Shown here piece by piece: positions 1 to 64,000 of a DNA stretch of 64,000 bases. The stretch's first letter is position 1; each line of letters opens with the position of its first letter. The stretch is taken from contig QHUJ01000110.1 in NCBI GenBank assembly GCA_003221895.1, forward strand, positions 1-64,000, given 5' to 3'. The translations under genes and the position numbers were made by a program. Under the pieces are notes generated by a model. That model was not told the origin of the DNA. It saw only the letters and a list, made by a program, of their open reading frames with translations, and ran no database searches. Origin of the DNA: Gemmatimonadota bacterium. Its GTDB lineage: Bacteria > Gemmatimonadota > Gemmatimonadetes > Gemmatimonadales > GWC2-71-9.

Positions 1-1
1 A

Positions 2-1714
2 TTTGAACGCGTCATCTCGCCGTTTCGCGTCACCGATTCCATGGGGCGGGCGTACGCTCTCCCGTTCCTCGGCGGTTTCGATCATCCGCGCCCCCAGCTG
101 CTGGACATCGACGGCGACGGCAGCCTCGATCTCTTTGTGCAGGAGAATTCTGGACAGCTCGAGCTGTTTCAGAAGAGCGCTACTGGCTGGACGCTGACCA
201 CTGATCGCTTCCAGAACATCGACATCGGCGAGTGGTATCGCTTCGTCGACCTGGACGGCGATGGGCGCTACGACCTGTTTGCCGAGTCGCCGCTCAGCGA
301 CATCCGCTACTATCGGAATGTTGGCACCCGCACGGCGCCGGCATTCGTCGTCGCCGCAGACACGCTGAAAGACGTACAGGGCACCGCCATCTACGCCGAT
401 CGCCAGAACATCGCGCAGTTCGCCGACATCGATTGCAATGGCAAGCTCGACATGCTGCTGGGCCGAGTCGATGGGACCATCACGCGCTACGAAATGGAAG
501 GGCTCGATTCGCTTCGCGCGCCGCGGTTTCGGCTCATCACCGAGCGGTTTGGAGACATTCAGATCATCGGCACGCGCGCGCCCTCACTGCATGGAGCGAA
601 CACGATGGCGGTGTTCGATATCGATCGAGACGGCGACCAGGACATTCTCTGGGGTGATTTCTTCGAGCCGGGGCTACTCTGGCTCCGGAATCAAGGCACG
701 TGCGCGCAGCCCGATTTCCACGGAGACCGCATCGCGTTCCCGCCGAACCAGCCGATAGAAACGAGTGGCTACAATGCGCCCGCCTTTGGCGACCTGAATG
801 GCGACGGCCGAGCTGACCTGGTGGTGGGTGTGTTGGGCGGCGCGTTTAATCCGGTGAAGACCAGCGCGGCAAATCTCTATGAGATCGATCAGACGGCGCC
901 GAATGTTTGGACCGTCGTCACGCCACACCTGCTCGATGGCATCGATCTGGGCACCGAGTCGATTCCGGCATTCGCCGACATCGACGGCGATGGCGATCTC
1001 GACCTCGTCGTGGGCACCAAGATCGAGCCCGACAACCCGCGCACCGGCGGTCTCCACTGGTTCGAGAATGTGGGCTCACGCACCCTGCCGAATTTCCAAT
1101 TGCGCGGGCACCTCACCGTTCTCCCTGTCTTTCACGATGCACCGGCGCTCGGCGATCTCGACGGTGATGGGCTGCCGGACCTCGTGGTGGGACAGTTCCA
1201 GGACGCCGTCGCATGGTATCACAACAGTGGCACCAGCGGCGCGGGACGGTTTGTGCTCGTTGACTCCGCGGTCGTCCGCTTGCCGCGCGGCAGTAACGGC
1301 GTGCCCGAGTTGTATGACATCGACGGCGACGGCGATCTCGATCTGTTTCTGGGCGATGCGTCCGGGCGGATCGCCTTCTTCCGAAACGACGGGAACACCC
1401 GGGCCCCGCATTTCACGCTCGTGAGCGACGACTATCTCGGGGTGCGTGCCGGCCACCGCGCCGTGCCGCGTTTTGTCGATCTGAACGGCGATAGCGTCGC
1501 CGAACTCGTGATCGGCACGGAGCAGGGTGGGGCACCGCCGGTGTTTCGCCGGCTCGTGCGCGACTCCAGTCTCGCGGTCGACCTGCCGTCCTATGCGGCG
1601 CCGGGGTTTGCCGATCTGTTCGGAACCGGAGTGAAAGATTTGTTCGTGGGGAATGAGGGCGGCGGAATCCTGTACTTTCGCAGCCGCGCGCAGCAGATTG
1701 TTCCATCCAAGTAG
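2..1714 (+). CDS. FG-GAP/VCBS repeat protein, 5' end outside window
   Basis: The frame is open to the first base, so the ATG at 41 is probably internal and the true start lies upstream. The protein is a string of about ten acidic repeats of the DIDGDGxLDL type, for example DIDGDGSLDL, DLDGDGRYDL, DLNGDGRADL and DLDGDGLPDL, spaced about 50-60 residues apart. Each looks like a calcium-binding loop of an integrin-alpha-like beta-propeller blade. No catalytic domain is visible. Proteins of this family are normally exported and act in adhesion or surface scaffolding; no signal peptide can be checked because the N-terminus is missing. Family assignment is firm, function is not. Confidence 0.85.
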   Translation, partial: FERVISPFRVTDSMGRAYALPFLGGFDHPRPQLLDIDGDGSLDLFVQENSGQLELFQKSATGWTLTTDRFQNIDIGEWYRFVDLDGDGRYDLFAESPLSDIRYYRNVGTRTAPAFVVAADTLKDVQGTAIYADRQNIAQFADIDCNGKLDMLLGRVDGTITRYEMEGLDSLRAPRFRLITERFGDIQIIGTRAPSLHGANTMAVFDIDRDGDQDILWGDFFEPGLLWLRNQGTCAQPDFHGDRIAFPPNQPIETSGYNAPAFGDLNGDGRADLVVGVLGGAFNPVKTSAANLYEIDQTAPNVWTVVTPHLLDGIDLGTESIPAFADIDGDGDLDLVVGTKIEPDNPRTGGLHWFENVGSRTLPNFQLRGHLTVLPVFHDAPALGDLDGDGLPDLVVGQFQDAVAWYHNSGTSGAGRFVLVDSAVVRLPRGSNGVPELYDIDGDGDLDLFLGDASGRIAFFRNDGNTRAPHFTLVSDDYLGVRAGHRAVPRFVDLNGDSVAELVIGTEQGGAPPVFRRLVRDSSLAVDLPSYAAPGFADLFGTGVKDLFVGNEGGGILYFRSRAQQIVPSK

Positions 1715-1788
1715 TCAGTCCGTCGACTTCGTGAACCTTTTCCTCGAGCCGCCCGTAAGGTGGTCATCCCTTTTCCCGAGCACACTGG

Positions 1789-1986
1789 ATGTTCAGGCCT
1801 ATTCTGACACTCGCCGCGGTCGGTTTCGTCGGCATCGCTCTTTGGAAGATTGCCTCCGCGCTACTCCTGCCGCTCGTGTTTCTCGTCTTCAAGATCGCCC
1901 TCATCGTAGGCGTGGTGATGGCGGTGTTCTGGTGGTTTAAGAATAAGAAGGACCGCAAAGAGGATACTCCCCCGGTGTCCGAGTAA
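1789..1986 (+). CDS. small hydrophobic membrane protein
   Basis: A 65-residue protein, almost entirely hydrophobic for its first 50 residues (two closely spaced membrane segments around residues 4-22 and 25-48), ending in a charged tail KNKKDRKEDTPPVSE that should be cytoplasmic. It is not recognised as a named family. It stands alone between the FG-GAP gene and a hairpin pair, which supports a real short transcription unit. There is no clear Shine-Dalgarno. Real small membrane proteins and spurious ORFs can look alike, but the well-formed charged tail argues for a gene. Confidence 0.6.
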   Translation: MFRPILTLAAVGFVGIALWKIASALLLPLVFLVFKIALIVGVVMAVFWWFKNKKDRKEDTPPVSE

Positions 1987-1990
1987 ACAC

Positions 1991-2012
1991 ACACCCCCCT
2001 CGCGGGGGGTGT
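1991..2012 (+). repeat. perfect 9-bp GC hairpin after small membrane gene
   Basis: ACACCCCCC and GGGGGGTGT pair perfectly around the loop TCGC, five bases after the stop codon. There is no T-run behind it, so on its own it would be an mRNA 3' stabiliser or a weak terminator. Confidence 0.6.
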
Positions 2013-2028
2013 CTGGCCCGACACAATC

Positions 2029-2074
2029 GAGGCGCGCCGAGCAGGGAATTCGCCTGGCGCGCCTCATGCTTTTA
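2029..2074 (+). terminator. probable intrinsic terminator
   Basis: GAGGCGCGCC is exactly repeated inverted as GGCGCGCCTC, a 10-bp perfect stem with a 17-nt loop, followed by ATGCTTTTAC. The loop is long for a classical terminator and the T-run is short, so the call is moderate. It would separate the small membrane gene from the TPR gene. Confidence 0.5.
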
Positions 2075-2097
2075 CTCCCCTCAAAAAGGGGGGAGCC

Positions 2098-2562
2098 ATG
2101 TACTGGAAAGGACTGTTGATCGCCATCGCGTTCGACGTCGCCTGCATCATGGGGAACCCGTCATTGGTGACGGGGCCGGAACCCCCTGTACCCGTTCGTC
2201 ACGCGCCCTCTTGGGTGATGAACCAGGAACCGGGAGTGACCATGCAGACGTCGCCCGAAGACGCCGAGCTCGATGCCGCGGGGCGGTTGGAAGACTCGAT
2301 GATGGTGTACCTGCAAAGCAACGATCGCGACGCCGCCGCCATGGTGAGCCTGGCGCGCATGTACGTCGCGCACGGGTGGTACGATGCGGCGATTGGCCCG
2401 TTGGCGCGCGCGGCGCAGCTCGATCCCGAGCGCCGTAGTATCTGGTCGCTGCTCGATCGGGCTCTCAAGATGACCGGGAAGGCGAAGATCACGGACGCAG
2501 AGTTGACCAAGCAGGCGCAGCAGTTCGTCGAGTCGGTGAAGAATTGGGGCCACTCGTGTTAA
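2098..2562 (+). CDS. small exported TPR-like protein
   Basis: 154 residues. It starts with a hydrophobic stretch that could be a signal peptide or anchor, has a Pro-rich linker, and then helical repeat sequence: YVAHGWYDAAIGPLARAAQLDPERRSIW matches a TPR consensus (G8, Y11, A20, P32 pattern). The start is fixed by AAAAAGGGGGGAGCC just upstream. Only one to two repeats are visible, so it is probably a small scaffolding or interaction protein at the membrane. No partner is evident from the neighbours. Confidence 0.7.
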   Translation: MYWKGLLIAIAFDVACIMGNPSLVTGPEPPVPVRHAPSWVMNQEPGVTMQTSPEDAELDAAGRLEDSMMVYLQSNDRDAAAMVSLARMYVAHGWYDAAIGPLARAAQLDPERRSIWSLLDRALKMTGKAKITDAELTKQAQQFVESVKNWGHSC

Positions 2563-2636
2563 ACGGGAAACCTAGAACGGGAAACGGGAAACGTGGTTGC
2601 CGTCACGTTTCCCGTTTCTCACTTCCCGTTTTCCGG
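2562..2636. repeat. GGGAAAC heptamer repeat with inverted copies
   Basis: The spacer between two convergent genes is almost wholly made of GGGAAAC units and their inverse GTTTCCC. CGGGAAACGTG and CACGTTTCCCG form an 11-bp perfect stem. The same heptamer recurs four times in tandem, also with an inverted copy, inside ligD at 33.3 kb. Here it may serve as a bidirectional terminator. Confidence 0.75.
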
Positions 2637-2640
2637 TTTG

Positions 2641-3249
2641 TTATTGATCTACCCAGGTACTCCGCACGTCATAGGTCACATTGTACACCAGCTGATTGAC
2701 GAGACGCCCGTACGCGTCATTCGGGTCTTTGGCCGAGAACGATGGCATCCCGCCAACGAATGACAGGCCGCCCACGTTCTCAGTTTCCGCCGAGCTCCGC
2801 CGCCACATCACGCCACCCGTCCGCGTATTCACGAGCCACACCGACAGCTCGACCGTCACGGTCGCCTGCATGTAGGGCGAGAAACCCGACGTCAGCGCGG
2901 CGTGCGGTTTCACGTTCGAGATTTTGAGATGGCCGAAGAAAGCGACGGGGCAGCCGTCCGAGTCCGCGGCGCGCTTGAACACGCTGGCCGAGTCGGCCGC
3001 TGTGAATTCGCGCATCTCGATGCCGCTTTGCGCCGCGAGGACGTACTCCTCGAAGCGCTGGGTCGCGAACTCGTGGAGATTGCCCTTCGCGTTCTCCACC
3101 GAGAACACGAACAGACCGATGTTTCTATGCGGGACGAGATTCAGCGTCGGAGGCAGCAGCACGCGTTGGTGCACCGGCCGGTGCGAGCCGCCGCAACCGA
3201 AGATCATCAGGGTGATGATGAAGCAGCTGACGACACGCATGACGCGCAT
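2641..3249 (-). CDS. putative lipoprotein of unknown function
   Basis: 202 residues from the ATG at 3249, chosen over the longer ORF because GGAGG sits five bases upstream and because it gives a clean lipoprotein signal (SCFIITLMIFGCGG). The mature part has alternating strand-like segments (RNIGLFVFSVENA, QATVTVELSVWLVNTRTGGVMWRR). The phrase on tagging a parameter as part of the action (VNTRTGGVMWRRSSAET) recalls periplasmic lipoproteins of the GNA1162/CsgG-like kind that contribute to outer-membrane assembly, but I cannot assign a family. Predicted to be anchored in the periplasm. Confidence 0.6.
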   Translation of the reverse strand: MRVMRVVSCFIITLMIFGCGGSHRPVHQRVLLPPTLNLVPHRNIGLFVFSVENAKGNLHEFATQRFEEYVLAAQSGIEMREFTAADSASVFKRAADSDGCPVAFFGHLKISNVKPHAALTSGFSPYMQATVTVELSVWLVNTRTGGVMWRRSSAETENVGGLSFVGGMPSFSAKDPNDAYGRLVNQLVYNVTYDVRSTWVDQ

Positions 3250-3278
3250 ACGGTCCTCCGACCGGGGAACTCGGAGCA

Positions 3279-3292
3279 CAACATAATGAACG
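3279..3292 (-). promoter_or_regulatory. CGTTCATTATGTTG promoter-like motif
   Basis: Read on the minus strand this contains TATGTT, a possible -10 hexamer, 30 bases before the lipoprotein ATG. The same 14-mer occurs before the DUF1097 gene, and its 9-base core before the DUF5679 gene. Confidence 0.4.
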
Positions 3293-3349
3293 CCATTTTT
3301 GTGAGGGTGGCCTTGTGTCACACGCGCCAAGGCATTGAGAGATTTCTGG

Positions 3350-3793
3350 TTACGGCCTCTGGGGCGGCTCCCAGCGCTCGGTCGGTACGGTGCTAGGGAC
3401 AGGTTGGGCCCGGATATAGGAGACGACTCTCCAAATCGCGCCTGCCGACATGACGCCACCGTACGCCGGCATGCCGCGCGGGCGACCGTAGAAGATCGAC
3501 TGGAACAGCGATCCGTCTGAGCCGCCGTAGCGCCACCGTCCATCCACGAGGCTCGGCCCCACCCATCCCGTCGCGCCGGCGCCGTGGCAGCCGTCGCAAT
3601 TCATCCGGGTGAAGATCTGCGAGCCGTCTGCAATGGATGCGGAATCCTTGGCGAACGGATTGGTGAGGTCGTCCGCTGGTGGCGCGTTGCCGCCCGCCGA
3701 CACGTGCTCCGGGTACCGCACTGAGGGCGGCAACCCTTCGCCGCGGCTGCACGCCGCGATTACGACGAGGGCAACTACAGGCCGAAAATCCAG
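3350..3793 (-). CDS. class I c-type cytochrome lipoprotein
   Basis: 147 residues if started at CTG 3793. The ORF track starts at a TTG inside the protein, but the frame continues upstream through a clear lipoprotein signal (PVVVALVVIAACS) and GGGAGGG lies five bases before that CTG; no ATG, GTG or TTG is available in frame. The heme site is CDGCH and the likely distal Met is in RGMPAYGG. It overlaps the 3' end of the PQQ dehydrogenase by 19 bases, so the two are co-expressed. The natural role is electron acceptor for that dehydrogenase in the periplasm. The CTG start is an inference; a sequencing error is the alternative. Confidence 0.85.
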   Translation of the reverse strand: MDFRPVVALVVIAACSRGEGLPPSVRYPEHVSAGGNAPPADDLTNPFAKDSASIADGSQIFTRMNCDGCHGAGATGWVGPSLVDGRWRYGGSDGSLFQSIFYGRPRGMPAYGGVMSAGAIWRVVSYIRAQPVPSTVPTERWEPPQRP

Positions 3794-5514
3794 ACCGTCC
3801 CTCCCTGGCTCGTGTGGCGCGCGAGGTCGGGAGCGAAATCGGCGGGCGGGCGCACATCGGCGGGGTCGTCGGAGCGGACGTCGCCTGAGAGCAGGAACCA
3901 GTCGCCGCCGATGCCCGCATACACCGCGATGTACTGCTTGCCGTCGGCGCCTCGGAACGAGATCGGCGCGCCAACGACGCCCGAGCCGACTTTGAACTTC
4001 CAGAGCGGCTTACCGGTGCGCGCATCCGCAGCCTTGAACCAGCCGTCGAGCGTCCCGTAGAAGACCACGCCGCCCGCGGTCACGACACTGCCGCTCCAGA
4101 CCGGATACTTCTCCTTGATGCCCCAGACTTTGCGCCCGCGTGCCGCATCCCACGCGATGAACTCCCCCATGTTTCCGCCGGGACCGGCCATGTAGGGCGT
4201 GCTCGCGCCGATGTACGGCGTTCCGGGGATCCGCGTCACCTGCGACGCTTCGAAGTTCATGCAGAGGTTGTTCGTCGCGGTGTAAAACCAGCCTGTGCGT
4301 GGCGAATACGCCGCCGGCGACGCGGGACTCTTGCCGCCCTCGAGGCTCGGACAGATGCCCTTCACGTTGCCCTTGGAGACGCCGGTCGTCTTCGTGGTAT
4401 CGAGGATCGGCAGGCCGGTTGTCCGGTTGATCCCTTTCGCCCACGTGACATTGGCGAATGGCTCCGCGACCAGCACTTCGCCGGTCGCGCGATCGAGCGT
4501 GTACGCAAAGCCGTTCTTGTCGAAGTGCACGAGCACCTTGCGCATCCGCCCGCCGACCACGAAATCGGCGAGGATCATCTCGGCGTTGGCGTCGTAATCC
4601 CAGCTATCGTGCGGCGTGAACTGATAGGCCCACACGAGCGTGCCGTTCGCTGGGCGGCGCGCCAGCACGCTGTTCGTCCATTTGTTCTCGCCCGGCCGCT
4701 GCTCGGTGTTGTAGGGTCCGGGATTTCCCGTGCCGAAGTAGATGAGGTCGAGCTGCGGGTCGTAGGAGATCCAGCCCCACACGGGAGCGCCGCCGCGCTT
4801 CCACGCGTCGCCGCTCCAGGTCGAGACGCCGATGTTCGCAGCACCGCCAAATGCGCCTCGCCCGGACTGCGCGAGCATCAGCGAATCGGGGCCCATGTTG
4901 TGTGCGGTCCAGAGAATCTTGCCGGTGGCAAGATCGAGTCCCTTCACCCAGCCGTAGATCCCGAACTCGCCGCCCGACGGACCGACGATGACGCGGTTGC
5001 GGGCGACGAACGGGGCCATGGGTGTCGTCTCGCCCTCCCCGATATCGCCGATTTGCGTCTTCCAGATCTCACGTCCCGTCTGCGCATCGACCGCGACGGT
5101 GTGACCGTCGAGCAGGTTATAGATGATCTTGCCGTCGGCGTACACCGCGCCGCGATTGATCGCGTCGCAGCAGGCGACGCCGACGGCGGCGGGATTCACG
5201 TCGGGGCGATACTTCCACCTCAGCGGATAGCCTTGCTGCGTGAGATCGAAGGCGTAGAGGACATTTGGGAACGGGGTTACCACGTACATCGTGCTTCCGA
5301 CAACGAGCGGCTGCCCCTCATGCCCGCCGAGCACGCCGGTCGAGAAATTCCAGACGGGGCGCAGCTTGGCGGCGTTGGTTGGCGTGATCTGCGAGAGGCC
5401 GCTGTAACGGGTGGCGGCGTAATTCTTTGCCGGCATGGTCCACTGGCCGTCGTCCTGCGGCGATGTGCCTTGCAGGGCTGTGACAAAAAGCAGCGTGACG
5501 TAGGCCCGATGCAT
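3775..5514 (-). CDS. PQQ-dependent alcohol dehydrogenase, XoxF-like DYD motif
   Basis: 579 residues, an eight-bladed quinoprotein dehydrogenase of the periplasm that oxidises an alcohol or related substrate and passes electrons to cytochrome c. Visible signatures: N-terminal signal (YVTLLFVTALQG), the adjacent cysteine pair CC at about residues 115-116 that stacks on PQQ, the GENKW motif, and HDSWDYD where D306 is the catalytic base and D308 the extra acidic ligand typical of lanthanide-dependent enzymes (calcium enzymes have Ala there). The start ATG 5514 was preferred to TTG 5520. It overlaps the cytochrome gene downstream. No PQQ biosynthesis gene is in the window. Substrate is unknown. 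Confidence 0.9.
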   Translation of the reverse strand: MHRAYVTLLFVTALQGTSPQDDGQWTMPAKNYAATRYSGLSQITPTNAAKLRPVWNFSTGVLGGHEGQPLVVGSTMYVVTPFPNVLYAFDLTQQGYPLRWKYRPDVNPAAVGVACCDAINRGAVYADGKIIYNLLDGHTVAVDAQTGREIWKTQIGDIGEGETTPMAPFVARNRVIVGPSGGEFGIYGWVKGLDLATGKILWTAHNMGPDSLMLAQSGRGAFGGAANIGVSTWSGDAWKRGGAPVWGWISYDPQLDLIYFGTGNPGPYNTEQRPGENKWTNSVLARRPANGTLVWAYQFTPHDSWDYDANAEMILADFVVGGRMRKVLVHFDKNGFAYTLDRATGEVLVAEPFANVTWAKGINRTTGLPILDTTKTTGVSKGNVKGICPSLEGGKSPASPAAYSPRTGWFYTATNNLCMNFEASQVTRIPGTPYIGASTPYMAGPGGNMGEFIAWDAARGRKVWGIKEKYPVWSGSVVTAGGVVFYGTLDGWFKAADARTGKPLWKFKVGSGVVGAPISFRGADGKQYIAVYAGIGGDWFLLSGDVRSDDPADVRPPADFAPDLARHTSQGGTVWIFGL

Positions 5515-5646
5515 GGACAATAATGATAGCGTGACCCTATGAACCTCGCGCGGCGATCTGGGGCGACGACGCAGGACGTGTGAGCGCGTCTGGAGGACCC
5601 TGATTAGAGCGAACGCCGCGCATGGACGTGCGCGTCATGGCAGTAG

Positions 5647-5664
5647 TATGAGAAGTCTCTCATA
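5647..5664. promoter_or_regulatory. TATGAGA-N4-TCTCATA dyad
   Basis: A 7-bp perfect inverted repeat in the 241-base divergent region between the PQQ dehydrogenase and the beta-propeller lipoprotein. It could be an operator for either gene. Apart from this and the ribosome-site hairpin, I see nothing else definite in this intergenic stretch. Confidence 0.35.
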
Positions 5665-5707
5665 AGAAGCAACAGGCCCTCCGCTTTTCAGTTCCTCCAG
5701 GTTCATT

Positions 5708-5746
5708 CTCCCGAGCAGCAATCACTGTCATTCATTCTCTCGGGAG
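5708..5746 (+). promoter_or_regulatory. hairpin covering the ribosome binding site
   Basis: CTCCCGAG pairs perfectly with CTCGGGAG, and the right arm contains the GGGAGG Shine-Dalgarno of the following gene. The arms sit in a direct repeat of TTCATTCTC. The structure could hold back translation; whether it is regulated is unknown. Confidence 0.4.
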
Positions 5747-5755
5747 GTTCACGTC

Positions 5756-6898
5756 ATGACGAAGCAACTCACAACTCTGGCGCTCGCAGCCGTGCTCTTC
5801 GCGGCCTGCGAGCCGAACGGCGGAATTACGGAGCCGCAGGCGTCGATTCAGTCGGCGCTGGCGGGGCAGCAGAACCTGGACGGCGACAATGGTCCGGGCG
5901 CCGTGTACACACTCACCAACCAGGTCGCCGGCAATGCCGTGGCGGTATTCGCGCGCGCGGCCGATGGCACGCTCACGCCGGCCGGCACGTTCGCCACCAG
6001 TGGAGCGGGGACGGGCGCCGGTCTGGGCTCTCAGGGCGCCGTGACGTTGAGCAGCGATGGACGCCTCGTCTTCGCGGTCAACGCCGGCTCGAACGATGTG
6101 TCGGTATTTCGCGTCGGACCGCAGGGGCTTTCGCTGCTGAGTCGCACGCCGTCAGGCGGACTCCTTCCCATCAGCGTAACAGGATCTCGCGATCTCGTGT
6201 ACGTCTTGAATGCCGGAGGCGCGGGCAACATCACGGGATTCAGGATCGATAATGCGGGAACGCTGACGCCGGTTGCTGGTTCGACGAAGGCACTGTCGAG
6301 CGCGGCCGCCGGTCCGGCGGAAATCTCGTTCAGCGCCGATGGACGGCAGCTGATCGTCTCGGAGAAGAATACGAACCTGCTCGATGTCTACCCCGTCGAC
6401 GAGAATGGTGTGGCGGGTGAGCGGACGTCATTCGCCTCCGCCGGCGGTACGCCGTTCGGCTTCGCGGTCGGATCGCACAACCTGGTGTTCGTCTCCGAGG
6501 CCGCGGCTCCCGGCTCCGCGTCTTCGTACACGCTGAGGTCTGGCAGCCTGCAGCTCGTCAGCGGCGTCGTGCTGACGCACCGGGGCGCTCCCTGCTGGGC
6601 GGTCGTGACGAACGACGGGCGTTTCGGCTTCACCGGCAACGGCTCCGGATCGGTTTCGGGCTTCAGGGTCGCACCTGATGGCTCGATCCGGTTGCTCGAC
6701 AGCGACGCCGCGACGACCATCATCGCGGGGGGGGTGAACGACATCGCGTTGAGTGGAAACAGCCGGTATCTGTACGCGCTCGGCACCAGTAGCCAGCAGG
6801 CGATCTACGCATTTCGGATTCAGAACGATGGCAGCCTAAAGTCCTTGGGACCGGTCGGCGGCCTGCCCGCGGGGACCCGTGGACTCGCGGCTTTCTAA
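5756..6898 (+). CDS. lactonase-like beta-propeller lipoprotein
   Basis: 380 residues with a lipobox (LFAACE) and then repeated blades of the form LSSDGRLVFAVNAGSNDVSVFRV and GNSRYLYALGTSSQQAIYAFRI, typical of the YVTN/6-phosphogluconolactonase-like seven-bladed propeller family. The blades are well preserved but an enzymatic activity cannot be inferred; many such lipoproteins are binding proteins. It is followed after 21 bases by the DM13 gene, so they probably form one unit, and the upstream GGGAGG sits within a hairpin. Contains a run of eight G in codons for Ala-Gly-Gly. Confidence 0.8.
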   Translation: MTKQLTTLALAAVLFAACEPNGGITEPQASIQSALAGQQNLDGDNGPGAVYTLTNQVAGNAVAVFARAADGTLTPAGTFATSGAGTGAGLGSQGAVTLSSDGRLVFAVNAGSNDVSVFRVGPQGLSLLSRTPSGGLLPISVTGSRDLVYVLNAGGAGNITGFRIDNAGTLTPVAGSTKALSSAAAGPAEISFSADGRQLIVSEKNTNLLDVYPVDENGVAGERTSFASAGGTPFGFAVGSHNLVFVSEAAAPGSASSYTLRSGSLQLVSGVVLTHRGAPCWAVVTNDGRFGFTGNGSGSVSGFRVAPDGSIRLLDSDAATTIIAGGVNDIALSGNSRYLYALGTSSQQAIYAFRIQNDGSLKSLGPVGGLPAGTRGLAAF

Positions 6899-6919
6899 AT
6901 ACCTAAAGGAGATACGTGC

Positions 6920-7531
6920 ATGACGAAGCGCAGATCCATACTGGTGGGCCTGGCCATCGTGGCGGGTGGTCTGCTCTGGTACCTCTTCCGGCCAGACGCG
7001 CTCATCATCAGCAAGACGGTCAACGAGCCGTTCCCCGACAGCGCGCAGGCCATGTCGTCGATGGCAGCGTCGCCAGCGCTGGCGCACTCCTCGATGGCCA
7101 ATGGCTCAAGCATGATGCAAGACTCGGGGATGGCGCAGCACTCCGGCATGATGCACGACTCGGGGATGGCCCACGAGTCGGAACCGGCGAGGCTCGCGAC
7201 GGGCCAGTTCCATAGCAACGCGCACGAGACCAAAGGGGTGGCGACGATCTACCGCCTCAACGATGGCCGGCGCGCGCTGCGGTTGACGGCGTTCTCGACG
7301 TCGAACGGTCCAGATGTCCGCGTGTACTTGGTCGCGGCGAGCGACGTGCAGAAGGAAGACGCCGCAAAGCGGGCCGGCTTTGTCGATCTTGGGCCGTTGA
7401 AGGGCAATATCGGCGACCAGAACTATGACGTTCCTGCGGGGCTCGACCTGACGAAGTATCGGGCGGTGTCGATCTGGTGCCGGCGGTTTAGCGTGAACTT
7501 CGGAGCTGCTCCGCTTACCGAAGTGATGTAA
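6920..7531 (+). CDS. membrane-anchored DM13 domain protein with Met/His-rich linker
   Basis: 203 residues: an N-terminal membrane segment (ILVGLAIVAGGLLWYLF), a linker of about 45 residues rich in Met, His and Ser (SSMMQDSGMAQHSGMMHDSG), and a C-terminal DM13 domain (ATGQFHSNAHETKGVATIY through KYRAVSIWCRRFSVNFG) with its conserved single Cys. DM13 domains are predicted redox or cytochrome b561-associated electron-transfer modules. The linker resembles methionine-rich copper-binding segments. It is translated from AAAGGAGAT just upstream and ends at a strong terminator, so the two-gene unit with the propeller lipoprotein is closed. Confidence 0.85.
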   Translation: MTKRRSILVGLAIVAGGLLWYLFRPDALIISKTVNEPFPDSAQAMSSMAASPALAHSSMANGSSMMQDSGMAQHSGMMHDSGMAHESEPARLATGQFHSNAHETKGVATIYRLNDGRRALRLTAFSTSNGPDVRVYLVAASDVQKEDAAKRAGFVDLGPLKGNIGDQNYDVPAGLDLTKYRAVSIWCRRFSVNFGAAPLTEVM

Positions 7532-7545
7532 TCGATGAGATGCTG

Positions 7546-7580
7546 AAAAGGGGGCAGGGCCAATGGTCCTGCCCCTTTTG
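7546..7580 (+). terminator. strong intrinsic terminator
   Basis: AAAAGGGGGCAGGGCC pairs with GGTCCTGCCCCTTTT across the loop AAT with one bulge and one G-U pair, flanked by A- and T-runs. It works in both directions between the DM13 gene and the convergent kinase gene. Confidence 0.9.
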
Positions 7581-7609
7581 CCATTCTGGAGTAGCGTGCG
7601 GCAACGCCG

Positions 7610-9013
7610 CTAGGCGGCAGGCAGCCAGAGCGTGAAATTGCTTCCCTCGCCCACCGTGCTCTGCACGGTCATCCTGCCGCCCTGCAGTTCGGCGAGGAGG
7701 CGCGCAATCGCCAACCCCAGCCCGATCCCCCCCAGCTCGCGGCTGCGCGACTGGTCGATCCGATAGAAGCGGTCGAAGATCTTCTCCACGTGCTCGGGCG
7801 CGATCCCGGGGCCAGTGTCGCGTACCCGGACACCGACCTCGGTGCCGTTGCGGACGAGCGTGAAGGTAATAGTGCCCGCCGGCGTATAGCGCACGGCGTT
7901 GGAGGCGAGATTGAGGAGGATGTGCCGGGTGCGCCCGGCGTCGCCGATCGCGCTCACCGGCGTGGCCGGCTCGACACGCACGGAGAGCTGCTTGTCCATC
8001 GCCATCGCTTCGGTGATCTCGCGCACTTCATTCACCACGGCCGTCAGGTCGAAGGGGGCATGCGCCAACGCGAGCTGGCGGTTTTCCCCGCGCGCGATGA
8101 GCAGCAGCTCTTCGATCAGCTTGGTGGTTCTGTCCAGCTCACGCTCCATCGCCACCAGGGCCTCGCGCGTCTCTGCCTCCGTTCGTCCCTCCTCGGATGC
8201 CCACTGTACCTGCGCGCGGAGGTGGGTGAGCGGCGTGCGGAGCTCGTGACTCGCATCGGCCGTGAACGACTGCAACGCACGATGCGCCCGATCGACGCGC
8301 TCGAGCATGCGATTGATGCTCTCTGCAAGATCCGTCACTTCGGCTTGTCCGGTTGGGCTGGTCAGTCGGGTACCCAATTCCGACGGACCAATCGCCCGGG
8401 TTTCGCTGGTGACGCGTTCCAGGGGTTGCAGCGCCTCGTTCACGGCCTGGCGCGCGCCGCGCGCGGCGGCGAAGGCCGCCAGGGGCAAGAGCAGCGCCGC
8501 GGCGACAACGAGGACCCCAAGGGGCACCAGGTAGGACTGCCTGCTGGCGACGACGTAGAGATCGAACTCTCCCATGGCGCGATGCAGCACGCGGTAACGC
8601 CACCGCGCGCGCTCGGTGATCGCGGCAACGAGGGACGCCCGCATTTGCTCGGCGGACGCTTCGCTCGGCAGGCCCTCGAGGCGCTTCGCCGGCATCCCGG
8701 GAGACAGGTAGTAGACCTGCGGCATGCCGCCCGCATTCGTCGTGGTGCGGGTAATGACGACCTGGCCGCCCATGCCCACGAGCTGGTCGGCGAGCGCGGA
8801 CGGCATCACACCACCGGGCGCGCTCGTGGAGTCGCGATACGCGCCGAGGAGCGATTGAATGACGTCGGCGGAATGCTCCAACGATCGGCGCAACGCCATC
8901 TCGGCTGCGACCGCGAAAATCAGGACGACGACGGCAGCGAAGCCAGCCAGGGCGGTCCAGGAGACGCGGCTGAAGCGGCGCGTCAATACCTGGCTGAGGC
9001 GACGCTCACTCAC
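7610..9013 (-). CDS. HAMP-containing sensor histidine kinase
   Basis: 467 residues from GTG 9013; this start overlaps the regulator's stop by eight bases and has GGAGG upstream. Domains: TM1 about residues 19-41, a periplasmic region of about 110 residues with no recognised sensor fold, TM2 (VPLGVLVVAAALLLPLAAF), HAMP, the phosphoacceptor H256 in ASHELRTPLTHLRAQ, N-box NLASNAVRYTP, G-boxes DTGPGIAP and GGIGLGLAIA. A complete, active-looking kinase that phosphorylates the OmpR-type regulator encoded just upstream in the same unit. Signal unknown. Confidence 0.93.
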   Translation of the reverse strand: MSERRLSQVLTRRFSRVSWTALAGFAAVVVLIFAVAAEMALRRSLEHSADVIQSLLGAYRDSTSAPGGVMPSALADQLVGMGGQVVITRTTTNAGGMPQVYYLSPGMPAKRLEGLPSEASAEQMRASLVAAITERARWRYRVLHRAMGEFDLYVVASRQSYLVPLGVLVVAAALLLPLAAFAAARGARQAVNEALQPLERVTSETRAIGPSELGTRLTSPTGQAEVTDLAESINRMLERVDRAHRALQSFTADASHELRTPLTHLRAQVQWASEEGRTEAETREALVAMERELDRTTKLIEELLLIARGENRQLALAHAPFDLTAVVNEVREITEAMAMDKQLSVRVEPATPVSAIGDAGRTRHILLNLASNAVRYTPAGTITFTLVRNGTEVGVRVRDTGPGIAPEHVEKIFDRFYRIDQSRSRELGGIGLGLAIARLLAELQGGRMTVQSTVGEGSNFTLWLPAA

Positions 9014-9689
9014 CGCTCCCTGCCTCCAACCGGTATCCCACGCCGCGAACCGTCTTGATCGGAGGAGTCCGCCCGCCAAAGCTCAGCTTCTTGCGCAGGT
9101 AGTTGACGTAGACGTCCACGACATTCGTCTCGGGGTCGAACTTGTAATTCCACACCGCCTCGGCGATGCGCGAGCGCGACACCGTGCGCCCGGTGTTGCG
9201 CATGAGGAACTCGAGCAGCGCGAACTCGCGGGGTGAGAGATCTACAATCCGTTCCTTCTGCGTGACCCGGCGCGCCAGGGGGTCGAGGGTGATGTCGCCA
9301 ACCTGCAACGTGGCATCCTTGTGGCGCAGCTCGGCGCGGCGGATCAGCGCGTGCACGCGAGCGAGCAGCTCGGGCAGATCGAATGGTTTGGTGACGTAAT
9401 CATCGGCGCCGCCTTCGAGCCCGCGCACGCGAGACTCGAGCTCGTCCTTGGCGGTGAGCAGGAGCACCGGCGTGGCGACACCGCGCTTGCGCAGCTCCGC
9501 GACGACACTGAAGCCATCGCGTCCGGGCAGCATCACGTCCAGCACCACGCAGCTGAACGTGGCTTCGAGCGCCCGTTCCAAAGCGCGATCGCCCGAATCG
9601 GTCTCCGTGACGCCGTAGCCCTCTTCGCGGAAGGCCTTGCTCAGGAAGCGACGCAGGTCGCGATCGTCTTCGACGAGAAGTATCTGCAC
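9006..9689 (-). CDS. OmpR/PhoB-family response regulator
   Basis: 227 residues: receiver domain with the acidic pair near E7-D8-D9, phospho-acceptor D51 (VVLDVMLPG), K in VTKPFDLPE, and a C-terminal winged helix ending in YVNYLRKKLSF and TVRGVGYRLE. It is the first gene of a two-gene unit with the kinase, translationally coupled by an 8-base overlap. Targets are unknown; the msrAB gene starts 112 bases away on the other strand and is a reasonable candidate. Confidence 0.95.
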   Translation of the reverse strand: MQILLVEDDRDLRRFLSKAFREEGYGVTETDSGDRALERALEATFSCVVLDVMLPGRDGFSVVAELRKRGVATPVLLLTAKDELESRVRGLEGGADDYVTKPFDLPELLARVHALIRRAELRHKDATLQVGDITLDPLARRVTQKERIVDLSPREFALLEFLMRNTGRTVSRSRIAEAVWNYKFDPETNVVDVYVNYLRKKLSFGGRTPPIKTVRGVGYRLEAGSGE

Positions 9690-9788
9690 GACGCTAACCT
9701 ACGGCAGTCGGAAGCCGGCAGGCAATGTGAAGTCGATGAGAAAGCTCTAAGAAACACGCGATCCACTTCCATGCGGTGAGCGCCTCGG

Positions 9789-9794
9789 TACATT
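9789..9794 (+). promoter_or_regulatory. -10-like TACATT, leaderless msrAB
   Basis: TACATT lies exactly seven bases before the msrAB ATG and there is no Shine-Dalgarno. This places the expected transcription start at or next to the start codon. Confidence 0.5.
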
Positions 9795-9801
9795 CCTGTT
9801 C

Positions 9802-10872
9802 ATGAACATCGCTCTCCTCTTAGCGCTGACCACGGCCCTGGCGCCGGCTCCGCGTGACACCGCCACCTTCGCCGGTGGCTGCTTCTGGACGATGGAGCAC
9901 GCCTACGACGACTTGCCTGGCGTGATTTCGGCGACCTCCGGATTCATGGGGGGCACCACCAAGAACCCGAGCTATGAGCAGGTCGTGGAAGGGAACACCG
10001 GCCACCTCGAGTCCGTGCAGGTGATCTACGATCCAGCCAAGATCAGCTTCGAGACATTGCTCTGGGCGTACTGGCACAACATCGACCCGTTCCAGGCGGA
10101 CGGGCAGGCGTGCGACACCGGACCGAATTATCACACGGCCGTCTTCGTTCGAGGACCCGAGCAGCGGCGCGCCGCGAGCGCGACGCGCCAGGAGATCATC
10201 GAGCGGTTCCACAAGGACGTCGCGACGCAGATTCTCACGGCCGGCCCGTTCTATCCAGCCGAGGAGTATCACCAGGATTATGCGAAGAAGAACCCGGAGC
10301 GCTACGGGATGTATCGCGCCGGCTGCGGCCGTGACCGGCGGCTTCAGGCCATCTGGGGTGATGAAGCAGGGAAGGTCAGCATCTCACGGACAACAGGACT
10401 GACAGGGGTCACTCACGCGATGTATACCACGAAGCCGAAACCCAGCGACGCCGAATTGCGGCGCGAGTTGACGCAGCTGCAGTACGAGGTGACGCAGCAC
10501 GAGGGGACCGAGCGCCCCTTCGCAAATGAGTACTGGGACAATCACAACGACGGCATCTACGTAGATGTCGTGTCGGGTGAGCCGCTCTTCAGCTCACGCG
10601 ACAAGTATGATTCGCAGACGGGATGGCCGAGCTTCACACGGCCGCTCGAGCCGAAGAACATCAAGGAAAACACTGACCGCTCGCTGTTCATGGACCGCAC
10701 CGAGGTCCGGTCGGCACACGCGGACTCTCACCTGGGCCACGTGTTCCCCGATGGGCCGAAGCCGACTGGGCTACGCTACTGCATCAACTCGGCGTCGCTG
10801 CGATTTATTCCCGTGGACAGTCTCGAAGCGGAAGGCTACGGCCAGTACCTGGCCGTGTTTCAGAAGAAATAG
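9802..10872 (+). CDS. msrAB: exported MsrA-MsrB methionine sulfoxide reductase fusion
   Basis: 356 residues. A short N-terminal signal-like stretch precedes MsrA with its catalytic GGCFW (C27) and the GPNYHTAVF and EEYHQDY motifs, then MsrB from about residue 225 with [17 protein letters not shown] and the catalytic Cys in [11 protein letters not shown] (about C327). The MsrB half lacks the CxxC pairs that hold zinc, so it is the zinc-free form. The fused enzyme reduces both S- and R-methionine sulfoxide. Exported placement, if right, makes it a repair enzyme of envelope proteins that would need a periplasmic thiol donor. Confidence 0.95.
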
Positions 10873-11208
10873 TCAGTTGGCCGACTGCCGGTCCAGGATG
10901 CTGACGGCGCGGTGCAGGCGATCGATGGCCGCGCCGAGGTCTTCGCTCGGTCCGGGCGTGAGCTCGCCGACCAAAGCAACTTCCTTCAACAGTTGAAGCG
11001 CGTTACGCACATGCTCGACCGGCCGTTCGCCGCTCGTGCGCCGGAACGTCCGGCCGCGCCGATCGAGCGTGCTGCGTCGGTCAGCGCCGCGGCGGCGATC
11101 GACCACCTGGCGCCGCTCCTCGGTCACTGTGCTCACCACGTGACGCCGCGCCTCAGCGCGGCGGTCGACGCCGCTGCGACGATCGGACCAAATTCGTGTG
11201 GAGGTCAC
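10873..11208 (-). CDS. small DRR-motif protein, paralogue 1
   Basis: 111 residues from GTG 11208, whose first bases form GTGA with the stop of the preceding gene. The N-terminal half is a string of arginine-rich motifs: DRRSGVDRR, VDRRRGADRRSTLDRRG. The C-terminal 45 residues look like two amphipathic helices (VEHVRNALQLLKEVALVGEL and AAIDRLHRAVSILDR). The whole design, including RRGADRR and the helix spacing, recurs in the small gene at 16.3 kb. Function unknown; the basic part could bind nucleic acid or membrane. No known family recognised. Confidence 0.7.
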   Translation of the reverse strand: MTSTRIWSDRRSGVDRRAEARRHVVSTVTEERRQVVDRRRGADRRSTLDRRGRTFRRTSGERPVEHVRNALQLLKEVALVGELTPGPSEDLGAAIDRLHRAVSILDRQSAN

Positions 11209-11390
11209 GAGGGTTTGGCGAGGTCGGGGTATGCACCCAAGCTCAGGTCGGTGCGAGCCGCGGCCTGAATTGTCCGGGTACTGTTAAGAACCAACGCCGG
11301 CTGAGATGTTGGCAGCCCCTGTGCAACTACGAAAGCGGGGACGGCTCCGCACGCGAGCGTGAGGAGGGCCAGGTGGATCAGCTTGTACAT
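11205..11390 (-). CDS. 61-residue secreted peptide
   Basis: Started at ATG 11390 with GGGGAC upstream. MYKLIHLALLTLACGAVPAFVVAQ is a good Sec signal with a probable cut after VVAQ, leaving about 37 residues rich in Ser, Thr and Ala, without Cys. It is coupled through GTGA to the DRR-motif gene. No family recognised. Confidence 0.6.
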   Translation of the reverse strand: MYKLIHLALLTLACGAVPAFVVAQGLPTSQPALVLNSTRTIQAAARTDLSLGAYPDLAKPS

Positions 11391-11520
11391 GGGAAGTCCC
11401 CGTTTTGGGCCCGCCGAAGGTATCGCCCGCACGGGGTTTCAGCTAGGTGCAATGGATGGCAGAAACCAACCATTTCCCGTTTCGTAACATCCAAGTACCT
11501 GAATCCTTCGCCGGGACATC

Positions 11521-14004
11521 ATGATGCCGCTATTGCCGGTCGTCGTCGTCGTGCTTGCGGTACAGACCTCGGTTAATCCCACTCCCGTCACGCCCGCGCT
11601 TGCGACGACGGCCGTGGCGAAGCGAACCGCCACCGCCATTGTGATCGATGGGAAGGACAACGACGAAGTTTGGCACACCGCTCAGCCGATTCGGGGGTTC
11701 CGGCAAATGGTCCCTCGCGAGAATGGCGAGCCGAGCCTCGAGACTGAGGCCAAAGTCGCCTACGACGACCACAACTTCTACGTGTTTGTACGGGCGTTTG
11801 ACCCGCACCCTGACAGCATCAAGTCGCTCCTCGCCCGCCGCGACCAGCGCGTCTGCTGCGATCAAATCAAGATCGTCATCGATTCCTACCACGACCGCCG
11901 TACCGGTTTTGAATTCGCGGTGAATCCGGGTGGCGTGAAGCGCGACTATGCGATCTACGGTGACGGCGATCAGGAGGACGATGCGTGGGATGCCGTGTGG
12001 GATGTTGCGACACTGATCGACTCGCTCGGGTGGACCGCGGAATTCCGCATACCCCTGTCCCAGCTCCGCTATCCCCATGCGCCGAACAACACCTTCGGAT
12101 TTGGGGTCTGGCGCGACATCGATCGGCGCGGCGGAGAACGCGTGAGCTGGCCGCTGTACCGGACCTCGCAGCGGGGGTTTTCCTCACAACTGGGCGAGGT
12201 CGTCGGGTTAGACGGTTTGGCCGCGCCGACCCGGCTGGAGCTGATCCCGTATGCCCTCACCAAGAATGAGCCGGTGGGCTACGCGCATACGCAGTCGGCT
12301 ACGGCTGGCGGCGACATCAAATACGGGTTGACGTCGAACATCACCATCGACGCGACCGTGAATCCCGATTTCGGACAGGTCGAGGCCGATCCATCGGTGG
12401 TGAACCTCACTTCGTTCGAAACATTCTATCAGGAGCGGCGGCCTTTCTTCGTGGAAGGGACGGGCATTTTCAATTTCAACGTCGACTGCAATGTCGTGAA
12501 CTGCAGCGGCGAAAACCTGTTCTACTCCCGCCGGATCGGCCACGATCCGGCCCGCATTGTCGGCGCGGCCAAGATTACCGGCCACCTTCCCGGTGGTCTG
12601 ACGGTAGGTGCCCTGGAGGGCCTCACCAAGCGCGCCGTCGGAGACAGCGGCGATATCACGCTCGAGCCGCTGACGAACTACGCCGCGCTCCGGATGACAC
12701 AGGACTTCCGCGCAGGTCAGAGCGCCGTCGGCTTCATGGCGACCGCCGTCAATCGCAATAACGACACGTGGACGCAGAACGATTTTCACAGCCATGCCTA
12801 CGTCGGGGCTTTCGATTTCCGGCACCGCTTCGCGAAGGGCATGTACGAGCTCACGGGCTCCTTCGATCTCAGCACGGTCGGCGGAACTCCAGCCGTGATT
12901 GCCGCCACGCAGCAGAACTCGACTCATAACTTCCAGCGGCCCGACGACAACGTGCAGTTCGACCCGACCCGAACTTCCCTCGGCGGCAATGCAGAAGAGT
13001 TGTTGTTCACCAAGCAGAACGGGTTCATCAACTTCCAGACCAGTTACCAGCGGCGCTCGCCGGGGTTCGAGATCAACGATCTCGGTTTCCTGTATCAGTC
13101 GGATCAACAGGGCTGGAATAACTGGGCCTCCATGAACTGGAGAAAGCCCGTGCTGGTCTTTCAGCGGGCGTTCTGGAACTTCAACTGGTGGCAATACTGG
13201 ACGGCGCAGGGGCTGGCGACGGAGCGGGCTTTCAACACGAACGTGCACGCGACGTTCAATAACCAGTGGAGCGTACACATGGGCGGCACCATCGCCGGTT
13301 TGGGCGATGTGTTCTGCGACCGCTGCGCGCGCGGCGGCTCGGCCTTCAGGGTCGATCAGGCCGTTTACCCGTGGTTCGGCTTTGTCGGCGACCAACGGCC
13401 GCCCGTCACGCCTGTCATGTTTGTCAACCTGGGCAAATCCGACGGCGGTCGTTCGACGCAGGTCAGCGCGAGCCCTGAGATCGATCTGCGGGCGGGTTCA
13501 CAATTCCGCGGATCGGTGGTTCTCAACCTCTCGCATTACATCGGCGACCGGCAAGACATCAACTCGCAAACCGATGCCACCGGAACGCATTATCTCTTCG
13601 CGCATATCGATCAGCAGACGGTCTCGATGACGTTCCGAGTCGATTACACGGCCACGAATACGCTCACGTTGCAGGTGTATGCCTCTCCGTTCGTGAGCAA
13701 GGGCAAATGGTCGAATCTGCGCGAGCTGTCGGCGACGCCACGGGCTACGTCCTATGGCGATCGGTTCCAACCGTACGCGGGGACCATCCCGGAAGACTTC
13801 AACCAGAAATTCTTCAATTCAAACGTCGTGGTGCGGTGGGAATATCGTCCAGGTTCGACGCTGTATCTGGTCTGGAACCAGGGCCGTCAGAACAACGAGC
13901 CGAACACGGGCAATCAGACGTTCGCCGACGATTTCGGCAAGCTGTTCAACTCGCGCCCGCTCAATACGTTCTTGATCAAGGCGTCGTACTGGATCAGCCG
14001 CTAG
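11521..14004 (+). CDS. DUF5916 outer-membrane protein with CBM9-like N-terminus
   Basis: 827 residues, the usual length for this family. After a signal peptide, residues about 30-220 match the carbohydrate-binding family 9-like fold (IDGKDNDEVWHTAQPI, DQIKIVIDSYHDRRTGFEFAVNP, WTAEFRIPLSQLRY), followed by DUF5916 (TVNPDFGQVEADPSVVNLT, FFVEGTGIFNF) and a beta-rich C-terminal region ending in SYWISR, typical of an outer-membrane barrel. Two Cys motifs (VDCNVVNCSG, FCDRCA) suggest disulfides. Function in the family is undefined. It shares its stop with the convergent HAD gene (CTAG). Confidence 0.85.
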   Translation: MMPLLPVVVVVLAVQTSVNPTPVTPALATTAVAKRTATAIVIDGKDNDEVWHTAQPIRGFRQMVPRENGEPSLETEAKVAYDDHNFYVFVRAFDPHPDSIKSLLARRDQRVCCDQIKIVIDSYHDRRTGFEFAVNPGGVKRDYAIYGDGDQEDDAWDAVWDVATLIDSLGWTAEFRIPLSQLRYPHAPNNTFGFGVWRDIDRRGGERVSWPLYRTSQRGFSSQLGEVVGLDGLAAPTRLELIPYALTKNEPVGYAHTQSATAGGDIKYGLTSNITIDATVNPDFGQVEADPSVVNLTSFETFYQERRPFFVEGTGIFNFNVDCNVVNCSGENLFYSRRIGHDPARIVGAAKITGHLPGGLTVGALEGLTKRAVGDSGDITLEPLTNYAALRMTQDFRAGQSAVGFMATAVNRNNDTWTQNDFHSHAYVGAFDFRHRFAKGMYELTGSFDLSTVGGTPAVIAATQQNSTHNFQRPDDNVQFDPTRTSLGGNAEELLFTKQNGFINFQTSYQRRSPGFEINDLGFLYQSDQQGWNNWASMNWRKPVLVFQRAFWNFNWWQYWTAQGLATERAFNTNVHATFNNQWSVHMGGTIAGLGDVFCDRCARGGSAFRVDQAVYPWFGFVGDQRPPVTPVMFVNLGKSDGGRSTQVSASPEIDLRAGSQFRGSVVLNLSHYIGDRQDINSQTDATGTHYLFAHIDQQTVSMTFRVDYTATNTLTLQVYASPFVSKGKWSNLRELSATPRATSYGDRFQPYAGTIPEDFNQKFFNSNVVVRWEYRPGSTLYLVWNQGRQNNEPNTGNQTFADDFGKLFNSRPLNTFLIKASYWISR

Positions 14005-14687
14005 CCCGCGCGGATTCCGAGTTCATCGATGTGCAGCAGCAGGTCTGCCGGGTCTTCATAGACCCGGTAGGCCCCCGCGCGCTCCAGCTCCTCCTGTCCA
14101 TACCCGCCCGACAGCACACCCACGCCGAGCGCGCGCGCGCGCCGGGCGGCAAGCAGATCCCACACGCTGTCCCCAACGGCAATCGCCGACTCGGCCGGCA
14201 CGCCCAGCCGCGCCGCCCCGGCGAGCCAGAGGTCGGGGCTCGGTTTCGCGTGCTCGACGTCGTCACGAGTGATGATCGGGACACCGGACGGCACGGCCAC
14301 CAACTTCAAGAGCGGTGCCGCGCTCGCGAGCGCACCGCTCGTGGCGATGGCCCATGGGACCTGCATTTTCGTAAGGTGGTGCATCAAGTCCTTAGCGCCC
14401 GGAAGCGGCCTCACATCGGCCAGCTGCGCCGCAAACAATCGCGCGTGGTCTTGCCTGAGCTTCGCGGCCTCATGCTCGGTCAGCTCGTGCCCCGTCTCGC
14501 GCGCCAGGCTCTCGGCCAGCAATCCGCCACTCATGCCGATACGCCGATGAATGCGCCAAACCGATAACGAGATGCCGGCCAGCTCGAGTGCCTTGCACCA
14601 GGCGATGGCATGCTGGTAGACGCTGTCGGTGAGGGTGCCGTCGAGATCGAGCAGAACGGCGGGGCGGGACGTGATGCCGCTGGGCAC
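14001..14687 (-). CDS. HAD-superfamily phosphatase, phosphoglycolate phosphatase-like
   Basis: 228 residues from GTG. Motif I DLDGTLTDS with both catalytic Asp, motif II S/T in IATSGAL, motif III K in KPSPD, motif IV GDSVWDLLAARRA. The helical cap between motifs I and II (C1 type) puts it with phosphoglycolate phosphatase and beta-phosphoglucomutase relatives; substrate cannot be fixed from sequence. It follows the subtilase gene by 77 bases on the same strand, a spacer with a G9 run and GTGGAGG/CCTCCAC dyad. Confidence 0.88.
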   Translation of the reverse strand: MPSGITSRPAVLLDLDGTLTDSVYQHAIAWCKALELAGISLSVWRIHRRIGMSGGLLAESLARETGHELTEHEAAKLRQDHARLFAAQLADVRPLPGAKDLMHHLTKMQVPWAIATSGALASAAPLLKLVAVPSGVPIITRDDVEHAKPSPDLWLAGAARLGVPAESAIAVGDSVWDLLAARRARALGVGVLSGGYGQEELERAGAYRVYEDPADLLLHIDELGIRAG

Positions 14688-14764
14688 GGCGGAAAGCTAC
14701 CGCACGGGTGGAAGTCGGTGGAGGACGGGGGGGGGTCCACCGCCCCCCACCGCCCTCCACAATC

Positions 14765-16207
14765 CTACCGCTTCGCCGCCATCACAGCTGCGTATGCATC
14801 GACAAAGCCCGCGCCGACTTCCCACTGCGCATAGCCGGGCAGCGGCCGGGCGGTCGACGTGAGGATGTTGCTCACTTGCGCGGGCGTGAGCTTGCCTCCC
14901 GCCGCTTCCTGCATCAGTGCCACCACGCCCGCGATGTGGGGTGATGCCATCGAGGTTCCGGACGCACAGGTGTAGAACGTCAGGTTGGTCGCGTTGATCT
15001 GGCAAATCCGCACGTCGTGATTCGCGTCGTCTCCGTTCAACACGGTCCCGGTGGATGCCCGGGTGGAGACGATGTGGACGCCCGGCGCGGTAATGTCGGG
15101 GTGATACAGGGGATCGCCGGGAATGCCGCGCGAGGAGAAGTCCGCGAGGTCGTGAGCGCGGGGCTCGTTGTCGGTCGGCACGAGCGGGTTCGAGCCATCG
15201 TCCAGCATGCAGTGCGATTCGGAGTTGGTGGGATCGGTGACACCGATCTTGCACCCCGCCGCGACGCTGATGACCCAGGGCGCCACGCTGTAGGGATTGA
15301 GGGTGTTCTGAGCCGGCCCGTCGTTGCCCGCTGCGAATACCACGGTGATCCCGCGGCTGCTGAGCTTCTTCGTCGCCTCGTTGATCGGATCCTTCGGATC
15401 GAAGGTCCCCGAGGTGCCCCACGAGTTGTTGACGACTTTGATGTTGTACTGCTGCTGGTGATCGAGGATGTAGTCGAAGCCGGCGAGCGCCCAGAAGATG
15501 AATAGGACGTCGCCCGTGCCGATGCCGATGAGATTGGCGCCCGGCGCGACACCGGTGTAGTAGCCGTTCGACGAGGTACCGCGGGCTCCCACGATCCCCG
15601 CGACGTGCGTGCCGTGACCGACGGACGTCTCGGAGTTCGGGAGATTCTCCACCATCAGTGTCGCGCCTCTGCGAATCGGTTTGGGCGCATCTTTGCCGAA
15701 GGTGAAGAGATCGTCCTGGTTGTAGAGGACTTTGACGTTGGCCACGGTGTACTGCGGGTAGGCGAGGTCGGCGTTGTAGAGTCCATCGATGCCGCTGTCG
15801 AGGATTGCGACGCCGATGCCCTTGCCCGTAATGCCGGCGACATGCACCGCGTCAGCGCGAATGGACGGCACGCTCTCGTGCAGCATGTAATACTCGAGCT
15901 GCTTGTTCGCGTAGATCCCTTCCAGCCCGGGCAGCGCCGAGATCGTGATGAGCTGCGTGGGCGTCGCGAGCGCCGCCACCATCGAGAAGTTGTCGAACTG
16001 CACCACACCCGCACCGGCATTCAGGATGCCATTCGTCACCGCGTCGAGCGTGGTCCTGGTCTCGTCATAGTTGACGATGTAGATCGCCGCGTCGGGCGCT
16101 ACCGTCTGCGCGAGGGGAGGATTCTGCTCGGGTCCTGCGAGTTTGCGGCCTTGGTCGCATGCCGAGAATGCGAGCAACGCGGCAGCCGCGATCAGCCAGC
16201 GGTTCAT
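14765..16207 (-). CDS. subtilisin-like serine protease lipoprotein
   Basis: 480 residues with a lipobox (LLAFSACD), an inhibitor-like propeptide region (about residues 35-115, IYIVNYDETRTTLDAV), and a complete S8 catalytic domain: Asp in AILDSGIDG, His in VGHGTHVAGI, oxyanion Asn in AAGNDGPA, Ser in CASGTSMASPHIAGVV. Several Cys in the catalytic domain (CKIG, HCMLDDG, RICQINA, YTCASG) could form disulfides. Expected to work as a membrane-tethered exported protease. It stands as its own unit behind the terminator of the oxidoreductase operon. Confidence 0.93.
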   Translation of the reverse strand: MNRWLIAAAALLAFSACDQGRKLAGPEQNPPLAQTVAPDAAIYIVNYDETRTTLDAVTNGILNAGAGVVQFDNFSMVAALATPTQLITISALPGLEGIYANKQLEYYMLHESVPSIRADAVHVAGITGKGIGVAILDSGIDGLYNADLAYPQYTVANVKVLYNQDDLFTFGKDAPKPIRRGATLMVENLPNSETSVGHGTHVAGIVGARGTSSNGYYTGVAPGANLIGIGTGDVLFIFWALAGFDYILDHQQQYNIKVVNNSWGTSGTFDPKDPINEATKKLSSRGITVVFAAGNDGPAQNTLNPYSVAPWVISVAAGCKIGVTDPTNSESHCMLDDGSNPLVPTDNEPRAHDLADFSSRGIPGDPLYHPDITAPGVHIVSTRASTGTVLNGDDANHDVRICQINATNLTFYTCASGTSMASPHIAGVVALMQEAAGGKLTPAQVSNILTSTARPLPGYAQWEVGAGFVDAYAAVMAAKR

Positions 16208-16275
16208 GGAGCCTCGGAGTTGGGATTACTCCTCTGGAGAGCAAGTCACATGCCCCGTGGACACTCGCAAACACG

Positions 16276-16304
16276 AAAAACGGGTCGCACGCGGCGACCC
16301 GTTT
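16276..16304 (-). terminator. intrinsic terminator of the proline/oxidoreductase operon
   Basis: An 11-bp perfect stem (AAACGGGTCGC with GCGACCCGTTT) and a 5-base loop; on the minus strand it is followed by TTTTTCG. It lies 26 bases after the second DRR gene. Confidence 0.88.
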
Positions 16305-16329
16305 CTGTGGCAGGCCGGCAACAGCTGTC

Positions 16330-16571
16330 TTAGTCCGGCTCCATCTTTTCCAGCGCGTAGCGGAGCCGCAACATCGAGGTATCGAGCAGGCGCCGGCTGT
16401 CGTCACGTAGCGCGCCCATCTCGGCCAGCTGTGTGAGGAGCTCGAGCACGGCGTGGATCTGCGCAGTCGCCGACTCGACGATCATGCGACGATCGAGCCC
16501 GCTGCGCCGCTCCATCTGGACCGGCACAGTCTTGACCCGCCGGTCTGCGCCCCGCCTGCGATTCGCAACGG

Positions 16572-16575
<4 letters not shown>
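16330..16575 (-). CDS. small DRR-motif protein, paralogue 2
   Basis: 81 residues from ATG 16575, which forms ATGA with the korB stop and has GGGAGG seven bases upstream; the longer ORF in the track is not needed. N-terminus RRRGADRR and ERRSGLDRR; C-terminal half is helical (QIHAVLELLTQLAEMGALRDD, MLRLRYALEKMEPD) with the same spacing as paralogue 1 at 11 kb. It is the last gene of the PRODH-korA-korB operon, so it is produced with those enzymes. Function unknown. Confidence 0.75.
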
Positions 16576-17591
<1,016 letters not shown>

Positions 17592-17592
17592 A

Positions 17593-19464
17593 TCAATTCT
17601 TCTCCCCATCTATTTTCCGGATTGCCTGTGCGATTTCCGTCACCCCGAACGGCTTCCCCGTGACTTTGGTCAGTGGTTCCGCCGGAATCAGATATTCGGC
17701 GCGCAAGAGCTTCACGAGCTGCCCGTTGTTCATCTCCGGCACCAGGACGCGGTCGTAGCGCTTGAGCAGGTCGCCGAGGTTGCGCGGGAACGGATTCAGG
17801 TAGCGCAGGTGAATGTGCGCGACGTCACGTCCTTCGTCACGCGCGATCCTCACCGCCTGATGAATCGAACCGAACGTGGATCCCCAGCCGACGATCGCGA
17901 GCTTGCCGCTCCCCACGCCGAGCGCCACGTCTTGCAGCGGGATGTCCCGTGCGATCCCCGCGATCTTGTCCGCGCGCGCCTTGGTCATGCGCGCATGGTT
18001 GTCGGGATCGTACGAGATGTGCCCGGAGTCGTAGTCCTTCTCGAGCCCGCCGATGCGGTGCTCGAGCTGCGGCGTGCCCGGCTTGACCCAGGGCCGCGCG
18101 AGCGTCTCGGGATCCCGCAAGAACGGATGGAAGCCGCTCGGGTCCGTGCGATACGCGACGGGGAAGCGTGGCAGGTCGGCTTCGCGCGGGATCCGCCACG
18201 GCTCGGCCGCGTGCGCCAGGTAGCCGTCGCTCAGCACGATGACCGGAGTCATGTACTTGGTCGCGACGCGAACGGCCTCGATCGCGATGTCGAAACAGTC
18301 TGCGGTCGTCGCCGGCGCCAGCACGGCGAGCGGCGCGTCGGCGTTGCGGCCGTGCACCGCCTGGAACAGATCCGACTGCTCGGCCTTCGTCGGCATGCCG
18401 GTCGACGGGCCGGCGCGCTGTGAGTCGATCACGACGAGCGGCAGCTCAGTCGCGATGGCGAGACCCAGCATCTCCGTCTTGAGTGCGATGCCCGGTCCCG
18501 AGCTCGACGTGACGCCCAGCGCACCGGCGTACGACGCACCCAGCGCGGCGCCACTCGCGGCAATCTCATCCTCGGCCTGGAAAGTTACGACACCGTAGGC
18601 GCGCAGGTTGGCGAGCGTGTGCAACAATGCCGACGCGGGAGTGATGGGGTACCCCGCGAAGACCAGCTTCCCGATGCCACTCGCGCGCAGCCCGGCGACG
18701 AGTCCCCACGCCAGGCCCTCCGTACCACTGATGGTGCGATAGCGACCCGGCTGTACGTGCGCTTTGGGGACCACATAGCCGACCAGATGCTCAGGCATCT
18801 CGGCGGTCTCGCCGAACGCATGCCCGGCGTTCAGTGCGGCGATATTGGCGGCCGCGATCGTCGGCTTCTTGCCGTATTTCCGTTTGAGCCAGTCGATCGT
18901 CGCCGTGCGCTCGTGGCCATACATCCACAGGAGCAGGCCGAGCGCCCACATGTTGCGGCAGAGGTGGGCTTCGCGGGATGAGATCCCATGCGGTTTCACC
19001 GCGTCGGCGGTGAGTTTGGTGATGTCGAACTTCAAAACCTGGTAACGCGCCAGCGAGTCGTCATCGAGCGGATTCCTGGCGTAGCCCGCCTTGTTGAGAT
19101 TGCGCTCGTTGAAGGCGGCCGTATCGACGATAACCGTCCCGCCCACCTTCAGGTCCTTCACCTCCACGGTGAGCGCGGCGGGGTTCATGGCGACCAGGAC
19201 GTCGACCGCGTCGCCGGGCGTCATCACGTCGGTGCCGCCGAATTGGATCTGGTAGGCGGACACCCCGAACGTCGTGCCGGCGGGTGCCCGGATCTCCGCG
19301 GGAAAATCAGGGAACGTCGCGAAGTCGCTGCCGGCGAGCGCGGTCTCCTGCGTGAACTGGCTGCCGGTGACCTGCATCCCGTCGCCCGAATCTCCCGCGA
19401 AGCGAATCACGACGGAGTCGCGGGTTTCGCGACCGGAGCGGCGGGAAATGGCGGAAGTGACCAT
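17593..19464 (-). CDS. korA: 2-oxoacid:ferredoxin oxidoreductase, alpha subunit with fused gamma domain
   Basis: 623 residues. The gamma domain comes first (VIRFAGDSGDGMQVTGSQFTQ, to about residue 190), then the pyrimidine-binding alpha domain (SGTEGLAWGLVAGLRAS, FAGYPITPASALLH, EDEIAASGAALGASYAGA, SSGPGIALKTEMLGLA) and the C-terminal domain (LAIVGWGSTFGS, VLVPEMNNGQLVKLLR). The gamma-alpha fusion is the KorA arrangement found in aerobic bacteria and TCA-cycle oxidoreductases. It starts nine bases after the proline dehydrogenase stop. Confidence 0.94.
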   Translation of the reverse strand: MVTSAISRRSGRETRDSVVIRFAGDSGDGMQVTGSQFTQETALAGSDFATFPDFPAEIRAPAGTTFGVSAYQIQFGGTDVMTPGDAVDVLVAMNPAALTVEVKDLKVGGTVIVDTAAFNERNLNKAGYARNPLDDDSLARYQVLKFDITKLTADAVKPHGISSREAHLCRNMWALGLLLWMYGHERTATIDWLKRKYGKKPTIAAANIAALNAGHAFGETAEMPEHLVGYVVPKAHVQPGRYRTISGTEGLAWGLVAGLRASGIGKLVFAGYPITPASALLHTLANLRAYGVVTFQAEDEIAASGAALGASYAGALGVTSSSGPGIALKTEMLGLAIATELPLVVIDSQRAGPSTGMPTKAEQSDLFQAVHGRNADAPLAVLAPATTADCFDIAIEAVRVATKYMTPVIVLSDGYLAHAAEPWRIPREADLPRFPVAYRTDPSGFHPFLRDPETLARPWVKPGTPQLEHRIGGLEKDYDSGHISYDPDNHARMTKARADKIAGIARDIPLQDVALGVGSGKLAIVGWGSTFGSIHQAVRIARDEGRDVAHIHLRYLNPFPRNLGDLLKRYDRVLVPEMNNGQLVKLLRAEYLIPAEPLTKVTGKPFGVTEIAQAIRKIDGEKN

Positions 19465-19473
19465 GCCGGTAAT

Positions 19474-20397
19474 CTACACGAGGTTCCGCACGACGAACCA
19501 CACGTTCGCCGGCCGTTCGGCAAGCCGTCGCATATACCAGGCGAACCAGGCGCTGCCGTAGCTGATCAAGACACGGACCCGGGCCCCCATCGCCGCCAAC
19601 GCACGCTGCTTGTCGGCGCGAATCCCATAAAGCATGTGAAATTCGTATGAACTGGGGTCCACGCGCTCCGCCGCCGCCGACTTGCGAATCGTCTCCACCA
19701 GCCCGAGATCGTGCGTGCCAAACACGGGCTTCGCGCGCTGCCGCCCGGCTTCCGCCAGCAGCTTGCTTGCGAGCTGGCGGTAATTCTCATCGACGTCGCC
19801 CTTTCTGGGGAACGCGATCTCCGCCGGCTCGTTGTAAGCCCCTTTCACTAATCGGATGGCCGGCGACAGCGACAGCAGGCTCTCGAGATCCTTCGCCGTC
19901 CGGCGCAGGTAGGCCTGGAGGCAGACGCCCACGTTGGGCCATTCGGTCTTGGCGCGGCGGTACACCTCGAGGGTTGCATCGACGTAGCGCGATTCCTCCA
20001 TGTCGATCCACAGAAAAGAGCGCGCCTGTTCCGCCCGGGCCGCGAGCTTCAGGACATCCTGGATGCAGCCTTCACGGCTCGCGTCGATACCGAGGTGGGT
20101 GAGCTTGACCGAGACGTGCGCCGGCAGTTTGCGCCGCTGGATCTTCTCGAGCACACCGAGGTAATGATCGCGCACCTCCGCGGCATCGGCGCGATTCGTC
20201 ACCTGTTCGCCAAGCTCCGTGAGCACGGTGCCGAGGTCCTGTTTGGCAAATGCGCCCGCGGCTTCGAGGGCATCATCGAGTGTCTCGCCCGGCATGAAGC
20301 GGCGGACGGCGCGCTGAAAAAACCGGCGCTCGCGCAGTTGCCGCGCAAGCCACTGACTGCGTGACGCCTTAAGGAGGACGCTGCGTGCAAGCCCCAT
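19474..20397 (-). CDS. monofunctional proline dehydrogenase
   Basis: 307 residues, the length of stand-alone FAD-dependent proline dehydrogenases. Recognised by HVSVKLTHLGI, IDMEESRYVDATLEVYRR, CLQAYLRRTAKDLE, RLVKGAYNEP, GTHDLGLVE, EFHMLYGIR and RVLISYGSAWFAWYMRRLAERP, which together form the barrel and the substrate-binding YxxRRxxE segment. It oxidises proline to pyrroline-5-carboxylate, passing electrons to quinone. Its partner P5C dehydrogenase is at 47.3 kb. It leads an operon with the ferredoxin oxidoreductase. Confidence 0.93.
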   Translation of the reverse strand: MGLARSVLLKASRSQWLARQLRERRFFQRAVRRFMPGETLDDALEAAGAFAKQDLGTVLTELGEQVTNRADAAEVRDHYLGVLEKIQRRKLPAHVSVKLTHLGIDASREGCIQDVLKLAARAEQARSFLWIDMEESRYVDATLEVYRRAKTEWPNVGVCLQAYLRRTAKDLESLLSLSPAIRLVKGAYNEPAEIAFPRKGDVDENYRQLASKLLAEAGRQRAKPVFGTHDLGLVETIRKSAAAERVDPSSYEFHMLYGIRADKQRALAAMGARVRVLISYGSAWFAWYMRRLAERPANVWFVVRNLV

Positions 20398-20414
20398 CCA
20401 GAGATAGTGTAGTG

Positions 20415-20420
20415 TATCCT
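20415..20420 (+). promoter_or_regulatory. -10-like TATCCT in a 29-base divergent promoter region
   Basis: TATCCT is followed by exactly six bases and the ATG of the binding-protein gene, with no Shine-Dalgarno. On the other strand TACACT and TATCTC overlap the same 29 bases before the proline dehydrogenase ATG, so the two promoters must sit nearly on top of each other. Confidence 0.45.
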
Positions 20421-20426
20421 TATTTC

Positions 20427-21668
20427 ATGCCAGCACGGCATATCGTACTCGTCAGCGCCATCGCGCTACTTGGGGCCTGCGCGCGCCCGCAGACCGGCGG
20501 TGGGGGCCCAAGCCCCTCGCCGAGCGAGGCCTGCCTGCTGTCGACCGGCGATGTCTCGACCCATAGCTCGACGATCACGATCGGCCTGACCGATGCCGTG
20601 AACCCCCGCCACGCCCCCACACCGCGCTCCGACGGCGAACGTCTCGTGTTCCGCCATCTGTACGAGACGCCGGTGCGCATCGATTGCGACGGACATGTGC
20701 AACCCGAGCTGGCCGAGAAGTGGGTGCGGGACGACGACGGGCGGCGCTGGACGTTTCAGTTGCGCGATGGCGCGCAATTCTGGGATGGTGCGCCGGTGAC
20801 GGCGCGAGACATCGTGTTTGGACGAAGCGGCGCCGGGTACACCCTGGGCGCGCTCGAAGCACGAGCGGTTACGGTGACACTGGCGAAGCCGAGGGACGAA
20901 GTGCCTCCGGTGCTGGGCGACGTCGGGTTGGCGGTGACGAAGGCCGCTCCTGATACGAGCTGGCCGATCGGCACGGGCCGCTATTGGGCGACGAGCGCCA
21001 CAACGACCCCGCAGGAAATACGCGCCCACACGAGCAGCGGCGATACCCTCGTGTTCCGCTTCGCCGCGAGCGGGGATGCTCGAGACTTGCTCGACGCGGG
21101 CGTCGACCTGCTGGTCACACGCGACCGCGCGCTGCGCGACTACGCCGCCTCGCTCAAGAATTTCACGGTCGTCGCGCTGCCCTGGGACCGAACGTATGTG
21201 TTCGTTACGCCAGAGGCGGGCGGAACCCGCTTCGACGGGCTGGAGCAGGCCGTTCGGGCCGAAGCGCGGCGCCCGGAGGGCGGTTCCTGGTGGCAGGACC
21301 TTCGCCCCTGCGGCATGGGAGGCCAGAGCTCTCCGCCGGCATCGACCGGTCAACGGCGGATCCTCTATAACCGCGCCGATCCGACGGCCCGTGAGCTGGC
21401 CGCTCGTCTCGCGGCCTTGAGTCACGCCGTCGCCTCAGCCCGGGGTCCCGACGATCTCGGCGACGCCGTCGCAGCGGGCAAGGATTGGGGATACATCGTC
21501 GCCCTACCGCGGATCGCGGCTGATCCGTGCCGTGCCGCCAAGGATCTGCTGCCGGCCTGGTCGGCCACGATCACGGCGCTGGTGGATACACGCCCGACGG
21601 CGATCGTCCGCCGCGGCGTAGCTCGGTGGACCGTTGATCAGGACGGCGCGGTACACCTCGCCCCATGA
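20427..21668 (+). CDS. peptide/nickel-type solute-binding lipoprotein (SBP family 5)
   Basis: 413 residues from ATG 20427, which gives a clean lipobox (ALLGACA). The segment LVFRHLYETPVRIDCDGHVQ followed by PELAEKWVRDDDGRRWTFQL and DGAQFWDGAPVTARDIVF is diagnostic for the oligopeptide/dipeptide-binding family. At about 410 residues it is shorter than usual (over 500). No permease or ATPase gene is near; instead it overlaps the next gene, a histidine kinase, by ATGA. I infer a sensing role: a ligand-binding partner for that kinase. Confidence 0.85.
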   Translation: MPARHIVLVSAIALLGACARPQTGGGGPSPSPSEACLLSTGDVSTHSSTITIGLTDAVNPRHAPTPRSDGERLVFRHLYETPVRIDCDGHVQPELAEKWVRDDDGRRWTFQLRDGAQFWDGAPVTARDIVFGRSGAGYTLGALEARAVTVTLAKPRDEVPPVLGDVGLAVTKAAPDTSWPIGTGRYWATSATTTPQEIRAHTSSGDTLVFRFAASGDARDLLDAGVDLLVTRDRALRDYAASLKNFTVVALPWDRTYVFVTPEAGGTRFDGLEQAVRAEARRPEGGSWWQDLRPCGMGGQSSPPASTGQRRILYNRADPTARELAARLAALSHAVASARGPDDLGDAVAAGKDWGYIVALPRIAADPCRAAKDLLPAWSATITALVDTRPTAIVRRGVARWTVDQDGAVHLAP

Positions 21669-23137
21669 AGGTTCGCACCCGCCTCCTCATTTCGTTCGGG
21701 GTGGTGGTGCTTGTTCCGCTGCTCGTCTTTGGTCTCGGCATCCGCATGGAGATGGCGCGGCGAGTCACGGGGGAATACCAACGCCGCGTCGATGCGCTCG
21801 TCGCAGTGATCAACGCCGATCTGGCCCGCGAGACGGACCGGGTCGCGGCGCGGCTGGCGGCGCTGAGAAGCTCGCTCAGGGACGACAACGCGTTTCGCGC
21901 AGGGGTCCGCGGTGGGGATAGCGGGTACGTCCTCGATTATGCCACGAACGCCATGCGCCTAGCCGGCCTCAATTTTCTCCAGATCCAGGACGACGAAGGT
22001 CGCGTGGTTTCGTCGGGACACTTCCGCAACGAGTTCGGCCGACTCGGTCCAGCGGTCCCATCCGGTGGGCCCGCGCTGGTGCGCGCCGCGACCGCGGAAG
22101 GGCCGTTTTTGGTGCTCGTCACCAGCGACTCGGTGAGTATCCCGCGCAAGCCGTTTCGGCTGGTGGGAGGCGTCGCGATCGATTCGTCGTTTCTCCAACG
22201 CCTTGCTCGTGACCCCGAACTGGGGGTTGCCTTGCGGTTGCCTCACGATTCCGCTGCACCCGATTCGGGAATGCTCGTCGTGGGTGAGTTGACGCTGCCG
22301 TACGTCGATGCCGTCGATGGTCCGGGAACCGTGGAGCAGGCGCACCTCGTCGTCACGCGCTCGTCGGCATTGCTGACGGCGCTGCAGCGCAACGTCAACC
22401 TCTGGTTCGCGGTCGCCGTGCTGGTCGCCGCGCTGGCCGCGCTGCTGCTCGCGAGCTGGCTTTCGACGCGCATCAGCACGCCCATAGAGGCTCGCATCGC
22501 CATCGGCGACCTCGCCCGGCAGGTCAATCACGACCTGAAGAACGGCCTCGCCCCGCTGCGCAATGTGTTCCGCCATCTCACCCAGGTGGCGCGCGACAAA
22601 CCAGACGAATTGCCGCAAGTATTCACGGAGCGACAGGGGACGGTCGAATCCAGCATCGATTACCTGGAGACGCTTGCGGCGAACTATGCGAAGCTGTCTC
22701 CGCAATCGGAACGGAAGGCGACGGATGTGAATGCGGTCGTTCGTGAGACGATTGGAGGGGGGGGGGCCAGCTCGGTGAAAGCCAAGTTGGCGGATGGGCT
22801 TCCCGTGGTGACCATCGACGCGCTTGTCCTGCGACGCGTGATCGAGAACCTGGTCAGCAACGCAGTCGACAGTCTGGAGGGGAAGAACGGGACCGTGATG
22901 ATCACGACCGAACGCGGCCACGGACTGGTGCGGATCGCGGTCAGTGATACGGGACGAGGCATGACGAAGGGCGAGTTGGATCGTGCGTTTGATGATTTCT
23001 ACACGACGAAAGAAGGTGGCACTGGTCTAGGTCTCTCCATAGTTCGCAGGCTGGTGATCGATTCGCATGGCTCTCTGAACGTGGAAACCGAACCGGGGAA
23101 GGGGTCGCGATTCGTCGTGGAGCTTCCAGCACAATGA
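21665..23137 (+). CDS. NtrB-like membrane histidine kinase
   Basis: 490 residues. TM1 at the N-terminus (LLISFGVVVLVPLLVFGLG), a periplasmic domain of about 210 residues, TM2 (LWFAVAVLVAALAALLLASWL), then the phospho-acceptor in QVNHDLKNGLAPLRNV, the HDLKN form typical of NtrB partners of sigma-54 activators, N-box ENLVSNAVDS, DTGRGM and GGTGLGLSIV. A run of ten G lies in the codons for IGGGGASS at the start of the ATPase domain. It overlaps the genes on both sides by ATGA, so ligand-binding protein, kinase and regulator are made together. Confidence 0.93.
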   Translation: MKVRTRLLISFGVVVLVPLLVFGLGIRMEMARRVTGEYQRRVDALVAVINADLARETDRVAARLAALRSSLRDDNAFRAGVRGGDSGYVLDYATNAMRLAGLNFLQIQDDEGRVVSSGHFRNEFGRLGPAVPSGGPALVRAATAEGPFLVLVTSDSVSIPRKPFRLVGGVAIDSSFLQRLARDPELGVALRLPHDSAAPDSGMLVVGELTLPYVDAVDGPGTVEQAHLVVTRSSALLTALQRNVNLWFAVAVLVAALAALLLASWLSTRISTPIEARIAIGDLARQVNHDLKNGLAPLRNVFRHLTQVARDKPDELPQVFTERQGTVESSIDYLETLAANYAKLSPQSERKATDVNAVVRETIGGGGASSVKAKLADGLPVVTIDALVLRRVIENLVSNAVDSLEGKNGTVMITTERGHGLVRIAVSDTGRGMTKGELDRAFDDFYTTKEGGTGLGLSIVRRLVIDSHGSLNVETEPGKGSRFVVELPAQ

Positions 23138-24504
23138 CCCTTGTCTTGATCGTGGACGATGTCCCTGCCATGGCCGAGCAGTACGCGTATGACCTGAAGC
23201 GCCTGCGCGGCTACGAAACCCTCATCGCGAAAAGCGGCCGGACCGCGCTCGAGAGTCTCACGCGCGACTCCATCGACTGCGTGATACTCGATCTCGAGAT
23301 GCCGGGGATGGACGGTTTCGAGGTGTTGCGTTCGGTCGAGCGCCTTGGCCTTCGCGTTCCGATCATCGTCTATACCGGGACCGGTGACTACGACCGCTGT
23401 GTGCAGGCGATTCGCCTGGGCGCGTACAGCTTCATCGACAAAGCCGAGCCGATGGAGCGCGTGGTGCAGGAAGTGGAGAACGCGATCGAGCGGCGGCGCC
23501 TGACAGAGCAGGTAACACTGCTGCGGCGCGGTTTCGGACTCGAGTCGCCACTCGTGGGGACGAGTCCCGCGCTGGCCAGGCTCAAGGAAGCGATCGTGCG
23601 GATCGCCCCGGTGCCGAGCCCGGCGCTGATCGTGGGAGAAAGTGGCACGGGGAAGGAGCTGGTCGCGCGCGAGCTGCATCGCCTCGGCGCCAATCCCAAG
23701 GGCCCGTTCGTTGCCATCAACAGCGCCGCGCTGCCGCACGAGCTCGTCGAGAGTGAGCTGTTCGGCCATGAGCGGGGGGCCTTCACCGGTGCGAACGCCA
23801 CGCGCAAAGGCGCGTTCGAGGCGGCGAGCGGCGGCACGCTGTTCCTGGATGAGATCGGCGATCTGCCCGCCGCCGCCCAGGCCAAGCTGCTGCGCGTCAT
23901 CGAGGAACGGAAAGTCACGCGGCTTGGCGGAAACAAGACGATCGATGTCAACGCGCGCGTCGTCGCCGCGACGCACCGCGATCTCGAGAAAGAGGTGGCC
24001 GAGGGGCGGTTCCGCGAGGATCTGTTCTATCGGCTCAACGTGCATGTGCTGCGCGTACCGCCCCTGCGCGACCGACTGTCGGACGTGCCCGCGCTCGTAG
24101 AGCATCTCGTCGCATCGACCTGTGAGCGATTCGGCATGCGAACCAAGACGCTCGCTCCCGACGTCGTGGAAGCCCTCATGGCCTACGACTGGCGGCGCAA
24201 CAACATCCGCGAGCTGCGGAACGTCGTCGAACGGATGCTCATCGCAGTGGATGGTGATGAGCTAACCCTCAACGCCATGCCATCGGAGCTCCGCCAACGC
24301 ACCACGCACCACGCACCACGCGCGTTGTCCGACGCACCACGCACGTTTGAGGAACAGAAGCAGGAAGCGGAGCGCCAAATCATCGTCCAGGCGCTCGAGC
24401 GCAACGGGTGGCAAATCACGAAGACCGCGAAGGAGCTGGGACTCGCCGATCACGCGAGTCTGCTCAAGATCATGCGCCGGCTAGGAGTTCAGAAGGACAC
24501 ATGA
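23134..24504 (+). CDS. NtrC-family sigma-54 activator
   Basis: 456 residues. Receiver (D53 in VILDLEMPGMDG), AAA+ domain with Walker A GESGTGKE, the sigma-54-contacting GAFTGA loop, Walker B GGTLFLDEIG, arginine-finger region, and a C-terminal Fis-type helix-turn-helix (ALERNGWQITKTAKELGLADHASLLKIMRRL). All parts needed for sigma-54 activation are present. The AAA+/HTH linker holds RTTHHAPRALSDAPRTF, encoded by ACCACGC heptamer repeats. Paired with the kinase just upstream. Confidence 0.95.
   Translation: MTLVLIVDDVPAMAEQYAYDLKRLRGYETLIAKSGRTALESLTRDSIDCVILDLEMPGMDGFEVLRSVERLGLRVPIIVYTGTGDYDRCVQAIRLGAYSFIDKAEPMERVVQEVENAIERRRLTEQVTLLRRGFGLESPLVGTSPALARLKEAIVRIAPVPSPALIVGESGTGKELVARELHRLGANPKGPFVAINSAALPHELVESELFGHERGAFTGANATRKGAFEAASGGTLFLDEIGDLPAAAQAKLLRVIEERKVTRLGGNKTIDVNARVVAATHRDLEKEVAEGRFREDLFYRLNVHVLRVPPLRDRLSDVPALVEHLVASTCERFGMRTKTLAPDVVEALMAYDWRRNNIRELRNVVERMLIAVDGDELTLNAMPSELRQRTTHHAPRALSDAPRTFEEQKQEAERQIIVQALERNGWQITKTAKELGLADHASLLKIMRRLGVQKDT
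24301..24343 (+). repeat. ACCACGC heptamer repeats in regulator linker
   Basis: Three perfect tandem ACCACGC units and a fourth 14 bases later, inside the coding sequence between the AAA+ and DNA-binding domains. Compare the GGGAAAC heptamers in the ligD linker. Confidence 0.7.
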
Positions 24505-24522
24505 ACCTCCCCGAGGCGTGTA

Positions 24523-24564
24523 CAACGAAACACAATCGTTGAAATAGGACGTTGAAAAACAACG
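24523..24564 (+). promoter_or_regulatory. two CAACG/CGTTG dyads, possible activator sites
   Basis: CAACGA-N7-TCGTTG and CGTTG-N5-CAACG: four copies of the same half-site in 42 bases, right after the sigma-54 activator gene and before the promoter-like element of the TPR gene. They are good candidates for binding sites of that activator. Confidence 0.5.
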
Positions 24565-24579
24565 TGTTACGTCGTGGTG

Positions 24580-24595
24580 TGGCACGTGCCTTTCC
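24580..24595 (+). promoter_or_regulatory. possible sigma-54 promoter
   Basis: TGGCACGTGCCTTTCC compared with TGGCACG-N4-TTGC: the -24 part is perfect and the spacing exact, but the -12 GC reads TC. The expected start would be about 20 bases before the TPR ATG. The -12 mismatch keeps this tentative. Confidence 0.4.
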
Positions 24596-24624
24596 TCCGG
24601 GCGAACCCCGCTCCCGGAGGAGCC

Positions 24625-25575
24625 ATGTCGTATCAATTCGAGCTGGATCGATCCAACCGTTCGCTCCGATTCCCGGTCATTCTCATGGCCGCGATCGTGT
24701 GCATGGTGACCGCCACGTACGTGTTTGCCGCGTGCGGCGATCGCAACCCCGACCAGGCCCGCGCCAGCGAGCCGGTCACGTCTTCATCCTCGTCAGTCAC
24801 GCCTGTGAGCACCGTGAGCAGCGAAAAGCCGGCACTCGTCATCAGCGGGCCGGTGACCTTCGAGCTGGCGGATTCCGCTTATCGCGACCGCCGCTACGAC
24901 GACGCGACCACCTTGTTCAAGACCTACACCGAGAACCGTCCCAGCAATCCGTGGGGCTTCTACATGCTGGGCCTCTCGGCCTGGAAGTCGGGTGATCGCG
25001 CTCAGGCGGAAAGCGCGTTCGTGCAGGCGCTCAGCCTCGATTCCACGCACGTGAAGAGCCATCTGAACCTGAGCCGCGTCCTGCTCGAGGACGGGCAGCC
25101 GGACAGCGCCCTTACCCACATCGAAGCAGCCATCGCGCTCGATTCCGTCTCGAGCGAGCCGCTGCGCCTGCAGGGCCGTGCGTTCGAAGCGCTGGACAAG
25201 ACCGATGACGCGATCGTCGCGTATCAGCATGCCGTCGTACGGGACAGCGGCGACGTCTGGGCCATGAACAACCTCGGCGCGCTCTACATTCGCCTCGGGC
25301 GGTTCGAGGATGCGATCGGTCCGCTGGCGCGCGCGGTCGAGCTGAACGACAAAGTCGCGACGTTCTCCAACAACCTCGGTATGGCGCTGGAAAACACCGG
25401 CCGGATCGCCGATGCGATCACGCAGTATCGCGCGGCGCTGGCGATCGAGGGGACGTACGGCAAGGCGGTGTCGAACTTGCAGCGCGTGCAGCAGGTCAAG
25501 CAGGACCCGTCAGTCACGCCGATCGATCTGACGGAGCGGTCGAAGCGGTTCCAGGACGAAATTGCGAAATGGTAG
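24625..25575 (+). CDS. membrane-anchored TPR protein
   Basis: 316 residues from ATG 24625 (CGGAGGAGCC upstream; the GTG at 24574 is not supported). One membrane segment near residue 20-37 with FAACGD that could be a lipobox, a Ser-rich linker, and about six TPRs covering residues 85-300, among them DSAYRDRRYDDATTLFKTYT, ALSLDSTHVKSHLNLSRVLL, AMNNLGALYIRLGRFEDAIG and TFSNNLGMALENTGRIADAI. Scaffold in the envelope. Its position behind the NtrC-like regulator and a promoter-like element suggests it is that system's target. Confidence 0.85.
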   Translation: MSYQFELDRSNRSLRFPVILMAAIVCMVTATYVFAACGDRNPDQARASEPVTSSSSSVTPVSTVSSEKPALVISGPVTFELADSAYRDRRYDDATTLFKTYTENRPSNPWGFYMLGLSAWKSGDRAQAESAFVQALSLDSTHVKSHLNLSRVLLEDGQPDSALTHIEAAIALDSVSSEPLRLQGRAFEALDKTDDAIVAYQHAVVRDSGDVWAMNNLGALYIRLGRFEDAIGPLARAVELNDKVATFSNNLGMALENTGRIADAITQYRAALAIEGTYGKAVSNLQRVQQVKQDPSVTPIDLTERSKRFQDEIAKW

Positions 25576-25578
25576 GTC

Positions 25579-25608
25579 GGTAGGGGCGCAGCATGCTGCG
25601 CCCGTACC
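25579..25608. terminator. bidirectional hairpin between convergent genes
   Basis: GGTAGGGGCGCAG and CTGCGCCCGTACC form a 13-bp stem with one mismatch and the loop CATG, directly after the TPR gene and touching the stop of the convergent gene. No T-run, so efficiency is uncertain. Confidence 0.5.
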
Positions 25609-26324
25609 TAGTTATCCTGCGCGAGCCGCTTCAAGAACCTGTTGAGGCGGCTTTCGCTGCTGTGCGGATCGTCGCCGATGTAATCGACGCGCGCCTCGGC
25701 GAGCGCGGCATGGAGCTCGGTGCGCGCGTCCGCCGCGCGCCCGCACAGCGCGGCCTCTTCGGGGGCCGATGCCTCGAGCAGATCGGCGGCAAGGGCGAGC
25801 ATGCGGCCGGCGAACGTCACGTACGCGCGGACCATGCCGTGCCCGGCACCGCCGCGCTCGACCCACTCGGGGAAACAGCCTGACCACCACAAGGCCAGCG
25901 CCGCGGCGTCGGCCGCGGCTTCGGCCTGCGCGACGGTGCCCTGCGGCAGCGCGGTGACGAAGCGCCACCACTCCGCCATGCCGTCCTCGCCGCGTGCGAT
26001 CGCCCGCTGCGATTGCGAGGTCGCGAAGACGACGGGGAGCGTCGCGGCGTAGTCGGCCAGCAGGATGTCGGTCACGCCGCGCGTCCGCAGCTGGGCGCGG
26101 ATCGGGACGTACCAGAGCAGCGTGAGGGGGAGCGGGGCAGGCGCGCCGCCACGGCCCAGGACTGCTTCGAGGGCCGCAGGTGAATCGAGCACGCTGTCGA
26201 CAGCGCCCGCCTGCAGCGCCTGATCGGCTTCGCGTCCTTCCGAGACATCCATCCGCGCGATCTCGTCCACCAGACAGGCGAGGTCGCCACGGGTCAGCTG
26301 GCGATGGATGATGGGCCTGATCAT
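25608..26324 (-). CDS. conserved-looking hypothetical protein
   Basis: 238 residues from ATG 26324, set by AAGGGGGAAGC upstream rather than the longer track ORF. Mostly helical and Ala/Leu-rich, with a central segment LTLLWYVPIRAQLRTRGVTDILLADYAA and conserved-looking aromatic patches (MAEWWRFVTALPQG, LALWWSGCFPEWVERRG-like). No signal peptide or membrane span, so cytoplasmic. Not a family I recognise. Confidence 0.6.
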   Translation of the reverse strand: MIRPIIHRQLTRGDLACLVDEIARMDVSEGREADQALQAGAVDSVLDSPAALEAVLGRGGAPAPLPLTLLWYVPIRAQLRTRGVTDILLADYAATLPVVFATSQSQRAIARGEDGMAEWWRFVTALPQGTVAQAEAAADAAALALWWSGCFPEWVERGGAGHGMVRAYVTFAGRMLALAADLLEASAPEEAALCGRAADARTELHAALAEARVDYIGDDPHSSESRLNRFLKRLAQDN

Positions 26325-26513
26325 GCTTCCCCCCTTACGGCGACTGTAGAGGCAAGCTTGGTGCCGGTCATCTATCTGGCTATTGCGCAATGCCTTAGGC
26401 TGAGAAACCCTCAGCTACGTTGTACAACAGGTGCAGCACAAAGCTGCAATCCGACACGCGCCGCGGGTGTGAGGCTGCTCACGCTAATAAACGGTGGCTT
26501 GTCGGGAAAGTGG

Positions 26514-26540
26514 ATAGCACTCGGGGCCTTGGAGTGCTAA
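26514..26540 (+). promoter_or_regulatory. CIRCE operator (HrcA site) upstream of efp
   Basis: ATAGCACTC-N9-GAGTGCTAA matches the CIRCE consensus TTAGCACTC-N9-GAGTGCTAA with one mismatch in the left arm and exact spacing. HrcA represses heat-shock genes through this site. Here it lies 26 bases before the efp start, with TTAAGT as a possible -10 between them. The rest of this 242-base intergenic region holds several short dyads (GTTGTACAAC, GCTGAG/CTCAGC, GTGAG/CTCAC) but no gene. Confidence 0.8.
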
Positions 26541-26566
26541 GGCAGCCGGTTTAAGTTCCCGCTCCC

Positions 26567-27124
26567 ATGAAAGCAACCGATATCCGCAAAGGGCATGTTC
26601 TCATGATCGACGGCCAGCCGTGCCGCGTCATGGACTTTACGCACCGGACTCCGGGCAACCTCCGGGCGTTCGTGCAGGTCCGGTTCCGCAATCTCGTCTC
26701 GGGGAACACGTTCGATCAGAGACTGGCCGCTACTGATTTCCTTCAGGAAGCGCGTCTCGATACGAAAGAGATGCAGGTCCTGTATCAGGACCAGGGCGGC
26801 GTGCACGTGATGGATCAGCAGACCTACGAGCAGTTCACACTCGACGAGCGTGCCGTGGGTGAGGACACCCCGTGGCTTCAACCGGAGATGGTCGTCCAGG
26901 TCGAGTGGCTCGAGGGCCGCCCGATCGCGATCGAGCTCCCGCCGGTGATCGAGCTGAAGGTTGTGGAGACCTCGCCGGTGATGAAGACCGCCACCAAGAC
27001 CTCGAGCACCAAGCCGGCGAAGCTGTCGAACGGCGTGACCGTTCAGGTGCCGGAGTTTATCTCGCCGGGTGAGAAGGTGCGCGTCGACCCGCGCTCGGGG
27101 CAGTACCTGGAGCGCGCGAAGTAA
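26567..27124 (+). CDS. efp: elongation factor P
   Basis: 185 residues, the standard length: an N-terminal KOW-like domain, then two OB domains ending in ISPGEKVRVDPRSGQYLERAK, with the usual FIxxGExVxVDT-type signature. EF-P relieves ribosome stalling at polyproline. The tip loop reads RTPGNLRAF: the position of the modified lysine of E. coli (PGKGQAF) is Asn, and the usual arginine of rhamnosylated forms is not at its place either, so known tip modifications may not apply. A 20-residue Lys/Thr/Ser-rich insert (MKTATKTSSTKPAKLSNG) joins domains II and III. The 3' end overlaps tag by 68 bases. Confidence 0.93.
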   Translation: MKATDIRKGHVLMIDGQPCRVMDFTHRTPGNLRAFVQVRFRNLVSGNTFDQRLAATDFLQEARLDTKEMQVLYQDQGGVHVMDQQTYEQFTLDERAVGEDTPWLQPEMVVQVEWLEGRPIAIELPPVIELKVVETSPVMKTATKTSSTKPAKLSNGVTVQVPEFISPGEKVRVDPRSGQYLERAK

Positions 27125-27680
27125 GCTCCGCGTAGCGAAAGCAGGTCACGAGATGGTCGTTGACCATTCCCACGGCCTGCATGAACGCGTAGACGATTGT
27201 CGGTCCTACGAAACGAAAGCCTCGCTGGACCAGCTCCTTACTCATCGCGATCGATTCTTTGGTTTCGGCGGGAAGGCGCTTGAGCGTCTTCCAGGCGTTG
27301 ACCTTCGGGTTCCCGCCCACGTAGTGCCACAAGAACTCGTCGAATGACTCGCCCGCGTCTTTCATCTTGAGGTACGCGCGGGCGTTGCCCACGGCGGACT
27401 TCACCTTCTGCTTGTTACGAACGATGCCCGGGTCGCGCAGGATTTTCGCGATGCGCCTGGCGTCGTAGCGCGCCACTTTATCGGGATCGAAGCGATCGAA
27501 CGCCTTCAGGAACGCGTCGCGTTTGCGCAGGATGATGGCCCACGACAGCCCCGCCTGGAATCCATCGAGGACGAGCTTGCCGAAGAGTTGCTTGTCGTCG
27601 TGGACGGGGACGCCCCATTCGGTGTCGTGATAGGCAATCATTTGCTCACTGGAGGTCGACCAGCCGCAGCGGTTATCCAT
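27057..27680 (-). CDS. tag: DNA-3-methyladenine glycosylase I
   Basis: 207 residues; excises 3-methyladenine from alkylated DNA. Recognised by NRCGWSTSSEQMIAYHDTEWGVP, DGFQAGLSWAIILRKRDAF, FRFVGPTIVYAFMQAVGMVNDH. The zinc ligands of the family are present (C5, H18, and H and C in NDHLVTCF). The last 20 residues, Ala/Pro/Arg-rich, are encoded opposite the efp 3' end and are probably a late extension. Leaderless-type start. Confidence 0.95.
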   Translation of the reverse strand: MDNRCGWSTSSEQMIAYHDTEWGVPVHDDKQLFGKLVLDGFQAGLSWAIILRKRDAFLKAFDRFDPDKVARYDARRIAKILRDPGIVRNKQKVKSAVGNARAYLKMKDAGESFDEFLWHYVGGNPKVNAWKTLKRLPAETKESIAMSKELVQRGFRFVGPTIVYAFMQAVGMVNDHLVTCFRYAELTSRAPGTAPSAGRRAPSHPAR

Positions 27681-27686
27681 AGTCTC

Positions 27687-27692
27687 AAGCTA
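27687..27692 (-). promoter_or_regulatory. -10-like TAGCTT, leaderless tag
   Basis: On the minus strand TAGCTT is followed by six bases and the tag ATG, without a Shine-Dalgarno. Confidence 0.45.
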
Positions 27693-27701
27693 GAAGAGCC
27701 A

Positions 27702-27828
27702 AGAGGAGTTGCACAGTTGCACAGACGGCGAAGTGGTCCCAAGCTGCAAGCGAAAGAGGCCAGGAATGCATTCCTGGCCTCTTGGGGTTGGAGCCACTTC
27801 GCCGTCTGCGCAACTCTGCAACTTCTCT
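27702..27828. repeat. large composite inverted repeat
   Basis: Outer arms of 35 bases (27702-27736 and 27794-27828) match with three mismatches. Between them lies a perfect 30-base palindrome, AAGAGGCCAGGAATG and its inverse. Transcribed, the whole spacer would fold into a cruciform-like double hairpin. It fills the gap between the coiled-coil lipoprotein and tag and even includes the lipoprotein stop codon. It could be a non-autonomous mobile repeat or a strong transcription block. Confidence 0.85.
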
Positions 27829-28726
27829 ACCGACTGGTGACTTGCGACTCCGAGTTCGTCTGACTCTCCCGGTTAGCCACCTGACTCGAAGACCCCTCCT
27901 TGATGATGATGAGGAACTTCGAGTTACGCCAGAAATCGACCGGCGATGTGATCGTCAGAGTCGGCGTGCCGCGGTATTTCCCGTCGTCGCGCTCCTCGGC
28001 GATGTAGTCCAGATCCTGGAGTGACGCGACGCGGTATTCCCCTCTCGCCACGGGCAGCGGGATCTGCGTCACCTGGCGCGTGTCGATCGCCGTGAAGAGA
28101 CTGGGATCGAGGTTGCGCGCCGGCTGCAGCGTCTTCCCCGTGCGCCACAGAACGAACAGCACGCGGCCACCGCCTTGCTCGGTGAGAATGCCCTTCTTTT
28201 TCAGCTCATCGCGCGTGCCGACGATGTAGTAGCCGGTCGACAGGCTGTCACGCAGCGCGACGTTTTCCGCGGTCAGCGTGCTCACCTGATCGGTCAGCAG
28301 GTCGATCGTGGTCTTCTGCGATGCGATGACCGACTGGAGGTTGCCCACGGTCGAGTCGTACGCTGCGCGCAGGCTGTCGGACAGCTGGGTGAGGCCCTTG
28401 ACCCGCTCCCGGCTCTGATTGAGCGCGTTCTCGGTTTCCTGGACCCGCGCCACGACGTAGCGGAGCTTGGCGATCAGGGTGTCGTTCTGCGCGGTGATCG
28501 GGCTCTCGCTCGAGATGCGCAGCCGGTTGTTGCGGACCTTCACCTTCGCGAGCTCGACGTTGACATCAGTGATGAGCCGCGAGCTGATGGCCACTTCCTG
28601 CATCAGGCTATCCTTCTGCGCGTTGACCTGCTCCAGGTCTGCCAGCTTGCGCTCGGTCTCGGCCGACGTGCCGCATGCGGCGACAACAAAGACGAGCGCG
28701 GCGAGTGTGAGCTTCAGCTTCGTCAT
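27827..28726 (-). CDS. coiled-coil lipoprotein
   Basis: 299 residues. Lipobox in VFVVAACGTS, then about 150 residues of heptad-rich coiled coil (ERKLADLEQVNAQKDSLMQE to LLTDQVSTLTAENVALRDSL), then a globular C-terminal domain beginning GYYIVGTRDELKKKGILTEQGG and containing NLDPSLFTAIDTRQVTQIPL. Similar lipoproteins in Bacteroidota have been annotated as Cbp1-type collagen-binding adhesins, a weak basis for function. The last about 20 residues (repetitive NRESQTNSESQ) are encoded by sequence next to the composite inverted repeat and look recently added. Confidence 0.75.
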   Translation of the reverse strand: MTKLKLTLAALVFVVAACGTSAETERKLADLEQVNAQKDSLMQEVAISSRLITDVNVELAKVKVRNNRLRISSESPITAQNDTLIAKLRYVVARVQETENALNQSRERVKGLTQLSDSLRAAYDSTVGNLQSVIASQKTTIDLLTDQVSTLTAENVALRDSLSTGYYIVGTRDELKKKGILTEQGGGRVLFVLWRTGKTLQPARNLDPSLFTAIDTRQVTQIPLPVARGEYRVASLQDLDYIAEERDDGKYRGTPTLTITSPVDFWRNSKFLIIIKEGSSSQVANRESQTNSESQVTSR

Positions 28727-28757
28727 GCGACGACTCCCCCATCCAGCATGGTGAGAC

Positions 28758-28763
28758 TAGCTT
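28758..28763 (+). promoter_or_regulatory. -10-like TAGCTT, leaderless DUF72 gene
   Basis: TAGCTT, seven bases, then the ATG of the DUF72 gene, with no Shine-Dalgarno; the divergent lipoprotein gene starts only 44 bases away. Confidence 0.4.
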
Positions 28764-28770
28764 TGCCGCG

Positions 28771-29508
28771 ATGATGCGGCTGCACGTCGGAACGTCTGGT
28801 TACAACTTCCCCGAATGGAGAGGAAGCTTCTATCCGCCCAAGCTCCCGAGCGCCAAGTGGCTCGAGTTCTATGCCCAACAATTGGGCACCGTCGAGATCA
28901 ATTACACGTTTTATCGCATGCCCAACGCCAAAACGGTCGCTGGCTGGGATGCGGCGACGCCGGAGTCATTCACGTTCGTTCTGAAGGCGCCCCAACGAAT
29001 CACACATATCGCGCGCCTGCGGAACGTCGATGAACTCCTCCGCATCTTCCTCGAGACGGTTCGCAAGCTTAATGCCAAGCTTGGTCCCGTGCTGTTCCAA
29101 TTACCCCCCAATTTTAAGAAAGACCTCGCAAGACTCGGTGACGTACTCACACAATTTCCGACGGATGTCCGCGCGGCATGTGAGTTCCGTCACGCATCGT
29201 GGTGGTCAGACGACGTCTATGAGTTGCTGCGGAGCACGAACACCGCATTGTGCATCGCCGATACGGAGGCGGGGACGACGCCGGAGGTCACGACCGCCGA
29301 CTTTGGGTACGTGCGACTACGGGATGAGGGCTATTCGGACGAGGGACTGCGGGAGTGGGCGACAAAAATCCAGGCGCTGGGGAGCGCCTGGACCGATGCG
29401 TACGTCTTCTTCAAGCACGAAGAGAAGGGCGTGGGCCCTAAACTGGCGCGGGATTTCGTGCGGCTGACCCCTGATACTGCGAGTCGCCCCACGCCAGAAT
29501 CGGAATGA
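28771..29508 (+). CDS. DUF72 (YecE-like) protein
   Basis: 245 residues, a TIM-barrel-like family. Diagnostic motifs: VGTSGYNFPEWRGSFYPP, EINYTFYRMP, FVLKAPQRITH, LGPVLFQLPPNF, CEFRHASWW, YVRLRDEGY, VFFKHEEKGVGPKLARDF. The biochemical role of DUF72 is not established. It lies between Ku and the coiled-coil lipoprotein, on the opposite strand from both, which gives no clue to function. Confidence 0.9.
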   Translation: MMRLHVGTSGYNFPEWRGSFYPPKLPSAKWLEFYAQQLGTVEINYTFYRMPNAKTVAGWDAATPESFTFVLKAPQRITHIARLRNVDELLRIFLETVRKLNAKLGPVLFQLPPNFKKDLARLGDVLTQFPTDVRAACEFRHASWWSDDVYELLRSTNTALCIADTEAGTTPEVTTADFGYVRLRDEGYSDEGLREWATKIQALGSAWTDAYVFFKHEEKGVGPKLARDFVRLTPDTASRPTPESE

Positions 29509-29530
29509 AGATCCCGCCGAGGAGGATGTC

Positions 29531-30358
29531 TTAGCGCTTGCCCGCGACTTTCCGCCGCTTGGCGGGTTTCTCTTTCTCCTCCGCCGGCGCTGACTCGAGG
29601 CTCTGCCTCAGCGCCTGCATCAGGTCGAGCACCCTGGCTTTCGGCGCCTCTTCCGGCTCTTCGGTAATCTGCTTGCCTTCCACCTTGCGCTCGATCTGCT
29701 CCATCATCCGTTCGCGCACGTTGTCCTTGTACTTCTTCGGCTGAAAATCTTCAGTCGCCGCCTGGTCGATCAACTTGATCGCGAGGTCGAGTTCGGGCTT
29801 CTTGACTTCCACCTTGGGGATCGGAACTTCGGCGATCTCGCGGATCTCGTCGACGTAGCGCAGCTGCTCCATCACCAACCCGCCCTTCATCGGGCGCACC
29901 ATGATCAGGTATTGCTTGCCGCGCGCCGCATACTGACCGATCGCGACGCGCTTGGTCTTCTCGAGCGCTTCCGCCAGGAGCTTGTACGCGCGCTCGCCGC
30001 CCTTGTCGGGTCCGAGATAGTACGTCCGATCGAGCCAGATGCGATCGACTTGCTCGGCGGGCAGGAATTCGACGATGTCGATCGCACCGGTGGCACGCTC
30101 CTCCAACGCCTTCAGCTCGTCCGGCGTGAACGTGACGTACTGCCCCTTCTGGAATTCATAGCCCTTGATCATGTCGCTGCGTTCGACTTTTTCGCCGTCG
30201 GCGGAGCAGACGTACTGCTGCTTGAGGCGGGCTCCGTCCTTCTTATGGAGCCAGTTGAACGAGATCGCGGCCTTCGACTCGCCGGCAGCAAACAGCTGCA
30301 CGGGCACGGACACGAGGCCGAACGAGACCGTGGCGGAACCGATGGAATGGGCAGCCAT
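29531..30358 (-). CDS. ku: Ku DNA end-binding protein
   Basis: 275 residues from MAAHSIGSATVSFGLVSVPV, the classic bacterial Ku start; the longer ORF is rejected. The core Ku beta-barrel ring (WLHKKDGARLKQQYVC, GYEFQKGQYVTFTPDEL, RTYYLGPDKGGERAY) is followed by a Lys/Arg-rich tail (EEKEKPAKRRKVAGKR) like those that recruit LigD and bind DNA. It forms a homodimeric clamp on broken ends for non-homologous end joining, with LigD 1.4 kb away on the opposite strand. Confidence 0.96.
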   Translation of the reverse strand: MAAHSIGSATVSFGLVSVPVQLFAAGESKAAISFNWLHKKDGARLKQQYVCSADGEKVERSDMIKGYEFQKGQYVTFTPDELKALEERATGAIDIVEFLPAEQVDRIWLDRTYYLGPDKGGERAYKLLAEALEKTKRVAIGQYAARGKQYLIMVRPMKGGLVMEQLRYVDEIREIAEVPIPKVEVKKPELDLAIKLIDQAATEDFQPKKYKDNVRERMMEQIERKVEGKQITEEPEEAPKARVLDLMQALRQSLESAPAEEKEKPAKRRKVAGKR

Positions 30359-30364
30359 GTGTTT

Positions 30365-30370
30365 ATGATA
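30365..30370 (-). promoter_or_regulatory. -10-like TATCAT, leaderless ku
   Basis: On the minus strand TATCAT is followed by six bases and the ku ATG; no Shine-Dalgarno. Confidence 0.5.
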
Positions 30371-30460
30371 CGCCGCCCGTTCCAAGGTTGTCTAGCGCTC
30401 CACGATATCTTGCGGTAACTCAAGCAGCGTCAGGGCTAACCCGCTCTCATTGGTGGATCC

Positions 30461-31738
30461 ATGGCGGCATGCCTGCGTTGCGGCAAGGAAGTCGAAGGTC
30501 CACGGGGGGGGTTACTCTGTCCCACGTGCGCGGCGGACCAGCCGCGCGTGAGTGTCACCCTCGTCCTCATCGCGATCAACGTCCTCGTCTTGATCGTGAT
30601 GGCGGCCGGTGGTGTCTCCATTCTGGAACCGACCGCTGAACAGCTGATCCGCTGGGGCGCGGGCTTCGGCCCCTACTCGCTTGGCACTCAGCCCTGGCGG
30701 TTGGTCTCGGCGATGTTCATCCATATCGGCGTCCTGCACATCCTGCTCAACATGGTGTGTCTCGCGAACCTCGGTCCGATCGCAGAGTTGATCTTCGGAT
30801 GGCGCAGATACTTCGCGATTTATCTCTTGAGCGGCTTGGCGGGCAGCGTGGCAAGTGCCGGCCTACATCCCATGATCGTCGCCGCCGGAGCCTCCGGCGC
30901 CATCTTCGGGGTTGCAGGGGCTCTGGTGGGCGTGGTGTATCTGCGGGACGTTCCAGCGCTTGTCAGCGCGCGCGGCCGGTTGGGCAAGCTGGGGATCGTT
31001 GGGTTCGTCATGTACAATCTGGTCTGGGGATTCGCGCGGACCGGCATCGACAACGCGGCGCACGTCGGTGGCCTGGCGGTTGGATTTCTCATCGCCCTCA
31101 CGATCCCTGTCGCAGGTTCGCAGGAGGGTCACGCGGCCGCCCGGCGCTCCAGTCTGGTTTTGCTCACAGGTCTCGTGTTGATAGCAGGTGCCTATCTCGG
31201 CGCGCGTCGCCTGAACGCGGCGCACGTCGAGTCTGCTACCGTCCAGCACAACACGACCGTGGACCTCGTCGACCGGCTCGCAGGCAGGAGCGTCGCACCC
31301 GTTGCGCAAAAACGGCCTGAGGATGTGGTGCGCGAGGCGCAGACCGCGTTGCGGGGCCATCCGGACGACACGACGGCCCTCGCTGCATTGGGGTCCGCCT
31401 TCTATGAGCTCAAACAATGGCCCCAAGCCGTACATGCCTTCGCCCGGCTCACTCGAATCGACTCAACCAATGCGTCGATGTGGACAAACCTGGGTGATGC
31501 GTATTTGAACTGGGGACACGCCGCCGATGCCGTTCATCCGCTGGTTCGCGCAACGAGTCTTGCCCCCGATGACCCGACCTGTCGGTACCTGCTTGGCAGG
31601 GCCTACCTGGAATCAAAACAGTACGCGCTTGCAGTTGACGCATTCGATGCGGCGCTGAAACTGGCCCCCGGCGACCCATTAGCGCTGGGAAAACGGCGGC
31701 AGGCGGCGCGTCTCCTCGGGGGGGCCCGCGGGCAGTAA
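30461..31738 (+). CDS. rhomboid protease with zinc ribbon and TPR domain
   Basis: 425 residues. Begins with a short zinc ribbon (CLRCGKEVEGPRGGLLCPTC), then six or seven membrane helices with the rhomboid signatures: WRLVSAMFIHIGVLHILLNM, the catalytic Ser in GASGAIFG and the His in NAAHVGGLAVGF. From about residue 285 come three TPRs (VVREAQTALRGHPDDTTALA, ASMWTNLGDAYLNWGHAADA, CRYLLGRAYLESKQYALAVD). It should cleave membrane proteins within the bilayer; the TPRs may select substrates. Directly followed by ligD with 16 bases between, so partial co-expression is possible. Confidence 0.92.
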   Translation: MAACLRCGKEVEGPRGGLLCPTCAADQPRVSVTLVLIAINVLVLIVMAAGGVSILEPTAEQLIRWGAGFGPYSLGTQPWRLVSAMFIHIGVLHILLNMVCLANLGPIAELIFGWRRYFAIYLLSGLAGSVASAGLHPMIVAAGASGAIFGVAGALVGVVYLRDVPALVSARGRLGKLGIVGFVMYNLVWGFARTGIDNAAHVGGLAVGFLIALTIPVAGSQEGHAAARRSSLVLLTGLVLIAGAYLGARRLNAAHVESATVQHNTTVDLVDRLAGRSVAPVAQKRPEDVVREAQTALRGHPDDTTALAALGSAFYELKQWPQAVHAFARLTRIDSTNASMWTNLGDAYLNWGHAADAVHPLVRATSLAPDDPTCRYLLGRAYLESKQYALAVDAFDAALKLAPGDPLALGKRRQAARLLGGARGQ

Positions 31739-31754
31739 GATTCGTCGAGCCCTG

Positions 31755-34313
31755 ATGGCCAAGTCCAAAGCTCCGTCTTCATCCGATTCGCTGGCGCAGT
31801 ATCGCGCCAAGCGGGCGTTCGCCCAGACACCCGAGCCGGGGGGGCTCGCCCCCAAGCCGGGTCCCACCCAGGGCGGTCTGTTGATCGTGCACATGCACGA
31901 CGCCACGCGACTGCACTGGGATCTGCGCCTCGAGATGGATGGCGTCCTCAGGTCGTGGGCAGTGCCGAAGGGGCCATCCGCCAATCCCTCCGACAAGCGG
32001 CTCGCCGTCAAAGTCGAGGATCACCCGCTCGAGTACGGCGATTTCGAAGGCATCATTCCGGAAGGCAACTACGGCGCCGGTACGGTGGTGGTGTGGGATC
32101 GCGGGACCTGGGAGCCCCTCGAAGATCCCCAGCAGGGGCTCGAAAAGGGGAAGCTGCTCTTCAACCTGAAGGGCTACAAGCTTCACGGCCGCTGGACGCT
32201 CATCAAGCTCAAGAAGACGGAAAAGGAATGGCTGCTCATCAAAGAGCGCGACCAATACGTCTCGACTGAGCCGTACACGAACGAGTCGGTGCTCTCCGGA
32301 CTGACCAATGACGAGCTGCGCAACGCCAAGGCGCGCGCCGAGCCGATCAAGGAGGAACTCGAGAAGCTGGGTGCGCCCAAGCGCGCGCTGCGTGTCGAAG
32401 ACACCGAGCTGATGCTCGCCGAGACTCGCGAGGACCCGTTTACGAAGGAGGGGTGGGTCTTCGAGGTAAAGCTCGACGGCTATCGGATGCGCGCGGCGTG
32501 CCCGGATGGCGAGCCGATTCTTTATTCGCGCAAAGGCCTCGAGTACACCGAGTCGTTTCCGGAGATCGCGCGGGCGGTCAAGGCGATTCCGTTCGACCGC
32601 GTGATCCTCGACGGCGAGCTCGTGGTGCTCAACGAGGCGGGGAAGCCGAGCTTCAACATGCTCCAGATGCGGGCCAAACTCGGCGCGCGCGAGGCGAAGC
32701 GGGCGGCGATCGAATCGCCGGCGACGCTATACGTGTTCGATCTGCTGGCGTTCGGCGGGTACGATCTGCGTAAGCTGCCACTGGTCGCGCGCAAGGCGAT
32801 CTTGCAGAAGGTGCTGCCGCAGACGGGACCGCTCCGCTACTCCGAGCACTTCGAGAAGAACGGCGAGGCGCTGTACGAGCAGGTGGTGCGGCTAGGTCTC
32901 GAGGGCATCATGGCGAAGAAGGCCGACAGCCCCTATCGCAGCGGCCGCTCGGCCGACTGGCTGAAGATCCGCGCCGACCGGATGGACGATTTCGTCGTGG
33001 TCGGCTTCACGAAGCCCAAGGGCGCGCGGGGCGGATTTGGATCACTGCACGTCGGTGCGTACCAAGGCGGCAAGCTGATCTACTGTGGCCGAGCCGGTTC
33101 CGGGTTCACGGGCGATCAACTCGACGAGATCAGTGCGAAGCTCCAGGCGCTCGTTCGCCCGACGCCGCCGTGCGAGCCACCGCCGGGCGGCGCGCTACCG
33201 AAGGGACCCGATCACACCTGGGTCGAGCCGAAACTGATCTGCGATGTGCGGTACAAAGAAATGACGAAGGACGGCCTGCTGCGGCAATCTGTCTTTGTGA
33301 GATTTCGGGACGATAAGCGGCCTGAAGACGTGCTCATGCCGGGAAACGGGAAACGGGAAACGGGAAACGACAGGGAGCCCACAGAGGCGCCCACGTCTCC
33401 CGTTTCCCGTGCGCCGGTGCGCGAGGTCAAGTTCTCCAACCTCGACAAGATTTTTTGGCCGGAGGAGAAGTACACCAAGGGCGATCTGATCGAGTACTAC
33501 CGCGCGATGGCCCCGTGGCTGCTGCCGTATCTCAAGAACCGGCCGGTCGTCCTGACCCGGTATCCCGACGGCATCAACGGCAAATCGTTTTACCAGAAAG
33601 ACGCGCCCGGTTTCGTCCCCGACTGGATCCAGACGATTCCGATCTGGAGCGAGGACACGCAGCGCGACATTCAGTACTTCGTGGCCAACGATGTCGAGTC
33701 GCTGGTCTACCTCGTCAATCTGGGCACGATTCCGCTGCACATCTGGATGAGCCGGATCGATGATCTCACGCGCCCCGACTGGTGCCTGATCGATCTCGAC
33801 CCGAAAGAGGCGCCGTTCGAGCACGTCGTCACACTCGCGAAGACGATGCGGACGGTGTGTGAGGACGTCGAGATGCCGGCCTTCATCAAGACGACGGGGA
33901 AGTCCGGGCTGCACATCATGCTGCCGCTCGGCAAGCAGATGACCTACGACCAGTGTCTCAAGTTCGCGATGCTGTTCGCGCGGCTCGTGACCGATCGGCA
34001 CCCCGACATCGCCACGACCCAGCGCACGATCAGCAAACGCGATGGCAAAGTCTATGTCGACGCGTTCCAGAACCGCGCCGGACAGCTCATGGTAGCGCCG
34101 TATAGCGTGCGGCCGTCGCCCGGCGCTCCCGTATCGATGCCGATCGAATGGGATGAAGTCAACGCGAAGCTCCACAACAGCAATTGGACGATCGCCAACG
34201 CGCTGAAGCGGATGCAGAAGCTCGGTCACGATCCGGTGGTCAAAGTGCTCGATGAGAAGCCCAAGCTGATGAACGTCCTCGAGCGTCTCAACAAGCTGCT
34301 TGGCGAAGACTGA
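31755..34313 (+). CDS. ligD: ATP-dependent DNA ligase LigD (PE-LIG-POL)
   Basis: 852 residues with three domains: N-terminal 3'-phosphoesterase (LHWDLRLEMDGVLRSWAVPKG, to about residue 160), ATP-dependent ligase with the nucleotidyl lysine in FEVKLDGYRMRA (about K238) and EGIMAKK, DWLKIR motifs, then a primase-polymerase domain from about 560 (IFWPEEKYTKGDLIEYYRAM, RPVVLTRYPDGINGKSFYQK, the catalytic DLD in WCLIDLDP). Order PE-LIG-POL is as in Pseudomonas rather than Mycobacterium. With Ku it repairs double-strand breaks. The linker 528-552 is encoded by a heptamer repeat. Confidence 0.96.
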   Translation: MAKSKAPSSSDSLAQYRAKRAFAQTPEPGGLAPKPGPTQGGLLIVHMHDATRLHWDLRLEMDGVLRSWAVPKGPSANPSDKRLAVKVEDHPLEYGDFEGIIPEGNYGAGTVVVWDRGTWEPLEDPQQGLEKGKLLFNLKGYKLHGRWTLIKLKKTEKEWLLIKERDQYVSTEPYTNESVLSGLTNDELRNAKARAEPIKEELEKLGAPKRALRVEDTELMLAETREDPFTKEGWVFEVKLDGYRMRAACPDGEPILYSRKGLEYTESFPEIARAVKAIPFDRVILDGELVVLNEAGKPSFNMLQMRAKLGAREAKRAAIESPATLYVFDLLAFGGYDLRKLPLVARKAILQKVLPQTGPLRYSEHFEKNGEALYEQVVRLGLEGIMAKKADSPYRSGRSADWLKIRADRMDDFVVVGFTKPKGARGGFGSLHVGAYQGGKLIYCGRAGSGFTGDQLDEISAKLQALVRPTPPCEPPPGGALPKGPDHTWVEPKLICDVRYKEMTKDGLLRQSVFVRFRDDKRPEDVLMPGNGKRETGNDREPTEAPTSPVSRAPVREVKFSNLDKIFWPEEKYTKGDLIEYYRAMAPWLLPYLKNRPVVLTRYPDGINGKSFYQKDAPGFVPDWIQTIPIWSEDTQRDIQYFVANDVESLVYLVNLGTIPLHIWMSRIDDLTRPDWCLIDLDPKEAPFEHVVTLAKTMRTVCEDVEMPAFIKTTGKSGLHIMLPLGKQMTYDQCLKFAMLFARLVTDRHPDIATTQRTISKRDGKVYVDAFQNRAGQLMVAPYSVRPSPGAPVSMPIEWDEVNAKLHNSNWTIANALKRMQKLGHDPVVKVLDEKPKLMNVLERLNKLLGED
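33341..33410 (+). repeat. GGGAAAC x4 plus inverted copy inside ligD
   Basis: Four perfect tandem GGGAAAC units (33341-33368) and, 30 bases on, CCCGTTTCCCGT in the opposite orientation. It is read in frame as a GNGKRETGN-type linker between ligase and polymerase domains. The same sequence pattern fills the intergenic repeat at 2.6 kb. Confidence 0.85.
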
Positions 34314-34908
34314 CGCGAGGTTCCTGTACGTCTTTGCACACGGCGCCGGCGCCGGCATGAACCACCCGTTCATGCAGCGCGCGGCAGAGGCACTCGAGGC
34401 TCGGGGGATCGCGACCCACCGGTTCGATTTCCCCTACATGCAGGCGAAGAAAAGTCGCCCAGATCCGCCGGCCATAGCTGAGGACGCTGTGCGGAAGGCG
34501 GTCGCTGAGGCCGCCCGTACAGCGCCAGGTTTACCGATCTTTGCCGGCGGCAAGTCGTTCGGTGGCCGCATGACGTCGCAGGCGCAAGCATCGCAGCCGA
34601 TCCCGGGCGTACGGGGCCTCATCTTTTTCGGCTTTCCCCTGCATCCGCCCGGAAGGCCCAGCACAACTCGCGCCGATCATTTAACATCCGTTGACGTACC
34701 GATGCTATTTCTGCAGGGGACGCGCGATGAGTTTGCGCAGCTCGACTTGCTGCGAGAGGTCGTGGGCAGGCTGGCCGATCGCGCGACGCTGCATCTTATT
34801 GAGGAAGGCAACCACTCGTTCAAGGTCCCCAAGCGCACGGGGAAGAGCGAGTCGGACGTCATGAACGAGCTGGCGGACACAATTCAACAATGGGCGAGCC
34901 ATGCCTAA
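34300..34908 (+). CDS. alpha/beta hydrolase, KANL3/Tex30-like
   Basis: 202 residues, starting at TTG within the last codons of ligD, which implies coupling. Motifs: FAHGAGAGMNHPFMQ (oxyanion loop), nucleophile elbow GGKSFGGRM, acid in LQGTRDEFAQ, and His in EEGNHSFKVP. This is the short, lidless dienelactone-hydrolase-like group annotated as KANL3/Tex30 family; the substrate is unknown. The next gene starts within its last codons. Confidence 0.85.
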   Translation: MAKTDARFLYVFAHGAGAGMNHPFMQRAAEALEARGIATHRFDFPYMQAKKSRPDPPAIAEDAVRKAVAEAARTAPGLPIFAGGKSFGGRMTSQAQASQPIPGVRGLIFFGFPLHPPGRPSTTRADHLTSVDVPMLFLQGTRDEFAQLDLLREVVGRLADRATLHLIEEGNHSFKVPKRTGKSESDVMNELADTIQQWASHA

Positions 34909-35323
34909 CTACTGGTTGGTCAAAACGGAGCCCGGCACGTACAGCTTCGACGATCTCGAGCGCGAGAAGACCGCCGTCTGGGACGGCGTGCAGAATCCGG
35001 TTGCGCTGAGAAATCTTCGCGCGATGCACCCCGGCGATCAGGTGCTCGTCTACCACACCGGGGACGAGAAGGCCGTCGTCGGATGGGCCACGGTCGTTTC
35101 CGCACCGTACGCCGATCCGAAGGAGCACGACCCGAATCTCACGGTTATCGATCTGCAAGCGCACCGCCGCCTGCCGCAATCCGTGACGCTCGCCCAGATC
35201 AAAGCGGATAGGGCGTTCGCCGATCTCCCGATTGTGCGGCAGGGACGGTTATCGGTGAGCCCTGTAACCGCCCCGCAATGGAAGCATCTGCTCAAACTGG
35301 CCGGAGCGGACGCCTCGGCCTAG
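34901..35323 (+). CDS. EVE domain protein
   Basis: 140 residues, a complete PUA-like EVE domain: YWLVKTEPGTYSFDDLEREK, WDGVQNPVALRNLR, GDQVLVYHTGDEKAVVGWA. EVE domains (THYN1-like) bind modified bases such as 5-methyl- or hydroxymethylcytosine in DNA, or act in RNA recognition. It overlaps the hydrolase gene by eight bases and closes the ligD-hydrolase-EVE unit, so a DNA-maintenance role is plausible but inferred. Its stop shares CTAG with the convergent gene. Confidence 0.92.
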   Translation: MPNYWLVKTEPGTYSFDDLEREKTAVWDGVQNPVALRNLRAMHPGDQVLVYHTGDEKAVVGWATVVSAPYADPKEHDPNLTVIDLQAHRRLPQSVTLAQIKADRAFADLPIVRQGRLSVSPVTAPQWKHLLKLAGADASA

Positions 35324-35607
35324 CGGCGGCCCTTCTTGCCCGCCTTAGGCGCGCGACTCTCCGCCCGCGCAGCGGCGATACCGGCCGCGACGCCCGCCAC
35401 GATCGCCGCGCGCCCGACCGCTCTCATCACCTTCCCCGTACGTCGCAGCGCCGCCTTGACCCGCTTCCGGCGTTGTTCTGTCTCGACACGTTTCTGTGCC
35501 TCGACCAGCAGCCGGTCAGCCTGACGAACGGCGGCCACCGCCCACATGCGCGCCTTCTTCGCGGCCTTTACCGCCGCCTTCTTGTAGCGCTCCGCGCGTG
35601 ACGCCAT
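35320..35607 (-). CDS. basic Ala/Lys/Arg-rich small protein
   Basis: 95 residues, strongly basic at both ends (MASRAERYKKAAVKAAKKAR, ESRAPKAGKKGRR) with a hydrophobic Ala/Gly/Val stretch near residue 63-81 (GRAAIVAGVAAGIAAARA). It resembles histone H1-like or short membrane-bound basic proteins; the composition alone does not decide. The sequence is repetitive but the reading frame is kept. Confidence 0.5.
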   Translation of the reverse strand: MASRAERYKKAAVKAAKKARMWAVAAVRQADRLLVEAQKRVETEQRRKRVKAALRRTGKVMRAVGRAAIVAGVAAGIAAARAESRAPKAGKKGRR

Positions 35608-35646
35608 GACGTAATCCTTCGGTAAGGGTCGCTTATTGATATGCCG

Positions 35647-36057
35647 TCAGACGCCGAGAGTTTCGGCGGCCTTCCGTACGTCCTTGGGCTTAACCCACAA
35701 TAAGGCGCCATACCGCCCGCCACCCGTCCGGACGGCGCTGAGCGCCGTGACATTGATGCCGGCGGCGCCGAGCCGCGACAACGTGGGCGCGACGGCGCCG
35801 ACGCGGTCGTCTCCCTCGATCAGGAACATCGTCTTGGGTTTCGACAGTTTGAGCCCGGCGTTTTTCGCGGCGGAGAGAAACGCGACCGCGTCGGAGGGCA
35901 CCAGGTCGATCTGGGATTTGCGCGCGCTCGGGAAGGCGTGGACCGCCAGCAGGTTCACGCCGGCGTCACGCAGCGCACTGAAGATGCGCGCTCCTTCGCC
36001 AGGCTTGTCCGACGCGGTGAGGTAGTAGTAGTCGAGCTTTCGGATGGTGTCGGGCAT
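35647..36057 (-). CDS. tandem ACT domain protein
   Basis: 136 residues forming two ACT-like repeats: LDYYYLTASDKPGEGARIFSALRDAGVNLLAVHAFP and KTMFLIEGDDRVGAVAPTLSRLGAAGINVTALSAVRTGGGRYG. ACT domains bind amino acids and regulate metabolism; no enzyme is attached, so it is a free-standing regulator. AGGAGGAAGCC precedes the ATG. Confidence 0.85.
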   Translation of the reverse strand: MPDTIRKLDYYYLTASDKPGEGARIFSALRDAGVNLLAVHAFPSARKSQIDLVPSDAVAFLSAAKNAGLKLSKPKTMFLIEGDDRVGAVAPTLSRLGAAGINVTALSAVRTGGGRYGALLWVKPKDVRKAAETLGV

Positions 36058-36154
36058 GGCTTCCTCCTTGAGGAGGTCTTACTGGTAGGCCGCAAGAACC
36101 CTCTCAAGCCTCGCCAGAATACCGGCCGCTGGCAACCAGCGGCCGACGGGGCAG

Positions 36155-37084
36155 TTAGGCAGCCCGCTGTTTCGCGAGTCGCACGCGTTTTGTCAGCATC
36201 CAGCTCGCGATTGCAACGACCGCTATCGGGAGCACTACACCGAGAGATTGCACGACAAACGCCAAGAGCGCGACGAAATTGCGCCACGCCTGCGTGAACG
36301 CCTCGCCCATGACGCTCTTGCCGGCGGTGCCAACAACCGGGAATGGTTCGTGCACCGTCACACTGAGCGTACTCATGGCGGTGTGGGCCTCCAAGTAACG
36401 GATCCTTCCCTGGTAGCGCTCGATCTCCTCGCGAACGCGGGCCAAGGACTGCTCGACGTCCAACACGTCCTTGAGCTTGCCGGTCCGGGTGGCGAGCAGA
36501 TCAATGAGGCGCCGTTCGAGCCGTCGAGCGTTATCCATCCGGGCGTTGACGTCGACGAACTCCTCGCCCACGTCCTGAGCTTCCACGTTGACGGACTCGA
36601 GTCTGCCGATCGGGCTGAGGCCCGAGACGACTTCTTCAAAGCGCATAGCCGGGACCTTCATCTCGATGTCTCCCTGACGTTGGCGGCTCTTCCCCACTTC
36701 GATCTCCGAGTTCGCGACGTAACCCCCAAGACGGGCAGCCAGCTCCTTCACTTGAGCAACCGCCCGCTCCAACGAGTCGACCTCGACGGTGGCCGTGGCG
36801 GTTCGGATGATCATGCTCGACGCTGCGTCGGCGGGCGCCACGGGAATCCACTCGTTCCCAGTAACGACGATTTCCTCGAGCCGTGCCGGGGCGGGTCTGC
36901 CCGCGGCGTCGTACCCGATTCTCCTGCCTGCTTGGAGCTGCTGTACCACCGTCCCGCTCGAATCGGAGCGCGGATGCGCACCGCTGTCTCCGGCACGCCG
37001 CTCGTTCCGACAACCGACCAGCGTTGTGGCAATGAGTGTGATCGCGAGAGTTCTCACGTCTCGGCTCCATTGGGGGGATGCCAT
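36155..37084 (-). CDS. DUF4349 lipoprotein
   Basis: 309 residues. Lipobox in TLIATTLVGCRN, a linker, then DUF4349: MIIRTATATVEVDSLERAVAQVKELAARLGGYVANSEIEV, a coiled-coil segment (RRLERRLIDLLATRTGKLKDVLDVEQSLARVREEIERYQGRI), and a C-terminal membrane segment (FVVQSLGVVLPIAVVAIASWML) with a basic tail. So it is a lipoprotein that also crosses the membrane. DUF4349 has no assigned function. Confidence 0.88.
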   Translation of the reverse strand: MASPQWSRDVRTLAITLIATTLVGCRNERRAGDSGAHPRSDSSGTVVQQLQAGRRIGYDAAGRPAPARLEEIVVTGNEWIPVAPADAASSMIIRTATATVEVDSLERAVAQVKELAARLGGYVANSEIEVGKSRQRQGDIEMKVPAMRFEEVVSGLSPIGRLESVNVEAQDVGEEFVDVNARMDNARRLERRLIDLLATRTGKLKDVLDVEQSLARVREEIERYQGRIRYLEAHTAMSTLSVTVHEPFPVVGTAGKSVMGEAFTQAWRNFVALLAFVVQSLGVVLPIAVVAIASWMLTKRVRLAKQRAA

Positions 37085-37126
37085 GTAGGACGTGATCGGC
37101 GTGACTAATTGCACAGCCAGGGTTCG

Positions 37127-37132
37127 TAGATT
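37127..37132 (+). promoter_or_regulatory. -10-like TAGATT, leaderless
   Basis: TAGATT, seven bases, then the ATG of the next gene; no Shine-Dalgarno. The divergent DUF4349 gene starts 55 bases away. Confidence 0.45.
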
Positions 37133-37139
37133 GGACGGT

Positions 37140-37895
37140 ATGGACGCGATCGCCGTAAAGCTCGAACGCTTGAAGCGCGAAGCACAGCGCGAGTGGAAGC
37201 GCAAATGGCGCCAGAAGTTGCGTCAGGCGACGCCGTCGAACGCCGCCGAATGGCGCGCGCTCGCCGGCGTCGCCCTGAGCACGCTGCTCAAGATCGCGCT
37301 GATCATCGCACTGCCGTTTACCGTGCTGGTGCGCGGGTCGGTCTTCATCTATCAGCACGGCGAGACATCGGTATGGCTCGCGTTGCTCGTCGCGGCGTTT
37401 CTCTCCGCCGCCGTCGTCACCGTCTATGCCGTCTGGCTGGCGCGCAAGCTCACAAAGAAGGGAGGGAAGGGCGGGCGAGCCCTGATCATTCCGCTCGCCA
37501 AATGGGTGGCGCTGCCGCTCGTGGTGTTCTACTGCGGCTACTCCTTACTCTACGTGGCGAGTGTGAACGCCAAATCGGGGCCGGTGCGGGCGTACTACCG
37601 CTCGGTCCATCCCCTGCTGCGTCTCGCGCTGTCCACGCTGATTCTGGTCGATCGCGACATGCTGATCACCGATACTGGACGGCAGCCGGAAGACTACACG
37701 CGCATGGGGCTGCCCACGAACAGTCGCACGCGTCACTATCGTCAGGCCGACGGCTGGATTCACGCCGTCGATCTACGGACCACCGGGCGAGGAATGATCA
37801 AGAACCGCGGCGTGCAGTTCTACTTCTGGCTGATGGGATTCGACACTCGACGCCACGTTGGAACTGCGGATCACCTGCACATCGAGTTGAAGTAG
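37140..37895 (+). CDS. membrane protein with LAS-like metallopeptidase C-terminus
   Basis: 251 residues from ATG 37140. A basic N-terminus, three probable membrane segments (about 52-72, 78-98, 118-138), then a C-terminal region with SRTRHYRQADGWIHAVDLR, and near the end RRHVGTADHLHIELK. The spacing of H, HAVDL and HLHIE resembles the LAS metallopeptidases (SxHxxGxAxD ... HxH, as in D-Ala-D-Ala and lysostaphin types), which cut peptidoglycan crosslinks, but the Ser and central residues are degenerate. The domain after membrane segments would be on the outer face. Tentative. Confidence 0.55.
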   Translation: MDAIAVKLERLKREAQREWKRKWRQKLRQATPSNAAEWRALAGVALSTLLKIALIIALPFTVLVRGSVFIYQHGETSVWLALLVAAFLSAAVVTVYAVWLARKLTKKGGKGGRALIIPLAKWVALPLVVFYCGYSLLYVASVNAKSGPVRAYYRSVHPLLRLALSTLILVDRDMLITDTGRQPEDYTRMGLPTNSRTRHYRQADGWIHAVDLRTTGRGMIKNRGVQFYFWLMGFDTRRHVGTADHLHIELK

Positions 37896-37901
37896 AGTCC
37901 G

Positions 37902-38741
37902 CTACCCAAACAGCTTTTGCAGGTCGGCGAACGGCACGCCGTACGCTTCCAGCGTTGCGTAGGTGCCCTTCTCGTTCCACTCTCGCGCCATTCTCCTGAT
38001 AAGACCGAGCGTCGCCCGCATGGGCGCCGAGCCGAAGGTTATGCGGCGTACGCCGAGCGCGGCCATTTCCTTGAGCGACGGCGCATTCGGCGTGCCGAGG
38101 ATGTTGAGGGGCGCGCGGATCAGTTTGACGAGCTGCTCGATCGTGCCGTGATCGCCGACGAACGGCACGAACACCGAATCGGCTCCGGCTTGGCGGAACG
38201 CGTTGCCGCGCCGCACCGCTTCTGCCAGGCGCTCCTCGGGTCGGAGCTCTTGGGCTTCGAAGGCGTCGGTGCGCGCATTCAGCACGAACGGGACGCCCGC
38301 CGCATCGGCGGCGGCCCGGGCGGCGCCGACGCGTTCGACCGCGAGAGGAAAGTCGATCAAGCGCTTTCCTTCCATTCGATCTTCCAGATTCATTCCAGCG
38401 GCTCCGGCATCGATGACACGACGCACAGTCTCCGCGACCGCGTTGGGCGGCATGCCGTAGCCTGCCTCCATGTCGGCGGTAATGGGCACGTCGATGCGGC
38501 GGGTGATGCGTGAGACGGCGGCCAGCATCTCGTCTCTACTGATCCGCTCGCCGTCCGCGTATCCCAGGCTGAAGGCGATCCCCGCACTCGTCGTGGCGAG
38601 TGCCTTGAAGCCCGCTTCGATGAAGATCCGCGCGCTGCCCGCGTCCCACGCGTTGGGCAGCACGAGCATCGGGCCCTCGACGTGGAGTCGTCGCAAGACC
38701 TCGGCTTTTCCACGCAGTTCTGACGTGCGAGAGTCCGACAT
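37902..38741 (-). CDS. isocitrate lyase/PEP mutase family enzyme
   Basis: 279 residues from ATG 38741. A (beta/alpha)8 barrel with LPNAWDAGSARIFIEAGFKALATTSAG, ITADMEAGYGMPPNAVAET (metal-binding Asp and Glu), AAGMNLEDRMEGKRL, and FVLNARTDAFEAQE. It lacks the KKCGH loop of isocitrate lyase, so it is one of the oxaloacetate hydrolase / carboxyvinyl-phosphonate mutase-like members that make or break C-C or C-P bonds on 2-oxoacid-type substrates. Exact reaction unknown. Confidence 0.88.
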   Translation of the reverse strand: MSDSRTSELRGKAEVLRRLHVEGPMLVLPNAWDAGSARIFIEAGFKALATTSAGIAFSLGYADGERISRDEMLAAVSRITRRIDVPITADMEAGYGMPPNAVAETVRRVIDAGAAGMNLEDRMEGKRLIDFPLAVERVGAARAAADAAGVPFVLNARTDAFEAQELRPEERLAEAVRRGNAFRQAGADSVFVPFVGDHGTIEQLVKLIRAPLNILGTPNAPSLKEMAALGVRRITFGSAPMRATLGLIRRMAREWNEKGTYATLEAYGVPFADLQKLFG

Positions 38742-38780
38742 GGGCGGGTATCTTATCCGTTCCTCGAACGGAGTCAAAGC

Positions 38781-39869
38781 GTGCTGCCGCTCATCGCTCT
38801 TGTGCAAGCAACCTGTGTTTCCCAGGCGGCCAAGCTGCCCTCCGTCGATCCACGCTGGGCCGCGGTGGCTGCGAGAGCGCGCGCTATCGCATGCGAGAAG
38901 CTCTCCCCCAACATTCCCGGATTCGCTTTGGCGGTGGCGGTCGACGGGAAGATCGTGTGGTCGGAGGCCTTTGGATATGCGGATCTCGAAGCGAAGCGTC
39001 CCGCGACACCGGAGACGCAGTTTCGCATCGGCAGCGTCTCGAAGCCGCTGACCGCGGACGCCGTCGCGCAGCTCTACGAAGCGGGGAAGCTCGACCTCGA
39101 TGCGCCGGTGCAACGCTACGTGCCCACATTCCCCCAGAAAGGTGCGCCGATCACAACCCGGCTGCTGGGCGGCCATCTGGCCGGGATTCGTCACTACAAG
39201 GGCGCTGAGTTCACGCTCAATCAGCATTTCGCGAGCGTCACGGCAGGATTGGCCATCTTCAAGGACGACTCACTGGTCGCACCGCCCGGCACGCGGTTCT
39301 CATACTCGAGCTACGGCTTCAATCTCATCGGCGCGGTCGTCGAGGGCGCAGCCCGCGAACAATTCCTGACGTACATGAGCCGGCATGTTTTCAAACCGCT
39401 GGGCATGACGCACACGGCGCCGGACAAGAACGACAGCCTGATCCCCGACCGCACGCGCTTTTACGACCGCACCGACTCCGGCCAGTTCGTGCTTTCCCCG
39501 ACGGTCGATAACAGTTACAAATGGGCCGGTGGAGGCTTCCTCTCCACTGCCGAGGATCTGGTGAAATTCGGCTCGGCGCATCTCTCGCCCGGGTATCTCA
39601 AGGCCGCCACGCTCGAGCTGCTGTTCACGCCGCAGCATACCACTTCTGGCGAAGCCACCCCCTACGGCATTGGCTGGTTCATCGCGACGGACACGCTGGG
39701 GCACCGCTACGCGTACCACGGCGGTGGCTCAGTCGGAGGAACAACCGCATTCGGGGTCGACCGCGATTCGCGCGTGGTGATCGCGCTCGTCACCAACCTG
39801 ACCGACGCGCGCCTAGCGCCGCTGCAGGAGATCCGGCTGGCGTTCGACTCCGCTGCGACGCGGCATTAG
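38781..39869 (+). CDS. exported beta-lactamase-family serine hydrolase
   Basis: 362 residues from GTG. A weak N-terminal signal, then the class C beta-lactamase/DD-peptidase fold: catalytic SVSK (about residue 83-86), YSSYGFN in place of YxN, and HGGGSVGGT in place of KTG. Such proteins hydrolyse D-peptides, esters or beta-lactams; no resistance can be claimed. It stops directly before the convergent regulator with no overlap. Confidence 0.9.
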   Translation: MLPLIALVQATCVSQAAKLPSVDPRWAAVAARARAIACEKLSPNIPGFALAVAVDGKIVWSEAFGYADLEAKRPATPETQFRIGSVSKPLTADAVAQLYEAGKLDLDAPVQRYVPTFPQKGAPITTRLLGGHLAGIRHYKGAEFTLNQHFASVTAGLAIFKDDSLVAPPGTRFSYSSYGFNLIGAVVEGAAREQFLTYMSRHVFKPLGMTHTAPDKNDSLIPDRTRFYDRTDSGQFVLSPTVDNSYKWAGGGFLSTAEDLVKFGSAHLSPGYLKAATLELLFTPQHTTSGEATPYGIGWFIATDTLGHRYAYHGGGSVGGTTAFGVDRDSRVVIALVTNLTDARLAPLQEIRLAFDSAATRH

Positions 39870-40592
39870 CTACCGCGCGAGGCGGTAGCCCGTCTTCCGG
39901 ACCGTCAGGATGTGCTTGGGATTCGCCGGGTCGCGCTCCAGCTTGCGCCGGAGCTCCGCGACGTGGGTGTCGACGGTGCGGCTCATGACCTCGGCACTGT
40001 AGCCCCACACTTCCATCAGCAATTCGGAACGCGTGATCACGGCGCCATCGCGCAGCAACAGCGCGATGAGCAAATCGTACTCCTTGGGCGTGAGCAAGAC
40101 GGGTGAGCCGTCGCGCAGCACGGTGCGCGAAGGCGCCAGCACTTCGATCGCGCCGAACTTGTCGAACGCGGGAGTCGGCGGACCGCCGTTCTTGCGCGGT
40201 GCACTTACCCGCCGCAGCAGCGCTTCGATTCGCGCCAGCAGCTCCAGCACACCGAACGGCTTCGTGACGTAATCGTCGGCGCCCAGCCGCAGGCCGCGGA
40301 CCTTGTCGGCCTCCTCGCCGCGCGCCGTCAGGATCAGCACCGGCATGGCGATGCCGTCGTCACGCAGCGCCCGCAGCACCCGGAAGCCGTCCATGCCGGG
40401 GAGCATCAGATCGAGAACGACGAGGTCGGGTCGGGCCGCGCGAGCGCGCGACAGGCCCTTCGTCCCATCCTTCGCAACCTCGACCTCGTAGCCCTCGATT
40501 TCCAGGTTGTTGCGCAAGCCATACGCGAGATCGGGGTTGTCCTCGATCACGAGGATCCGCTTGGTACTCGTGACGCTGGGTCCGGTGCTCAT
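39870..40592 (-). CDS. OmpR/PhoB-family response regulator
   Basis: 240 residues. Receiver with D61 in VVLDLMLPGMDGF and YVTKPFGVLELLARI, linker with KNGGPPTPAFDKFG, winged helix ending SRTVDTHVAELRRKLERDP and TVRKTGYRL. ATGA overlap with the kinase stop means kinase and regulator are coupled; the order here is kinase first. Confidence 0.95.
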   Translation of the reverse strand: MSTGPSVTSTKRILVIEDNPDLAYGLRNNLEIEGYEVEVAKDGTKGLSRARAARPDLVVLDLMLPGMDGFRVLRALRDDGIAMPVLILTARGEEADKVRGLRLGADDYVTKPFGVLELLARIEALLRRVSAPRKNGGPPTPAFDKFGAIEVLAPSRTVLRDGSPVLLTPKEYDLLIALLLRDGAVITRSELLMEVWGYSAEVMSRTVDTHVAELRRKLERDPANPKHILTVRKTGYRLAR

Positions 40593-42250
40593 GCCGGCAG
40601 CTCGATGACGACGCGCGTGCCAGTGTCGGTGGCCGCGTCGTCAATCCAGGCGCGGCCGTGATGGAGCACCGCGAGCTCACGGACCACGGCGAGCCCGATG
40701 CCGCTCCCGGCGACCGCCGAGCCGCGGTCGCGCTCGAGCCGCCAGAAGCGATCCCACACGTGCTCCCGGTCCGCGCGGGGGATGCCCGGCCCAGCGTCTT
40801 CCACCCACAGCCGCGCCGCGCCGCCCCCGCTCGCCCCGCCCCCCCCGCCCCCCCCGCCCCCCCCGTTGTCGAGCGTCGCGCCGATGCGGATCTCCTGACC
40901 CGCGGGGCCATACTTCACCGCGTTGTCGAGCAGGTTGAGCAGCATTTGCCGCACCGCGCCCGGATCGGCCGGGACGACGAGATCCTCCGGAACGGCGGTG
41001 GACAATCTCGCGCCCCGCGCCGCCGCCAGCGGGGCGAAGCCGTCGATCACTTCGCGCACGAGCGGCGCGAGCGCCGTGGGCTCCGGCGTGATGTGCGCCG
41101 TTTGCCGCTCCGAGCGCGAGAAGTGCAGCAGGTTCTCGACCAGGTGCGTGAGGCGACGCGCCTCCTGATCGATGATCGCGAGCGAACGCAACCGCTCCTC
41201 GTCGGTGCGCACGCGCCCAAGCACGAGGGTCTCGGAGAACATGCGGATCTGCGCGAGCGGCGTCCGCAATTCGTGCGACACGCCGGAGATGAAATCAGTG
41301 CGCAGGCGCGCGAGCTGCGATTCGCGGCGCAACTGGACCAGGGCAGTCCCGATCAACGCGGCGGTCAACCCCAGCAGCCCGAGGATCAGCGGCAGGCGGG
41401 ATTTGGGAAGACCACCGATGATCAGCTGATCGGCGACCGACGCCCGCAGGGTCGCCTGCGCGTAGAGATCTCCCATGTCGGTGCCCACGGTATCGCGCGC
41501 GGTGAATGGCGACGTGTACTGCACCGCGGACCGGTAGATCTCCACGCCGTAGCGATCGGTGATGATGATCGACCCCATCGAATCGTACTGGACACCACCG
41601 GTGAGCGGGCGGGGCAGCAGCGGGAATTTTTCCGTCGCTTGAATCACCAGCGGTCGGAGCGCTTCCGGCTTTGCTTCGAACCCGAGCGCGGTGCGCAGCA
41701 TGCCCTTCGAGTCGCGCAACACCGTGTAGGCGACGTAGCGCCGCTCGCCGCCCGGCTGACCCAGCACCGTCCCCATGTGCCACGAGGTGTCGTAGACGGC
41801 GCGCGTGTGGACGGGCAACGTGTCGGTCATCCAGGAACGGACGGCGTCAGGCAGCAGCTCGCCGGCCGTCTCGAGTCGTCCGTCCTTCAAGTCCATCTGG
41901 AATGTGAAGCGGATGTACGGAGTCAGTGAGACTCCGCGCTCCATCGCGTCGACGTGGAGCTCGCTCGGGGCCGGCAATTTACGGGGCGACATTTCGTGCG
42001 CGTGCTGGATGGCTTTGAGCCGCGGCATGACTGCATCGTAGATCTCAATCGCACTGCGCTGCGCCACGCGCGCCGCGGCGAGCTTCGCGTAATCGCGCAG
42101 CACGCGATCTGCTTGCGCGCGGTGATACCGCGCTACGCCGTACGCTTGAACCGCGAGTACCGCCGCGACGCCGAAGGCGAGCACCAGCAGCACCGCCACG
42201 ACAGCGGCGCGTCGCACCCGGAAACGGGGCAGTCGAGAGAGGAAACCCAT
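40589..42250 (-). CDS. membrane sensor histidine kinase with polyglycine insert
   Basis: 553 residues. TM1 (AAVVAVLLVLAFGVAAVLAVQAYGV), a periplasmic domain of about 260 residues (unknown sensor, begins RYHRAQADRVLRDYAK), TM2 (LPLILGLLGLTAALIGTALVQL), phospho-acceptor in GVSHELRTPLAQIRMFSE, N-box NLLDNAVKYGP, DAGPGIPRADR and GSGIGLAVVREL. The ATPase domain carries GGGGGGGGGGASGGGAA (about residues 462-478) just before the G1 box. The insert is encoded by three perfect CGGGGGGGG units and could vary by slippage. All catalytic motifs are intact. Confidence 0.93.
   Translation of the reverse strand: MGFLSRLPRFRVRRAAVVAVLLVLAFGVAAVLAVQAYGVARYHRAQADRVLRDYAKLAAARVAQRSAIEIYDAVMPRLKAIQHAHEMSPRKLPAPSELHVDAMERGVSLTPYIRFTFQMDLKDGRLETAGELLPDAVRSWMTDTLPVHTRAVYDTSWHMGTVLGQPGGERRYVAYTVLRDSKGMLRTALGFEAKPEALRPLVIQATEKFPLLPRPLTGGVQYDSMGSIIITDRYGVEIYRSAVQYTSPFTARDTVGTDMGDLYAQATLRASVADQLIIGGLPKSRLPLILGLLGLTAALIGTALVQLRRESQLARLRTDFISGVSHELRTPLAQIRMFSETLVLGRVRTDEERLRSLAIIDQEARRLTHLVENLLHFSRSERQTAHITPEPTALAPLVREVIDGFAPLAAARGARLSTAVPEDLVVPADPGAVRQMLLNLLDNAVKYGPAGQEIRIGATLDNGGGGGGGGGGASGGGAARLWVEDAGPGIPRADREHVWDRFWRLERDRGSAVAGSGIGLAVVRELAVLHHGRAWIDDAATDTGTRVVIELPA
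40838..40865 (-). repeat. CGGGGGGGG x3 in kinase gene
   Basis: On the coding strand three tandem copies of C plus eight G, encoding the polyglycine insert. Identical units occur twice at the end of the soluble kinase gene at 46.7 kb. Long G-runs are prone to slippage and can fold into G-quadruplexes. Confidence 0.9.
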
Positions 42251-42355
42251 CGTCTAAAGAATCCCTCTTCCGTTGCGACCCGGCAACACGTGACGGACTT
42301 GGCTGGACGTATCTCTGACAAAGGCGGCGCGCAAACTCGGGTACATTCGAAAAGA

Positions 42356-42386
42356 AGAGGGTCAACGTAACGAACGTTGACCCTCT
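42356..42386 (-). terminator. 13-bp hairpin, intrinsic terminator on minus strand
   Basis: AGAGGGTCAACGT and ACGTTGACCCTCT pair perfectly with a five-base loop; on the minus strand it is followed by TCTTTTCG. It would end transcription of the DUF1097 gene before the kinase. Confidence 0.7.
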
Positions 42387-42434
42387 GAACTGTAGGTCGC
42401 GGTCAAGTGTCGACGGCCACTTGGCCCGGCCTCG

Positions 42435-42476
42435 CCAACCCGGAGTGCAGCGCGTGGCTCCGGGTTTGGTTTTTTG
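42435..42476 (+). terminator. strong intrinsic terminator facing plus strand
   Basis: CCAACCCGGAG with CTCCGGGTTTGG, a 12-nt loop, and then GGTTTTTTG. The T-run is on the plus strand, yet no plus-strand gene precedes it within 2.5 kb, so it may end an unannotated small RNA or antisense transcript. The surrounding 231 bases between the kinase and DUF1097 genes hold these two hairpins and a third, CAAGTG/CACTTG, but no gene. Confidence 0.75.
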
Positions 42477-42481
42477 TTGGC

Positions 42482-42982
42482 CTAGTGACGCGCCGACATC
42501 GACGGGACCACCCGCATCCGGCCCAGCATCTCCGCGATGCGCTCGGAGGCGATCCCGAGGGCACAGCCGATCGCCAACGCGATCACCACCCGGACACTAC
42601 CGTTGACGTTGACTGTCCGGGCCCCGAGTGCGCCGATGGCGGTAGCCGCACCAAGGAACGCACCGGCCGTATAGGACAGCAGGGGAACCTGCGCCTGGAA
42701 CACCATGCCGAAAATCGCAGCGCCCATTGCCAGCGCATCGAGCAGATCATTGCCGCCCAGCGCCCGGGCCACAGCGACGTATAACAGCGCCCAGACAACG
42801 CCGGACGCCGAACCGAGTGCCGACTTCTGCAGTCCCATCATCCCGCCACCGGCGCCAACGAAACAGGCGAGTCCGACGATCACGGGCCACAGCTGTAAGG
42901 GGAGCTTGCCGAAGTGTGATACGACGGCCCAGAGGGCCACGACGATCCCCAAGCTGAGTGCTTTGGTAGTCGACGCGTTCAT
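42482..42982 (-). CDS. DUF1097 inner-membrane protein
   Basis: 166 residues, five or six hydrophobic helices, with the DUF1097 pattern GLACFVGAGGGMMGLQKSALGSASGVVWALLYV and LLSYTAGAFLGAATAIGA. Members such as E. coli YcdZ have no assigned role. GGAGGAGGCC precedes the ATG. Its promoter region shares the CGTTCATTATGTTG motif. Confidence 0.85.
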   Translation of the reverse strand: MNASTTKALSLGIVVALWAVVSHFGKLPLQLWPVIVGLACFVGAGGGMMGLQKSALGSASGVVWALLYVAVARALGGNDLLDALAMGAAIFGMVFQAQVPLLSYTAGAFLGAATAIGALGARTVNVNGSVRVVIALAIGCALGIASERIAEMLGRMRVVPSMSARH

Positions 42983-43018
42983 ATGTTAGGCCTCCTCCAG
43001 AAAGGGGGAATCCGGCGC

Positions 43019-43032
43019 CAACATAATGAACG
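43019..43032 (-). promoter_or_regulatory. CGTTCATTATGTTG promoter-like motif
   Basis: Identical 14-mer to the one before the lipoprotein gene at 3.2 kb, here 37 bases before the DUF1097 ATG on the same strand. Confidence 0.45.
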
Positions 43033-43059
43033 GGTGCTGCGCGGTGCAACGATGCAGGG

Positions 43060-44955
43060 CTAAAGTCGTTGAATTACATAGGCTTCCATCGCGTAATACT
43101 CGGGCAGTCCCAGCCTGTCGGCCCGGGCGGCGGTCTCCAGGTTCCGGGCCTCGACGCGCTGCCAAAACTCGCGTTCGTCGTAGCCGGGGAACGGCGCCGT
43201 GTCCTTTTGCGACTGATGCCGGAAGATCGCGAGGATTTTCGCGTGCAGCTCGTCCTGTGAAAGGGGCACGAGGACGTCCGCCTCCGTGAGCGACCACTCC
43301 TGCCAGGCGCCGCGATAGAGCCAAAGCTCCGGCCGTTGCGCCGCCTTGTAGGCCGCGAGTGCCTGCTCGATTGCCGCCTTGCACGTGCGGTGGGTGCCGT
43401 GCGGATCGGAGAGATCTCCGGCGACGAACACCAGATCGGGCCGCACGTCCTCGAACAGCCGCAGCACGATCGCGACATCGCCGTCGGACAGCGGGCGCTT
43501 GCGCACCTCCCCCGTCTGATAGAACGGCAGATCGAGGAACCGCGCGGCGTTGGGGGGAATCCCCACGGCCGCGAGCGCGGCGATCGCTTCGGATTCGCGA
43601 ATGAATTTCTTGAGATTCTGCACCACGGGGATGTCGACGTCGCCCGGCGCCTTCTGCTCCATACCGGTATTCACCGTCGAGCGCGCGCGCTGGACCGTGG
43701 CAGCGTCGAGTCCGAGCGACGCGGCGGCCCGCTCGACGAAATCGAGGTGGCGCGTGACGTCGTGGTCGAACACGGCAATGTTGCCGCTCGTCATGTACGC
43801 CACGACGATCTGATTCTCGTTTTCCCAGAGTTTGCGAAGAATGCCGCCCATCGAGATGACATCGTCGTCGGGATGGGGCGAGAAGACGAGGATGCGCTCG
43901 TGAGCCGGCAGCTTGGCGCGGCCGCGAATCTTCTCACGCAGCCGGTTGAACACCTGGCCGTTGATCGGTCCCGCCGACCCGGCGCGCGCGAGCAGCGGGC
44001 TGAGATGGTTCTCCGCGTAATCACGCGCCGACAGCTTGAGCACGGCCTTGCCGACCCGCTCAGCGAGCCAAACGACGGAGCGTTCGACCACCGGGGGACT
44101 CCACTCGACGCCTCCGCCCTCCAGCACCCACGGGGTCTTGATCCGCGTGAGGTCGGCGCCCGCCGCCAGGTCCAGATAGACGCTCACGCTGCCGTGGCGT
44201 TGCAGGAAGGTCGCGGCGACGTCGGGCGAGATGTCGCCCTCGACGGCGCGCGCCACGATACCGGCCTTATGCTCACCCGTCGCCATCAACGCGATTTCCT
44301 TCGCGTCGAGAATCGTCGCGACACCCATGGTGATCGCTTCGCGCGGCACATTCTCCACGCCGAAGAAATCGGCGCCGGCATCCCTGCGCGTAAGGGTGTC
44401 GAGTGTGACGATGCGGGTCCGCGACGCCGCATCCGATCCCGGCTCGTTGAATCCGATGTGTCCCGTCTTGCCGATGCCGAGCAGCTGAAAATCGATCCCC
44501 CCGGCGATGCGAATCGCTTCTTCGTACGCCGCGCACGCTTCGCCCACGCGCTCGCGCGGCGTCGTACCGTCGGGGATATGGACGTTCTGTTTGGCGATGT
44601 TGACGTGCGCGAAGAAGTTCTCCCACATATAGCGGTGATAGCTGTGACTGCTATCGGGCGCCATCGGGTAGTACTCGTCCAGATTGAACGTGACGACGCG
44701 GGAGAAATCGACATCGCCGGCCTGGTGCCGGCGGATCAGCTCTTCGTACACGCCGAGCGGCGTGCTGCCGGTGGCGAGGCCGAGGACGGCGCGGCCCTTG
44801 GCGCTGGTCTCGCGCTGGATGATCTCGACGATGCGGTCGGCGACCGCGACCGCGAGATCGTTGTGCTCGGGCAGGACGACGGTGCGAAGTCGCTCGAGCT
44901 CCCGGGAGCTCTCGATCGTCGGCGGCAGGACGCGGCGCGCGGCGGCCTTCGCCAT
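43060..44955 (-). CDS. nagB: glucosamine-6-phosphate deaminase / PIG-L deacetylase fusion
   Basis: 631 residues. The first 270 match NagB: GLATGSTPLGVYEELIR, FNLDEYYPM, ELLGIGKTGHIGFNEPGS, ITMGVATILDAKEIALMATGEHKA. The second half, from about residue 370, is a PIG-L type zinc deacetylase: VFSPHPDDDVISMGGILRKL, SDPHGTHRTCKAAIEQAL. The fusion is common in some soil phyla and joins removal of the acetyl group with deamination to fructose-6-phosphate, so it suits N-acetylglucosamine or amino-sugar use. It starts immediately after the stop of the upstream membrane gene. Confidence 0.95.
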   Translation of the reverse strand: MAKAAARRVLPPTIESSRELERLRTVVLPEHNDLAVAVADRIVEIIQRETSAKGRAVLGLATGSTPLGVYEELIRRHQAGDVDFSRVVTFNLDEYYPMAPDSSHSYHRYMWENFFAHVNIAKQNVHIPDGTTPRERVGEACAAYEEAIRIAGGIDFQLLGIGKTGHIGFNEPGSDAASRTRIVTLDTLTRRDAGADFFGVENVPREAITMGVATILDAKEIALMATGEHKAGIVARAVEGDISPDVAATFLQRHGSVSVYLDLAAGADLTRIKTPWVLEGGGVEWSPPVVERSVVWLAERVGKAVLKLSARDYAENHLSPLLARAGSAGPINGQVFNRLREKIRGRAKLPAHERILVFSPHPDDDVISMGGILRKLWENENQIVVAYMTSGNIAVFDHDVTRHLDFVERAAASLGLDAATVQRARSTVNTGMEQKAPGDVDIPVVQNLKKFIRESEAIAALAAVGIPPNAARFLDLPFYQTGEVRKRPLSDGDVAIVLRLFEDVRPDLVFVAGDLSDPHGTHRTCKAAIEQALAAYKAAQRPELWLYRGAWQEWSLTEADVLVPLSQDELHAKILAIFRHQSQKDTAPFPGYDEREFWQRVEARNLETAARADRLGLPEYYAMEAYVIQRL

Positions 44956-45600
44956 CTACACCTTCACTTCGATGGTTGCCCCGCGTTTATAGCGCACATA
45001 CAGCCACGCCATCGGCACGATCAACATGCCGGCGGCGATAATCGTGAGCGCGAGCAGGACCGCCGAGAGGAGCACTGCCTGCTGGGAAACCTTGGCGGCA
45101 TGAAAGAGGGCGGAGTCCTGCTTGGCGAGCAGCACGATCATCGCTTCGCGCGCTTCCTGGGCTTCCCGCCCACCCGTCGTGCTCGTGCTGGTCAGCCCGA
45201 GCAGGACGTTCTGTACGAGATCGCGCTCGCGCGAATCGTTCATGCTGTTGGCGAGCCCCGACAACTCCACGCGCAGCTCGCGGCCGATGCTGTCACGCTG
45301 GGCGATGGCCTCGGGCCGCTTGTACCCGGCGTCGGTCCCCGTCGCCATCTGACGCCACACCTCAAAGCCGGCGTTGTACTTGTGCAGGGCCTGGACGGTG
45401 TTCGCGCCGTGACTGGCGGTTGCCGCGGCTTCCCTGAGCGATACGATAAGCCACAGCCCGATGAGGAGCGCGAGGGCCAACGTGACCGCGCTGATGGTCA
45501 CGGCGATGCCCGGCCGAATGAAGGTGTAGTCCTTCATCGCGATGGCGAAAGACGAGCGCCCGACTGAAGGGCGAGAGGGAGTGGGTGGTGGGGTCGTCAT
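44956..45600 (-). CDS. two-helix membrane protein with 4HB-like extracytoplasmic domain
   Basis: 214 residues from ATG 45600. TM1 (GIAVTISAVTLALALLIGLWLIV), about 110 helical residues (LREAAATASHGANTVQALHKYN to QDSALFHAAKVSQQ), TM2 (LLSAVLLALTIIAAGMLIVPMAWLYV) and a short basic tail. This is the layout of a four-helix-bundle sensor without a signalling output domain. Its stop codon abuts the NagB start, so it is co-transcribed with the amino-sugar enzyme; that is the only functional hint. Confidence 0.65.
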   Translation of the reverse strand: MTTPPPTPSRPSVGRSSFAIAMKDYTFIRPGIAVTISAVTLALALLIGLWLIVSLREAAATASHGANTVQALHKYNAGFEVWRQMATGTDAGYKRPEAIAQRDSIGRELRVELSGLANSMNDSRERDLVQNVLLGLTSTSTTGGREAQEAREAMIVLLAKQDSALFHAAKVSQQAVLLSAVLLALTIIAAGMLIVPMAWLYVRYKRGATIEVKV

Positions 45601-45698
45601 GGGCCGTAGGCTACCGCTTGACGGCGCGCACGGCAACCCGCATCTCTAACGTGCGCCCCCGCCCATACTTGATCTTCCGAAGAGCTCTTGGGCACTTG

Positions 45699-46769
45699 AT
45701 GGAGGAGAAGTTGGACGCAGGGGAAGTTCTGCGACAAGCGAGTGCAGTCATCGGCCGGCCGGTTACCCTGTGGGAGGTGACCGGTCCTCGTGAGGCCGTC
45801 CCCCGCGCGACGTCCACCGCCGGCGTACCTCCGCCATTCGATCTCGAGACCACGCTGCGACGCTGGCATGTGCCGATCCCCGTGGGCTCGCTCTGGATTG
45901 CGGCGCATGGCGCGGGGGAGGCTTGGGTGGTGGCGCCCGTGCGGTTACGTCCGCCGGCGCCGCCACCCGGCGGGCGCGAGCGCCGCAGCAGGGATCGACT
46001 GGCGCTCGAGCTCGCGGGTCTGGCGCTGGCGCACGTCGACGCTCCGAGCCCCGGCGCAACCGCTCCAGGTGTCATCGTGCACCAGGCGAGCAATCCCCTG
46101 ACGGCCGCGCGAGCCGGCCTGCAGCTCGCCATGGAGTCGATCGGCCGGTGGGTCGACCTCGCGGCGGATCGCCGTCTGACGCTGCTCGACGACCTCGGCG
46201 AAGTCCTCGAGGACATCGACCGCACGGCCGAGTATCTGCGCGTGATGAAGGACAGCGCGCGCACTGGTACCATGACCGCGCGCGCCGAGCGCGGCGGGCG
46301 GTTCGATGCCGTGCGAGTCATCCGATCCTGCCTCACTCTGGAGCGCCGGTTACTGCGCGATCGCGGCATCGACCTCGACTTCACCACGAGCCTCGAGGTG
46401 GTGTACCTGAAAGGCGATCCCAACGCGCTGTTCGATGTACTCGTGAATGTCGTACGCAACGCCGCTGACCCCGCGGGCGAGAAGCCCACCGCTGTGCAGC
46501 TGCAGCTCGAGCACAAGGGAAACGACCTCGTCCTCATCGTGCGCGGTCGTGGGAAGCTCGCCGACGTCGCCAAAGTGCGTGGTGTTGCCGAAGACGTGTT
46601 CGGCGGGACCGTGACGATCGAATCGCCACGGAGCGGGGCAACGACATTGACGATCACGCTGCCGTTGCCGTCGCAGCGCGAGCGAGATACGCGGAGCGGA
46701 GGGAGCGGAGGGAGCGGAGGGAGCGGAGGGAGCGGAGGGAGCGGGGGGGGCGGGGGGGGCAGGGGCTAG
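45699..46769 (+). CDS. soluble histidine-kinase-like protein, degenerate ATPase
   Basis: 356 residues from ATG 45699; no membrane span. An N-terminal about 110-residue region of unknown fold, then VIVHQASNPLTAARAGLQLA with a phospho-acceptor-like H128, a helical hairpin, and an ATPase-like domain with NVVRNAADPAGEK as the N-box. The G1 box is broken: where DxGxG is expected the sequence reads VRGRGKLAD, and the G2 box is also weak. It ends in a (GGS)n/poly-Gly tail. So it may bind but not hydrolyse ATP, or act as a phosphatase or adaptor. Confidence 0.7.
   Translation: MEEKLDAGEVLRQASAVIGRPVTLWEVTGPREAVPRATSTAGVPPPFDLETTLRRWHVPIPVGSLWIAAHGAGEAWVVAPVRLRPPAPPPGGRERRSRDRLALELAGLALAHVDAPSPGATAPGVIVHQASNPLTAARAGLQLAMESIGRWVDLAADRRLTLLDDLGEVLEDIDRTAEYLRVMKDSARTGTMTARAERGGRFDAVRVIRSCLTLERRLLRDRGIDLDFTTSLEVVYLKGDPNALFDVLVNVVRNAADPAGEKPTAVQLQLEHKGNDLVLIVRGRGKLADVAKVRGVAEDVFGGTVTIESPRSGATTLTITLPLPSQRERDTRSGGSGGSGGSGGSGGSGGGGGGRG
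46696..46760 (+). repeat. GCGGAGGGA x5 and CGGGGGGGG x2 tail minisatellite
   Basis: Five perfect tandem 9-mers GCGGAGGGA followed by two CGGGGGGGG 9-mers, encoding the Gly/Ser tail of the soluble kinase. The last unit is the same as that in the membrane kinase at 40.8 kb. Nine bases keep the frame. Confidence 0.9.
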
Positions 46770-47242
46770 TCGCCCGCGAGCAGTCCCGCGAGATCGAGTG
46801 GCCGCGTGTGCATCTGGATGCCTCCATCCGTGCCGCGCGGCCATTCGTCTTCCGGGCGATCGCGGTACAACTCGACGCCGTTGCCGTCCGGATCCCGCAG
46901 GTAGATCGCCTCGCTCACGCCATGATCGGACGCGCCTTCGAGCTCGACGCCATGCTCGAGGACTCGACGCACCGTGGCGGCGAGGGCTCCACGGTCAGGC
47001 AAGAGGATCGCGAAGTGGTAGAGACCTGTCGTCCCCTGGGGTGGGCGCGGGGCGCCAGGGCCCGCCCAGGTATTCAGGCCGATGTGATGGTGATAGCCGC
47101 CAGCCGACAGAAAGACCGCTTCGCTCCCGTAGTGCGCGGTCACCTCGAAGCCGAGGATGTCGCGATAGAAGGCGAGGGAGCGGTCGAGATTGCTGACCGT
47201 GAGGTGGACGTGGCCGATGCGAGTGCGTGGATCAATAGCCAT
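46766..47242 (-). CDS. VOC-family (glyoxalase/dioxygenase) protein
   Basis: 158 residues. A vicinal oxygen chelate fold in two halves with metal-ligand candidates HVHLTVSNLDRSLAFYRDILG, GLYHFAILLPDR and DPDGNGVELYRDRP. The pattern resembles catechol 2,3-dioxygenase-like small proteins (CatE group). Substrate unknown. Shares a CTAG stop overlap with the kinase. Confidence 0.9.
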   Translation of the reverse strand: MAIDPRTRIGHVHLTVSNLDRSLAFYRDILGFEVTAHYGSEAVFLSAGGYHHHIGLNTWAGPGAPRPPQGTTGLYHFAILLPDRGALAATVRRVLEHGVELEGASDHGVSEAIYLRDPDGNGVELYRDRPEDEWPRGTDGGIQMHTRPLDLAGLLAGD

Positions 47243-47274
47243 CTGAACTCCAAAACACGCTGAGGTTCCCCGGT

Positions 47275-47280
47275 TAGATT
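47275..47280 (+). promoter_or_regulatory. -10-like TAGATT, leaderless P5C dehydrogenase
   Basis: TAGATT, seven bases, ATG, and no Shine-Dalgarno in between. Confidence 0.45.
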
Positions 47281-47287
47281 TCCCGGC

Positions 47288-48913
47288 ATGAAATCAGCCA
47301 GGATTCCTACCCCGGTAAATGAACCCGTCTTCTCTTACGCACCGGGCACCAAAGAGCGCAACGAGCTCAAGCTGGCCCTCAAAGACCTCAGTAGCCGGCA
47401 AGTCGACATTCCGATTGTCATCGGCGGCAAGGAGATACGCACCGGAAAGACCGTCGACGCGGTGATGCCGCACTGCCACCGCCACGTGCTCGCGAAGGTG
47501 CATCAGGCCGGAGCGGACGAGGTCCATGCGGCAGTAGCCGCAGCGCGGGAGGCGTGGCGGGATTGGTCACAGTGGAGTCTCGCCGATCGAGCTGCGGTCT
47601 TCCTGAAGGCGGCCGACCTGCTCGCCACGCGCTGGCGCGCCATGGTCAACGCCGCCACGATGCTGGGGCAGAGCAAGACGGCGTTCCAGGCCGAGATCGA
47701 CGCCGCCTGCGAGTTGATCGACTTTTGGCGCTTCAACGTCCACTTCGCCGACCGCATTGCCGCTGAACAGCCGCTCTCGTCTTCCGGCACCTGGAACGCG
47801 CTGGATTACCGCGGGCTCGAGGGGTTCGTCTACGCGATCACGCCGTTCAACTTCACATCGATCGGTGGAAACCTGCCGACGGCGCCGGCCATCATGGGGT
47901 GCACCGTCGTCTGGAAGCCGGCGGCGACGGCGGTATACTCGAACTACCTCATCTTCCGGCTGCTGCAAGAGGCGGGACTCCCTCCGGGAGTCGTGAACTT
48001 CGTCCCCGGCCCGGCGGCGGTGATCAGCCAGCGGCTGCTCTCCGATCGTCACCTCGGCGGCATTCACTTCACCGGATCGACCGAGGTGTTCCAGACACTG
48101 TGGAAGCAGGTCGCCGACAATCTGACGAGCTACGCGGACTACCCCCGGCTCGTGGGTGAAACCGGGGGGAAGGATTTCATTCTCGCGCACGCGAGCGCCG
48201 ACGTGGACGCCCTCTCGACCGGTATCGTGCGCGGCGCGTTCGAGTACCAGGGCCAGAAATGCAGCGCTGCCTCCCGCGCCTACGTGCCGGAATCGCTCTG
48301 GCCGAAAGTCCGCGAGCGCGTGCTCTCCAAGCTTGGCGATATCCGAGTAGGCGATCCGGCGGACTTCCGTAACTTCATGGCTGCGGTGATCGACAAGAAG
48401 TCGTTCGACAAGATCAAGCAGTACATACACCGGGCGAAGAGCGATCCTGCAGCCAAGATCCTGTTCGGCGGTGACTGCGACGACAGTGACGGCTATTTCG
48501 TGCAGCCGACGCTGATCCAGGTCGAGGACCCGAAGTATCAGACCATGTGTGAGGAGATCTTCGGGCCCGTGCTTTCCTTATACGTGTATCCGGACCGGCG
48601 GTGGAAGGAAACGCTCGAGCTGGTCGACCAGACCTCGCCGTATGCCCTCACGGGCGGGGTGTTCGCCCAGGATCGGGCAGCCCTCGTGGAGGCGGATGCG
48701 GCGCTGCGCTACGCGGCGGGCAACTTCTACCTGAACGACAAACCGACGGGCGCCGTCGTGGGGCAGCAGCCGTTCGGCGGGGCGCGCGCCAGCGGCACGA
48801 ACGACAAGGCCGGCAGCCTGCTCAATCTCATCCGCTGGACCAGCGCGCGGGCTGTGAAGGAGAACTTCCTGCCACCGAGGGATCCGTGGTACCCGTTCAT
48901 GGCGGAGGCTTGA
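47288..48913 (+). CDS. pruA: 1-pyrroline-5-carboxylate dehydrogenase
   Basis: 541 residues, the length of the ALDH4-type enzyme. Motifs: YAITPFNFTSIGGNLPTAPA, WKPAATAVYSNY, FTGSTEVFQTLWKQ, GETGGKDFI, and catalytic Cys in YQGQKCSAASRAYVP; C-terminal FGGARASGTNDKAG. It oxidises the product of proline dehydrogenase (19.5 kb) to glutamate using NAD. It is not in an operon with proline dehydrogenase, so regulation must link the two. Confidence 0.95.
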   Translation: MKSARIPTPVNEPVFSYAPGTKERNELKLALKDLSSRQVDIPIVIGGKEIRTGKTVDAVMPHCHRHVLAKVHQAGADEVHAAVAAAREAWRDWSQWSLADRAAVFLKAADLLATRWRAMVNAATMLGQSKTAFQAEIDAACELIDFWRFNVHFADRIAAEQPLSSSGTWNALDYRGLEGFVYAITPFNFTSIGGNLPTAPAIMGCTVVWKPAATAVYSNYLIFRLLQEAGLPPGVVNFVPGPAAVISQRLLSDRHLGGIHFTGSTEVFQTLWKQVADNLTSYADYPRLVGETGGKDFILAHASADVDALSTGIVRGAFEYQGQKCSAASRAYVPESLWPKVRERVLSKLGDIRVGDPADFRNFMAAVIDKKSFDKIKQYIHRAKSDPAAKILFGGDCDDSDGYFVQPTLIQVEDPKYQTMCEEIFGPVLSLYVYPDRRWKETLELVDQTSPYALTGGVFAQDRAALVEADAALRYAAGNFYLNDKPTGAVVGQQPFGGARASGTNDKAGSLLNLIRWTSARAVKENFLPPRDPWYPFMAEA

Positions 48914-49458
48914 GAGCACCCATCCTCGTGTGGGTGCTCGCGGCTGCCTTCCTTCTTCTGGTCGCCTCACTCCTCATCGGCGCATTCACGAGACCGGAGT
49001 TCCCACCCTATCAGCTGAGCACGAGACCCGCCACGACCGGCATCTACACGCTGGACGCCTCACGTGGCGATCGCTGGCAGCTGTTCCGCTTCACGCAGAA
49101 CAGCGTCGTCGAGTCCGGGGTGGCTCCCTGGGACCTTGCCTTCCGGCGCAACCACGTGATCACGGCGCCGGGCGCCGGAGCGCTGGACCTCGGAGCCGTG
49201 AGCTTGGACTCCCTCACGACAGTCCCGCTGGAGGGCTACACAACCACCACGTTTGCGGCGGACACGGTCAATGCAGCGATCGGCAAGTGGTACGCCTACA
49301 GCATGCTCTCACACCTGCTCACGTCCAAGCGTCACGTCTACGCCGTCCGCACCGCCGAGGGGAACTTCGTTGCGTTCGAGGTCCTGGCGTACTACTGCCG
49401 AGAGGTAGGGGCGGCCTGCTACACGGTGCGCTATAAAACAGCACGCCCCCGGGGTTGA
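48910..49458 (+). CDS. HmuY-like exported protein
   Basis: 182 residues if started at the TTG that overlaps the pruA stop (TTGA); a GTG 18 bases later is the alternative. N-terminal membrane anchor (VWVLAAAFLLLVASLLIGAF), then RWQLFRFTQNSVVES, WDLAFRRNHVITAPG, and WYAYSMLSHLLTSKRHVYAVRT and VLAYYCREVGAACYTVRY, which fit the HmuY family of heme-binding lipoproteins. The His residues that bind heme in HmuY are not confidently conserved, so heme binding is inferred. Confidence 0.7.
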   Translation: MRAPILVWVLAAAFLLLVASLLIGAFTRPEFPPYQLSTRPATTGIYTLDASRGDRWQLFRFTQNSVVESGVAPWDLAFRRNHVITAPGAGALDLGAVSLDSLTTVPLEGYTTTTFAADTVNAAIGKWYAYSMLSHLLTSKRHVYAVRTAEGNFVAFEVLAYYCREVGAACYTVRYKTARPRG

Positions 49459-49474
49459 GGTCCCAGGGGCGTGC
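49441..49474 (-). terminator. hairpin ending the DUF5679 transcript
   Basis: GCACGCCCC and GGGGCGTGC pair around an inner GGG/CCC; on the minus strand TGTTTTAT follows. It overlaps the 3' end of the HmuY-like gene. Confidence 0.7.
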
Positions 49475-49499
49475 AAAGTGAATTAGAAGGACAGCGAGA

Positions 49500-49676
49500 T
49501 TACTTGTTGGGTGGCAGAATCTTGAACATCCCGGTCCCGCACACAGGACAGACACCCTTAAGCGCGGGGCGGCCATTGGCCATCTTCACCTGCTGGGCGT
49601 TCGAGATCGTCCGCTTCGCCTTACACTTCACACAGTAACCTTCGTCCGCGGCCATCGGGGCCTTTCCCTTCGCCAT
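49500..49676 (-). CDS. DUF5679 zinc-ribbon protein
   Basis: 58 residues from ATG 49676 with GGGAGGAG upstream; the track ORF is extended at the wrong end. YCVKCKAKRTISNAQQV and PVCGTGMFKI carry the two CxxC pairs of a zinc ribbon. It matches the small DUF5679 family, whose role is unknown; it could be a ribosome- or DNA-associated zinc finger. Confidence 0.85.
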   Translation of the reverse strand: MAKGKAPMAADEGYCVKCKAKRTISNAQQVKMANGRPALKGVCPVCGTGMFKILPPNK

Positions 49677-49741
49677 TGTCGGTCGCTCCTCCCTCGGGGG
49701 GCACGGGCTCGTTGGGGAACGGGGAAGCTGCAAGCGCCAGA

Positions 49742-49750
49742 CAACATAAT
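49742..49750 (-). promoter_or_regulatory. ATTATGTTG motif before DUF5679 gene
   Basis: The 9-base core of the motif at 3.3 and 43.0 kb, here 66 bases before the ATG. Confidence 0.35.
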
Positions 49751-49759
49751 ATGGTCGCG

Positions 49760-49987
49760 CTAGGGGGTGGTAACCGGGCCGTCTTGAAAACCATTTCTTT
49801 TGTGCGTTCCGTCACAGAACGGTTTGGTCGCTGACCCCCCACATCTGCACAGGACAACGACTTCCGACGGTTTCCCGTCCTTGCGGAGTGGGGGCGTCAA
49901 TTCCCGCCCGTCGGGCGTCACAATGCGTACCGGCCCCTCCACGATTAGCGGGCCGTTGGACTTCGGGGTAATGGTGACTAGGGTCAT
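49760..49987 (-). CDS. CDGSH-type iron-sulfur protein
   Basis: 75 residues from ATG 49987. The C-terminal half is CRCGGSATKPFCDGTHKRNGF, the CDGSH signature with three Cys and one His that bind a 2Fe-2S cluster. No membrane segment, so soluble. Family members transfer clusters or electrons. The N-terminal half (SNGPLIVEGPVRIVTPDGREL) resembles the divergent iron-binding zinc-finger domain. Start looks leaderless. Confidence 0.92.
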   Translation of the reverse strand: MTLVTITPKSNGPLIVEGPVRIVTPDGRELTPPLRKDGKPSEVVVLCRCGGSATKPFCDGTHKRNGFQDGPVTTP

Positions 49988-49993
49988 TCGGGC

Positions 49994-49999
49994 AATATA
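49994..49999 (-). promoter_or_regulatory. -10-like TATATT, leaderless CDGSH gene
   Basis: On the minus strand TATATT, six bases, then the ATG; no Shine-Dalgarno. The divergent gene starts 33 bases away. Confidence 0.5.
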
Positions 50000-50020
50000 G
50001 CGCCGGAATTGGGGTAGCCG

Positions 50021-50494
50021 ATGCGGTTCATGACTCTCGTGGTTGCGCTGACGTGCGGGACAGCGAGCCTCGCGGCGGCGCGCGCCCAGAGCAAGATGGC
50101 GGCCGGAGTCGAAGGGGGCGCGCTGCACCTTTCCGACGAATCGCTTTTCCAGCTCGGCCTGCGCGTCACGCCGTCGCGCGGTGGCTACGGATCAGTGGAG
50201 TTCGCCTTCGCAACGTTCCCCGACGAGCTGGCGAACGGGGTGTTCGTGTTTCTCATGGACCTTGGCATCACCTCCGGTGCGCCGAGTGACAGCTCACCGG
50301 TCTATGTCTTTCCGCACGGAGGCGTGAGTCTGTTGGCTGGTAGCGGTGCGGTCTTTGGATACAACGTCGGTGCCGGATTGCTCCTGCGAGCGTCACCCAG
50401 TCTCGGATTCAGTTTCGACTACACCTACCGCCGTTTCACGTCCGACCAGGTGCCGATGTCCAGCATCACTGTAGGGCTGATGTTCCTGCATTAG
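50021..50494 (+). CDS. small outer-membrane beta-barrel-like protein
   Basis: 157 residues. Signal peptide (TLVVALTCGTASLAAARAQ), then alternating strands with aromatic ends, e.g. YGSVEFAFATFPDELA, VYVFPHGGVSLLAGSGAVFGYNVGAGLLLRAS, GFSFDYTYRRF, ending in ITVGLMFLH with the C-terminal aromatic position. Typical of a small eight-stranded outer-membrane protein. No known partner. Confidence 0.7.
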   Translation: MRFMTLVVALTCGTASLAAARAQSKMAAGVEGGALHLSDESLFQLGLRVTPSRGGYGSVEFAFATFPDELANGVFVFLMDLGITSGAPSDSSPVYVFPHGGVSLLAGSGAVFGYNVGAGLLLRASPSLGFSFDYTYRRFTSDQVPMSSITVGLMFLH

Positions 50495-50539
50495 CGGAAC
50501 GCGCTCGCTCAGGAGCGGGTACTTCTCCTGTGAATCCCG

Positions 50540-52102
50540 ATGTATAGTCGCACCTTCCTGCTGCTCTGCGCCGCATCCACGGCGTGCATCGCCGAGCGTG
50601 GGCCGTTTACCAATCGCATGGCTCACTCCTCGACGAGCTACCTCGCCCGCGCCGCTCGACAGCCGGTCAACTGGCAGCCGTGGGGCCGAGAGGCGTTTGC
50701 GCTCGCGGCCAAGCTCGACCGGCCGGTGCTGCTGTATGTCGGCAGCGACGTCTGCCGCTGGTGTGCTGAAACCGACCGCGCGATCTACACCGATCCGGAG
50801 ATTGGCGCGCTCATCAACGCGCTGTTCGTTCCCATCCGTGTCGATCGCGACGAGCGGCCCGACGTCGCGCAGCGCTATCAGGCTGCCGTCGAGCGCCTCG
50901 CCGGTCTGCGTGGCTGGCCGTTGACCGTATTCCTCACCGCGGACGGCGCGCCGTTTTTCGGCGGCACCTACTTTCCGGCGGACGACCCGGTCACCGGCCG
51001 CGGCCTCAAGCAGATACTGCCCGAGGTCGCCCGATCCTACCGCGATCAGCGCTCCTTCATCGTGCAGCAGGCCGCGATCGTCCGGCAGCTCGTGCTCACC
51101 GGCAGCGAATCCCGTGGTGTGCTCTACCCGACGCTCGTGCGTCAGGAGATCGGCGGGTTGCGCCACGCGCTCGACGACGCCGTGCGCAGCCACGCGGTGA
51201 CCGGCAGCGTGATGCACGCCGAGGCAGTGACGCTGCTCCTCGCCGTGTCCGCGCGGGAGCGTGATACGGTGTCGCTCGGCGTGGCCCGCCGGGCGCTCGA
51301 CCTGATGTTGGACACCGCGGTGGGAGGCGCAGGCGAGGATCCGCCGCGCCTGGTGCGTGCCGCGCTCGCCAGTACCCTGGCGAAGGCGTGGGTGGTCACG
51401 GGCGACGACCGATACGACGATCTCGGACGCGGGTTGGTGCGGGCGCTGTCGCGCGATCTGTCCGAGTCGTCGCCCGATCGCGTACTGTTCGCCGACCAGG
51501 AGGCGTACGTCATCGAGGCGGTCATGTTGGCGGCGGCGACCTTCGGCGAGATTCCGGCCGGCAAGCGCGCGCGGTCCGCGCTCGACGATCTGCTACAGCG
51601 AACGTACGCGCGGGGCTCGGGAGTGCGGCACGGGATTTCCGGCGCGAGTAGCACGCTGGGCGGCGCGCTGTTGCAGGACCAGGTCCAGGTCGCGTCCGCG
51701 TGCCTCGTCGCGCACCAGCTCACCGACGACTCGCGCTATCTCGACGTCGCGGTCGATCTCGCGGCGATTCTCGAGCGCTCCTTTGCCGATCCGATCGGCG
51801 GCTATTACGATTCGGCCCAGCCGGCATCCACCGTCTCCGCGCCGCCGTTCCCGCCCCCGCCCCCGCCTCCCCTGCCACCCGCGCTCGCGGATCGTACCAA
51901 ACACGTGCTCGATGACATGCTGCCCGGCCCGAATGCGGCAGCCGCGCGGTTTTTGTTGCACCTGAGTGAAATCACCGGCGATGCCGCGTACCGGCGCCGC
52001 GGCCATACGACGTTGGAGGCCTTCGCGGGCAGCGTGCCGGGCACCGGAATTCGTGCGGCAACGTTCCTGAGCGCAGCATGGGAAAGCATGGGAAACCCGT
52101 GA
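50540..52102 (+). CDS. YyaL/SSP411-like DUF255 thioredoxin-domain protein, short form
   Basis: 520 residues. A signal-like N-terminus, then the DUF255 thioredoxin-like domain: TSYLARAARQPVNWQPWGREAF, with the redox motif in CRWCAETD, RPDVAQRYQAAVERL, GWPLTVFLTADGAPFFGGTYFPA. The C-terminal part (about 210-480) has helical repeats of the six-hairpin glycosidase type. Usual members have about 680 residues, so some repeats are lost. A run PPFPPPPPPPLPP in the C-terminal part is encoded by (GCCCCC)-rich sequence. Likely a thiol-redox linked exported protein. Confidence 0.85.
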   Translation: MYSRTFLLLCAASTACIAERGPFTNRMAHSSTSYLARAARQPVNWQPWGREAFALAAKLDRPVLLYVGSDVCRWCAETDRAIYTDPEIGALINALFVPIRVDRDERPDVAQRYQAAVERLAGLRGWPLTVFLTADGAPFFGGTYFPADDPVTGRGLKQILPEVARSYRDQRSFIVQQAAIVRQLVLTGSESRGVLYPTLVRQEIGGLRHALDDAVRSHAVTGSVMHAEAVTLLLAVSARERDTVSLGVARRALDLMLDTAVGGAGEDPPRLVRAALASTLAKAWVVTGDDRYDDLGRGLVRALSRDLSESSPDRVLFADQEAYVIEAVMLAAATFGEIPAGKRARSALDDLLQRTYARGSGVRHGISGASSTLGGALLQDQVQVASACLVAHQLTDDSRYLDVAVDLAAILERSFADPIGGYYDSAQPASTVSAPPFPPPPPPPLPPALADRTKHVLDDMLPGPNAAAARFLLHLSEITGDAAYRRRGHTTLEAFAGSVPGTGIRAATFLSAAWESMGNP

Positions 52103-52130
52103 CCAAGCCCCCCACTGGTGGGTCACTGTG

Positions 52131-52676
52131 ATGGTGAACGACAGCGTCCCCGATGCCGAGGTAGTCGCCAGGGTTCTAGGCGGCGATGGGGAAGCGTTTG
52201 GGATTCTCATCCGGCGGTACGAGCCGGGGCTACTTCGCTTCGCGACGCGCATGCTGGGGAATCCCGATGCGGCGGCTGACGCAGTGGCTGAGAGTCTCGT
52301 GCGCGCCTATCGGCATTTGGCGCAGTGCCGGGATCCAGGGCGGTTGCGCAGCTGGCTGTACCGGATCACCGGCAACCGCTGCCGCAGTCACCTCGCCAGG
52401 CGACGCACCAGTGACATCTCGCTGAGCGAGGCACCGCCCCTGGCGGATCCGTCCGATGCGTGGGCGGTGGTGGAGCGGGGAGAGCAGGTGGCACTGGTCG
52501 AGCGCGCCCTGTCGGCGCTACCGGAAGAGAAACGCGAAGCATTCGTCTTGAAGCACGTGGAAGGGATGAGCTACGAAGAGATGGCGCAGGTGACGGGGGC
52601 GAGGATTCCGACACTGAAGATGCGCGTGCATCGCGCGCGCGAAGCGTTGCTCGCCGCCCTGCAGGAGCTCGTATGA
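52131..52676 (+). CDS. ECF-type RNA polymerase sigma factor
   Basis: 181 residues from ATG 52131 (the GTG three bases before is possible). Region 2: FGILIRRYEPGLLRFATRML and DAVAESLVRAYRHLAQCRDPGRLRSWLYRI; region 4: ALSALPEEKREAFVLKHVEGMSYEEMAQVTGARIPTLKMRVHRAREAL. All ECF elements are present. The next gene, 20 bases on, codes for a single-span membrane protein that should be its anti-sigma or sensor. Confidence 0.93.
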   Translation: MVNDSVPDAEVVARVLGGDGEAFGILIRRYEPGLLRFATRMLGNPDAAADAVAESLVRAYRHLAQCRDPGRLRSWLYRITGNRCRSHLARRRTSDISLSEAPPLADPSDAWAVVERGEQVALVERALSALPEEKREAFVLKHVEGMSYEEMAQVTGARIPTLKMRVHRAREALLAALQELV

Positions 52677-52696
52677 TGCTGGACGCGGGAGGTGGT

Positions 52697-53347
52697 ATGA
52701 GCCCAATTGATCCGCGGTTGCAGGAGGCGCTCGACAACGAGCGCGATCCGGGCGATTTGCCAGCGGATCAGCAGGACGCGTACGCCCGGCTCATGACTGC
52801 GGCGACACTGCTCTCGGCCAAGCCGGCCGTCAGCGTGGCCGACCGCGTGATGGCCGAAATCCGCGCCATGCCGCAACAGCTGCATACGGGTAACCGCTGG
52901 CGCCGGGCAGCGCGCTGGCTCACCCGGCCGCTCGCCGTGACACTGCGGCTCCGGCCGGCATGGACATTGGGGCTGGCTGCTGCCGGCCTGGCCGCGATCC
53001 TGCTGCTGCCGGGTGACGAGAACGGACCCGAGCTGCCGCGTGCCAGCGAAGGCGTCGCGCAGTTCGTCGGCCATTTCCCCGGCGCCCAATCGGTCGAGGT
53101 CGTGGGCTCCTTCAACAACTGGAGCCGCGGCAAACTGCATCTCCGCGATGAGAATCACGACGGCATCTGGCACGGCGATGCGGTGCTCCCCGCCGGCCAG
53201 CATGAGTACATGTTCGTGGTCGATGGCGAGCGCTGGGTGGCCGACCCCCTCGCCGGCCGCTACGTAGACGATGGATTCGGTGTCGGCCGGCAGAACGCCG
53301 TGCTGATTGTGCGGCAGGCGAGCTCCGAGGATACGCCGCAGCAGTGA
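52697..53347 (+). CDS. membrane protein with C-terminal CBM48/glycogen-binding-like domain
   Basis: 216 residues from ATG 52697 (GGGAGGTGGT just before). N-terminal cytoplasmic about 70 residues (LPADQQDAYARLMTAATLLS, AVSVADRVMAEIRAMPQQ), one membrane segment (TLGLAAAGLAAILLLPG, about 93-109), and an outside domain: AQSVEVVGSFNNWSRGKLHL, GIWHGDAVLPAGQHEYMFVVDGERWVADPLA, the early-set fold of AMPK/isoamylase that binds alpha-glucans. The N-terminal part is in the position of an anti-sigma domain but has no zinc-binding HxxxCxxC. So: a sigma regulator with an outward carbohydrate-type domain, inferred from gene order. Confidence 0.8.
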   Translation: MSPIDPRLQEALDNERDPGDLPADQQDAYARLMTAATLLSAKPAVSVADRVMAEIRAMPQQLHTGNRWRRAARWLTRPLAVTLRLRPAWTLGLAAAGLAAILLLPGDENGPELPRASEGVAQFVGHFPGAQSVEVVGSFNNWSRGKLHLRDENHDGIWHGDAVLPAGQHEYMFVVDGERWVADPLAGRYVDDGFGVGRQNAVLIVRQASSEDTPQQ

Positions 53348-53997
53348 GGCTCACCCTTTCGCTGGTGCTGTCGTGCGTCGCGGCGAGCTCTCCGCTGACC
53401 GCGCAGTCGCCGACTCGTCTGGCCCGGGTGCCCGACGCCGCGCGTCCCGCGATCGATTCGCTCATCGCCATTGCAGTCGCTGAGAGCCTCCCGACCGAGC
53501 CCCTCGTGCAAAAGGCGCTCGAGGGCACCGCGAAGGGCGTCCCGCCCGACCGGCTGGTGAGCGGAGTGCGACGGGGACTGCTACAATTGCGCGAAGCGCG
53601 CACCATCGTGGCGCGCGCCATGCCGGCCGGGCAGTCGGTGCCCGAAGGTCACGTCGCGGCCGTTGCCGCGGCGCTGGCGCGCGGTTTGAACCCCACGGTT
53701 GTCGAGCGCCTGGTCGCCGTGGCGCCCAGCGAACCCCCGGCGCCGGCACTACACGCCACGGCCGACCTCATGGCCCACGGCTTCAATGCCGATTCGGCGG
53801 CCGATCTGCTGGTTGAGGCGCACGACAAAGGATTGCGAGGCGACCGCCTGCTCGACGTGGCCACTGCAGCCAATCACGAGCTCCAGCGGGCCGGCGGGCG
53901 GACCCAGGCGGATGCGCTGGCCAAGGTGCGGGCGATGCTCCCCAACGTGCCTGCGCCGGTCACCCCGGTGACGCACCATGCCCCGAAAGGGTCGTAG
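53344..53997 (+). CDS. exported helical protein of the ECF operon
   Basis: 217 residues from GTG, which forms GTGA with the preceding stop. Signal peptide (TLSLVLSCVAASSPLTAQ), then an Ala/Val-rich helical body with repeated 15-20 residue units (IAVAESLPTEPLVQKALEGTAKGVPPDRLVSGVRRGLLQL, ADLLVEAHDKGLRGDRLLDVATAAN). No family recognised. Likely a periplasmic partner of the sigma-membrane pair. Confidence 0.65.
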   Translation: MRLTLSLVLSCVAASSPLTAQSPTRLARVPDAARPAIDSLIAIAVAESLPTEPLVQKALEGTAKGVPPDRLVSGVRRGLLQLREARTIVARAMPAGQSVPEGHVAAVAAALARGLNPTVVERLVAVAPSEPPAPALHATADLMAHGFNADSAADLLVEAHDKGLRGDRLLDVATAANHELQRAGGRTQADALAKVRAMLPNVPAPVTPVTHHAPKGS

Positions 53998-54022
53998 GGG
54001 CGACCCCAACCTGAGGCACTAC

Positions 54023-54241
54023 ATGCTTCGTAAGACCCTGCTGATGCTGGCCCTGGCCGCGGCACCTACGCTTGCGGCGCAGCAGCCCACGCAGCAGCCA
54101 GCGGCGTCGAAGTCGAACGCCAGCCAGACGGCGGATACGTCGAAGGCCAAGCATAAGTCGAAGAGCTCGAAGAAGTCGCACACGGCGAAGCCCGCCGCGG
54201 CCGCGCCGGCTGCAAAGGACACCGGGAAGGCTAAGCCGTAA
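54023..54241 (+). CDS. exported Lys/Ser/Ala-rich small protein
   Basis: 72 residues from ATG 54023, which follows 25 bases after the previous stop. Signal peptide (LLMLALAAAPTLAAQ) and a low-complexity mature part of Lys, Ser, Thr, Ala, Gln and Pro (KAKHKSKSSKKSHTAK). Basic and probably disordered; could bind anionic envelope polymers. No family. Confidence 0.5.
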   Translation: MLRKTLLMLALAAAPTLAAQQPTQQPAASKSNASQTADTSKAKHKSKSSKKSHTAKPAAAAPAAKDTGKAKP

Positions 54242-55495
54242 CTAGGACGTGTAGTCGGCGTTGATTTTGATGTAGTCCGGCGACAAATCGCAGGTCCAAA
54301 CTACCGCCTCCGCTCGACCCACACCAAGGTCGAGCCGGAGGCGGATGGTTTTCTGCTGGAAGATCTTTCGCGCTCGCGCCAAGTCGGCGAGCGCCGTTGC
54401 GCCCCCCGTCGCGAGTGTCAGCCACTCGCCCTCCCCATCCGGCGTCGTCGCGGCGACGAGGCTGATCCGGTCGGCGACCAGCGGCACGCCGGCGGCGCCG
54501 GCGGCAGCGAGGACGCGGCCCCAGTTGGGATCGCCGCCGTAGATCGCCGTTTTTACGAGCGACGATCGCGCGATCGCGCGTCCCACTTCCCGGGCGTGCG
54601 TTTCGGTCTGCGCGCCCACCACGTGGATCTGTAGCTGCTTGGTGGCGCCCTCCCCGTCCGCGACGATCGCCAGCGCCAGCGTGCGCGCGACGTGCGTGAC
54701 GGCCTCCTCGAACAGTTTCCACATCGTGCCGTCGCGCGAGGGATCGATGCCTGCCGTGCCGTTCGCGAGCAGCAGCAGCGTATCGTTGGTGCTGGTGTCG
54801 CCGTCCACGGAGATCGCGTTGAAGGTGTGGTCGGCCACGCGCCGCAGAAACGGCCCGAGCACACCCGGCTCTGAGATCGCATCGGTGGTGATGACGCTGA
54901 GCAGCGTCGCCATGTCCGGGTGGATCATCCCCGCGCCCTTGGCAATGCCGCCGATCGTGATGGCTCCGTTGCCCACCCCCGGCGTTTCCAGCCGCACGGC
55001 GCAGTACTTGGGATGGGTATCGGTCGTCATGATTGCGCGCGCCGCGTCGGCGCCGCCGGCCGGCGACAGCTGCTTCGCGGCCTGGCGCAGCCCATTCTCG
55101 ACTTTGTCGACCGGCAGGGCCACGCCGATGACACCGGTCGAGAGCACGAGCGCCGTGCGCGGTGGCAGGCCGGCTGCCTCTTCCGCACAACGCGCCATGG
55201 CGCGGGCGGCGTCGAGCCCCGGCGCTCCCGTGCACGCGTTCGCAACGCGCGCGTTCATCGCGACGGCGCGGACTCTCCCGGGCCGCTCGCTCAAGAGATC
55301 GGCATCGTAGATCACCGGTGCAGCGCGCAACGTGTTTCGCGTGAACACTCCGGCTGTCGCGCAGCTCGTCGCGCTGACGAGCAGCGCGACGTCGAGCGCG
55401 CCGTCGGATTTCAAGCCGGCATGCGCGGCCGCCGCGGTGAACCCGCCGGGCGAGGTGACCGAGCCGTCTGGAATGGGGGCAAACGCGGAAGGCAT
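54242..55495 (-). CDS. argJ: bifunctional ornithine acetyltransferase / N-acetylglutamate synthase
   Basis: 417 residues. Motifs: ALLVSATSCATAGVFTRN, MNARVANACTGAPGL, KGAGMIHPDMATLLSVITTDA with the Thr that is cut in autoproteolysis, FNAISVDGDTSTNDTLLLLA, AIYGGDPNWGRVLAAAG, WTCDLSPDYIKINADYTS. It recycles the acetyl group from acetylornithine to glutamate in arginine synthesis. No other arg gene is adjacent, so the pathway is scattered here. Confidence 0.96.
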   Translation of the reverse strand: MPSAFAPIPDGSVTSPGGFTAAAAHAGLKSDGALDVALLVSATSCATAGVFTRNTLRAAPVIYDADLLSERPGRVRAVAMNARVANACTGAPGLDAARAMARCAEEAAGLPPRTALVLSTGVIGVALPVDKVENGLRQAAKQLSPAGGADAARAIMTTDTHPKYCAVRLETPGVGNGAITIGGIAKGAGMIHPDMATLLSVITTDAISEPGVLGPFLRRVADHTFNAISVDGDTSTNDTLLLLANGTAGIDPSRDGTMWKLFEEAVTHVARTLALAIVADGEGATKQLQIHVVGAQTETHAREVGRAIARSSLVKTAIYGGDPNWGRVLAAAGAAGVPLVADRISLVAATTPDGEGEWLTLATGGATALADLARARKIFQQKTIRLRLDLGVGRAEAVVWTCDLSPDYIKINADYTS

Positions 55496-55582
55496 GGAAG
55501 GTGAAAATAGCCGCCGAGGGTCGCTTGTGTAACCGTGTTCCGTTCCTTATCATAGCGCAACCATCCCGGGGGGTCCCGTTCG

Positions 55583-56719
55583 ATGTCGGATCCGTTCCTC
55601 AGTTCCGACGAATACGACGAACGTGCACATCAGCTTTACAACGAAGGGCATTACGACGACGCCATAGACACGCTCCGCGAGGGTCTGGCGCTGTACCCGC
55701 ACGCCGTCGAGCTGCACGTCGGCATGGGGTACGCGCGGCTCGCGCGTGAAGAGTTTGCCTGGGCGCGTCGCTCCTTCGAGGAAGCGCGCGGTCTCGATCC
55801 CGACCATGAAGACACGCTCGCGGGGCTGGGCGAGGTGCTGCTCAAGTTCGGCGAGCGCGCGGGATCGCTGGCGTGCTTCGAGCGGGTCCTGTCACTCGGC
55901 TTCCAGGACGATCACGATCTGATGCTGCAGATCGGGCGCGCGCTCTTCCGCGAAAGCGCGCTCGATCAGGCCCGGCGGTTCTTCGAGGGCGCGCTGCGCG
56001 CGCACCCCGATTCGGCCGAGGCCGCGGCGTGCGTCGGCTACGCCGCCCACCGCCTGGCAGACGAGGGCGGCAGCCTGCATTGGCTGCGGCGCGCGCTGGA
56101 GCTCGATCCCAGCCTCGGCGAAGCGCGCATCTATCTCGCGAATCTGCTGTATGACCGCGGGGAATACGAAGCCGCGCTGTTCCATCTCGAGCGGACCGGC
56201 CCGGAGGAGCACTACGACGCGCTGGCGATCTGGCGTCTCGTCGAGCTGAAGAAGAGTGTGTATCGCCTGCCGGATGAGGACCCTGAGCTCGTTCCCTGGC
56301 ACGAGCGTCTCAACGACCTCGCCGGCGACGCGGCTCCCGAAGACCTCCTGCTCGCGGAGATCGAAGCCATGGGGCCTGACGGGCAAATCCGCGACCCCCG
56401 CCAGATCGAGCTGTTCGGCACGCTGCTCACCGAGCTGCAGGGGATGAAAAATAAAGGCGCCAATGGCGGCACGGGCGGCACGGTTGAGCTGCATCGCGTC
56501 AGCACGGTCTCCGGTGCCACCTACGTCGGGACCTGGGAAGAAATCGTGCGGCAGATGAAGGACGACGCTGCCGAATGGGCTGCCGGCTCGGTCGAGGAGT
56601 ACATGGAGGCGAGCGCCAAGCGTTGGCGCAAGCAGACCGGGATCGCGATTCCCGCGACCGATCCGGAGAGTTTCCTACGCGCCGGCGCTGACGCCGGCGT
56701 GCTGCGAATCCTGCATTAA
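55583..56719 (+). CDS. TPR protein
   Basis: 378 residues, cytoplasmic. Five to six TPRs cover residues 8-215, for example AHQLYNEGHYDDAIDTLREGLALYPHAVELHVGMG, FEEARGLDPDHEDTLAGLGEVLLKF and ALRAHPDSAEAAACVGYAAH. The C-terminal 160 residues (PWHERLNDLAGDAAPEDLLLAEIEAM to SVEEYMEASAKRWRKQTG) are not recognised. A scaffold; partners unknown. Convergent with the DoxX gene, sharing TTAA as overlapping stops. Confidence 0.85.
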   Translation: MSDPFLSSDEYDERAHQLYNEGHYDDAIDTLREGLALYPHAVELHVGMGYARLAREEFAWARRSFEEARGLDPDHEDTLAGLGEVLLKFGERAGSLACFERVLSLGFQDDHDLMLQIGRALFRESALDQARRFFEGALRAHPDSAEAAACVGYAAHRLADEGGSLHWLRRALELDPSLGEARIYLANLLYDRGEYEAALFHLERTGPEEHYDALAIWRLVELKKSVYRLPDEDPELVPWHERLNDLAGDAAPEDLLLAEIEAMGPDGQIRDPRQIELFGTLLTELQGMKNKGANGGTGGTVELHRVSTVSGATYVGTWEEIVRQMKDDAAEWAAGSVEEYMEASAKRWRKQTGIAIPATDPESFLRAGADAGVLRILH

Positions 56720-57105
56720 GTCGGGCTGTGCTTGAAGCGCACGGCGAGGGACAGCGGTCCGTCGCCGAGCGCGACGAGCGTCACCGCACCCGCGAGCAGC
56801 AAGGCTTCGAGCTCGACGTTGCCGCCGGCGGGAAGCTTCACTGCGAGAATCGCGACCACCATTTCCACGGCCATCACCGCCGCCCATGCCCGCGTCAGGA
56901 TGCCGAGCAGGACACACACCGCGCCGACGGTCTCAATGGTGATCAGAATGACAGCGAAAATCGTCGCAAAGGGAAAGCCGATGCCGGCCAGCATGTGGGC
57001 CGTGGCACCGATGCCGTGCTCGAACTTGGAGATGCCGTGGAGCAGGAACACCCCGCCTACAGCCAGGCGCATGAAGAACGCGGCATACGGCGTCAGCGCA
57101 TTCAT
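56716..57105 (-). CDS. DoxX-family membrane protein
   Basis: 129 residues from ATG 57105, with CCGGAGCC upstream. Four membrane helices, with the DoxX/DUF417-like pattern RLAVGGVFLLHGISKFEH, IFAVILITIETVGAVCVLLGILTRAWAAVMAVEMVVA and NVELEALLLAGAVTLVALGDG. DoxX proteins are associated with quinone and thiol redox. It follows the cNMP-binding gene by 11 bases. The 448-codon ORF in the track is an artefact of extension. Confidence 0.88.
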   Translation of the reverse strand: MNALTPYAAFFMRLAVGGVFLLHGISKFEHGIGATAHMLAGIGFPFATIFAVILITIETVGAVCVLLGILTRAWAAVMAVEMVVAILAVKLPAGGNVELEALLLAGAVTLVALGDGPLSLAVRFKHSPT

Positions 57106-57116
57106 GATGGCTCCGG

Positions 57117-57575
57117 TTAGAACATGGACATGGCGAGGAACGACCGCAGATTGTCGTTCGTCACGCGCAGCCGCGCGGACAGGAGCCGCACGACCGACCA
57201 CAGGACCTTGTAAGCGATATCGCGGTTGAAGTCGAGGAGCAGCTCGAAGTCGGAGCGGGAGATCGTAATGAGCGTGCACGCGGTATTGGCGATGGCGTCG
57301 GTCGAGCGCTCGGAGCGGTCGAAGATGGACATCTCCCCGAAGCACGCCCCCGGCTTGAGCACCGCGAGCGCCTCCTCGCCCGAGCCGGGGATGGTCCGCG
57401 AAATCCGGACCTCCCCTGACGAGATGAGGAACAGGCGGTTGCCAGGCTCGCCTTCCTTGAACACGTATTGACCGACCGTGAACTTCTGTTCGCGGCAGAC
57501 TTCGGCGACCCGGGCGAGCTCGCCGTCGTCGAGATCCTGAAAAATGGCCGCTTGTTTCAGCAGTTTGACGTCCAC
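57117..57575 (-). CDS. cyclic-nucleotide-binding domain protein
   Basis: 152 residues from GTG 57575. A CRP-like cNMP-binding beta-roll: FKEGEPGNRLFLISSGEVRISRTIPGSGEEALAVLKPGACFGEMSIFDRSERSTDAIANTACTLITIS, but no helix-turn-helix follows; the tail is a short helix (LLSARLRVTNDNLRSFLAMSMF). So it is a stand-alone effector-binding protein. It leads the two-gene unit with DoxX. The nucleotide ligand is unproven; the phosphate-binding Arg of cAMP-binding domains appears to be the R in RSERSTDA. Confidence 0.85.
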   Translation of the reverse strand: MDVKLLKQAAIFQDLDDGELARVAEVCREQKFTVGQYVFKEGEPGNRLFLISSGEVRISRTIPGSGEEALAVLKPGACFGEMSIFDRSERSTDAIANTACTLITISRSDFELLLDFNRDIAYKVLWSVVRLLSARLRVTNDNLRSFLAMSMF

Positions 57576-57610
57576 GGGGTGAAAGTACGACGCGCGTAAG
57601 TGAGGAGCAA

Positions 57611-58132
57611 GTGAAACCGGCGCTGACCGTCGCGGACATCGTGACGGCGCTGCGCTTTCCGCTCGCCGCGCTCTTCCCGCTGGTGCGCACGCCAGCTTGG
57701 CAGCTTGCCATCGTCGCGGTCGCAGCGGCGACCGATATGGCCGACGGCGTGCTCGCGCGCCGTTTCGGCTCGTCACGCGCGGGTGCCATTCTCGATCCGA
57801 TCGCCGACAAAGCGTTCATGGTTGTGGCGTTCGTCACCATCGCGCGCCGTGGGCTGCTAGAATGGTACGAGCTGATCGGCGTGCTGCTGCGCGACGTGGT
57901 GGCCATCCTCGGTTTTCTCGCCACGGCGGTGTTGCGCCGGCCGGTCGCAGTGCCGGCGCGCGCCGGCGGGAAGGCGGTGACGATTGCGCAGCTCCTCACG
58001 CTCGTGGCCGCCATCGCCGAGTCGCCACGGGTGCGCGAGCTGGCATGGGCCACCGCGGCCATTGCAGTGTACGCTATCTGGGATTACGGACGTACGGCAA
58101 CGCGTCGAGCATCACCCGGAGCCTCACACTGA
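57611..58132 (+). CDS. CDP-alcohol phosphatidyltransferase
   Basis: 173 residues, about four to six helices. The full family motif is DMADGVLARRFGSSRAGAILDPIADK (DGxxAR ... G...D...D). It makes a phospholipid head-group link, such as phosphatidylglycerol phosphate or cardiolipin precursor; the acceptor is unknown. GTG start with GAGGAGCAA just upstream. Next gene follows in 17 bases. Confidence 0.92.
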   Translation: MKPALTVADIVTALRFPLAALFPLVRTPAWQLAIVAVAAATDMADGVLARRFGSSRAGAILDPIADKAFMVVAFVTIARRGLLEWYELIGVLLRDVVAILGFLATAVLRRPVAVPARAGGKAVTIAQLLTLVAAIAESPRVRELAWATAAIAVYAIWDYGRTATRRASPGASH

Positions 58133-58149
58133 AGGCTGGAGGGGAAGGC

Positions 58150-58668
58150 ATGCGGATTGCCGCGATAGCACTGCTGGGATTGCTCGCGTCGGGTGTCGTG
58201 ACGGCGCAGGAATTTGTGCCGCCCAAGAACGCGCGCAGCGGCGGTACGCGAGTCGGCCTTCTCGGGTTCGGCGTGCGCGGCGGCGTAGATCTCAAGAGCT
58301 CCGGCCAGCTGGTCCTCGGCGGCACGTTGGACATGGGCAATCTGTTTTCCAATCGCGTGCGGATGCGCCCCTCGGCGGAGATCGGCCTGTTCAACGGGCC
58401 CGATACCTACCTCGGCAGCTTCGATGCGTTGTGGCGGTTCACGGAGGATGAAGAGACCGCGACGCCGTACATCGGCGCCGGTCTCTCGGTCGCGGGCAAG
58501 ACGGGCTGCGGTACTGATCCGCAGTGTCCCGATCTGTGGTTCAACCTCACGTTCGGGTTCGAGCTGCATTACCGCTCGACGTTCAACTGGCTCATGGAAT
58601 ACCGCGCTATGGATGCGCTGCACCGGCACCGGCTCTTCATCGGTCTGACGACGCGTCGGGGAAACTGA
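58150..58668 (+). CDS. exported beta-barrel-like protein
   Basis: 172 residues from ATG 58150 (GAGGGGAAGG upstream). Signal peptide (ALLGLLASGVVTAQ), then strands such as RVGLLGFGVRGGVDL, QLVLGGTLDMGNLF, TYLGSFDALWRF, WFNLTFGFELHYRS, FIGLTTRRGN. Looks like an outer-membrane barrel; one CGTDPQC pair could form a disulfide. No family recognised. Confidence 0.65.
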   Translation: MRIAAIALLGLLASGVVTAQEFVPPKNARSGGTRVGLLGFGVRGGVDLKSSGQLVLGGTLDMGNLFSNRVRMRPSAEIGLFNGPDTYLGSFDALWRFTEDEETATPYIGAGLSVAGKTGCGTDPQCPDLWFNLTFGFELHYRSTFNWLMEYRAMDALHRHRLFIGLTTRRGN

Positions 58669-58669
58669 G

Positions 58670-59083
58670 GTGGCCCGCACCGCCGCAGTGACGATGCGTT
58701 GGGTGCAGCAGCTGCAGTTTGAAGGCCGTGGCAATGGCGCCGATGGCCCCACCATTCTCGTCGATGGCGATACCAAGGTCGCAACATCACCGGTCGAGCT
58801 GCTGCTGCTCGCGGCGGCCACATGCACCGCGTCGGACATCGTCATCATTCTCGAAAAGCAGCGCGTCACGCTCGAGTCGCTGGACATCGAGGTGGAGGGG
58901 ACCCGCCGGGAAGAGCAGCCCCGCCGGTTCACCGCCATCGTGTTTCACGTCACGGTGCGCGGCGAGGGCGCCGACGACCTCAAGGTGCGCCGCGCGGTCG
59001 GCTTGTCCATCGAGAAGTACTGCTCGGTCGTAGCGTCGCTCGCGCCCGACATCCCGGTCACGTACGACGTCGCCATTGCCTAG
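58670..59083 (+). CDS. OsmC-family peroxide reductase-like protein
   Basis: 137 residues from GTG. OsmC fold with the two catalytic cysteines: AAATCTASDIVIILEK and SIEKYCSVVASL, and the conserved SPVELLLLA. OsmC/Ohr proteins reduce organic hydroperoxides with thiols. Fits the redox theme of the window. Confidence 0.92.
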   Translation: MARTAAVTMRWVQQLQFEGRGNGADGPTILVDGDTKVATSPVELLLLAAATCTASDIVIILEKQRVTLESLDIEVEGTRREEQPRRFTAIVFHVTVRGEGADDLKVRRAVGLSIEKYCSVVASLAPDIPVTYDVAIA

Positions 59084-59543
59084 CCTGTTGTTCCTGCTGC
59101 CGGTTCTCGCACTGCAGTCCCAGCAGCTCACTGCCAGCGAGCTGAGCCTTGGTGTTGCCTCATCGCTCGCGCGACAGACGTTCATCGGCGGTGAGATCGG
59201 GCTGGCCCGGCGCACGAGTACTCAGAGCAGGATCGCGTTGGCGGTGGCGGCGGGGAGCGCCGCGGATCAGCCGGCAGCGCGCGGTGAGCTGACGCTCCAG
59301 CTGCTCACGAATCCCGCGGCTCGCGCCGGCCTGGCACCATACGTGGGCTTCGGGGCTGCGTTCAGCGCACGCAGCGGGTCGCCGAGCCAGGGGTTTGTCG
59401 CGGTGCTGATCGGTCTCGAAGGCGCGCCCGGACGCCCGCACGACTGGTACGCGGAGCTGGGGCTGTCAGGAGGTGTGCGGGTCGCCGCCGGGTGGCGGCT
59501 GCGCTGGTTCCCCGAGTGGTGGCAAGCGAGAGGTGGCGGCTAG
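59076..59543 (+). CDS. exported small barrel-like protein
   Basis: 155 residues from TTG within the OsmC tail (8-base overlap). Signal peptide (LLFLLPVLALQ), then paired strands such as TFIGGEIGLARRTSTQSRIALAVAAG, LAPYVGFGAAFSARS, WYAELGLSGGVRVAAGWRLRWFP. Appears to be another small outer-membrane protein. Unnamed. Confidence 0.6.
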   Translation: MPSLLFLLPVLALQSQQLTASELSLGVASSLARQTFIGGEIGLARRTSTQSRIALAVAAGSAADQPAARGELTLQLLTNPAARAGLAPYVGFGAAFSARSGSPSQGFVAVLIGLEGAPGRPHDWYAELGLSGGVRVAAGWRLRWFPEWWQARGGG

Positions 59544-59552
59544 AAACACAAA

Positions 59553-59575
59553 GGGCGCCCCAGAGCAGGGCGCCC
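59553..59575 (-). terminator. intrinsic terminator for the minus-strand gene
   Basis: GGGCGCCC repeated around CAGAGCA gives an 8-bp stem; on the minus strand it is followed by TTTGTGTTT. It also follows the plus-strand barrel gene. Confidence 0.75.
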
Positions 59576-59595
59576 GCCTCGTGGAGACGGAACCG

Positions 59596-59865
59596 TCAGG
59601 CGCTGGCGCCGACGGGAGCGGTGCGCGCGACTACCGGGCGGCAGTAGCGCTCGCCCAGGACGCGCAACTCATTCAGCTCGGTCTCGGTCAGGTCAGCGAA
59701 GCGATCCACGAGATACAACAGCGTGTCGTCGAACCATTCCTTCTGGTGCTCTGGTGTGGCTTCCAGCACTCCGCAGCGGAGAATGTGAGAGAACAGCTCG
59801 TCGCGTGCCTGCTCGAAGCTCGTCGGGGTCGCGTACTTCCGGGGCTCACCACGCTTTTTGGCCAT
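59596..59865 (-). CDS. conserved-looking small protein
   Basis: 89 residues from ATG 59865. Sequence is helical and acidic (FEQARDELFSHILRCGVLEATPEHQKEWFDDTLLYLVDRFADLTE), with a single Cys at two sites. No membrane segment. The compact, hydrophobic-patterned helices argue for a real gene, and a terminator follows it. No family recognised. Confidence 0.6.
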   Translation of the reverse strand: MAKKRGEPRKYATPTSFEQARDELFSHILRCGVLEATPEHQKEWFDDTLLYLVDRFADLTETELNELRVLGERYCRPVVARTAPVGASA

Positions 59866-59927
59866 GCAGGGGCTTTCCTTTGGGGTTAGAACCTCGTGGA
59901 AACGGCGCCGCAAGATAATTGGTTGTG

Positions 59928-59936
59928 TGGTATAAT
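59928..59936 (+). promoter_or_regulatory. extended -10 promoter TGGTATAAT
   Basis: A perfect TATAAT preceded by TG-n, about 35 bases before the start of the next gene. TGTGG and CCACA flank it as a 5-bp dyad that could be an operator. No -35 is visible. Confidence 0.6.
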
Positions 59937-59977
59937 GCCACATCAGGAGCGCGGGTTCCCGTGTTCCGGGAGGAACC

Positions 59978-60289
59978 ATGAGCGAGGAAGTTTATGGGCC
60001 CGAGCGCGCGCAGCGGCTGGTCGCGCTGCTCAGAGTTCTAGCCGAGCGGATACGGGAGCTGGATCGGACGGGCCGATTACTCGATGCGGCTCCCGAACTG
60101 CAGAAGCTGCTGGGCAACGCGCGCAGCGAGTTGTTTCACTACGAGGTCCGCAGCACATACGACACTCCCGAGGTCGCCGAGAGTCGCCGCATCGTCGAGG
60201 AAGCGATGGGCGCCGGCGGTGGCGATCTCACGATCGACGATCCGGAAGACGATGAGCCGTGGCGCCCCCGGGGAGACCAGGACGCATGA
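59978..60289 (+). CDS. small helical protein, unknown
   Basis: 103 residues; CGGGAGGAACC precedes the ATG, though GGTTCC/GGAACC could pair and cover it. Helical N-terminus (RAQRLVALLRVLAERIRELDR, LLDAAPELQKLLGNARSELFHYEVR) and an acidic tail. It overlaps the DsbA gene by ATGA, so it belongs to the oxidative folding operon. No family recognised. Confidence 0.65.
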   Translation: MSEEVYGPERAQRLVALLRVLAERIRELDRTGRLLDAAPELQKLLGNARSELFHYEVRSTYDTPEVAESRRIVEEAMGAGGGDLTIDDPEDDEPWRPRGDQDA

Positions 60290-60975
60290 ACCGCTTTTAC
60301 GTCATGTTGGCCGTTGTCGCTGTCGTATTGGGTGCCTCGCTGTTCGTCGTGCTGCGGCAGAGCGGCGGCGCGGCGGCGGCTGCGGCGTCCGCCCCGGCGG
60401 TGGCCGTCACCGATGACGGGTTCCGGGGGTACACGCTGGGCAGCGGCGACGCGGTCGTCGAGGTCACCGAATACTCCGATTTCGAGTGCCCCTTCTGCGC
60501 CAACTTCGCGACGGTTCAGATGCCCACCATCAAGGAGCAACTGATCAACACCGGCAAGGTGCGCTGGCGCTATCGCGACTTCCCGCTGCCCAGCCACCAG
60601 TACAGCCGCTACGCCGCCCACGCGGCGCAATGCGCCGGCGAGCAGGGAAAATTCTGGGACATGCACGATCAGCTGTTCTCTCACCACCAGTGGGCGCAAA
60701 CGGGGAAGGACCCCTCCGGTCTCTTCCGTGACTTCGCAAAGACCCTCGGACTCGACGTGCAGCGCTACGACCAGTGCATGACGGCGGGGCGCTTCGCGGC
60801 GCGGATCGAATTCAGCCGGCAGGAAGGCGACAAGCTGTTGGTGAACGGCACGCCGACATTCTTCGTCAACGGCAAGATGTACAGCGAACGCGCCAACTCC
60901 GATGCCTTCAAGGCGATCGCGGATAGCATCATCGCGCACACGCCGCCCAAGCAGCGGGCTCCCGCACATCATTGA
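60286..60975 (+). CDS. DsbA-family thiol oxidoreductase
   Basis: 229 residues from ATG 60286. A membrane anchor (LAVVAVVLGASLFVVL), then a thioredoxin fold with VTEYSDFECPFCANF (active CPFC), helical insertion (AAHAAQCAGEQGKFWDMHDQLF), and cis-Pro loop NGTPTFFVNGK. It forms disulfides in exported proteins, with VKOR as the expected re-oxidant encoded next, overlapping by one base. Confidence 0.93.
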   Translation: MNRFYVMLAVVAVVLGASLFVVLRQSGGAAAAAASAPAVAVTDDGFRGYTLGSGDAVVEVTEYSDFECPFCANFATVQMPTIKEQLINTGKVRWRYRDFPLPSHQYSRYAAHAAQCAGEQGKFWDMHDQLFSHHQWAQTGKDPSGLFRDFAKTLGLDVQRYDQCMTAGRFAARIEFSRQEGDKLLVNGTPTFFVNGKMYSERANSDAFKAIADSIIAHTPPKQRAPAHH

Positions 60976-61415
60976 TGCGTAGTCGCCAGGCGATCGCGCT
61001 GCTCGCGCTCGTCGGCTTCTTCGTCGCGCTCTATCTCTGGCTCCATGCCCTCGGCGTGGGCGGGGCGCTGAAGTGCGGGACGGGCGCGTGCGAGACCGTT
61101 CAGACGAGCGCCTGGGCTGTGCTGCTCGGCCTGCCGGTCGCGTTTTTCGGCGTCGTGGGCTATTGCGTGGTGTTCGTCGTCGCGCTGCTCGCGCTGCGAC
61201 CCGCGGCGCTGCTGCAACGCAGCTGGAGTGTCGTGCTCGCGAGCCTGGCGACGATCGGCTTCGCGTTCACGCTGTATCTGACGTACGTCGAGCTGGTCCT
61301 CATCCACGCGGTCTGCCGCTGGTGCCTCGGCAGCGCCGTGATCATCACTGCCATCTGGATCGTCTCGCTCCTCGCGCTCAGATCTCCTCAGCCTCGTATT
61401 GATCCCGTAGCTTAG
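60975..61415 (+). CDS. VKOR-family membrane thiol oxidase
   Basis: 146 residues, four membrane helices. Conserved cysteines: KCGTGACETVQTSAWAVLLGLPVAFFGVVGY (loop pair) and the CRWC redox motif in HAVCRWCLGSAVI. It re-oxidises the DsbA partner and passes electrons to quinone, replacing DsbB. It starts in the DsbA stop codon (TGATG). Confidence 0.95.
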   Translation: MRSRQAIALLALVGFFVALYLWLHALGVGGALKCGTGACETVQTSAWAVLLGLPVAFFGVVGYCVVFVVALLALRPAALLQRSWSVVLASLATIGFAFTLYLTYVELVLIHAVCRWCLGSAVIITAIWIVSLLALRSPQPRIDPVA

Positions 61416-61671
61416 CGGCGACCGCCTGAGCCTCGAAGCCGCTGGGCGGAGGGAAGCGGCAGCTGTTCGTCGAGGCGAGTTTCAATCCGTTCAGACGCCA
61501 TAATTCGGGATATTAAGGAAGAGGGGCAGTCTAGCAAGTTGCGCTGCGCCGTTCGGTCTGCGGCAGCAGCGTTGCGTGAGCAGGCTCACGCTGTTTTGGA
61601 CAACTGCTTGATGCGACGCCTGTTAGCAGAATTGGCATTGGAGTGGCAATACACGGGCCCCGAGAGGACCT
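61416..61671 (+). promoter_or_regulatory. 256-base spacer with perfect 18-base dyad
   Basis: GCGTGAGC-AG-GCTCACGC at 61574-61591 is a perfect dyad; a close relative (GCGTGAGCAGCCTCACAC, on the minus strand) lies at 26466-26483 before efp. It could be an operator. TATTAA near 61512 may be a -10. No gene is seen. One GTTTCAATCC resembles the start of CRISPR repeats but is single. Confidence 0.4.
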
Positions 61672-62013
61672 ATGTCACCAATGCCCGTGGAGAACTCGCT
61701 GATGTCTACGCGCCTGATGGAGAAGACTCTGGCGGCGCCGGAGCGACTCGATCTCGAGTCGCGCACCGTGTTCCGCCGCGCAGCAGGGGAAGTGCTCGAC
61801 CTGCTGGCGGAGGGGACCGGCTGCCTGGTCATCGATCTGTCGGGTACGCGTTCCGTGGACAGCGCCGGCCTGGGCGCGCTGATGCTGATTCAGCGCAAAG
61901 CCGCGGAGCGCCGGCAGGTGGTGCGCCTGCGCGGCGCGAATGAAGAGCTCCGGTTCCTTCTGGTGCTCACCAAACTCGACGATCTGTTCGAATTGGAGAC
62001 TGGCGTTTCCTGA
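61672..62013 (+). CDS. STAS-domain anti-sigma factor antagonist-like protein
   Basis: 113 residues. A STAS fold with the conserved phosphorylatable site in VIDLSGTRSVDSAGLGALMLIQRKA and VRLRGANEELRFLLVLTKLDDLFE. Such proteins bind anti-sigma kinases (SpoIIAB/RsbW type) or act as signalling adaptors. No kinase is next to it; it opens a unit that continues with the receiver gene and ccmABC. Confidence 0.9.
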   Translation: MSPMPVENSLMSTRLMEKTLAAPERLDLESRTVFRRAAGEVLDLLAEGTGCLVIDLSGTRSVDSAGLGALMLIQRKAAERRQVVRLRGANEELRFLLVLTKLDDLFELETGVS

Positions 62014-62028
62014 GGTAGATTGGGCGCG

Positions 62029-62388
62029 ATGGCGCCGACCCGAAAGGTTCTGTTCGTCGAAGACGAAACCGCCCTCCAATACTCCTACGAGCGCTTTTTC
62101 AAAGGGAAGTATGCCATGGCCCACGCGCCGACGGGTGCGGAAGCCATCCGCCAGCTCGAAACCTTCGAGCCCGACGTGCTCGTGCTCGATATGCGGCTCC
62201 CCGACACCGACGGGATCGCGTTGTTGCAGCGCATTCGCGAGAAGCGGCCGACCCTGCCGGTGGTCGTCACGACCGCCTACGTGAGCATGGAACCCCTGAT
62301 GAACGTCCTCGATCTGGGGCACAGCCGCTACCTCGTGAAGCCGTATGAGCTGAGCGAGCTCGCGGCCGCGATCGATGCTGCGGGCTGA
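62029..62388 (+). CDS. single-domain response regulator
   Basis: 119 residues, a receiver without output domain: acidic pair E11-D12, phospho-acceptor D54 (VLVLDMRLPDTDG), T in VVTTAYVS and K in YLVKPYEL. ATG 62029 with TGAGG upstream. Follows the STAS gene by 15 bases and overlaps ccmA by 14, so a STAS-receiver pair is translated with the heme export genes. Confidence 0.93.
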   Translation: MAPTRKVLFVEDETALQYSYERFFKGKYAMAHAPTGAEAIRQLETFEPDVLVLDMRLPDTDGIALLQRIREKRPTLPVVVTTAYVSMEPLMNVLDLGHSRYLVKPYELSELAAAIDAAG

Positions 62389-63031
62389 GGGGCTACACCA
62401 CTCGTTCGGCTCCGTTCGAGCCCTTGACGACGTCTCCTTCATGGTCAATCCGGGCCAGACCCTCGCGGTGTTCGGACCGAACGGCTCCGGCAAGACGACG
62501 CTCCTCAAGGTGCTGGCCGGTCTGATCCAGCCACAGCGCGGGCGCGCGTATGTCGAGGGCGGCCGTCGCGCGATCGGCTGGATCGGCCATCAGCCGCAGC
62601 TCTACGGCCAGCTCACCGTGAACGAGAACCTCCGCTTCTGGGGGCTGCTCTACGACGCACAGCCGGGTCCCGATTTGCTCGCGCGTCTGGGGCTCGAGGA
62701 ACACGCCAACCGGCAGGTACGCACATTGTCGCGCGGACTGGTACAACGCGTGGCGATCGCCCGCGCCCTCGTGCACGACCCGCGCGTGTTGCTGCTCGAC
62801 GAGCCGTTCACAGGGCTGGATAGAATCGCGGCGGAAGCGCTCAGCCGGCTCCTCGGGCAACATGCGGCGGCCGGACGCGCCACTGTGCTGGTGACGCACA
62901 ACGTGGAAGAGGGGACGGAGCTTGCGACCGACGTGGCGTTCATGCGCAACGGCCGCTTCGTCCACTGTGCGCCGCGTTCGGGTCGCGGCGCGCAGCAGGT
63001 GGGTGAAGAGTATCGCCATGCGATTGCCTGA
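62375..63031 (+). CDS. ccmA: heme exporter ATPase CcmA
   Basis: 218 residues. ABC ATPase with Walker A GPNGSGKTT, Q-loop region GWIGHQPQLYG, signature LSRGLVQRVAIARAL and Walker B LLLDEPFTGLD, H in VTHNVEEG. It is the ATPase of the cytochrome c maturation system I with CcmB and CcmC next to it. Confidence 0.93.
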   Translation: MLRAEGLHHSFGSVRALDDVSFMVNPGQTLAVFGPNGSGKTTLLKVLAGLIQPQRGRAYVEGGRRAIGWIGHQPQLYGQLTVNENLRFWGLLYDAQPGPDLLARLGLEEHANRQVRTLSRGLVQRVAIARALVHDPRVLLLDEPFTGLDRIAAEALSRLLGQHAAAGRATVLVTHNVEEGTELATDVAFMRNGRFVHCAPRSGRGAQQVGEEYRHAIA

Positions 63032-63704
63032 CGTGCTCCGCCATTCCTGGGTCCTGGCCGCAAAGGACCTGCGTGTCGAGTTCCGATCGCGCACCGCGAT
63101 TCTCTCCGCGGTGGTGTTCGTCATACTCGCGTTCGTCGTTTTCAATTTTGGACGTGACCCCACGGCTGTTCCCAACGTTGCGCTGGCGCCGAGCATCCTC
63201 TGGGTGACCTTCACCCTCGCGGCGATCCTGGCCTTGAATCGCGCATTTCACCTCGAGCTCGAGAATCACGCCCTCGATGGCCTGCTGCTCGCGCCCATCG
63301 ATCGCAGCAGCATCTATCTGGGCAAGTTGATCGCCAATCTCGTGTTCGTGGCGACGTTCGAGCTGATCGGGGTGCCGTTGTTGATGCTCTTCTTCAACGT
63401 GCGCCTGCTCCCCTATCTCGCGCCGCTCGTCCTGCTCATCGCTCTCGCGACCATAGGGTTCGTGGCGGTCGGAACGCTTTTCAGCGCGATGACGGTGCGG
63501 ACGCGTTTTGCGGAGTTGTTGCTCCCCGTACTGTTGCTGCCGTTCATGATTCTGCCGCTCAGCTGGGGGGTGCAGGCAACGGTGCGCCTGCTGGCCGGCC
63601 GTCCCTTGAGCGAGATCGCGGGCTGGCTTAACATGCTGGCCGTTTATGACATCGTGTTCGTCGCACTCGCACTGCTCCTCTTCCCGGCGACGGTGAGCGA
63701 ATGA
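63018..63704 (+). CDS. ccmB: heme exporter membrane protein CcmB
   Basis: 228 residues from ATG 63018, overlapping ccmA by 14 bases. Six membrane helices; motifs AAKDLRVEFRSRTAI, LNRAFHLELENHALDGLLLAPIDRSSIYLGKL match CcmB. Partner of CcmA in heme delivery to CcmE. Confidence 0.93.
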   Translation: MRLPDVLRHSWVLAAKDLRVEFRSRTAILSAVVFVILAFVVFNFGRDPTAVPNVALAPSILWVTFTLAAILALNRAFHLELENHALDGLLLAPIDRSSIYLGKLIANLVFVATFELIGVPLLMLFFNVRLLPYLAPLVLLIALATIGFVAVGTLFSAMTVRTRFAELLLPVLLLPFMILPLSWGVQATVRLLAGRPLSEIAGWLNMLAVYDIVFVALALLLFPATVSE

Positions 63705-64000
63705 GAATGCTGCGTACCGGCCGTTGGATTACGGCGATCGCCCTTGTGCTGCTTGCGGGAGTCTACGTGCGGGCACTGCTGTACACGCCCGTCGAGGCGT
63801 CACAAGGGCTGGCCCAGAAGATTTTCTATCTGCATGTGCCCGCCGCCATCTGGGCCGAAACGGCGATGATCCTGGTCGGCCTGGCAAGTGTCGTCTATCT
63901 GTTCACGAAGGATCCCCGCCTCGATCGGTTCGCTGCGTCCTCGGCGGAAGTGGGCACCGTCTTCTGTGCGATCGTGCTCACCTCAGGTCCCATCTGGGGG
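63701..64000 (+). CDS. ccmC: heme exporter CcmC, cut by window end
   Basis: About 100 codons, not in the ORF track because no stop lies in the window. ATGA overlap with ccmB. The reading frame gives WITAIALVLLAGVYVRALL, QKIFYLHVPAAIWAE and, at the end, TSGPIWG, which match CcmC up to just before the WWD heme motif. It continues the ccmAB operon, expected to give a complete system I. Confidence 0.93.
   Translation, partial: MRMLRTGRWITAIALVLLAGVYVRALLYTPVEASQGLAQKIFYLHVPAAIWAETAMILVGLASVVYLFTKDPRLDRFAASSAEVGTVFCAIVLTSGPIWG

Follow-up and report, generated by a model that had tools for sequence, protein, structure and literature searches.

The window, the whole 64,000-nucleotide stretch analysed here, is contig C56 in the draft genome of a soil bacterium (3.7 Mb in 250 contigs) whose nearest named relatives are Gemmatimonadetes MAGs. 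Positions 52131–54241 hold four consecutive genes, which encode an ECF sigma factor, a one-span membrane protein and two small exported proteins, accompanied by two candidate promoters:

52098–52124, plus strand: candidate autoregulatory ECF promoter, CGTGAC-N17-GGTC, conserved in orthologous loci
52131–52676, plus strand: ECF sigma factor, 181 aa, with regions 2 and 4 (Pfam Sigma70_r2, 59.1 bits; Sigma70_r4_2, 55.8 bits)
52697–53347, plus strand: predicted membrane anti-sigma factor, 216 aa (Pfam, AF2, Foldseek, HHalign, charge bias), with a helical anti-sigma-like domain (~1–76), a span (~90–105) and a periplasmic AMPK/CBM48-type domain (118–205)
53344–53997, plus strand: gene 3, exported helical protein of 217 residues, with homologues adjoining the pair in several phyla
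53967–53993, plus strand: second candidate promoter, GGTGAC-N17-GGTC, for gene 4, conserved in orthologous loci
54023–54241, plus strand: gene 4, small exported Lys-rich protein, 72 aa, a candidate target gene

The gene order, overlaps, domain motif and membrane span described in a sequence-only reading of this locus were all recovered when the sequence was read again. A Shine–Dalgarno-like GGAGG precedes the ATG of the membrane protein gene at 52697, an alternative ATG at 52673 overlaps the sigma stop, and the membrane protein gene and gene 3 share a GTGA overlap at 53344–53347. Sigma-70 regions 2 and 4 are the only ones detected in the sigma factor (Pfam), which places it among the ECF sigma factors.

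The pairing of sigma factor and membrane protein recurs well beyond the window. An ECF sigma gene lies directly upstream on the same strand in 102 of the 108 loci with upstream room (110 loci in all), usually with a 4 bp overlap among the paired loci, and most of the remaining loci have a sigma gene nearby. The sequence-only reading had staked its proposal on the adjacency of the two genes in relatives, and this count bears it out. Since the window's own genome contains only 24 sigma-70 region 2 matches, such pairing is not a matter of chance. The loci are not all independent, and removal of close sigmas leaves 80 non-redundant loci, across which sigma and membrane-protein distances covary with r = 0.88, against a permutation maximum of 0.16 (1000 permutations). 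Adjacency to, and pairing with, an ECF sigma factor is the gene arrangement of class I anti-sigma factors.

Searches, on which the genome-wide counts are based, find the membrane protein in 52 of the 61 near relatives. Of 297 genomes sampled from the phylum, 214 have it, frequently more than once; the window's own genome carries four cassettes. Records outside the phylum come from Lentisphaerae, Kiritimatiellales, Pontiella, Deltaproteobacteria, Syntrophobacterales, Thiobacillus, Bipolaricaulota, Atribacteria, Eisenbacteria, Myxococcota and Neomarinimicrobiota; these are mostly MAGs, and single labels may be binning errors. A search of plasmids for the membrane protein returned no match. On this evidence, the cluster of sigma factor and membrane protein is a conserved module, common and multi-copy in a phylum whose signalling has hardly been studied, and reaching other phyla.

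Anti-sigma-like domain and topology

As a single sequence, the N-terminus of the window protein reached no anti-sigma model in Pfam or NCBIfam, so that its membership among anti-sigma factors is drawn from its relatives. Two Atribacteria homologues (L035 and L053) match zf-HC2 above cut-off with the HxxxCxxC zinc form intact, and L035 also matches RseA_N below cut-off. The NCBIfam 'anti-sigma factor' model is matched by 34 of the 69 members, below cut-off in those examined. In addition, HHalign comparison of the Gemmatimonadota N-termini with the zf-HC2 anti-sigma proteins of relatives gave a probability of 90.9 (P 1e-6), with values of 0–8 for the controls (gene 3, sigma, the barrel protein described below, and eight column shuffles). 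By these comparisons the N-terminus is probably an anti-sigma domain of class I in degenerate form, which in Gemmatimonadota lacks the zinc motif. The sequence-only reading had placed the sensor protein in the role of a substitute for a standard anti-sigma factor; this wording is not supported, as the zf-HC2, NCBIfam and HHalign results in relatives point to that class for the cytoplasmic part itself.

Lys and Arg residues before the span outnumber those after it in 107 of 114 homologues. This charge bias fits an N-in/C-out topology, with a predicted single span and a predicted cytoplasmic N-terminus. Pairing, domains in homologues, profile comparison and topology thus provide four agreeing lines for the predicted anti-sigma role, and uphold the earlier proposal of an anti-sigma candidate bearing a periplasmic CBM48/AMPK-type sensor. 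We consider it very probable that the two proteins are a sigma/anti-sigma pair, the contact with sigma itself being part of the prediction. Alternatively, the membrane protein could act positively as a co-regulator, or it could be an envelope protein with no link to sigma beyond co-transcription, as would suit a protein that on its own matches no anti-sigma model. However, the zinc anti-sigma domain of the Atribacteria homologues, the HHalign similarity with its controls, the strict pairing with sigma and the N-in topology all make this highly improbable.

The periplasmic AMPK/CBM48-type domain

The outer part of the window protein matches AMPK1_CBM (PF16561) at 37.6 bits (cut-off 26.8) and CBM_48 at 30.3 bits (cut-off 22.4) in Pfam, and 69 of 69 members match both. 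Structure prediction of the 216-residue protein alone, a check proposed in the sequence-only reading, returned the outer beta-sandwich: the AF2 model, built with 69 aligned sequences, consists of helices at 6–12, 23–40, 47–57 and 67–76, the span at ~90–105, and a sandwich at 118–205 with a pLDDT of about 95. The best Foldseek match in the PDB is the AMPK beta CBM (E 1.4e-7), with TM values of 0.72–0.82 normalised to isolated CBM chains, glucosyl-cyclodextrin complexes included. Both the fold and profile scores above the curated cut-offs therefore place the domain in the CBM48/AMPK1_CBM group.

Cyclodextrin is contacted in AMPK beta by W100, K126, W133, L146 and T148, and the AMPK equivalents of the pocket tryptophans are needed for glycogen binding (PMC2642990). 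W142, equivalent to W100, is present in all 69 members, and W180, equivalent to W133, in 58 of 69; in Bipolaricaulota-type members (8 of 69) a Trp lies one residue closer to the N-terminus, and the deltaproteobacterial members lack the W133 equivalent. The Asn equivalent to AMPK N150, which we take to be a ligand-contact residue, is present in 59 of 69. The Lys126 equivalent occurs in none of the 69, where Ala or Met is found; the L146 position is occupied by Phe, and the T148 position mostly by Arg. A glucan-binding pocket had been anticipated from the sequence, and the result divides: both tryptophans are kept, but the lysine of the AMPK pocket is replaced. The stacking platform is, as aligned, conserved but the pocket is not identical to that of AMPK, so that binding of a glucan-like ligand by the outer domain is plausible. 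Conversely, the loss of Lys126 in all members and of Trp133 in the deltaproteobacterial ones implies that the domain may not bind glucan.

The domain thus shares with the AMPK beta-subunit glycogen-binding domain (PMC2642990) its fold and two stacking tryptophans, whereas it differs in these pocket substitutions, in its periplasmic location and in its fusion to an anti-sigma-like domain. The module would thereby join ECF sigma control to a fold that AMPK, an energy sensor of eukaryotes, uses for glycogen sensing. Because a Gram-negative envelope puts the outer domain in the periplasm, the signal need not be extracellular, as the sequence-only reading had supposed. Alpha-amylase-family and starch-synthase-family genes are present in the window's own genome; a glucan link based on them was rejected, such genes being too common to show one.

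Candidate promoters and exported proteins

CGTGAC-N17-GGTC stands ~26–36 bp ahead of sigma in 18 of 18 complete window-type orthologous loci, with a varying spacer sequence, and [CG]GTGAC-N17-GGTC precedes gene 4 in 18 of 19. Across the whole 64 kb the only plus-strand sites are those at 52098 and 53967, plus one opposite-strand overlap, and the genome as a whole has a single copy of the stricter form CCGTGACN17GGTCA. When the genome was searched for more CGTGAC-N17-GGTC sites under relaxed criteria, the hits were mostly indistinguishable from background. In the sister cassettes the upstream element is CGTTAC-N16/17-[AG]CTC, and one or other of the two forms is found in 55 of 106 loci overall versus 2.5% of shuffled sequences. 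In small sets from other phyla, homologous sigmas have GTGAC-N18-GTA or GAAAC-type pairs in the corresponding position.

A spacing of 17–18 bp and a GTGAC/GTC or GTGAC/GTA form resemble ECF promoters. The conserved elements are very likely promoters of the predicted sigma regulon, although the 52098 element shows partial palindromic symmetry and is matched on the opposite strand at 52127, as might be expected of a binding site for another regulator. The ECF-like spacing and form, and the recurrence of such elements in the equivalent position upstream of homologous sigmas from other phyla, speak against that reading, which we regard as improbable. If the elements are promoters, the position of 52098–52124 just before the sigma ATG at 52131 suggests that the sigma message may be leaderless. 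The candidate autoregulatory promoter before sigma and the candidate second one before the gene for the Lys-rich exported protein are new here. On the upstream side, a DUF255/thioredoxin-like gene (window 50540–52102) ends within the −35 element of the candidate sigma promoter, and this neighbour is kept in those orthologous loci long enough to show it.

Gene 3 has no Pfam or NCBIfam family, and a PDB sequence search returned no convincing relative. Its motif LPxxPL-x-K-x-EG-x-AK is shared by homologues in other phyla, and profile comparison with exported neighbours of the pair gave 95.9 for Kiritimatiellota/Lentisphaerae, 94.3 for Deltaproteobacteria, 98.0 for Myxococcota and a weak 64.9 for Bipolaricaulota. 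By motif and profile, gene 3 belongs to the module; we name this unstudied conserved family of exported proteins as its third component. Downstream of the pair at L034, L051, L067 and L071, the gene 3 protein of the Lentisphaerae locus ends in a long Asp-Lys repeat, and in Bipolaricaulota the gene after gene 3 encodes a large exported protein (~620 residues). Small exported Lys-rich proteins resembling gene 4 follow gene 3 in many orthologous loci. A gene 4 start at 53978 was rejected in favour of 54023, which is most likely given that the −10 of the candidate promoter lies at 53990–53993.

Sister cassettes, proposed mechanism and known systems

Sister cassettes contain a divergent operon for three proteins: one with sigma region 2 only, a small exported one rich in Pro, and a barrel-CBM48 protein. 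In 12 of 15 loci this operon is preceded by a matching candidate promoter site of its own on the opposite strand. In the AF2 model of the barrel (L061:5252–6337) a signal helix is followed by 14 beta strands, and a flexible linker then leads to a CBM48 at the C-terminus; the model's best Foldseek match is OmpG, a 14-strand porin. The even strand number would put the C-terminal CBM48 in the periplasm, the same compartment as that of the anti-sigma protein. The tryptophans W304 and W339 are invariant in the barrel family, and the barrel proteins scanned gave CBM48-type matches only. The loci of Thiobacillus and Deltaproteobacteria have, instead of a barrel, an exported CBM48 protein of small size before sigma; such CBM48-only proteins lie just upstream of sigma at L052:920–1282 and L082:2577–2948, the latter bearing a lipobox-like FNAGC. 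The neighbourhoods of window-type cassettes yielded no barrel-CBM48 gene. Across the loci compared, a second, exported CBM48 partner thus recurs, though with none near window-type cassettes. Also new here are the predicted 14-strand barrel with its second CBM48 and the matching divergent promoter predicted for its operon. The sequence-only reading contained neither the promoters, nor the second CBM48 on the sister-cassette barrel, nor the deep conservation of gene 3.

We propose that the locus is an autoregulated ECF sigma/anti-sigma module with a periplasmic glycan-binding-type sensor, which we hold to be likely. When no signal is present, the membrane protein would use its N-terminal helical domain to hold sigma at the inner membrane, as suggested by the homology of that domain to class I anti-sigma domains together with the operon structure. 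The outer AMPK/CBM48-type domain would sense the state of the periplasm, most simply through a bound glucan-like oligosaccharide or contact with an envelope protein, and a change in that state would release sigma, probably by proteolysis or conformational change. Free sigma would then transcribe its own operon from the site at 52098 and the Lys-rich exported protein gene from that at 53967, as predicted from the conserved sites. Gene 3 may be an exported accessory, probably working on the sensor in the periplasm.

As to the ligand, a glycan, in the form of a glucan-like oligosaccharide, is a tentative assignment, and a protein partner is a reading we hold just as tentatively. In the latter case, the CBM48 domain would bind no sugar but would dock on gene 3, the barrel CBM48 or an exported protein, with envelope stress as the signal. 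Such docking has a real but less than even chance: a second CBM48 protein is often found in the same regulon or beside it (the Gemmatimonadota barrel; the Thiobacillus and Deltaproteobacteria exported proteins), AMPK Lys126 is lost, gene 3 is kept across phyla, and the only second target predicted beside the window cassette is no sugar enzyme but an exported protein that is small and cationic. However, both stacking tryptophans are kept in most anti-sigma members, as they need not be on a pure docking surface, and the invariance of W304 and W339 in the barrel family points the same way. The predicted sister-cassette regulon includes a barrel of the outer membrane that has a CBM48 of its own in the periplasm, which suggests trans-envelope signalling. 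In its most far-reaching form this would be a new and widespread type of such signalling: barrel and anti-sigma would each show an AMPK-type glycan-binding domain to the periplasm, a shared glycan or direct domain pairing would set sigma activity, and gene 3 would mediate. We consider this far-reaching form rather unlikely, and direct contact between barrel and anti-sigma equally doubtful.

The module resembles class I anti-sigma factors of the RseA, RskA, RsiW and ChrR type (PMC7406223) in its sigma operon, predicted cytoplasmic N-terminal helical domain, single span and outer sensor, and in the zinc motif of two homologues, but its sensor is an AMPK/CBM48-type domain, and in Gemmatimonadota the N-terminal domain is without the zinc motif and retains little sequence similarity. 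In SigI/RsgI and RsiV-type receptors it is the anti-sigma's outer domain that perceives the signal (PMC6056542, PMC5014341). The SigI/RsgI biomass sensors of Clostridium thermocellum (PMC6056542) likewise have a membrane anti-sigma with an outer carbohydrate-binding module in an autoregulated operon (autoregulation being predicted here), whereas the present module has an ECF sigma with regions 2 and 4 in place of a SigI-type sigma without region 4, another binding-module family, a Gram-negative envelope and no biomass enzymes alongside. An ECF sigma with an inner-membrane anti-sigma is also found in FecI/FecR/FecA and FoxI/FoxR/FoxA (PMC11637429), and in the sister cassettes the predicted regulon extends to a predicted outer-membrane barrel that has a domain in the periplasm; this barrel, however, is modelled with 14 strands and has no TonB-dependent receptor domains, and the same fold occurs on both sides of the periplasm. 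A FecR domain was not found among the matches of the 69 members. As the sigma is not SigI, and neither a FecR nor a TonB receptor domain was found, the module belongs to neither type. The literature searched held no description of CBM48, AMPK1_CBM, early-set or glycogen-binding domains with an anti-sigma factor, setting aside a possible entry in the large NAR 2021 ECF classification, and none of the module under ECF or anti-sigma factors with Gemmatimonadota. With explicit candidate promoters and target genes, what is sensed becomes testable by reporter.

Some smaller features of the sister cassettes may be recorded. Short proteins with sigma-70 region 2 only are encoded divergently from sigma at L031:6909–7322, L033:2215–2586 and L061:6653–7075 (minus strand), with Pfam scores of 36.4, 38.5 and 18.2 bits, respectively, the L061 score being below cut-off; the window's own genome has one such protein (C218:4499–4675). 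Between the region-2-only protein and the barrel gene, L061:6379–6741 and its equivalents encode a small exported Pro/Thr/Ala-rich, His/Arg-bearing protein with ATPATP repeats and an ASDIAKAK motif, which like gene 4 is small, exported and basic.
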